IMG/VR virus record: IMGVR_UViG_3300044630_003720
Coordinates: 1-20,607 of that record
Source: a virus
Length of the DNA stretch: 20,607 bases
Reading direction: 5' to 3' (one strand)
How positions within the stretch are numbered: position 1 is the first letter of the stretch; each line of letters opens with the position of its first letter. This document shows, one piece after another, positions 1 to 20,607 of this stretch. A model generated the notes under the pieces. It saw nothing but the letters and a program-made list of their open reading frames with translations. It did not search any database and was not told the DNA's origin. Position numbers and translations under genes: made by a program.

Positions 1-350
1 GACTTTCTTAAATTACTAGCTTCTTTGGCTAATTTAGTCATTTGAGCTGCACTTTCTTTTAATTCTTTATTTTCGTTTTTTAAAATTTTAGCTTTTTGAA
101 ATTCTAACTCTGTTGTTTTTCTGGCATCCTTTAAAGCTTTGCCGCTAAGACCAACCTCTGCCCTTCTAGCGGCTAAAACTTTTTCAAATTGCTCAGCATA
201 AGCAGCTTGAGCATCTGAAATATTTTTATTAAGATTTTTTATATCTTTTAAAAGTTTGAGATACTCAACAGAAGATTCGTTAATCTTTTGTCTTAACAAA
301 GCTTCTTCTTTCATAGAAGCTACTAGTTTTTTTATTTCATCTGGATTCAT
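1..350 (-). CDS. Probable tail tape measure protein, N-terminal part (partial)
   Basis: An open frame starts at ATG 350-348 and runs off the left edge of the window with no stop, giving about 116 residues. The protein begins MNPDEIKKLVASMKEE and continues as an almost uninterrupted charged, Ala/Lys/Glu/Leu-rich stretch typical of a long coiled coil, with no Cys and hardly any Pro. It lies 12 bases after the stop of the 453-residue gene, with no promoter box or terminator between, so the two are probably co-transcribed. In contractile-tailed phages a long coiled-coil protein encoded near the tube and baseplate genes is usually the tape measure, which sets tail length and is packed inside the tube. 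That assignment rests on position and composition only. A coiled-coil scaffold or another baseplate protein is possible. Confidence 0.5.
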   Translation of the reverse strand, partial: MNPDEIKKLVASMKEEALLRQKINESSVEYLKLLKDIKNLNKNISDAQAAYAEQFEKVLAARRAEVGLSGKALKDARKTTELEFQKAKILKNENKELKESAAQMTKLAKEASNLRK

Positions 351-362
351 TATTTGATTGCT

Positions 363-1724
363 TTAGTTTGTTTTTTTACTATTAAAATACCCAGAACCTT
401 CTTTACTATTAATTGTTATAATACCATTAATAGATTTGGTTTGATACTTTTTTGTTGCCTTATCAATATATTTTTTTTGAAAAGTTACATCAAAAGTATT
501 TGGTTTTCTTTCTGTTCCATTTTCTTTTTTTACAATTATTTTAACATTTTTTTTGTCATCATATAAGCTTAAGTTCAAATCACCAATTTCAATTTCATTA
601 ACTTTGGCAGAATACACCCCAAAAGAATCAAAAGTTATAGGCTTACCATTTTCATCTTGGTCAAAATTTATGGTATCACCTCTTAAAGTATATGTTAAAT
701 CTTTATTAGGTATGAAATTGTCAAAAACATCACCCAAAGTACCTTTAACTTTTGATATTTCATAGTTTCTAATAATTTGTTGTGCTGGCACTATACCAGT
801 ACCTTTAGGATTTTCTCCTTTTATTGCACTCATAATCATATTTAAAAGACTAGGTTGTTTATAGAAAGCTTTTTTTAATATTGGGTCGTTTATAATAGCG
901 TCCATAGTTTGTTTAGCATTTTTTTTAGTATTTTTTTTAGCATCAACCGTAACAGGTTCTGATGTATCTTGTTTAGGTTCTTCTTGTTTAGGTTCTTCTT
1001 TTTGCCCAGAATCTTTATCAACAAAAAATTTTTTAACTTCTATTTTGAATTCTTTATCATCTGCTTGTGATTTAAACATGGTAAAACCATCTTCTTCATA
1101 AAAAGGGTTATCCGTCAAATCAATTTTTAAAATGATTGGGTTTGTTGACTTTGATGTTGCTTGTTTCATTGAAACAACAACATATTCTTCTTTTTTTTCT
1201 TGAACAATACCATCCCATTTGAATTTTGAATCAAAATGGATTTCATCATCCACTTGAACATTTTTAAGCTCATTGTAGTATTGCTCTACAAAGTTAGAAC
1301 CAGTTTTATCCAAATCATGTTCTACTTCATAACTATCCATTTGATGACCGCTTTTTAAACTTTGTTCATCAGCAAATACCTTTAAACCTACAACGTTGTT
1401 TATTACCAAGGTACCACATTTTCCAAAATTTACTTCAAACTTATTTCCATAAATCATCGTATCAAAACGTGCATCAATACTACAACCTTTTGTTTTGGTT
1501 CCTTTATTGATATCCTTTATCATTTTATGACCGTTTATCTCTTCAAATTTGAAATCATATTCGGTATCGCTACCACCTTTAATTCTTTGAACAACTGAAA
1601 AGAATTGGGCTTTAGGGTTATCATTGAAAAATACTGATAGTTTTTCTGGACTAGGTGCTTTCCTAACCTCATCAATATAATTTTCTATTAGCTTAAACTG
1701 TTCCTCGGTCAATATTATTTTCAT
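363..1724 (-). CDS. Phage structural-region protein of unknown function, 453 aa
   Basis: I do not recognise this family. The protein opens MKIILTEEQFKLIENYIDEV, an amphipathic N-terminal segment whose KI.(I/L)T.EQ core also begins the 379-residue protein at 6126-7265. Residues 1 to about 235 are mixed alpha/beta. Around 240-270 there is a Lys/Glu/Gln/Pro linker with repeated EEPKQ, then an Asn/Lys segment, and the C-terminal third is again soluble alpha/beta, ending in a Lys/Thr-rich tail. There is no signal peptide or membrane segment. It sits between the baseplate genes and the probable tape measure, so a baseplate or tail-associated role is likely but inferred from position. It has its own ATATTTATA box and AAAAAAAGAC leader upstream, and a terminator separates it from the preceding gene. 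The ATG at 1724 fits that leader. Confidence 0.75.
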   Translation of the reverse strand: MKIILTEEQFKLIENYIDEVRKAPSPEKLSVFFNDNPKAQFFSVVQRIKGGSDTEYDFKFEEINGHKMIKDINKGTKTKGCSIDARFDTMIYGNKFEVNFGKCGTLVINNVVGLKVFADEQSLKSGHQMDSYEVEHDLDKTGSNFVEQYYNELKNVQVDDEIHFDSKFKWDGIVQEKKEEYVVVSMKQATSKSTNPIILKIDLTDNPFYEEDGFTMFKSQADDKEFKIEVKKFFVDKDSGQKEEPKQEEPKQDTSEPVTVDAKKNTKKNAKQTMDAIINDPILKKAFYKQPSLLNMIMSAIKGENPKGTGIVPAQQIIRNYEISKVKGTLGDVFDNFIPNKDLTYTLRGDTINFDQDENGKPITFDSFGVYSAKVNEIEIGDLNLSLYDDKKNVKIIVKKENGTERKPNTFDVTFQKKYIDKATKKYQTKSINGIITINSKEGSGYFNSKKTN

Positions 1725-1737
1725 GCTGGTCTTTTTT

Positions 1738-1746
1738 TATAAATAT
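1738..1746 (-). promoter_or_regulatory. ATATTTATA phage promoter-like box for the 453-aa gene
   Basis: On the minus strand ATATTTATA is followed by AAAAAAAGACCAGC and then the ATG at 1724, a 14-base spacing. The box and the AAAAAGAC leader recur before other structural genes in the window. The promoter role is inferred from this recurrence and orientation. Confidence 0.55.
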
Positions 1747-1756
1747 CTATCAAAGT

Positions 1757-1786
1757 AAAAATCCCCATAAAATGGGGATTTTTTTA
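1757..1786 (-). terminator. Rho-independent terminator after the gp51-like gene
   Basis: A perfect 12-bp stem, AAAAATCCCCAT and its complement, encloses a 3-base loop (1757-1783). A/T runs flank both sides, so it can act in both directions. It begins at the stop codon of the gene ending at 1784 and lies just upstream of the next gene's promoter box, separating the two units. Confidence 0.85.
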
Positions 1787-2107
1787 ATTGGCTGGTATTT
1801 CACCATTTTTCATTCTTGTTTTTAATGCATCACCACTTATTTTTTTGGTTCTGGACCCCTTTCCGTTGTTTCCTTGGCTTTGCTCTCTAGCTTTTTCCAT
1901 CTGTTCTTCTTGCTTGGTGGCATCTCTTGTTAATTGTCCTATGAAAAATCGCCTCTCGTAAGTAGGCATTGACAAGACATCAGTATATGTCATATTTTTC
2001 ATGTATTGTGTACAAATCCATATCTCTTCCAAAAGAGGGACTTTATACTCTGATGTTAGGCCAAAAAAAGTTAAGGTTAAGGGGAAGAAAGGTTTCAATA
2101 GACCCAC
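1784..2107 (-). CDS. Small baseplate-hub assembly-type protein (gp51/DUF6760-like)
   Basis: The frame gives about 107 residues. Its core reads EEIWICTQYMKNMTYTDVLS followed by MPTYERRFF, which resembles the short helical proteins (T4 gp51, or DUF6760 in phage-like injection systems) that help baseplate hub assembly: a helix, a Thr-Tyr/Trp turn, then a MP..ER motif. After residue 65 it is Gln/Glu/Lys-rich and probably disordered. It overlaps the end of the gp26-like gene by 65 bases in another frame. That overlap makes the start uncertain: the frame opens with GTG at 2107, a TTG at 2098 follows a GGAGG string, and the first ATG lies well inside the conserved helix. Tight coupling to the baseplate gene supports a shared job. 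The family assignment is from memory of the motif pattern only. Confidence 0.6.
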   Translation of the reverse strand: MGLLKPFFPLTLTFFGLTSEYKVPLLEEIWICTQYMKNMTYTDVLSMPTYERRFFIGQLTRDATKQEEQMEKAREQSQGNNGKGSRTKKISGDALKTRMKNGEIPAN

Positions 2108-3356
2108 CTCCAGGAGTCTTAACCGTAATATTCATGTCAATACCGCATTCAATGCTGGTCACATAATCACTGAAAGCTTTGCCATCACGAATTCTAATGG
2201 TATTCACGTATTCTTTGATAAAGTTCCTATCCCTATTTCCATTGACCTCAATAATCAAATGTTCCATTGTGTATGTAGCCATGTTATTTACTGGTACCTT
2301 ATTTTCTTTGTCCTGTTCCAACTTGGTTTCAATGATATCAGAATCACCACAAGTTAACATTTTGAATTTTATAACGTCTTTTGAACTAGGAAAAACAAAA
2401 TCAAATAACCCTTCAGCATCTGGTTCAGCACCTAAATTCTTGGTCTTAAGCTCATTTAAATTTAATTCTGTATCAAAAGGAACATCGTTTTCATCAAATA
2501 AGGTAACTGGATACATCTCACCATAAGCTGTAGCTCTAAGCCAAAGCATAATAGAGTTACGGTCACCAACCAAAAGGTCTTTGTATCTTAAGTCTGATTC
2601 AAGGATTTTTCTATTCATAAGAATTTCCAAAAATTCACCACTTTGTAACAAGTTAGGACTTGTAAGAATATTTTCATCAGCGGTAGTCATATACGAAACC
2701 CTAACGTTGGGTTTTTTCATTTTATAGGTTTTTCCTTGAGAAGGCAAAGGAATAACATCAAACGCTGAATTATAGTTAGGTTGGCTCAATTCAATAATAT
2801 AAGGGTCGATACTTGAACTAACTTGACCGTAATTTTGCGGTTGTGTAATAGGTTGTTGAACTGGTGTTTGGTAATTATTTGTTTGCATAGTTTGATTGTT
2901 ATTTTGATTAATTGTCTCTACTTTTTTAACAGAGGCTTCTTCATATTGTTTTTGATAACTTTGTGTTTGATTTGAATTATTAGCCAAACTTTCATCACGA
3001 ATACGCATTTGTTCTTCAGATTTTTTTCTGATATCCAAGATTTCTTGTTCATATTTTGATACAACCCTAGGTGGTGGTGTTTCAGCCAATGATGGGTCTT
3101 GAACAATACCTTGTTGGTTGTACGCATTTACTTGTTGTTCAGTTCTTCTTCTCATCATTTCTACAGCATCAGCATGTCCTATTGGTATCTCATTAGGGAC
3201 CATAGAATTCATATAAATTTCTTGAGTCGCAGCCAATTTTTCAGCTTCAAAAGCAGCTAATCTAGCTCTTTCATCAGCAGCTTCTTTTTGTTCCTTGGTA
3301 GGCAATGCATTAGTAGGTGTTGTATTAGTAGGGAATACGTTGGGTTTTCTATCCAT
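2043..3356 (-). CDS. Baseplate protein with C-terminal T4 gp26/gp51-family domain
   Basis: The protein has 437 residues. The first 190 or so are low complexity, rich in Ala/Glu then Gln/Asn, and probably flexible. From about residue 200 there is the pattern I associate with the T4 baseplate-hub family (gp26 type): LPSQGKTY, then VRVSYMTTADENIL, an acidic helical region, and MLWLRATAYGEMYPV, followed by a beta-rich end. T4 gp26 is about 208 residues, so this one carries an N-terminal extension of comparable length. The role would be in baseplate hub assembly in the infected cell. The start at ATG 3356 opens the MDRKPNVF sequence; the sense-strand near-match TATATTTATT lies about 35 bases upstream. 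It lies after the tube gene's terminator and overlaps the next gene by 65 bases. Confidence 0.7.
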   Translation of the reverse strand: MDRKPNVFPTNTTPTNALPTKEQKEAADERARLAAFEAEKLAATQEIYMNSMVPNEIPIGHADAVEMMRRRTEQQVNAYNQQGIVQDPSLAETPPPRVVSKYEQEILDIRKKSEEQMRIRDESLANNSNQTQSYQKQYEEASVKKVETINQNNNQTMQTNNYQTPVQQPITQPQNYGQVSSSIDPYIIELSQPNYNSAFDVIPLPSQGKTYKMKKPNVRVSYMTTADENILTSPNLLQSGEFLEILMNRKILESDLRYKDLLVGDRNSIMLWLRATAYGEMYPVTLFDENDVPFDTELNLNELKTKNLGAEPDAEGLFDFVFPSSKDVIKFKMLTCGDSDIIETKLEQDKENKVPVNNMATYTMEHLIIEVNGNRDRNFIKEYVNTIRIRDGKAFSDYVTSIECGIDMNITVKTPGGGSIETFLPLNLNFFWPNIRV

Positions 3357-3390
3357 TTTAAAAACGTTTAATAAATTGTTATAACTTTCT

Positions 3391-3400
3391 AATAAATATA
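3391..3400 (-). promoter_or_regulatory. ATATTTAT-type promoter-like box for the baseplate gene
   Basis: The minus strand reads TATATTTATTAGAAAG, one base away from the ATATTTATA box seen before other structural genes. It lies between the tube-gene terminator and the baseplate ATG at 3356, and is weaker than the other copies. Confidence 0.35.
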
Positions 3401-3439
3401 ATGGTTAGAATTTTTTTGTAAATGATTGCGCTTAAAATA

Positions 3440-3481
3440 AAAAAGGTTATTTATTGTCGCAAAACAATAAGTAACCTTTTT
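3440..3481 (-). terminator. Bidirectional terminator hairpin after the tail tube gene
   Basis: A stem of about 18 bp, AAAAAGGTTATTTATTGT against its near-perfect complement, encloses a 6-base loop. The single imperfection is U-G when read on the plus strand and A-C on the minus strand. Runs of A and T flank the stem on both strands. It follows the tube gene stop at 3519 and precedes the next gene's promoter box. Confidence 0.8.
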
Positions 3482-3518
3482 GTATAAAATTTTTAAATGA
3501 TTGATAATCAAATACTTC

Positions 3519-4007
3519 CTAAAACAACAATATAGCTCTATCAAAACGCAATGTAGCAGTAATTTCTGCAATACCATCGTCATCCATTGATAAATCACCG
3601 AATCCTACGTTGGTAAGCATTGTACCGTCTAGTAACCATTTTTCAACAACCACACCAGTTGGGTCAAGCATTTCAAGCTCTACTGGACGTTTGTAACCAG
3701 CAGCATAACCTTGACGACCTGTGATAGATTCAGAGTGAAGACGAACCCACTCCATTATTGCTTGAGAAGCAGATGGACCAATTGGGTCACGGAAAGTAAC
3801 ATCAATTGCTTCCCATGTAAAACGTCCAATAACCCATGTAGAAGTGTTAAGGAAAGGGATTTCTACTTCATTTTGTGTAATTGAAGGTCTTGATGCAGAT
3901 GCCAACCACCATTGTTGAATCCCCAAATCAGAAGGGAATGTAATAAGCCAACGATTCTTTTTCTTAGGTTCGTAAGGCAAGGGCATTTTCATTAATAAAT
4001 CAGCCAT
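3519..4007 (-). CDS. Tail tube protein (T4 gp19-like)
   Basis: The product is 162 residues, against 163 for T4 gp19. It shows the tube-protein layout: an N-terminal segment with NRWLITFPSDLG, a central beta region (WVIGRFTWEAIDVTFRDPIG), the helix ASQAIMEWVRLH, then a beta hairpin and a C-terminal strand ALLF-like end (RFDRAILLF). Tube subunits stack as hexameric rings inside the sheath and form the channel for DNA. The gene is followed by a strong hairpin terminator. The only ATATTTATA box upstream lies about 60 bases before the ATG, giving a longer leader than the other late genes. The sheath gene, normally its immediate neighbour in T4, is separated here by a 3.3-kb block holding an OmpA-like gene and two inverted plus-strand genes. 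Confidence 0.85.
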   Translation of the reverse strand: MADLLMKMPLPYEPKKKNRWLITFPSDLGIQQWWLASASRPSITQNEVEIPFLNTSTWVIGRFTWEAIDVTFRDPIGPSASQAIMEWVRLHSESITGRQGYAAGYKRPVELEMLDPTGVVVEKWLLDGTMLTNVGFGDLSMDDDGIAEITATLRFDRAILLF

Positions 4008-4013
4008 ATTTTC

Positions 4014-4044
4014 TTGTTTTTTAAAGTATTTATTAGTATATTTG
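4014..4044 (+). promoter_or_regulatory. Bacteroidetes-type promoter for the EDxHD endonuclease gene
   Basis: TTG at 4014-4016, a 20-bp spacer and TATATTTG at 4037-4044 match the Bacteroidetes housekeeping pattern (TTG/TTTG, about 19-21 bp, TAnnTTTG). Transcription would begin near 4050 and leave a leader of about 50 bases before the ATG at 4101. It overlaps the upstream region of the oppositely oriented tube gene. Confidence 0.55.
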
Positions 4045-4066
4045 CAATACTAAAATTATTGTTTAA

Positions 4067-4075
4067 TATAAATAT
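4067..4075 (-). promoter_or_regulatory. ATATTTATA promoter-like box for the tail tube gene
   Basis: The minus strand reads TTATATTTATATTAAAC, pointing at the tube gene, with its ATG about 60 bases away. It shares the box with other structural genes but lacks the AAAAAGAC leader. Confidence 0.4.
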
Positions 4076-4100
4076 AAGAAAATACAAAATAATTCAATAA

Positions 4101-5534
4101 ATGAGTAAAAAAGAAAAGTTTATAGTAAAGTGTGAAAATAAATTTGGTAATCAGTATGATTACTCAATGAGTGATTATATTGATTCTAAAACCAAGATTG
4201 ATATATTATGTAATAAACATAATATAATTTTCAAACAAACACCAGCAGAACATTTGAGAGGTAAACTTGCTTGTAATTTATGTACTAGAAACCCAAAAGT
4301 TAATTCTGATTTTTTTATCAATAAAGCAAAATCAATTCATGGAGACAAATATGATTATTCAAAAACCATCTATGTTGATTCAACCACCAAGGTTAAAATA
4401 ATATGCAAACAACATGGTGTTTTTGAGATGTTACCAAATAATCATTACAAACAAAATTGTCCAAATTGTTTTAATGAAGATAGATTTTTAACAACTGAAT
4501 TGTTTATTGATTTGGCTAAAAAAATACATGGTGATAAATATTGTTACTTAAACTCAATCTACACCAATTCCAAAAATAGAATTAAAATATCTTGTTTAGA
4601 ACATGGTGAGTACGAACAAATACCTAATGACCATTTATCTGGCAAGGGGTGTCCAAAATGTGGTTTTAAATATAACAACACTGAAAACGAAATCAAAGAT
4701 TTCATTAAAGGTTTTAAATTATCATATATCGAAAACACCAAAAATATTATATCACCACTTGAATTGGATATTTATATCCCAAGTCATAACTTAGCAATTG
4801 AATTTAACGGGTTATATTGGCACTCTGAAATATATAAATCAAAAAATTATCATCTAAATAAAACACTAGAATGTGAAAAACAAGGAATACAATTAATACA
4901 TATTTTTGAGGATGAATGGCTATACAAAAAAGACATCGTTAAATCAAGATTGACAAATATATTTGGAATGACACCAGAAAGAATATACGCTAGGAAATGT
5001 CAAATTAAAGAAGTTACACATATTGATAGTAAAAAATTTTTAAATATGAATCATATCCAAGGTCAATTAAACTCATCAATCAGATTGGGGTTATATTTGG
5101 ATGATGAACTAGTTAGTCTTATGACATTTGGTGGTCTTAGAAAAGCATTAGGTACATCCCAAAAAGATGGTTCATACGAACTATTAAGATTTTGCAATAA
5201 ATTAAACACAACTGTTATTGGTGGTGCCAACAAACTACTTAAAAACTTTATAAACTTATACAAACCAAAGGAAATTATCAGCTATGCTGATAGGCGATGG
5301 TCAATAGGAAACCTATATATAAAATTGGGATTCGACTTAAACCATTATAGCCAACCAAATTATTTTTATGTAATAAATGATAAAAGAAATAACAGGTTTA
5401 ATTACAGAAAAGACGTTCTAATTAAAGAAGGTTTTGATAAAAATAAAACCGAACACGAAATAATGTTGGAGAGGAAAATATATAGAATTTATGATTCTGG
5501 GACTATATGTTTTAAATTAATGGTAAAAAAGTAA
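4101..5534 (+). CDS. EDxHD (Vsr-like) homing endonuclease with three zinc-ribbon-like repeats
   Basis: The product is 477 residues. Residues 1-195 hold three copies of a module of about 60 residues: (K.IHGDKYDYS) – YV.S.TKVKI.C..HG – P..H....CP.C. The second and third end in a CxxC pair and look like DNA-binding zinc ribbons; the first ends CNLC. Residues 200-275 form the nuclease core: ELDIYIP (E221, D223), LAIEFNGLYWHSE (E234, H241) and HIFEDEW (H267, D271), the pattern of EDxHD enzymes such as I-Bth0305I, related to Vsr and PD-(D/E)XK nucleases. Residues about 285-477 are a second domain (LGLYLDDELVSLMTFGG, ELLRFCNKLNTTVIGGANKL), often seen C-terminal in phage endonucleases of this type and possibly GNAT-like. 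It would cut a target in related phages and spread itself. It runs against the surrounding structural genes and has a host-type promoter. Confidence 0.85.
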   Translation: MSKKEKFIVKCENKFGNQYDYSMSDYIDSKTKIDILCNKHNIIFKQTPAEHLRGKLACNLCTRNPKVNSDFFINKAKSIHGDKYDYSKTIYVDSTTKVKIICKQHGVFEMLPNNHYKQNCPNCFNEDRFLTTELFIDLAKKIHGDKYCYLNSIYTNSKNRIKISCLEHGEYEQIPNDHLSGKGCPKCGFKYNNTENEIKDFIKGFKLSYIENTKNIISPLELDIYIPSHNLAIEFNGLYWHSEIYKSKNYHLNKTLECEKQGIQLIHIFEDEWLYKKDIVKSRLTNIFGMTPERIYARKCQIKEVTHIDSKKFLNMNHIQGQLNSSIRLGLYLDDELVSLMTFGGLRKALGTSQKDGSYELLRFCNKLNTTVIGGANKLLKNFINLYKPKEIISYADRRWSIGNLYIKLGFDLNHYSQPNYFYVINDKRNNRFNYRKDVLIKEGFDKNKTEHEIMLERKIYRIYDSGTICFKLMVKK

Positions 5535-5562
5535 AATAAATTTGGTTTTACTGATTTTTTTT
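5530..5562 (+). terminator. Weak terminator after the EDxHD endonuclease gene
   Basis: AGTAAAA (5530-5536) pairs with TTTTACT (5546-5552) across a 9-base loop and is followed by eight T residues (5555-5562). The stem is A/T-rich, so efficiency is doubtful. It overlaps the stop codon of the endonuclease and the promoter of the next gene. Confidence 0.4.
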
Positions 5563-5572
5563 ATTACCTTTG
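5541..5572 (+). promoter_or_regulatory. Bacteroidetes-type promoter for the CAP-domain gene
   Basis: TTTG at 5541-5544, a 20-bp spacer and TACCTTTG at 5565-5572 match the full Bacteroidetes consensus (TTTG, about 20 bp, TAnnTTTG). The predicted start of transcription is about 5579, leaving under 10 bases before the ATG at 5588. Because the -7 box covers an upstream in-frame TTG at 5570, that TTG cannot be the start. Confidence 0.75.
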
Positions 5573-5587
5573 TATAAATTAAAACAA

Positions 5588-6139
5588 ATGAAAAGATTAT
5601 TAACATTTACACTTCTTATTTTATCATTGACCGCTTTAGCTCAAGATATTGAATTGATGAACAATATAAATACATACAGAGCATATAACAATAAACCAGT
5701 TTTATCTTGGTCAAAAGACGCAGCCGATATAGCCAAAGGCCAAACAAGTGTGATAATCTCACAAGATAGTCTTAGTCACTCACATTTGGCACCAGAAATC
5801 GCTACAATGGGTACGACATTACCAGCAACACAAGATAGTAAAGATAAATTTGCAGAATTTTTGAAATCAACATTCAATATTGACTATGTTGACCCTAAGA
5901 ATGATAGCGATGTTATTAAAATGGTAAAACTATATGTTATCTATATGTTTGACAAATCACCAAAACACAAAGCAATTCTTTTGGGTGAATACAAATACGT
6001 TGGGTTTGATTTGGTCATTAAAGATATCAAACACAAACCAAACACCTTAACCATCAACGGAAAGACAATTGTTTTTAAAAATTTTTCTGATTATTACAAG
6101 GTAATGTTTTATTCAGTATTTGACTTTAAAACTTCGTAA
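5588..6139 (+). CDS. Secreted CAP (SCP/PR1-like) domain protein
   Basis: The product is 183 residues from ATG 5588. It begins with a signal peptide: KR, a hydrophobic run to about residue 15, and a likely cut after TALA, leaving Gln at the mature N-terminus, as is common in Bacteroidetes. The rest fits the CAP fold: LMNNINTYRAYNNKPVLSWS (N..R....KPVL.W), the helix DAADIAKGQTSVI, SHSHLAPEI with candidate metal-binding His, and KSPKHKAILLGEYKYVGFDL, matching the usual S..H...L.....VG pattern. CAP proteins are secreted; bacterial members are poorly understood and have been linked to cell-wall or lipid binding. In a phage it could act on the host envelope, but this is inference. The gene is oriented against the late genes, has a strong host-type promoter, and its end overlaps the convergent 379-residue gene by 14 bases. 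It looks like a cargo gene expressed by host polymerase. Confidence 0.75.
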   Translation: MKRLLTFTLLILSLTALAQDIELMNNINTYRAYNNKPVLSWSKDAADIAKGQTSVIISQDSLSHSHLAPEIATMGTTLPATQDSKDKFAEFLKSTFNIDYVDPKNDSDVIKMVKLYVIYMFDKSPKHKAILLGEYKYVGFDLVIKDIKHKPNTLTINGKTIVFKNFSDYYKVMFYSVFDFKTS

Positions 6140-7265
6140 AACAACTTACTGAACCTCTGTGTTTTGATTTGTGATGTTTACAACTAACTTTTTTGTTTTT
6201 AAAAGTAACTTTGTTTTTTTTATCTGAAGATATAAAAACCTTGGCCAATTCAAACCTATATTTTTTAATAATATCCTCTGGTTTAGGGTTTTCTTCTGGT
6301 AATTCTTGTTTGTATTCTACAACCATCTTTATTTTAACATAACGATATTCAGATGTCTTATCCCTCAACGCATTTAAAGCAACCTTATCGTCTTTAACCT
6401 TTAAAAATTGACTTGTACTGACAACATCAGAACCATTGTTAGGTATTTCTCTATGCGTTATAGTAACATTGCTATCCAAATCAGTAATTAAATTAGTTAC
6501 ACTTTTTGTTCTTAAACTAGCCAATTGTATATTACCTGTTGGGTCTTCATCAGTCTTAAATTTGAGAACCCTTTCAGCGTCTGTCGATGATTCAACATTG
6601 ATTGAAATAATTCTACCACCAGAAGCTTGAATAGAATCCATTGCTGAAGTAATTACGTTAACACCATTAGAACTAAGTGTATACCCACCAGTGATAAATA
6701 AATTATCATTACCCAACTCTAGTTCTACCGTATCTTTGATTGTTACTATTGTCTTTGTGGTATTTCCTTTTATTGTATCTGAACTTATTTCAGATTTTTT
6801 TAAAGCATAACCCCTAGCCAATTCAACATCTAAACTTGTCAAATTATCAACAACTCTTGTGCTAACATTATAACTTATCTTATTATCAGCAGCAACCTCG
6901 TTAAATTTATTTTTTATTTTTTCAGCGTTTTTGGCCAACAAAGTATCTGGATTTTTCATCCCTTTTTCTTCATAGGCTTTTGCCAATTCACGTGTTTTAT
7001 TTTCATCTTCAAGGGTTGCTTTTATTTGAGACATGGTTTGTTCGTCTTTAAGAGCATTTTGAGCCATTGTTTTATTTATCCCAGTCAAACCAACACCCAT
7101 AAGCAGAGCAACACCTAAAAGAACTTCTTTCCAGCCTTCTTCCAAAAGTTCTGGACCCAACTCTAGGTTTTCATTTAAAACGTTACCAGAAGCGTTTAAA
7201 CGGTTTTCTTGTTCACGCAATAGAATAGATTTATATTGCTCAGATGTTATTTTTATCTTGGTCAT
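6126..7265 (-). CDS. Structural-region protein with hydrophobic segment and C-terminal OmpA-like domain
   Basis: The product is 379 residues. The N-terminus MTKIKITSEQYKSILLREQ resembles that of the 453-residue protein. At about residues 40-65, EEGWKEVLLGVALLMGVGLT is a hydrophobic stretch that could insert in a membrane or pack in a helical bundle. A helical region follows to about 150. Residues about 180-335 resemble an OmpA-like domain: LFITGGYTLSSNG, IISINVESSTDAE (compare the GhTD segment), NIQLASLRTKSVTNLI (compare N..LS..RA..V...L), and EYRYVKIKMVVEY (compare NRRVe). OmpA-like domains usually bind peptidoglycan, but the canonical Asp and Arg positions are only partly kept here. The Lys-rich tail contains CKHHKSKH and a second Cys. 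A promoter-like box precedes the gene; its 3' end overlaps the CAP gene by 14 bases. The neighbouring sheath gene suggests a tail-associated protein. Confidence 0.6.
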   Translation of the reverse strand: MTKIKITSEQYKSILLREQENRLNASGNVLNENLELGPELLEEGWKEVLLGVALLMGVGLTGINKTMAQNALKDEQTMSQIKATLEDENKTRELAKAYEEKGMKNPDTLLAKNAEKIKNKFNEVAADNKISYNVSTRVVDNLTSLDVELARGYALKKSEISSDTIKGNTTKTIVTIKDTVELELGNDNLFITGGYTLSSNGVNVITSAMDSIQASGGRIISINVESSTDAERVLKFKTDEDPTGNIQLASLRTKSVTNLITDLDSNVTITHREIPNNGSDVVSTSQFLKVKDDKVALNALRDKTSEYRYVKIKMVVEYKQELPEENPKPEDIIKKYRFELAKVFISSDKKNKVTFKNKKVSCKHHKSKHRGSVSCFTKF

Positions 7266-7278
7266 GATTTCTTTTCTA

Positions 7279-7287
7279 TATAAATAT
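7279..7287 (-). promoter_or_regulatory. ATATTTATA promoter-like box for the OmpA-like gene
   Basis: The minus strand reads ATATTTATATAGAAAAGAAA, then TC and the ATG at 7265, with 13 bases between box and start. It lies directly after the sheath gene's terminator. Confidence 0.55.
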
Positions 7288-7298
7288 TCATATAAAAC

Positions 7299-7322
7299 AA
7301 AAAAGCTCCCGTTTGGGAGCCT
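7299..7322 (-). terminator. Rho-independent terminator after the sheath gene
   Basis: On the minus strand GGCTCCC-AAAC-GGGAGC is followed by six T residues. The 6-bp G/C-rich core, 4-base loop and T run are classical. It follows the sheath stop at 7344 and precedes the next gene's promoter box. Confidence 0.85.
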
Positions 7323-7343
7323 TTATGTTTATTTTTAAATAGA

Positions 7344-10193
7344 TTAGATGTTATTGAATGAAGCACCAGTGTTCATGATAACAAACTCAATTTGGATGAA
7401 TTCAAGACTTCTTGTTGGTTTTAAGAAGATTTGACCAGTCAATTGATTTCTGTCGATGTCTTCTGGGCTGCTTGAAAGAACAACACGGAAATCAGTCAAA
7501 CCTCTTTCAGTTCTGATGTTATCCAAGATTGGATTAACCAGTGCCAAGAATTGATTTCTAACAACTGAATCGTTTTGTTCGAACAACAATCTGATAGATA
7601 CAGCAGAGATAAGTTTTCTAGCTTGTAACAACAATCTTCTAACGTTGATTCTGTTAAGAGCTGTTTCTTTAACTTGAAGAGTTTTATTACCCCAGATTTT
7701 GATACCATCAGATGTAAAGGTAGCGATTGGGTTAATTCTATTTTCATAAAGAGTATCTCTTTCTGCATGTGTAAGTTTTTTACGAGCTTGGATAGCGTCA
7801 ACATCACCACGTTGGATACCAGCAACCGCAAACCATGGGAATGCGATATTGTCAGTCAATGCAATGTTACGTACTACATCTCTAGTTGGTGGAACAAAAA
7901 CCAATACATTGTTTTCAGCGTCATTGATTTGAACCCATGGCCAATAAGTACATGTATAGTTGCTATCAAATTGGTCAGTCAAGTAATCAGCTGCTTCTTG
8001 TGCGGTAAGTATTTCACCATTATAATAATCTGGTGTGGTTACGATATACAATGAGTCAGCCCTTTCTTGTTCAACCATTTCAATTGAAGCTTCAACTAAA
8101 TTAGTGTTGTCTATTGTGTCAATCCCTGGAGTTGCAAACACGTTTATGTTTACTGCTTCTGGGTTTCTAAATGTCCAGATTGCTTCTAAGTATGCGTAGT
8201 AATCAGAGTTGATACCTAAGTCACCATTGGTAAGAGTTTTGTTTTTGAACGCACCACTAGTTAAACCAGCTTGACCCCTAGTTCCATTGATAATGAAACT
8301 GTCAATGTTGCTTCTTCTTGTTCTATAAACATCCCAACCATCAAAACCACCGTAAGGTACAAATGTAAATTTACGAGCATAAAGTTTTTCGTAGTCAGTA
8401 CCATTCAAACCAGCATCTGTTCTAAATTGAGCATTACCTGTATCAAACAAGAATATTGGGCTGTAAGTACCACCACTAGTATTAATTGTAATAAAAACGT
8501 TGTCAATTGTAACACCAGTAGCGTCAACGTCCATGTGGAAACCTTTGGTCATACCAGTCCACACATCTGGATTAGTTGTTGTAGGTTCACCTTTGTAATC
8601 AAAGAAATCGGAATCAATACCTACTGTTTCAGAAAGACCTAAATAATATTTACGTTTGTTTTCAAAAGTACCATAAGTTTTTTTGTACATAACTGTTGGG
8701 TCAAGCACACTTGAATTGCTATTGGTTTGGTAATTACGAATTGGGAAACCAACGAAACCAGATGGGAATGCATCACTAGTATCTGAAGTATCATCCATTT
8801 CAATCAACACGTATGAAGATTTAGAAACGTAAACACCATCAGTAGTACCAATTTTTCTACCAACATAATTAGCTGAAGTTGGGTCCATTGTACAACGAGT
8901 GTAAGCTTCCAATACTACTGGAGATGCATCAGTATCGTAGAAACTTCTAATATGGATATCAAATTCTTTAGAATCTGGTTTGATATTCATAATAGAAATC
9001 TTGAATTGTTCATTTGCAGCATTACCATCAGAAATAGTAATGAATCTAAACAATCTTAATACTTTATTACCACGCAATTCTGATACAACATAAGGAGTTA
9101 TAGCTGATTTAAACTCTTGTAAATAATCAGAGAAAGTTTCATTGTAATTTATTGGTGATTGTTTGATACCTTTGATTTTACCATCAGCATTTAAACTTCT
9201 AAATAAGTTGTCATATAATTCCTCTACAAACAAAGCAGTTTGACCATCTTGCGCACCTCTACCCAATACTTTAGGCAAGTAGTTTCTTTGTGTTCTATCC
9301 ATGGAAACGTTGTAATCAAATAATCCTTGAAGAGTTGATTTACCACTCAAAGAGAATGTACCTAACGGGTCATTGGTTGCAGCTGAAAACGCTGGGTTGA
9401 ATATAATACCAGTTGAACCTGTAACTTCAAATGCTGGTAATTGAGTCGACACATCAACTACACCCCTAGAACGCAATAACGCTACTAGTTTATTTTCAAC
9501 ATCACTATATGATGAACCAGAATAATAAACAGTCACACCAGTTGTTGTACCAGTAATTGATGTTGTCATACCAACACCTGTATAACTTGTTGCATTAACA
9601 TATAAATTGAAAGATGCACCTGTAAAACTAGAACCTATCTTGATAAATGAAGCACCAATACTTGTACTAGAACCAGTTGAAGCTGTTCCTAAATAAGATA
9701 ACGCATCTGTTAAGTTTCCAGCGTTAATCAAAGATTGAACCAATGAATCAGAAGATACAAGATTTGTAACTGTACCAGCAGATGTAGCTGAGAAGCTAAT
9801 CAATGGTGAATATGATGCACCACCACCAGTTGTGCCACTAGTTGCGGTATTTAATGCCGAATCGAGAGTAATACCCCATGCCAAACCAGCATCGTAACCA
9901 GAAAAACCCAATACTCTAGTTACGAATAATTGGTTTGATTGAGAAAGATATGATTTTGCTATGTAAGGTAATTCATATTGTGGAAACCCAGTATCTTTTA
10001 CTTTAGTAGCGTTTAAACCACCGAAGAAAGATTGGAATTCACCATAATTGCTAATAAAAATTGGTTGGAAAGCTGGGCCAATTGTGGTTTCACCTACCAA
10101 TCCAAGGGTCGTTACACCTACTTGTCGTGTAACAAATGTTAAGTCTTTTTCTGAGGTATAAACTCCTGGACTAACGAATACTTGTGTTGCCAT
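7344..10193 (-). CDS. Contractile tail sheath protein (T4 gp18-like), enlarged
   Basis: The product is 949 residues, against about 659 for T4 gp18. The N-terminus VFVSPGVYTSEKD is the usual sheath opening (SPGVY..E.D), followed by VGVTTLGLVGETTIGPAFQP. The C-terminal part has the sheath core: NRINPIATFTSDGIKIWGNK, VRRLLLQARKLI, an NDSVVRNQFLALVNPILDNI helix and a final strand SLEFIQIEFVIMNTGASF. Sheath subunits surround the tube and contract at infection. The extra length lies mainly in a Ser/Thr/Gly-rich region at about residues 105-290 and in middle domains to about 650, presumably on the outer surface. Its likely promoter box lies about 45 bases upstream, and a strong terminator follows. 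Lack of the tube gene immediately downstream is unusual for a T4-type cluster. Confidence 0.92.
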   Translation of the reverse strand: MATQVFVSPGVYTSEKDLTFVTRQVGVTTLGLVGETTIGPAFQPIFISNYGEFQSFFGGLNATKVKDTGFPQYELPYIAKSYLSQSNQLFVTRVLGFSGYDAGLAWGITLDSALNTATSGTTGGGASYSPLISFSATSAGTVTNLVSSDSLVQSLINAGNLTDALSYLGTASTGSSTSIGASFIKIGSSFTGASFNLYVNATSYTGVGMTTSITGTTTGVTVYYSGSSYSDVENKLVALLRSRGVVDVSTQLPAFEVTGSTGIIFNPAFSAATNDPLGTFSLSGKSTLQGLFDYNVSMDRTQRNYLPKVLGRGAQDGQTALFVEELYDNLFRSLNADGKIKGIKQSPINYNETFSDYLQEFKSAITPYVVSELRGNKVLRLFRFITISDGNAANEQFKISIMNIKPDSKEFDIHIRSFYDTDASPVVLEAYTRCTMDPTSANYVGRKIGTTDGVYVSKSSYVLIEMDDTSDTSDAFPSGFVGFPIRNYQTNSNSSVLDPTVMYKKTYGTFENKRKYYLGLSETVGIDSDFFDYKGEPTTTNPDVWTGMTKGFHMDVDATGVTIDNVFITINTSGGTYSPIFLFDTGNAQFRTDAGLNGTDYEKLYARKFTFVPYGGFDGWDVYRTRRSNIDSFIINGTRGQAGLTSGAFKNKTLTNGDLGINSDYYAYLEAIWTFRNPEAVNINVFATPGIDTIDNTNLVEASIEMVEQERADSLYIVTTPDYYNGEILTAQEAADYLTDQFDSNYTCTYWPWVQINDAENNVLVFVPPTRDVVRNIALTDNIAFPWFAVAGIQRGDVDAIQARKKLTHAERDTLYENRINPIATFTSDGIKIWGNKTLQVKETALNRINVRRLLLQARKLISAVSIRLLFEQNDSVVRNQFLALVNPILDNIRTERGLTDFRVVLSSSPEDIDRNQLTGQIFLKPTRSLEFIQIEFVIMNTGASFNNI

Positions 10194-10239
10194 ATTGTTT
10201 TTGTTTTTGGTTTATTATTTACTTTATCGTTTTGTTTAT

Positions 10240-10248
10240 TATAAATAT
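10240..10248 (-). promoter_or_regulatory. ATATTTATA promoter-like box for the sheath gene
   Basis: The minus strand reads CCTAATATTTATAATAAAC in the sense direction of the sheath gene. The distance to the ATG at 10193 is about 46 bases, and the leader is A-rich. Confidence 0.5.
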
Positions 10249-10295
10249 TAGGTTTTATTCAAAAGTAGTGCCCATCAAAAAGATATATTTAATTT

Positions 10296-10327
10296 AGTAT
10301 GTTTTTTTTCATACTTTTATCATACTT
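10296..10327. promoter_or_regulatory. CATACT repeats upstream of the ribbon-helix-helix gene, candidate operator
   Basis: AGTATG (10296-10301) and CATACT (10310-10315) form an inverted repeat around eight T residues. A second CATACTT starts at 10321, 11 bp after the first. Ribbon-helix-helix proteins often bind short repeated half-sites near their own promoter; a role as operator is inferred from position only. Confidence 0.35.
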
Positions 10328-10342
10328 ATTATAAAAGACACT

Positions 10343-10495
10343 ATGAAAAGGGATAAGAATATAAAAATAACCACAAAAACACATGAAATACTTAAAAAGT
10401 ATTGTGAACAAAATGGTTTAAAGATGTTTTCTTTTGTCGAAAAATTGATTCGCGATATGTGTATATCTAAGAAAGATATATATGGTGAAAATTAA
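10343..10495 (+). CDS. Small ribbon-helix-helix (Arc/MetJ-type) DNA-binding protein
   Basis: A 50-residue protein starts at ATG 10343 and ends with TAA 10493-10495. It begins MKRDKNIKITTKTHEILKKY. The pattern is a basic N-terminus, a short strand (IKITT), helix A (THEILKKYCEQNG), a turn, and helix B (MFSFVEKLIRDMC), which is the size and order of the ribbon-helix-helix fold. Such proteins dimerise and place the paired strand in the DNA major groove, mostly as repressors. The ATG is preceded by ATAAAAGACACT, close to the AAAAAGAC leader of several structural genes. It is the only gene on this strand in the stretch between the sheath and fibre genes. It may control nearby phage transcription; the target is unknown. 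Confidence 0.65.
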   Translation: MKRDKNIKITTKTHEILKKYCEQNGLKMFSFVEKLIRDMCISKKDIYGEN

Positions 10496-10584
10496 TTAAC
10501 ACCAGAAAAAATAATTTCTTCAAAATCTATTTTATTTAAAATAGATAGGTATTTATTTTTGTAAATTTTTATATAGTACGACAT
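10492..10584 (-). CDS. Possible 30-residue ORF, unrecognised
   Basis: A short minus-strand frame from ATG 10584 encodes MSYYIKIYKNKYLSILNKID and ten more residues, then stops with TAA overlapping the stop of the convergent ribbon-helix-helix gene. The frame stays open for about 22 codons upstream of the ATG, without another usual start, and those codons also read as plausible protein, so it may be the tail of a decayed gene. No homology is recognised. It is short enough to occur by chance in AT-rich DNA. Confidence 0.2.
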   Translation of the reverse strand: MSYYIKIYKNKYLSILNKIDFEEIIFSGVN

Positions 10585-10666
10585 TTTAAAATTTAAAACT
10601 TCTAAATTAGAAGCTTTGCTATTTACAACGTTAGATGTTGTTTTTGGCTAACAAGAAAACCTTCTT

Positions 10667-10870
10667 TTAAATTTCTTTAAGAGCGTTATCTATATCTTCA
10701 ATAGTATTAGCAAGTACTCCATTGATTTCGGTATCACCAGGCACTAAAGCAATAGTCATATTTTCAGTATTAATGTGTACAAATTCTTCATTTATTATTT
10801 CATATGATACGATTTGATAATCATTTTCTCTATATGTTAAGATGTTCTTGTTTATTGATATTTTTTCCAT
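10667..10870 (-). CDS. Small acidic protein of unknown function, 67 aa
   Basis: I do not recognise the family. The 67-residue product starts MEKISINKNILTYRENDYQI, has alternating hydrophobic and polar residues consistent with a small beta sheet (SYEIINEEFVHI, MTIALVPGD), and ends in an amphipathic helix (TIEDIDNALKEI). It is acidic and has no Cys, signal peptide or membrane segment. Its ATG lies 6 bases after the fibre gene's stop on the same strand, so it is probably translated from the fibre transcript. A gene directly after a tail fibre may encode a fibre chaperone or attachment protein, but nothing in the sequence proves that. Confidence 0.6.
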   Translation of the reverse strand: MEKISINKNILTYRENDYQIVSYEIINEEFVHINTENMTIALVPGDTEINGVLANTIEDIDNALKEI

Positions 10871-10876
10871 TTTATA

Positions 10877-13800
10877 TTATTTATAGAATTGAAATAACTT
10901 TGTTGTTGAGGTATCTGCTCCTGCATTAGTTTTATGCACAATAATCCATTGTGCAACAGTCCAATTAATATTTAATACACTTATTGCTGCTATAGAAGCT
11001 ACCACATCCGTTAATGTGCTAGTAGTAGTAACACATATGTTGGTAATTGTAGCAGATTCTACTCCAAAAGTTCTTATGATTCTAGTGTATAAAGCTGTGT
11101 TTAGAGATTGATAAGTAGCAAGTAATTGTGCTCCACTTATTGAATTTGATGTATTAACGTAGATTCTAGTTGTACAGATTCCTGCTGTACCAGTTTTAGC
11201 TCCTGTTTCTGTAAATGTAGGAGTATCGCCTACTACAATAGTTCCTGCTGGTATTTGATAAGAATAACTTATCCCACTTCCTACTCCAGTTATGGTACTA
11301 AATCCAGACGTGGCTTTATTGATATATGTATTACCTGTTACAAACCCACTTACACTAAATGTACCACCTGTATTATTTGTAAATGTTGCATTACCATTAG
11401 AATAAGTACCACCCGTAACTCTAATATCGGTAGGTAAGTTTAAATATGTGGTGGCAGATAGGGTATTAGCCCTTAAACCAGTTGGGTTTATCACAACACT
11501 AGGTGTTGTTATGGTTGTAGCAGATATAGTGTTTGCTGTTAATCCATTGGTGAAAGATGTTGGACCAGTTACTGTACCACCAGTAAACGTCCCACCACCA
11601 CTAGTTGTTCCAGCAACTACATAACCATTGGCATCAATACCTAAATTATTTACACTAGTACCACCACTTAGATATTTGATGTTAAAATAAGGTACATAAA
11701 CTGTGTTATCTGTTGTTCCTGTTATAGTTGTACCAAATACTACTGTACCGTTACCTAGAGCTTGACTATTATTACCGTGTACAAATGATGTGTTACCACT
11801 AGCCACTGATTGTGAACCACCAGCATGACTTGCTGTACCAAAAGCTATTGTACTGTTTCCTTCAGCATGACTTGCTGTACCTATAGCTGTTGTCGAAGCA
11901 CCTTCAGCGTGTGAATAATCACCACTAGCTGTTGTACCTTTACCTTCAGCATGACTTGCTTCACCACTAGCTGTTGTACTTCCACCTTCAGCATGACTTG
12001 CTAGACCACTAGCTGTTGTCGAAGCACCTTCAGCGTGTGAATAATTACCACTAGCTGTTGTACTGTTTCCTTCAGCATGACTTGCTTCACCACTAGCTAT
12101 TGTTCTTCCACCTTCAGCATGACTTCCATCACCACTAGCTGTTGTCGAAGCACCTTCAGCGTGTGAATAAGCACCACTTGCAGTTGTGTTACTACCCTCG
12201 GCATGTGCTGAAACAATGTTTGATTCATTTTTTGTTAAATTAATAACATATTGTGGGTTGCTTGTATATGCATCTAAACTAGGACTAAACTCAATTAATG
12301 TTTCATCTGGGCCAACCATATAATTAACTGTATCAACTGTATACCAAGTTATTTCTCTAGTTAAACCATAACTCAAACTTTCACCAGCTGAATCAATCAA
12401 TCCAATAACATCACCAACTGAAAATTCAGTTGTATAATCATTAGTTAATGTTATTTGATTAGCAACGTAAGTTAATATAGGATAAATTGGTGAACCAGCT
12501 TTATTGTTATAACCTTCAACGTGTGTTCCAATACCTATTGCTAAATTATTGGTACCTTCAGCGTGACTGTAATGGCTATAAGCTACGGTATTTCCACCTT
12601 CAACGTGTGATGCGATACCATTAGCAATATGATTACTAGTAGGGCTCATTTTTTCACCTTCAGCATGACTTGCTAGACCACTAGCTGTTGTAACATACCC
12701 TTCAGCATGACTTGCTTGACCACTAGCTGTTGTCTGATACCCTTCAGCATGACTTGCTTGACCACTAGCTGTTGTCTGATACCCTTCAGCATGACTTACT
12801 TCACCACTAGCTGTTGTTCTTTCACCTTCAGCATGACTATAATTAACACTAGCAAGTGTGTTGAAACCTTCAGCATGACTTGCTTGACCACTAGCTGTTG
12901 TACTGTTTCCTTCAGCATGACTTGCTAGACCACTAGCTGTTGTAGCATAACCTTCAGCATGACTTGCTTCACCACTAGCTGTTGATTGTTGACCTTCAGC
13001 ATGTGATGAAACACCACTAGCTGTTGTAGCATAACCTTCGGCCAATGAATAATCACCAGTAGCGTCTATACTACTATTATTCTTGGCTTTTATTGTATAT
13101 GAGCCAGTTGAACCAGATTCCCAATAAGGTGTGTTTAAATAAGTGGTAGCACTTACTGTGGTAGCTGTTAAACCATTTGTAAATATAGTATTACCAGATA
13201 CAGTGCCGCCCGTAAACGGTATTGTTAAACCAGTTACAGTAAACGTACCACCTGTATTATTGGTAAATGTAGCAGTGCCATTGTTATAGGTACCACCAGT
13301 AACTCTAACATCTATAGGTAAACCTAAATAAGTTGTTGCTGATAATGAACCATTAACGGTTAAACCAGTTACAGAGTTTATGGTTGCTGAAAAAGATTCT
13401 CCATTGGTAGAATCAATTTTAAATGTGTTAGCATTGTCATATGTAAACGCACTTATGGTTGTGTCAGTATAACCAGTCAAAAAACCAGTCACACTAAACG
13501 TACCACCTGTATTGTTTACAAACGTAGCAACACCTGTAACAGGGTTATAAGTACCACCAGTTATAGTAATATCAGAAGCCAACGTTGATAAACTTTGTGT
13601 ATAACTAGTTCCATCGTTTTGGTTGATTGTTATATTGTAATTTCCATTGTTAAAAGTAAATCCAGTTACATGTATATCCAAAGGTAAATTATAATAAGTT
13701 GTAGCTGATACTGTATTAGCAGTTAAACCATTTGTAAACACAGTGCTACCAGATACCGTACCTCCTGTAAATGAAGTAGCTGTATTAGTACTAAAACCAG

Positions 13801-14557
13801 TTACACTAAAAGTACCGCCTGTGTTGTTGGTAAAGATAGCTGTTCCACTTGAATAAGTACCGCCAGTTACATATGTATCCTGTGTTACAAGACCTGTTAA
13901 ATTAGAACCATCACCATAAAATGTACTTGCTGATACAGTAGTTGCTGAAATAGTGTTTGCGTATATTGAATTTGCGTTAAGAACACCATTTATGGTTAAC
14001 CCAGTAAACGTGTTTATAAACGTATTTAAGTTAACACCATCATTACGACCAATAATCAATTGGTTACTTGAAAAAGTAACACCAGTAACATACGTGTCAG
14101 CTGAAAAATTACTTAAATTAAGCGTATAAGCTGACAAGACATCATTTCTATTAAAATAAACGGTGTTACCTATAAGGGTAGCACCAGTTGTATAGTAATC
14201 TGTAAAGCCAGTAACAACAACTGTAGAGTTATTTTGTTTGTAAAGTGTAAGTGTATCGGTAGTATTGTTAAAAGTACCGCCAGTAATATTTTTTAAATTG
14301 ATAATATCTATCAAATTTGTGCCACCACTATAATATGTTGAAGCGTTGATTGTGTTAGCTGTTAAATCATTGCTGGTGTATAAGTTACCATCAAACGTAA
14401 TAACACCATTATCTAAAAATATCTGAGTATCACCACTACAAGACAAAATGTTGTTTGTATACAATGCGGTACAAGCACTTAATATTGGGATGTTATTATC
14501 TAACGGCTCAACTACAAATGTTTGATTTATATCGTATCCTGTTCCTACATGACTCAT
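10877..14557 (-). CDS. Long tail fibre / adhesin with YadA-head-like and VTGGT repeats
   Basis: The product is 1226 residues. The first 500 or so are rich in Thr/Asn/Gly/Ser and contain several copies of a module of about 26 residues, VTGGTY..GTATFTNNTGGT followed by FSVTGF, with ANTISATTYY spacers; one further copy lies after the repeat region. Two blocks of a 14-residue repeat follow, core SHAEG..TTASG, about 13 and 12 units, resembling the YadA head repeat that forms a trimeric left-handed beta roll. A non-repeated insert of about 100 residues separates them. The last 130 or so residues are unique and probably form the receptor-binding tip; I see no S74 peptidase or chaperone signature. 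The product likely trimerises and binds the host surface. Its start overlaps the stop of the gp15-like gene by four bases (ATGA), so translation is coupled. Confidence 0.8.
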   Translation of the reverse strand: MSHVGTGYDINQTFVVEPLDNNIPILSACTALYTNNILSCSGDTQIFLDNGVITFDGNLYTSNDLTANTINASTYYSGGTNLIDIINLKNITGGTFNNTTDTLTLYKQNNSTVVVTGFTDYYTTGATLIGNTVYFNRNDVLSAYTLNLSNFSADTYVTGVTFSSNQLIIGRNDGVNLNTFINTFTGLTINGVLNANSIYANTISATTVSASTFYGDGSNLTGLVTQDTYVTGGTYSSGTAIFTNNTGGTFSVTGFSTNTATSFTGGTVSGSTVFTNGLTANTVSATTYYNLPLDIHVTGFTFNNGNYNITINQNDGTSYTQSLSTLASDITITGGTYNPVTGVATFVNNTGGTFSVTGFLTGYTDTTISAFTYDNANTFKIDSTNGESFSATINSVTGLTVNGSLSATTYLGLPIDVRVTGGTYNNGTATFTNNTGGTFTVTGLTIPFTGGTVSGNTIFTNGLTATTVSATTYLNTPYWESGSTGSYTIKAKNNSSIDATGDYSLAEGYATTASGVSSHAEGQQSTASGEASHAEGYATTASGLASHAEGNSTTASGQASHAEGFNTLASVNYSHAEGERTTASGEVSHAEGYQTTASGQASHAEGYQTTASGQASHAEGYVTTASGLASHAEGEKMSPTSNHIANGIASHVEGGNTVAYSHYSHAEGTNNLAIGIGTHVEGYNNKAGSPIYPILTYVANQITLTNDYTTEFSVGDVIGLIDSAGESLSYGLTREITWYTVDTVNYMVGPDETLIEFSPSLDAYTSNPQYVINLTKNESNIVSAHAEGSNTTASGAYSHAEGASTTASGDGSHAEGGRTIASGEASHAEGNSTTASGNYSHAEGASTTASGLASHAEGGSTTASGEASHAEGKGTTASGDYSHAEGASTTAIGTASHAEGNSTIAFGTASHAGGSQSVASGNTSFVHGNNSQALGNGTVVFGTTITGTTDNTVYVPYFNIKYLSGGTSVNNLGIDANGYVVAGTTSGGGTFTGGTVTGPTSFTNGLTANTISATTITTPSVVINPTGLRANTLSATTYLNLPTDIRVTGGTYSNGNATFTNNTGGTFSVSGFVTGNTYINKATSGFSTITGVGSGISYSYQIPAGTIVVGDTPTFTETGAKTGTAGICTTRIYVNTSNSISGAQLLATYQSLNTALYTRIIRTFGVESATITNICVTTTSTLTDVVASIAAISVLNINWTVAQWIIVHKTNAGADTSTTKLFQFYK
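11731..12210 (-). repeat. 42-bp tandem repeats, block 2 (SHAEG units)
   Basis: About 12 in-frame units of 14 codons encode (A/Y)SHAEG..TTASG. The DNA copies are very alike, with phrases such as CTTCAGCATGACTTGCT recurring, so unit number could change by recombination. The last units (SFVHGNNSQALG) are degenerate and cap the block. Confidence 0.85.
12493..13075 (-). repeat. 42-bp tandem repeats, block 1 (SHAEG units)
   Basis: About 13 units of the same 14-codon repeat, separated from block 2 by a unique stretch of about 285 bp. Two units, YQTTASGQASHAEG, are identical in protein and nearly so in DNA. One unit is lengthened (EKMSPTSNHIANG), and two near the insert carry SHVEG or THVEG. Confidence 0.85.
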
Positions 14558-15615
14558 GATGTTGTATTTCCAATTAATGTAAAACCCCCAAGTGTTAGGA
14601 AGCCTTTATATACCCTTACCTTTACCACATCATTTGCAAATAAAATTAAAGATGTTGATAAAACAGTTCCGTCAAAAACAACTGAATCGTTAACTGTGAT
14701 AATTATCCTAGTTAAATTTTCTATGTTTGTTAATTCAGTAAATGAAACATCATATAGAGCCGTGAAGGTAAATTGATTATCTGCTTTGGGTTTAAAAACA
14801 AAATTATAAACAACTTGATTACCCCTTTTAATAGGTTCAAAGATAACATCATTGTAAATCCTTCTCTCATCTACTTCAAGAGTAGCAATGGCTCTATTGA
14901 TTGTCGGTACTATTTCATAATCTTCTTCATCCAATATGTAACCCAATAATTTCATTTCAAACATTTGAACATAAAATCTTCTACTTTCAAAATTATCAAT
15001 ATTGCTTTCATCACCTATGCTCTCCAAGTGCAAGGGCATCGGATGACCATTTACGTTGATATAACATTGTCTAGATTGAAAAGCTCTTTGAACAACTCTA
15101 TTGAACTTGTTTAGGTCTTTCATTCTATTTGTAAATAATCTAACTTCATAAGTTATATCTACTGGTGTTGGTTGTGGAACCTTATAAAGGTCAATACCAT
15201 GTCTAACACCATCCCACGTAGGAACTTTCATGTACGTGTAAGTCCTTCCACCTGGAATGTTCCACAATCCAGCTTGATTTTGACCCTGTTGAATATCTGG
15301 TCTTCTTACTACGGTAACAAATGGCATCTCGATATTTTTATATTCATCAGAAAATTGCCATGTTTTGGTAAATTCAGTCCATCTTTGAATTGTCAAAAAA
15401 ACAACTGGAACCTTTTTACCATCAGCAGTTACAGACAAACCCTTGTCCGAACTTAAAAACTCAATTAAAGTTTGGTCCATATCTTCTTCCAACACACCTC
15501 TAGGCAAAAATGTACCCTTATCGGCTATACCATCAAGAATTTCCTGTCTCCTTTCTGGTCCAATTTTACCACTAACGATGTTAATGTCTGTCTTATATCC
15601 TTTTGGCATTGCCAT
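14554..15615 (-). CDS. Tail completion / sheath stabiliser protein, probably gp15-like
   Basis: The product is 353 residues, against about 272 for T4 gp15. The central part resembles gp15: VDITYEVRLFTNRMKDLNKF, then VVQRAFQSRQCYINVNGHPM, a long acidic turn (SIGDESNIDNFESRRFYVQM), and KLLGYILDEEDYEIV. In gp15 the matching order is an YELSIFT strand-helix, a surface hairpin and a final RR..W/Y strand before a Pro-rich end. gp15 caps the tail tube and sheath and joins them to the neck. After about residue 260 there is an extra beta-rich domain. The sequence begins MAMPKGYK; ATG 15609 is an alternative to ATG 15615 because the promoter box ends only four bases before 15615. It lies after the gp14-like gene, as in T4, and overlaps the fibre gene by four bases. 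Assignment is by motif memory. Confidence 0.6.
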   Translation of the reverse strand: MAMPKGYKTDINIVSGKIGPERRQEILDGIADKGTFLPRGVLEEDMDQTLIEFLSSDKGLSVTADGKKVPVVFLTIQRWTEFTKTWQFSDEYKNIEMPFVTVVRRPDIQQGQNQAGLWNIPGGRTYTYMKVPTWDGVRHGIDLYKVPQPTPVDITYEVRLFTNRMKDLNKFNRVVQRAFQSRQCYINVNGHPMPLHLESIGDESNIDNFESRRFYVQMFEMKLLGYILDEEDYEIVPTINRAIATLEVDERRIYNDVIFEPIKRGNQVVYNFVFKPKADNQFTFTALYDVSFTELTNIENLTRIIITVNDSVVFDGTVLSTSLILFANDVVKVRVYKGFLTLGGFTLIGNTTS

Positions 15616-15619
15616 ATCT

Positions 15620-15628
15620 TATAAATAT
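15620..15628 (-). promoter_or_regulatory. ATATTTATA promoter-like box for the gp15-like gene
   Basis: The minus strand reads AAAAGACTAATATTTATAAG, then AT and ATG 15615. The box is only four bases from the first ATG and ten from the second (15609). If the start of transcription is several bases downstream, the second ATG would be the real start. Confidence 0.5.
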
Positions 15629-15641
15629 TAGTCTTTTGTTA

Positions 15642-16085
15642 TTACATACCACGGAATTCAGTATTATCTACTGGGGCACATTTTATTGTTCTAAATGCAC
15701 CTTTGTATCCCATGATAGTGTGTTTGTTGTCAAAGTTTTTAACACCATCATTAACAACGCTGAAATATCTAATCTCAGTTTCAGTAACTGGATAACCTAT
15801 GTAATCACCATAACTTATTTGAGTGTCTAGTTCAGACAATTGAGCATCATAAATACCGAAGGTTAAATTACCATCTTGAATATACCTTAAACTACCATTT
15901 TTATTGTAGGTTTGGTTTTCTGGTTCATCCATGATGGGTATAACCTTTAGCTCAATTGGTGGGAAAAATCTTATACCGTCTTTTGATGCTTCCCCGTAAA
16001 GAGTATCATACTCAGTCAACTGCCTATCAATTCGATACAAAATCAAAGTGAAATTTCCGTCACCCTCAATAGCTTCACGTCCCAT
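15642..16085 (-). CDS. Neck protein, probably gp14-like (main reading frame)
   Basis: From ATG 16085 the frame encodes 147 residues. It contains LYRIDRQLTEYDTLYGEASK, followed by GIRFFPPIELKV, and later YGDYIGYPVTETEIRYFSVV and NKHTIMGYKGAFRTI. The D.LYGE element and the GD.I.YP...…YFxV segment resemble T4 gp14, which with gp13 forms the neck joining head and tail. T4 gp14 has 256 residues. The gene lies directly before the gp15-like gene, as in T4. The N-terminus expected for the family (helices before the YR.D strand) seems to be encoded upstream in a different frame at 16094-16165, so the full protein is probably about 174 residues from ATG 16165, read across an 11-T run. ATG 16085 has no AAAAAGAC leader or promoter box, which argues against it as the normal start. 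Confidence 0.55.
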   Translation of the reverse strand: MGREAIEGDGNFTLILYRIDRQLTEYDTLYGEASKDGIRFFPPIELKVIPIMDEPENQTYNKNGSLRYIQDGNLTFGIYDAQLSELDTQISYGDYIGYPVTETEIRYFSVVNDGVKNFDNKHTIMGYKGAFRTIKCAPVDNTEFRGM

Positions 16086-16093
16086 ACTTATTT

Positions 16094-16165
16094 CTAAAAA
16101 AAAAAATCCTCTTCGGAGAAGAAGCGGTTAATTCTAGTTATTGGTGTAAATTTTTTATTTTCCAT
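16094..16165 (-). CDS. Out-of-frame 5' part of the gp14-like gene
   Basis: ATG 16165 follows an AAAAAGAC leader and opens a frame of 23 codons (MENKKFTPITRINRFFSEED then FFF) that ends in TAG at 16096-16094. The T run at 16096-16106 has 11 T on the minus strand; one extra T or a -1 slip there reads on as LEIS and joins ATG 16085 in frame. The segment therefore looks like the true start of the neck gene. Its first 13 codons are copied at the start of the GIY-YIG endonuclease. The ATG also overlaps the last 11 bases of that endonuclease. Confidence 0.5.
   Translation of the reverse strand: MENKKFTPITRINRFFSEEDFFF
16096..16106 (-). other. 11-T homopolymer, possible slippery site or frameshift
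   Basis: On the minus strand GGA is followed by 11 T and then AGAAATAAG. Zero-frame reading stops at TAG. A -1 slip, transcript slippage adding one U, or a 12-T sequence joins the two gp14-like frames. A 9-T tract would also restore the frame. Confidence 0.5.
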
Positions 16166-16173
16166 GTCTTTTT
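16128..16173. repeat. Direct repeat copy B: start of the gp14-like gene
   Basis: This copy matches 17149-17195 over 47 positions with four substitutions and one single-base gap. It contains the AAAAAGAC leader, ATG 16165 and the first 13 codons of the gp14-like gene. The promoter box next to it has decayed to ATACATA, compared with ATATTTATA beside copy A. Confidence 0.85.
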
Positions 16174-17186
16174 ATGTATTTATGTATTAGTTTATTACTA
16201 CAACCATATATTTTCCCAATTTGTACTAATGATAAACCTTTTAGTTTATAATTGTTTATTTCAACAATATCAAGATTATATTTATTTGATGTTTCTTTTT
16301 TAATATTATATTTTTTAATGTTATCACTAATAACTGTTCTATGACAACCATATAAATCAGCTATTTCATATATTTTTAAGTTTTTATATAAATATAATTC
16401 TTTTAGTTCATCCTCATTAATATCATATTTAAAATTTCCATTATTTTTGCCTTTAAAAGTACCTTCTTTTTTAACTTTTTCACTTCTTTTAAATAATACT
16501 TCTTTAGATAAAGATTTTCCAAACATTGGGTTATTTTCACCAGAATTATTCTGACTCATTTTCATTCTTGTAACATCACTATGTACTAAACCTAATGAAT
16601 ATGTGTTGTTTTTATGCAAATCACTTAACATTTTTTTTGTTTTATCTGAATGTTTATAACCAACAGCTCTATTGTTTCCAATCATATTTTCAGACATTTT
16701 TTTCTTTACTTTTTCAGACCACTCTTCATTAGACCATAATTTAGTTAACAATTCTTTTTTATTTTTTATTTGTTCATCATTAAGTTTACGACCTTTATGT
16801 GTTTTAGATATTTTAGCTTTAGCTTCTTGTGTGTGTGTTTTACCAAACATATGGTTAATACCTCCACCATCAGCTACATTTAATAATTTATTTGTTTTTT
16901 CTTTATTTTCTTTAATTTCTTTTATCTCTGCATTTAACAAATTCTCATAAGTATCGTATTTTCTTATTAATTTTATTATAGGTTTTTTATTATTTGATTT
17001 TAATTCTTTAAACCATAAAGCTATTTTACCATTTGTTGGGTTCCTTAAATGACCAGACAATCTTGTTGATAATAAACCAGTGGTTATACCAATGTATCTT
17101 AATTCACCATTATATGGACAATAAAGACCATACAATTTGAATTCTTTATTAATTCTAGTTATAGGAGTAACCTTTTTATTTTCCAT
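16155..17186 (-). CDS. GIY-YIG homing endonuclease with NUMOD3 and HTH motifs, fused to a captured leader
   Basis: The product is 343 residues. Residues 1-13 (MENKKVTPITRIN) are not part of the nuclease; they copy the start of the downstream gp14-like gene (one difference, V for F). The GIY-YIG domain runs from about 17 to 100: LYGLY (20-22), YIG (31-33), TRLSGHLR with R42, and the catalytic Glu in NAEIKEI (E87). From about 110 there are NUMOD3-like DNA-binding motifs, MFGKTHTQEAKAKISKTHKG and NPMFGKSLSKEVLFKRSEK, with a related segment between them. The C-terminus has two helix-turn-helix-like units, IYEIADLYGCHRTVISDNIK and LVQIGKIYGCSNKLIHKYIK. It would cut DNA at or near its insertion site in related phages. 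Its stop overlaps the gp14-like ATG by 11 bases, and a promoter box precedes it, so it is expressed with structural genes. Confidence 0.9.
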   Translation of the reverse strand: MENKKVTPITRINKEFKLYGLYCPYNGELRYIGITTGLLSTRLSGHLRNPTNGKIALWFKELKSNNKKPIIKLIRKYDTYENLLNAEIKEIKENKEKTNKLLNVADGGGINHMFGKTHTQEAKAKISKTHKGRKLNDEQIKNKKELLTKLWSNEEWSEKVKKKMSENMIGNNRAVGYKHSDKTKKMLSDLHKNNTYSLGLVHSDVTRMKMSQNNSGENNPMFGKSLSKEVLFKRSEKVKKEGTFKGKNNGNFKYDINEDELKELYLYKNLKIYEIADLYGCHRTVISDNIKKYNIKKETSNKYNLDIVEINNYKLKGLSLVQIGKIYGCSNKLIHKYIKRHGK

Positions 17187-17195
17187 TGTCTTTTT
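17149..17195. repeat. Direct repeat copy A: leader and first codons of the GIY-YIG gene
   Basis: Copy A lies at the 5' end of the endonuclease gene and copy B about 1.02 kb away at its 3' end, in the same orientation. Similarity ends abruptly after AATTAA in the coding direction, where the endonuclease proper begins. Confidence 0.85.
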
Positions 17196-17197
17196 TA

Positions 17198-17206
17198 TAT
17201 AAATAT
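17198..17206 (-). promoter_or_regulatory. ATATTTATA promoter-like box for the GIY-YIG / gp14-like unit
   Basis: The minus strand reads AAATATTTATATAAAAAAGAC, shown in part as ATATTTATA plus TAAAAAAGACA before ATG 17186, a spacing of 11 bases. It is the best intact box for the whole leftward unit, since the copy next to the gp14-like ATG is decayed. Confidence 0.55.
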
Positions 17207-17259
17207 TTATCTTTTGATTAATCGGTGATAAACACTTGATTTTATCAAAAATATTTATT

Positions 17260-17268
17260 ATATTTATA
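17260..17268 (+). promoter_or_regulatory. ATATTTATA promoter-like box for the helicase operon
   Basis: The plus strand reads TTATTATATTTATATATAAT, about 29 bases before ATG 17298. With the box at 17198-17206 on the other strand it forms a divergent control region of 111 bases. Confidence 0.45.
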
Positions 17269-17297
17269 TATAATTACCAGGAATAAAACAAATATCT

Positions 17298-19142
17298 ATG
17301 ATTTCACTTAACGACATAAAAGGGCACTCAGCAGTTTCGCTACTTGAAAACTATAGCGGAATAAATCCATATTTGTTAAGGCTTAAGAACGAATTACTTA
17401 AAAACGGTAAAATAACACTCACAGATACTCAATCCAAATATATTATTGAAAACCATGATAGGGAACCTCAATTGATAAACAGGGTTGTTGGTATAACCAA
17501 GTATTTGGGTGAAGAATTACAAAAACAAGATGGTGTCTCATTTACACCAGAAAAAATCCTTATTGAATTTATGTTGGCTGAAACAGATAAGTCATATCAT
17601 ATTTACGGAAAGCTTAAAAAAAATCAAACAGAATCAAAAATGTATTGGCTACCCAAAACACAAGTAACCGATGACCCTTACTTTGAACCAATCAACATAG
17701 AAGTTTATTTTGATAAGTATAACAAGGTTTTGGCCAAATCCAATAAGAAACTTTATAAGCACCAAGAAGAAGGGATTAAGTTTTTATTATCTAGAAACGG
17801 ATGTATTTTAGCTGACGATATGGGGCTAGGGAAAAGTGCCCAATCAATTATTGCTGCACTTGAAAGTGGTGCCAAAAAAATACTTGTTGTATGTCCTTCT
17901 TCAGCCAAGATTAACTGGGAACGTGAAATAAACGTATTTTGTAAGGATACGACTATTATTGATGGTAAAAATTGGTCTGAAGCCAAATTTACTATTATAA
18001 ACTTTGATATTCTTAAGAATTTTCACACCCTAATTGAAGGAAGAAGACAATTAACACCAGAAGAAATGTTACAAGTTAAAAGAGACCTAGCCAATGCTAA
18101 TTTTGACTTGGTAATTATAGATGAAGCTCATTATTTAAAAAATAATGACAGTATTCGTGGTAAAATAATGGTAGAATTAACAGTAAAACACAATATACCA
18201 AAAGTTTGGTTGTTAACTGGTACCCCAGTAGCCAATAGACCCATGGATTTTTTTAATTTATTGAAGATTATCAAATCTCCTATTGCTGAAAACTGGAAAC
18301 ACTTTGCCGTGAGGTACTGTGATGGTAAAAAGTTCTTTAAAACACTTAAAAATGGTCAAAAAAAACAAATATGGATAACAGATGGGGCTAGCAACTTGGA
18401 TGAATTGGCTTCCAAGACCAAAAACATTATCATCAGAAGATTAAAAACCGATGTTTTGGATATGCCAGACAAGGTTATAACACCTATGTACCATCGTTTG
18501 AATATCAAAGAGTGGGTAGGATATGAAAATTTATGGGGTGAATACCTACAAAAAAGAACTTCAGAAGGAAAACGTAATGGGTCCCTTCAAAAAGACCTTG
18601 TTGAGCTTATCCTTTTAAGACAATTCATTGCAGCTGCCGCTATACCATATACAATTGAGATGGTTGAGAATGCTATTGATATGGGTAGAAAGGTGATTAT
18701 ATTTACCAGCTTTACTGAAGAGCTTGAAATACTAGCAAATCACTTTGGAAAACTAGCTGTTAAACATAATGGCCCGATGTCAACTACTCAAAAACAAAAA
18801 TCAGTTGATGCCTTCCAAAAGAATTCCAAGGTAAAGGTATTTATTGGTAATATAAAATCAGCTGGTGTGGCAATTACACTTACTGAAGCAACCGTTGTAG
18901 TGTTTAATTCATTTTCATGGGTTACTGGTGATAATGAACAAGCTGAAGACCGTGCATTCCGTATCGGTCAAAAGAATGATGTAAATGTTTACTATCAATT
19001 ATTTGATGATACAATATCTACCCGTATGTGGGAAACTTTAAGACAAAAAAAAGACATTATCTCAGTAATAATAGGTGATAAAAAAATGACTGAAGAAGAA
19101 ATAACTATCGCTATGATAGAACAATTAATGAACGAATTATAA
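17298..19142 (+). CDS. SNF2-family (SF2) DNA helicase / translocase
   Basis: The product is 614 residues. Residues 1 to about 145 are a helical N-terminal part I do not recognise. The ATPase then shows YKHQEEGIKFLLS (Q-motif-like, about 153), ADDMGLGKS (172-180, motif I), DEAH (275-278, motif II), LLTGTPVANR (about 305, motif III), and in the second lobe a GRKVIIFTSF element (about 467), GVAITLTEATVVVFNSFSW and QAEDRAFRIGQ (motifs V and VI, about 525-560). The GLGKS, DEAH and R..R.GQ set is typical of SNF2 proteins of the SMARCAL1 type, which move on double-stranded DNA and remodel forks or displace proteins. A replication or recombination role like that of T4 UvsW is possible. It leads a plus-strand operon with glutaredoxin and the gp13-like gene. 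Confidence 0.88.
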   Translation: MISLNDIKGHSAVSLLENYSGINPYLLRLKNELLKNGKITLTDTQSKYIIENHDREPQLINRVVGITKYLGEELQKQDGVSFTPEKILIEFMLAETDKSYHIYGKLKKNQTESKMYWLPKTQVTDDPYFEPINIEVYFDKYNKVLAKSNKKLYKHQEEGIKFLLSRNGCILADDMGLGKSAQSIIAALESGAKKILVVCPSSAKINWEREINVFCKDTTIIDGKNWSEAKFTIINFDILKNFHTLIEGRRQLTPEEMLQVKRDLANANFDLVIIDEAHYLKNNDSIRGKIMVELTVKHNIPKVWLLTGTPVANRPMDFFNLLKIIKSPIAENWKHFAVRYCDGKKFFKTLKNGQKKQIWITDGASNLDELASKTKNIIIRRLKTDVLDMPDKVITPMYHRLNIKEWVGYENLWGEYLQKRTSEGKRNGSLQKDLVELILLRQFIAAAAIPYTIEMVENAIDMGRKVIIFTSFTEELEILANHFGKLAVKHNGPMSTTQKQKSVDAFQKNSKVKVFIGNIKSAGVAITLTEATVVVFNSFSWVTGDNEQAEDRAFRIGQKNDVNVYYQLFDDTISTRMWETLRQKKDIISVIIGDKKMTEEEITIAMIEQLMNEL

Positions 19143-19154
19143 AATTAATGAAAT

Positions 19155-19415
19155 ATGGAAAAAGTAAGAATCTATTCAACCCCAGAGTGCCCTTATTGCA
19201 CAGAACTTAAAGAAATCCTAACCCAAGAAGGTATAGAATTTACTGATGTCAACGTAAACCTACCAGAAAATGAGAAGGAATACGACCAAATTCACGAAGT
19301 AACCAAATCAGAAGAAGTACCTATTGTTTTGGTAGGCAATCAACTTTTGGTTCCTAATGTATCGTTTCAATCGATTCGACAAGCTGCTGATTTGACCAAG
19401 AAGTTTTTAGGATAA
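19155..19415 (+). CDS. Glutaredoxin
   Basis: The product is 86 residues, the usual length for a phage or bacterial glutaredoxin. It has the thioredoxin-fold opening VRIYSTPECPYC with the redox pair C12-P-Y-C15, the cis-Pro segment EVPIVLVG and a C-terminal helix. In T4-like phages glutaredoxin or thioredoxin commonly supplies electrons to ribonucleotide reductase, helping to make deoxynucleotides, but no reductase gene lies in this window. The ATG lies 12 bases after the helicase stop, so the two are co-transcribed. The next gene has its own promoter box. Confidence 0.9.
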   Translation: MEKVRIYSTPECPYCTELKEILTQEGIEFTDVNVNLPENEKEYDQIHEVTKSEEVPIVLVGNQLLVPNVSFQSIRQAADLTKKFLG

Positions 19416-19429
19416 TTCTGGATTTTCTT

Positions 19430-19438
19430 ATATTTATA
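19430..19438 (+). promoter_or_regulatory. ATATTTATA promoter-like box for the gp13-like gene
   Basis: The plus strand reads ATATTTATAAAAAAAGACTA, then AAC and ATG 19453. This is nearly the same box plus leader as before the 453-residue gene on the other strand, showing that the element follows gene direction. Confidence 0.6.
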
Positions 19439-19452
19439 AAAAAAGACTAAAC

Positions 19453-20595
19453 ATGGCAGTAAGCACAGCAGATAAAGAAAAACTATTTAGACAATTCAGA
19501 CATTCGTTAGGCGCACCTATACGTCAGATTGAATTGACTGATGAGCAACTATGTACTCTTCTTGAAATTTCAATTGAAGACTATGCCCAATATGTTCAAG
19601 AATGGCTTGTCGAGCACCAATGGCAATCACTTTTAGGTCACAACATTACAACTACTGATATGTCATTTGCGTTGAGTGTTAGAACACTTGACTATGTACA
19701 ACAAGCAACATACGCCTATTCAAAACAAGTAGGTTTACAAGCCAATGGTCCTTGGGAACTTAAAAAAGATTACGTTGAATTGGAAGCTGGTAGACAAGTT
19801 TATCAAATTCCAGCTGGACGTGAGGTAAATGAAGTTCTTTGGATTACACCACCAGCAACCAGCCAAGCTTTATTGGCCAACTATGGTGGAATTGATTACG
19901 GTTTCGGTGGTGGTTTTGCCCAAACAGGTGGTGGTACGGGTACAGGTGGTCCAGGATTTTCTCGTATGGGTTATTATATCGCCCCAGCGTTTGACATCTT
20001 GTTAACAGCTGCCGATATGAACCTTAAAAATAGAATAATAAGAAGTGAATTGGTTTATAAAATTACAGCTGGCCCTAATGGAACAAAATTATTGCATTTG
20101 TTGTCAACACCAGGTTCTAAATTATCGTTTGGTCAAGGTATTGGTGGTGTGGGCAGTAGTGTAAATTTGACTGGTTGTCAAGTATGGTATTTCTATTACG
20201 ATACGGTACCAGAAAATGTTGACCAATGTTTAAAAGACAATCCAGACATTATAAAAATGCCCAACCAAGTTCCTTTGGCCAAATTGGATTATACAGATTT
20301 TAATGAACCAACCAAAACACTTGTGCGTCAGCTATTCATTGCTGAAGGCAAGAGAGCACTAGGTAGAACTCGTGGAAAATTTGGTGGTGTTGTTGGACCT
20401 CCAGAAGCTGAAAGAACAATGGATTATGAAACTCTTATCAGTGAAGGTAATGATGAAAAAAAATCAGTCTTGGAAAGACTTGACACTAGACTTTTAAGGT
20501 TATCAACAACTTCACAATTAGAACGTTCAGCGAATGAAGCCGAATACCTAAACAGAGCGTTAAAAACACATCCTTTGGGATTCTGGGTATACTAA
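19453..20595 (+). CDS. Neck protein (T4 gp13-like)
   Basis: The product is 380 residues, against 309 for T4 gp13. The N-terminus fits gp13: FRHSLGAPIRQIELTDEQL, then a helix EISIEDYAQYVQEWL (gp13 has RLGAPI...ELT.DQ and a Y.EY helix). The C-terminal half also fits: TLVRQLFIAEGKRALGRTRG, a GGVVGPPEAERTMDYETLI turn and the helix EKKSVLERLDTRLL, matching the gp13 pattern of RWVKDYATALAKELNGQ, a GG...I.G loop and a final Glu-rich helix. A Gly-rich insertion at about residues 145-170 and more beta structure explain the extra length. gp13 and gp14 form the neck ring that closes the filled head for tail joining. In T4 gp13, gp14 and gp15 are adjacent; here gp13 lies on the opposite strand 3.3 kb from the gp14-like gene. 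Confidence 0.82.
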   Translation: MAVSTADKEKLFRQFRHSLGAPIRQIELTDEQLCTLLEISIEDYAQYVQEWLVEHQWQSLLGHNITTTDMSFALSVRTLDYVQQATYAYSKQVGLQANGPWELKKDYVELEAGRQVYQIPAGREVNEVLWITPPATSQALLANYGGIDYGFGGGFAQTGGGTGTGGPGFSRMGYYIAPAFDILLTAADMNLKNRIIRSELVYKITAGPNGTKLLHLLSTPGSKLSFGQGIGGVGSSVNLTGCQVWYFYYDTVPENVDQCLKDNPDIIKMPNQVPLAKLDYTDFNEPTKTLVRQLFIAEGKRALGRTRGKFGGVVGPPEAERTMDYETLISEGNDEKKSVLERLDTRLLRLSTTSQLERSANEAEYLNRALKTHPLGFWVY

Positions 20596-20607
20596 TAAAA
20601 AAGGGGA

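What the first reader, a model, noticed from the sequence alone, without database searches (positions are those of the whole stretch)
4014..6139. Inverted two-gene island under host-type promoters inside the tail cluster
The EDxHD endonuclease and CAP genes run against the tail genes and each follows a promoter with the full Bacteroidetes pattern and an exact 20-bp spacer; I found no such promoter before the structural genes. This suggests two expression classes: host polymerase reads the island early or constantly, while the structural genes use the phage box. The island sits between tube and sheath genes, normally neighbours, and looks like a moron (cargo) carried with a homing endonuclease.
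Basis: partly seen in the sequence, partly recalled or inferred. Interest (0 to 1): 0.55.

Follow-up and report, generated by a model that had tools for sequence, protein, structure and literature searches.

The report
Backward early genes inside tail cluster
A large phage that probably infects Bacteroidota bacteria carries two genes running backwards between its tail genes, each with a host-style early switch, and relatives show that they are two separate passengers swapped in and out of one cargo slot rather than one mobile unit.

Summary
Two + strand genes oppose the tail genes: a Hef-like homing endonuclease (HEF, 4101-5534) and a predicted secreted CAP protein (5588-6139). Each follows TTG-N20-TAnnTTTG (4014-4044; 5542-5572). 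Bare pattern counts in the window are at chance (5 found, 6.9 expected), but comparison is decisive. In 91 sheath-to-tube slots, 40 of 65 distinct antisense upstreams carry this promoter (shuffles 0.8) against 2 of 176 sense upstreams (shuffles 1.6). Sense genes instead carry ATATTTATA (78 of 174; shuffles 2.6). In a 205-kb relative the two motifs precede 24 and 22 of 214 ORFs, never the same one; scanned host-type genes include DNA polymerase, primase, SSB and exonuclease. "Two expression classes, island early" is well supported by sequence; no RNA was measured. "CAP carried with the endonuclease" is not supported: CAP lacks HEF in 15 of 19 CAP slots, HEF lacks CAP in 12 of 16 HEF slots, and HEF takes the place of a small gene (c4) never found with it. 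CAP instead tracks the OmpA-like half of the convergent gene (19 of 19 CAP slots; 0 of 14 short-form slots). Parts are known kinds; the arrangement is a new variant.

The parts
4014..4044 (+). Host-type (Bacteroidota primary sigma) promoter of HEF: TTG, N20, TATATTTG; lies inside the tube gene's leader
   Evidence: the same N20 layout at the tube-adjacent HEF of L010, L011, L015
4067..4075 (-). ATATTTATA box of the tube gene; lies inside the HEF leader
3519..4007 (-). Tail tube gene (slot border)
   Evidence: phrog_4542 E 2.9e-25
4101..5534 (+). HEF: free-standing Hef-like / EDxHD-type homing endonuclease, 477 aa, intact ORF
   Evidence: phrog_559 E 6.5e-133; PDB 3r3p E 0.0034 over residues 195-285; 7-row alignment
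5542..5572 (+). Host-type promoter of CAP: TTG (in TTTG), N20, TACCTTTG
   Evidence: 6 of 6 distinct CAP upstreams of this family have it
5588..6139 (+). CAP: predicted exported CAP-domain protein, 183 aa
   Evidence: PF00188 22.3 bits against cut-off 21.1; alignment A1; signal-like N-terminus by eye
6126..7265 (-). om6126: sense gene convergent with CAP; C-terminal half has an OmpA-like (peptidoglycan-binding) fold
   Evidence: model pLDDT 69, best Foldseek hit 4rha E 1.2e-5
7279..7287 (-). ATATTTATA box of om6126
7301..7324 (.). Hairpin after sheath; strong terminator on the - strand, weaker on the + strand, the first + strand candidate after CAP in the stretch scanned
7344..10193 (-). Tail sheath gene (slot border)
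   Evidence: phrog_23 E 2.3e-58
10240..10248 (-). ATATTTATA box of the sheath gene

Best explanation
The stretch between sheath and tube is a cargo slot in a clade of large uncultivated phages that probably infect Bacteroidota. Structural genes run in one direction and have the phage's ATATTTATA box. Cargo genes run in the other and mostly carry the host primary-sigma promoter, which at least some of these phages also use genome-wide before replication genes. In this window the slot holds two unrelated passengers. One is a free-standing EDxHD/Hef-type homing endonuclease, which sits where relatives have a small antisense gene (c4) and has an early-class promoter inside the tube leader. The other is a probably secreted CAP-domain protein, which lies tail to tail with, and is inherited together with, the OmpA-like half of the neighbouring gene. 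Likely working (inferred): host RNA polymerase reads both early; the endonuclease cuts HEF-free alleles near the tube leader and spreads by repair; the CAP protein goes to the envelope of the infected cell before virion genes are switched on, where it may change the cell wall or exclude later phages. Shown by sequence: genes, orientation, promoter classes, independent gain and loss, CAP-OmpA linkage. Not shown: transcription times, cleavage, export, CAP activity.
For: Promoter classes: 40 of 65 antisense against 2 of 176 sense upstreams, robust to thinning; box 78 of 174 sense against 4 of 65 antisense; in G001 24 host-type, 22 box, 0 both of 214 ORFs; 7 of 10 scanned host-type genes have named hits: DNA polymerase, primase, SSB, exonuclease, a polymerase, a kinase-like ATPase, an RNA-binding protein; box genes include tube, connector, endolysin. 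Independence: antisense contents of 91 slots, HEF and c4 never together; break points in L095 and L106. CAP-OmpA: 19 of 19, OmpA fold. Consensus TTTG/TANNTTTG in Flavobacterium: PMC6847099, passages.
Against: 25 of 65 antisense upstreams lack the strict promoter. Three of seven long relatives (G003, G005, G007) show no clear genome-wide excess of the N20 pattern. Box genes also include a DnaB-like helicase, an HNH endonuclease and an epimerase, and 4 of 10 had no hit, so the box is not strictly 'late'. The antisense Arc-like gene lacks the host-type promoter (1 of 30). CAP fold not confirmed by model (pLDDT 56, best CAP hit E 0.64). Loci are related, so counts are not independent. No evidence of recent HEF transfer: HEF is never more alike than the flanking sheath. 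Host not tested.
Confidence: 0.72

Rival explanations
1. One reading: one moron, CAP, carried and mobilised as a unit with the homing endonuclease.
For: CAP and HEF are adjacent and co-oriented in the window, L015, L089 and L090.
Against: CAP without HEF in 15 of 19 CAP slots, HEF without CAP in 12 of 16 HEF slots; separate promoters; break points lie between them.
Confidence: 0.07
2. The host-type promoters are constitutive rather than early: cargo is read throughout infection, or in a carrier state, by unmodified host polymerase.
For: The promoter is the host primary-sigma type (PMC6847099, passages); sequence cannot give timing.
Against: In G001 the same promoter class precedes replication genes and never shares an upstream with the box, which suggests a temporal division.
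Confidence: 0.18
3. CAP is a partner of the OmpA-like gene product in the virion or in lysis rather than an early host-modifying cargo; the antisense orientation is incidental.
For: CAP occurs only beside the long OmpA form, 19 of 19, with touching or overlapping 3' ends.
Against: CAP has its own host-type promoter and lacks the box used by virion genes; six long-form slots lack CAP.
Confidence: 0.2
4. The promoter matches are chance matches in AT-rich DNA.
For: The whole-window count is at chance level, 5 against 6.9.
Against: 40 of 65 against 0.8 in shuffles, with one strongly preferred spacer.
Confidence: 0.02

Closest known systems
Free-standing homing endonucleases of T4-like phages (seg, mob, Hef); EDxHD family, I-Bth0305I
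   Same: Stand-alone endonuclease gene beside an essential structural gene, multi-domain with an EDxHD-like nuclease region; replaces or displaces a small neighbour
   Different: In T4, endonuclease-specific promoters are middle (5) or late (2), none early, and antisense segD has no promoter found (PMC2988022, passages); here HEF is antisense in 18 of 18 copies and 11 of 16 distinct upstreams have an early-class host-type promoter
Morons (independently transcribed phage cargo genes)
   Same: Extra gene with its own host-type promoter among structural genes, present or absent between relatives
   Different: No lysogeny was seen or tested; CAP shares its fate with the OmpA half of a sense gene; the slot hosts a series of alternative antisense genes
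HEG islands (PMC10448857, abstract and one section)
   Same: Endonuclease genes beside essential genes at borders of genetic exchange
   Different: Those are long tracts (over 10 kb) flanked by endonucleases; here the neighbouring cargo changes on its own
CAP/SCP (YkwD-like) secreted proteins of bacteria
   Same: Pfam CAP match; the sister family c6 matches solved SCP domain 4ifa at E 2e-6
   Different: Phage-encoded; no close relative among phage records or in a scan of bacterial genomes; c5 is divergent and only just above the cut-off

Membership tests
EDxHD/Hef homing endonuclease | Sequence homology to Hef-type phage endonucleases over the full length | tested here: met
   phrog_559 E 6.5e-133 over residues 3-474
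EDxHD/Hef homing endonuclease | EDxHD-type nuclease domain | tested here: inconclusive
   PDB 3r3p E 0.0034 and sub-threshold MTES_1575 E 0.0043; that 3r3p is I-Bth0305I is recalled; catalytic residues were not mapped one by one
EDxHD/Hef homing endonuclease | Presence/absence at one site between close relatives | tested here: met
   window and L095: HEF against c4 with identical tube; 16 of 91 slots have HEF
EDxHD/Hef homing endonuclease | Cuts the allele that lacks the gene and copies itself in | not testable with these tools
   needs enzyme and crosses
CAP/SCP superfamily | CAP domain sequence | tested here: met
   PF00188 22.3 bits, cut-off 21.1; relative L105 just misses, 19.7; c6 family 42.4 bits
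CAP/SCP superfamily | CAP fold | tested here: inconclusive
   model pLDDT 56; CAP structure 4h0a second at E 0.64
Moron | Own promoter, separate from the late operon | tested here: met
   at sequence level only
Moron | Present or absent between close relatives | tested here: met
   CAP of either family in 19 of 91 slots
Moron | Expressed from a prophage | not tested
   the contig is a 20.6-kb fragment; no lysogeny genes were looked for
One CAP+HEF mobile island | CAP and HEF gained and lost together | tested here: not met
   4 of 91 slots have both; 15 of 19 CAP slots lack HEF, 12 of 16 HEF slots lack CAP

The most novel reading that the evidence does not exclude
The sheath-tube slot is a dedicated site where these phages keep early-expressed envelope effectors (CAP proteins of two families, lipoproteins, other secreted proteins) on the strand opposite to the tail genes, so that host polymerase makes them before the tail cluster is switched on; CAP works with the OmpA-like protein encoded convergent to it, for example to shut out later phages. 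Homing endonucleases follow the same early-antisense rule to parasitise the slot.
Probability: 0.25. Interest if true: 0.68.

Novelty: new variant of a known kind. Interest (0 to 1): 0.5.

Why it matters
It gives a simple, testable promoter code (host-type TTG-N20-TAnnTTTG against ATATTTATA) for a group of uncultivated phages that probably infect Bacteroidota, and it locates cargo genes by strand and promoter. It contrasts with T4, where no homing endonuclease is reported to have its own early promoter (PMC2988022, passages). The CAP-OmpA linkage points to an unstudied envelope function of phage CAP proteins.

Tried and rejected
Chance motif matches: the whole-window count is at chance, so the case had to rest on relatives. 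Sigma-70-type promoters: no excess in 3300-7500 (28 against 25.4). CAP fold by AlphaFold and Foldseek: inconclusive. CAP profile in PDB: no hit. CAP in bacterial genomes: 36 pattern stretches, none confirmed. CAP c5 against c6 by hhalign: only 33 N-terminal columns align (95%), so common descent of the two CAP families is not shown. HEF more alike than its flank between loci: not seen in any listed pair. om6126 in Pfam, PHROGs and PDB by sequence: nothing; the fold search worked. Literature searches for host-type promoters in such phages and for CAP/SCP proteins in phages gave no report of this arrangement in their listings; most subscription papers are not held, so absence from print is not claimed beyond these searches.

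Dropped rows: L093, L094 and L101 (second copies of contigs held under other ids) were left out by hand; loci lacking the sheath C-terminus or the tube, or with a slot over 9 kb, fell out, leaving 91 slots including the window, of 108 loci plus the window. Upstreams cut by a contig end and identical upstreams were dropped before the promoter counts. Slots still include near-identical pairs.

Full report
Where it lies. The window is a whole 20,607-bp virus record, a fragment. By its tail tube, the nearest records among 50,697 phage records are Microcystis phage Mel-JY01 (39.5% identity), Rhodothermus phage RM378 (32.9%) and Flavobacterium phages immuto (31.6%), whereas IMG/VR holds many closer relatives (600 stretches matched, 586 confirmed, the best 80 kept). 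A Bacteroidota host is inferred from the promoter type; it was not tested directly.

The two genes. HEF (4101-5534 +) belongs to phrog_559 at E 6.5e-133. Its nuclease region matches the solved 'Mobile intron protein' 3r3p at E 0.0034, which I recall to be I-Bth0305I, the EDxHD example named in PMC3943268 (passages). CAP (5588-6139 +) passes the Pfam CAP cut-off narrowly. A second, clearer CAP family, c6, occupies the same antisense place in 9 other slots. Both families begin with a stretch that looks like a signal peptide; this was read by eye.

Promoters. [quoted passage not shown] The window has TTG-N20-TATATTTG at 4014-4044 and TTG-N20-TACCTTTG at 5542-5572. Starts predicted from that give HEF a leader of about 52 nt and CAP one of about 11 nt. 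The window-wide count of such patterns is at chance (5 against 6.9). I therefore tested relatives: 91 sheath-to-tube slots, ORFs of 50 aa or more, start at the first ATG. Of 65 distinct upstreams of antisense ORFs, 40 have the pattern with a spacer of 18-22 (shuffles 0.8); of 176 sense upstreams, 2 do (shuffles 1.6). After thinning at 75% identity it is 30 of 54 against 2 of 117; the spacer is 20 in 26 of the 30; a mirrored pattern gives 1 and 0. By family: CAP c5 6 of 6, c10 4 of 4, c6 6 of 8, HEF 11 of 16, c4 6 of 10, c7 4 of 8. Against the rule: 25 of 65 antisense upstreams lack it.

The phage box. Sense upstreams carry ATATTTATA in 78 of 174 (shuffles 2.6) and its core TATTTAT in 132 of 174 (shuffles 16.3); antisense upstreams carry ATATTTATA in 4 of 65 (shuffles 1.7). 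In the window it occurs 10 times against 1.2 expected, 8 of them shortly upstream of a gene in the same direction, and never before HEF or CAP.

Genome-wide. In seven long relatives the N20 pattern, both strands together, stands against its read-backwards control as follows: G001 41 to 9, G004 34 to 3, G006 15 to 5, G002 16 to 10, G003 6 to 8, G005 10 to 11, G007 7 to 5. So the excess is clear in three, slight in one and absent in three. In G001 (205 kb, fetched in 11 pieces), 24 of 214 ORFs have the host-type pattern (spacer 19-21), 22 have the box, none has both. Of 10 host-type genes scanned (of 24), 7 have named hits: DNA polymerase, primase, SSB, exonuclease, a polymerase, a kinase-like ATPase and an RNA-binding protein; one looks DnaJ-like by eye; two match unknown families or, weakly, a membrane protein. 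Of 10 box genes scanned (of 22), tail tube, connector and endolysin fit a late class; DnaB-like helicase, HNH endonuclease and an epimerase do not obviously; 4 had no hit. Host-type thus means mostly early or replication genes; the box class is broader than strictly late.

One island or two passengers? Two. The 91 slots by antisense content: none 42, HEF only 9, c4 only 8, CAP(c6) only 8, CAP(c5)+c4 6, CAP(c5)+HEF 4, HEF twice 2, CAP(c6)+c28+c4 1, others 11, of which one has HEF. The four CAP+HEF slots are the window, L089 and L090 (100% identical proteins) and L015. HEF and c4 never occur together (HEF 16 slots, c4 15). The close HEF-free relative L095 (tube 100% identical) has c4 where the window has HEF; homology stops at about window 5507 and resumes at about 4064. 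L106 (tube 100%, sheath 91%) keeps a divergent HEF split into two ORFs but lacks CAP and the last part of om6126 as one block, about window 5507-6817. Three HEF-free loci (L016, L023, L026) have a HEF-type tube leader with a degenerate -7 or -33 element, which may be scars of HEF loss (by eye).

CAP and the OmpA-like gene. om6126 has no sequence family, but its model finds OmpA C-terminal domains (16 hits at E 0.001 or better, best 4rha at 1.2e-5). CAP of either family occurs in 19 slots, all with the long OmpA form; 6 long-form slots lack CAP; none of 14 short-form slots and none of 52 slots without om has CAP. In most CAP slots the two 3' ends overlap or nearly touch. The simplest reading is that the OmpA half and CAP are exchanged as one block; a joint function in the envelope is possible but untested. 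Relatedness among loci weakens the count.

HEF and the tube leader. In the window the HEF -7 element (4037-4044) and the tube box (4067-4075) lie within 93 nt, each inside the other's leader. HEF is antisense in 18 of 18 copies. In T4, endonuclease-specific promoters are middle (5) or late (2), with no early ones, and for antisense segD no promoter was found (PMC2988022, passages). An antisense endonuclease with its own early-class promoter is thus a different way of not disturbing the tail genes. HEF copies are never more alike than their flanking sheath, so recent transfer is not shown.

Verdict. The moron-with-endonuclease reading should be replaced by two independent passengers in a variable slot: CAP tied to the OmpA-like gene, and HEF in the place of c4. 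The kinds of part are known; the arrangement is a new variant.

Noticed in passing
window 10343-10495 (+), leader about 10250-10342: A 50-aa Arc-like repressor gene, antisense between sheath and the fibre genes, is found in most relatives that cover the place; its leader has conserved repeats of the type AGTATG...CATACTTTTrTCATACTT (possible operator) and not the host-type promoter (1 of 30).
   Followed up: partly
window 16155-17186 (-) and 16086-16170 (-): A NUMOD3 homing endonuclease gene of GIY-YIG look runs with the tail genes, has the phage box, and begins like the start of the next gene (MENKKVTPITRIN / MENKKFTPITRIN), as if it had copied its target's 5' end; the next gene's upstream start runs into a stop after an 11-T run.
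   Followed up: partly
window 6126-7265 (-), 363-1724 (-); many ORFs in L117-L127: Otherwise unlike proteins share an N-terminal motif (about MKxxIxxxqxxxIL.E or MKxxIKxxLRESL), which could be a sorting or cleavage signal.
   Followed up: no
antisense slot families c4 and c7, e.g. L095:11742-12047 and L052:2326-2616: Two small antisense families (about 98 aa and 80-96 aa, c7 with hydrophobic stretches) of unknown function recur in 15 and 8 slots.
   Followed up: no
L010, L035, L036, L037, L039, L042: A second HEF site lies 31-41 nt after the sheath gene; L010 has a HEF copy at each end of the slot.
   Followed up: partly
L106:8057-9495; L044:3064-3384: Decayed HEF copies: split into two ORFs in L106, and only a fragment without an ORF of 50 aa in L044.
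   Followed up: no
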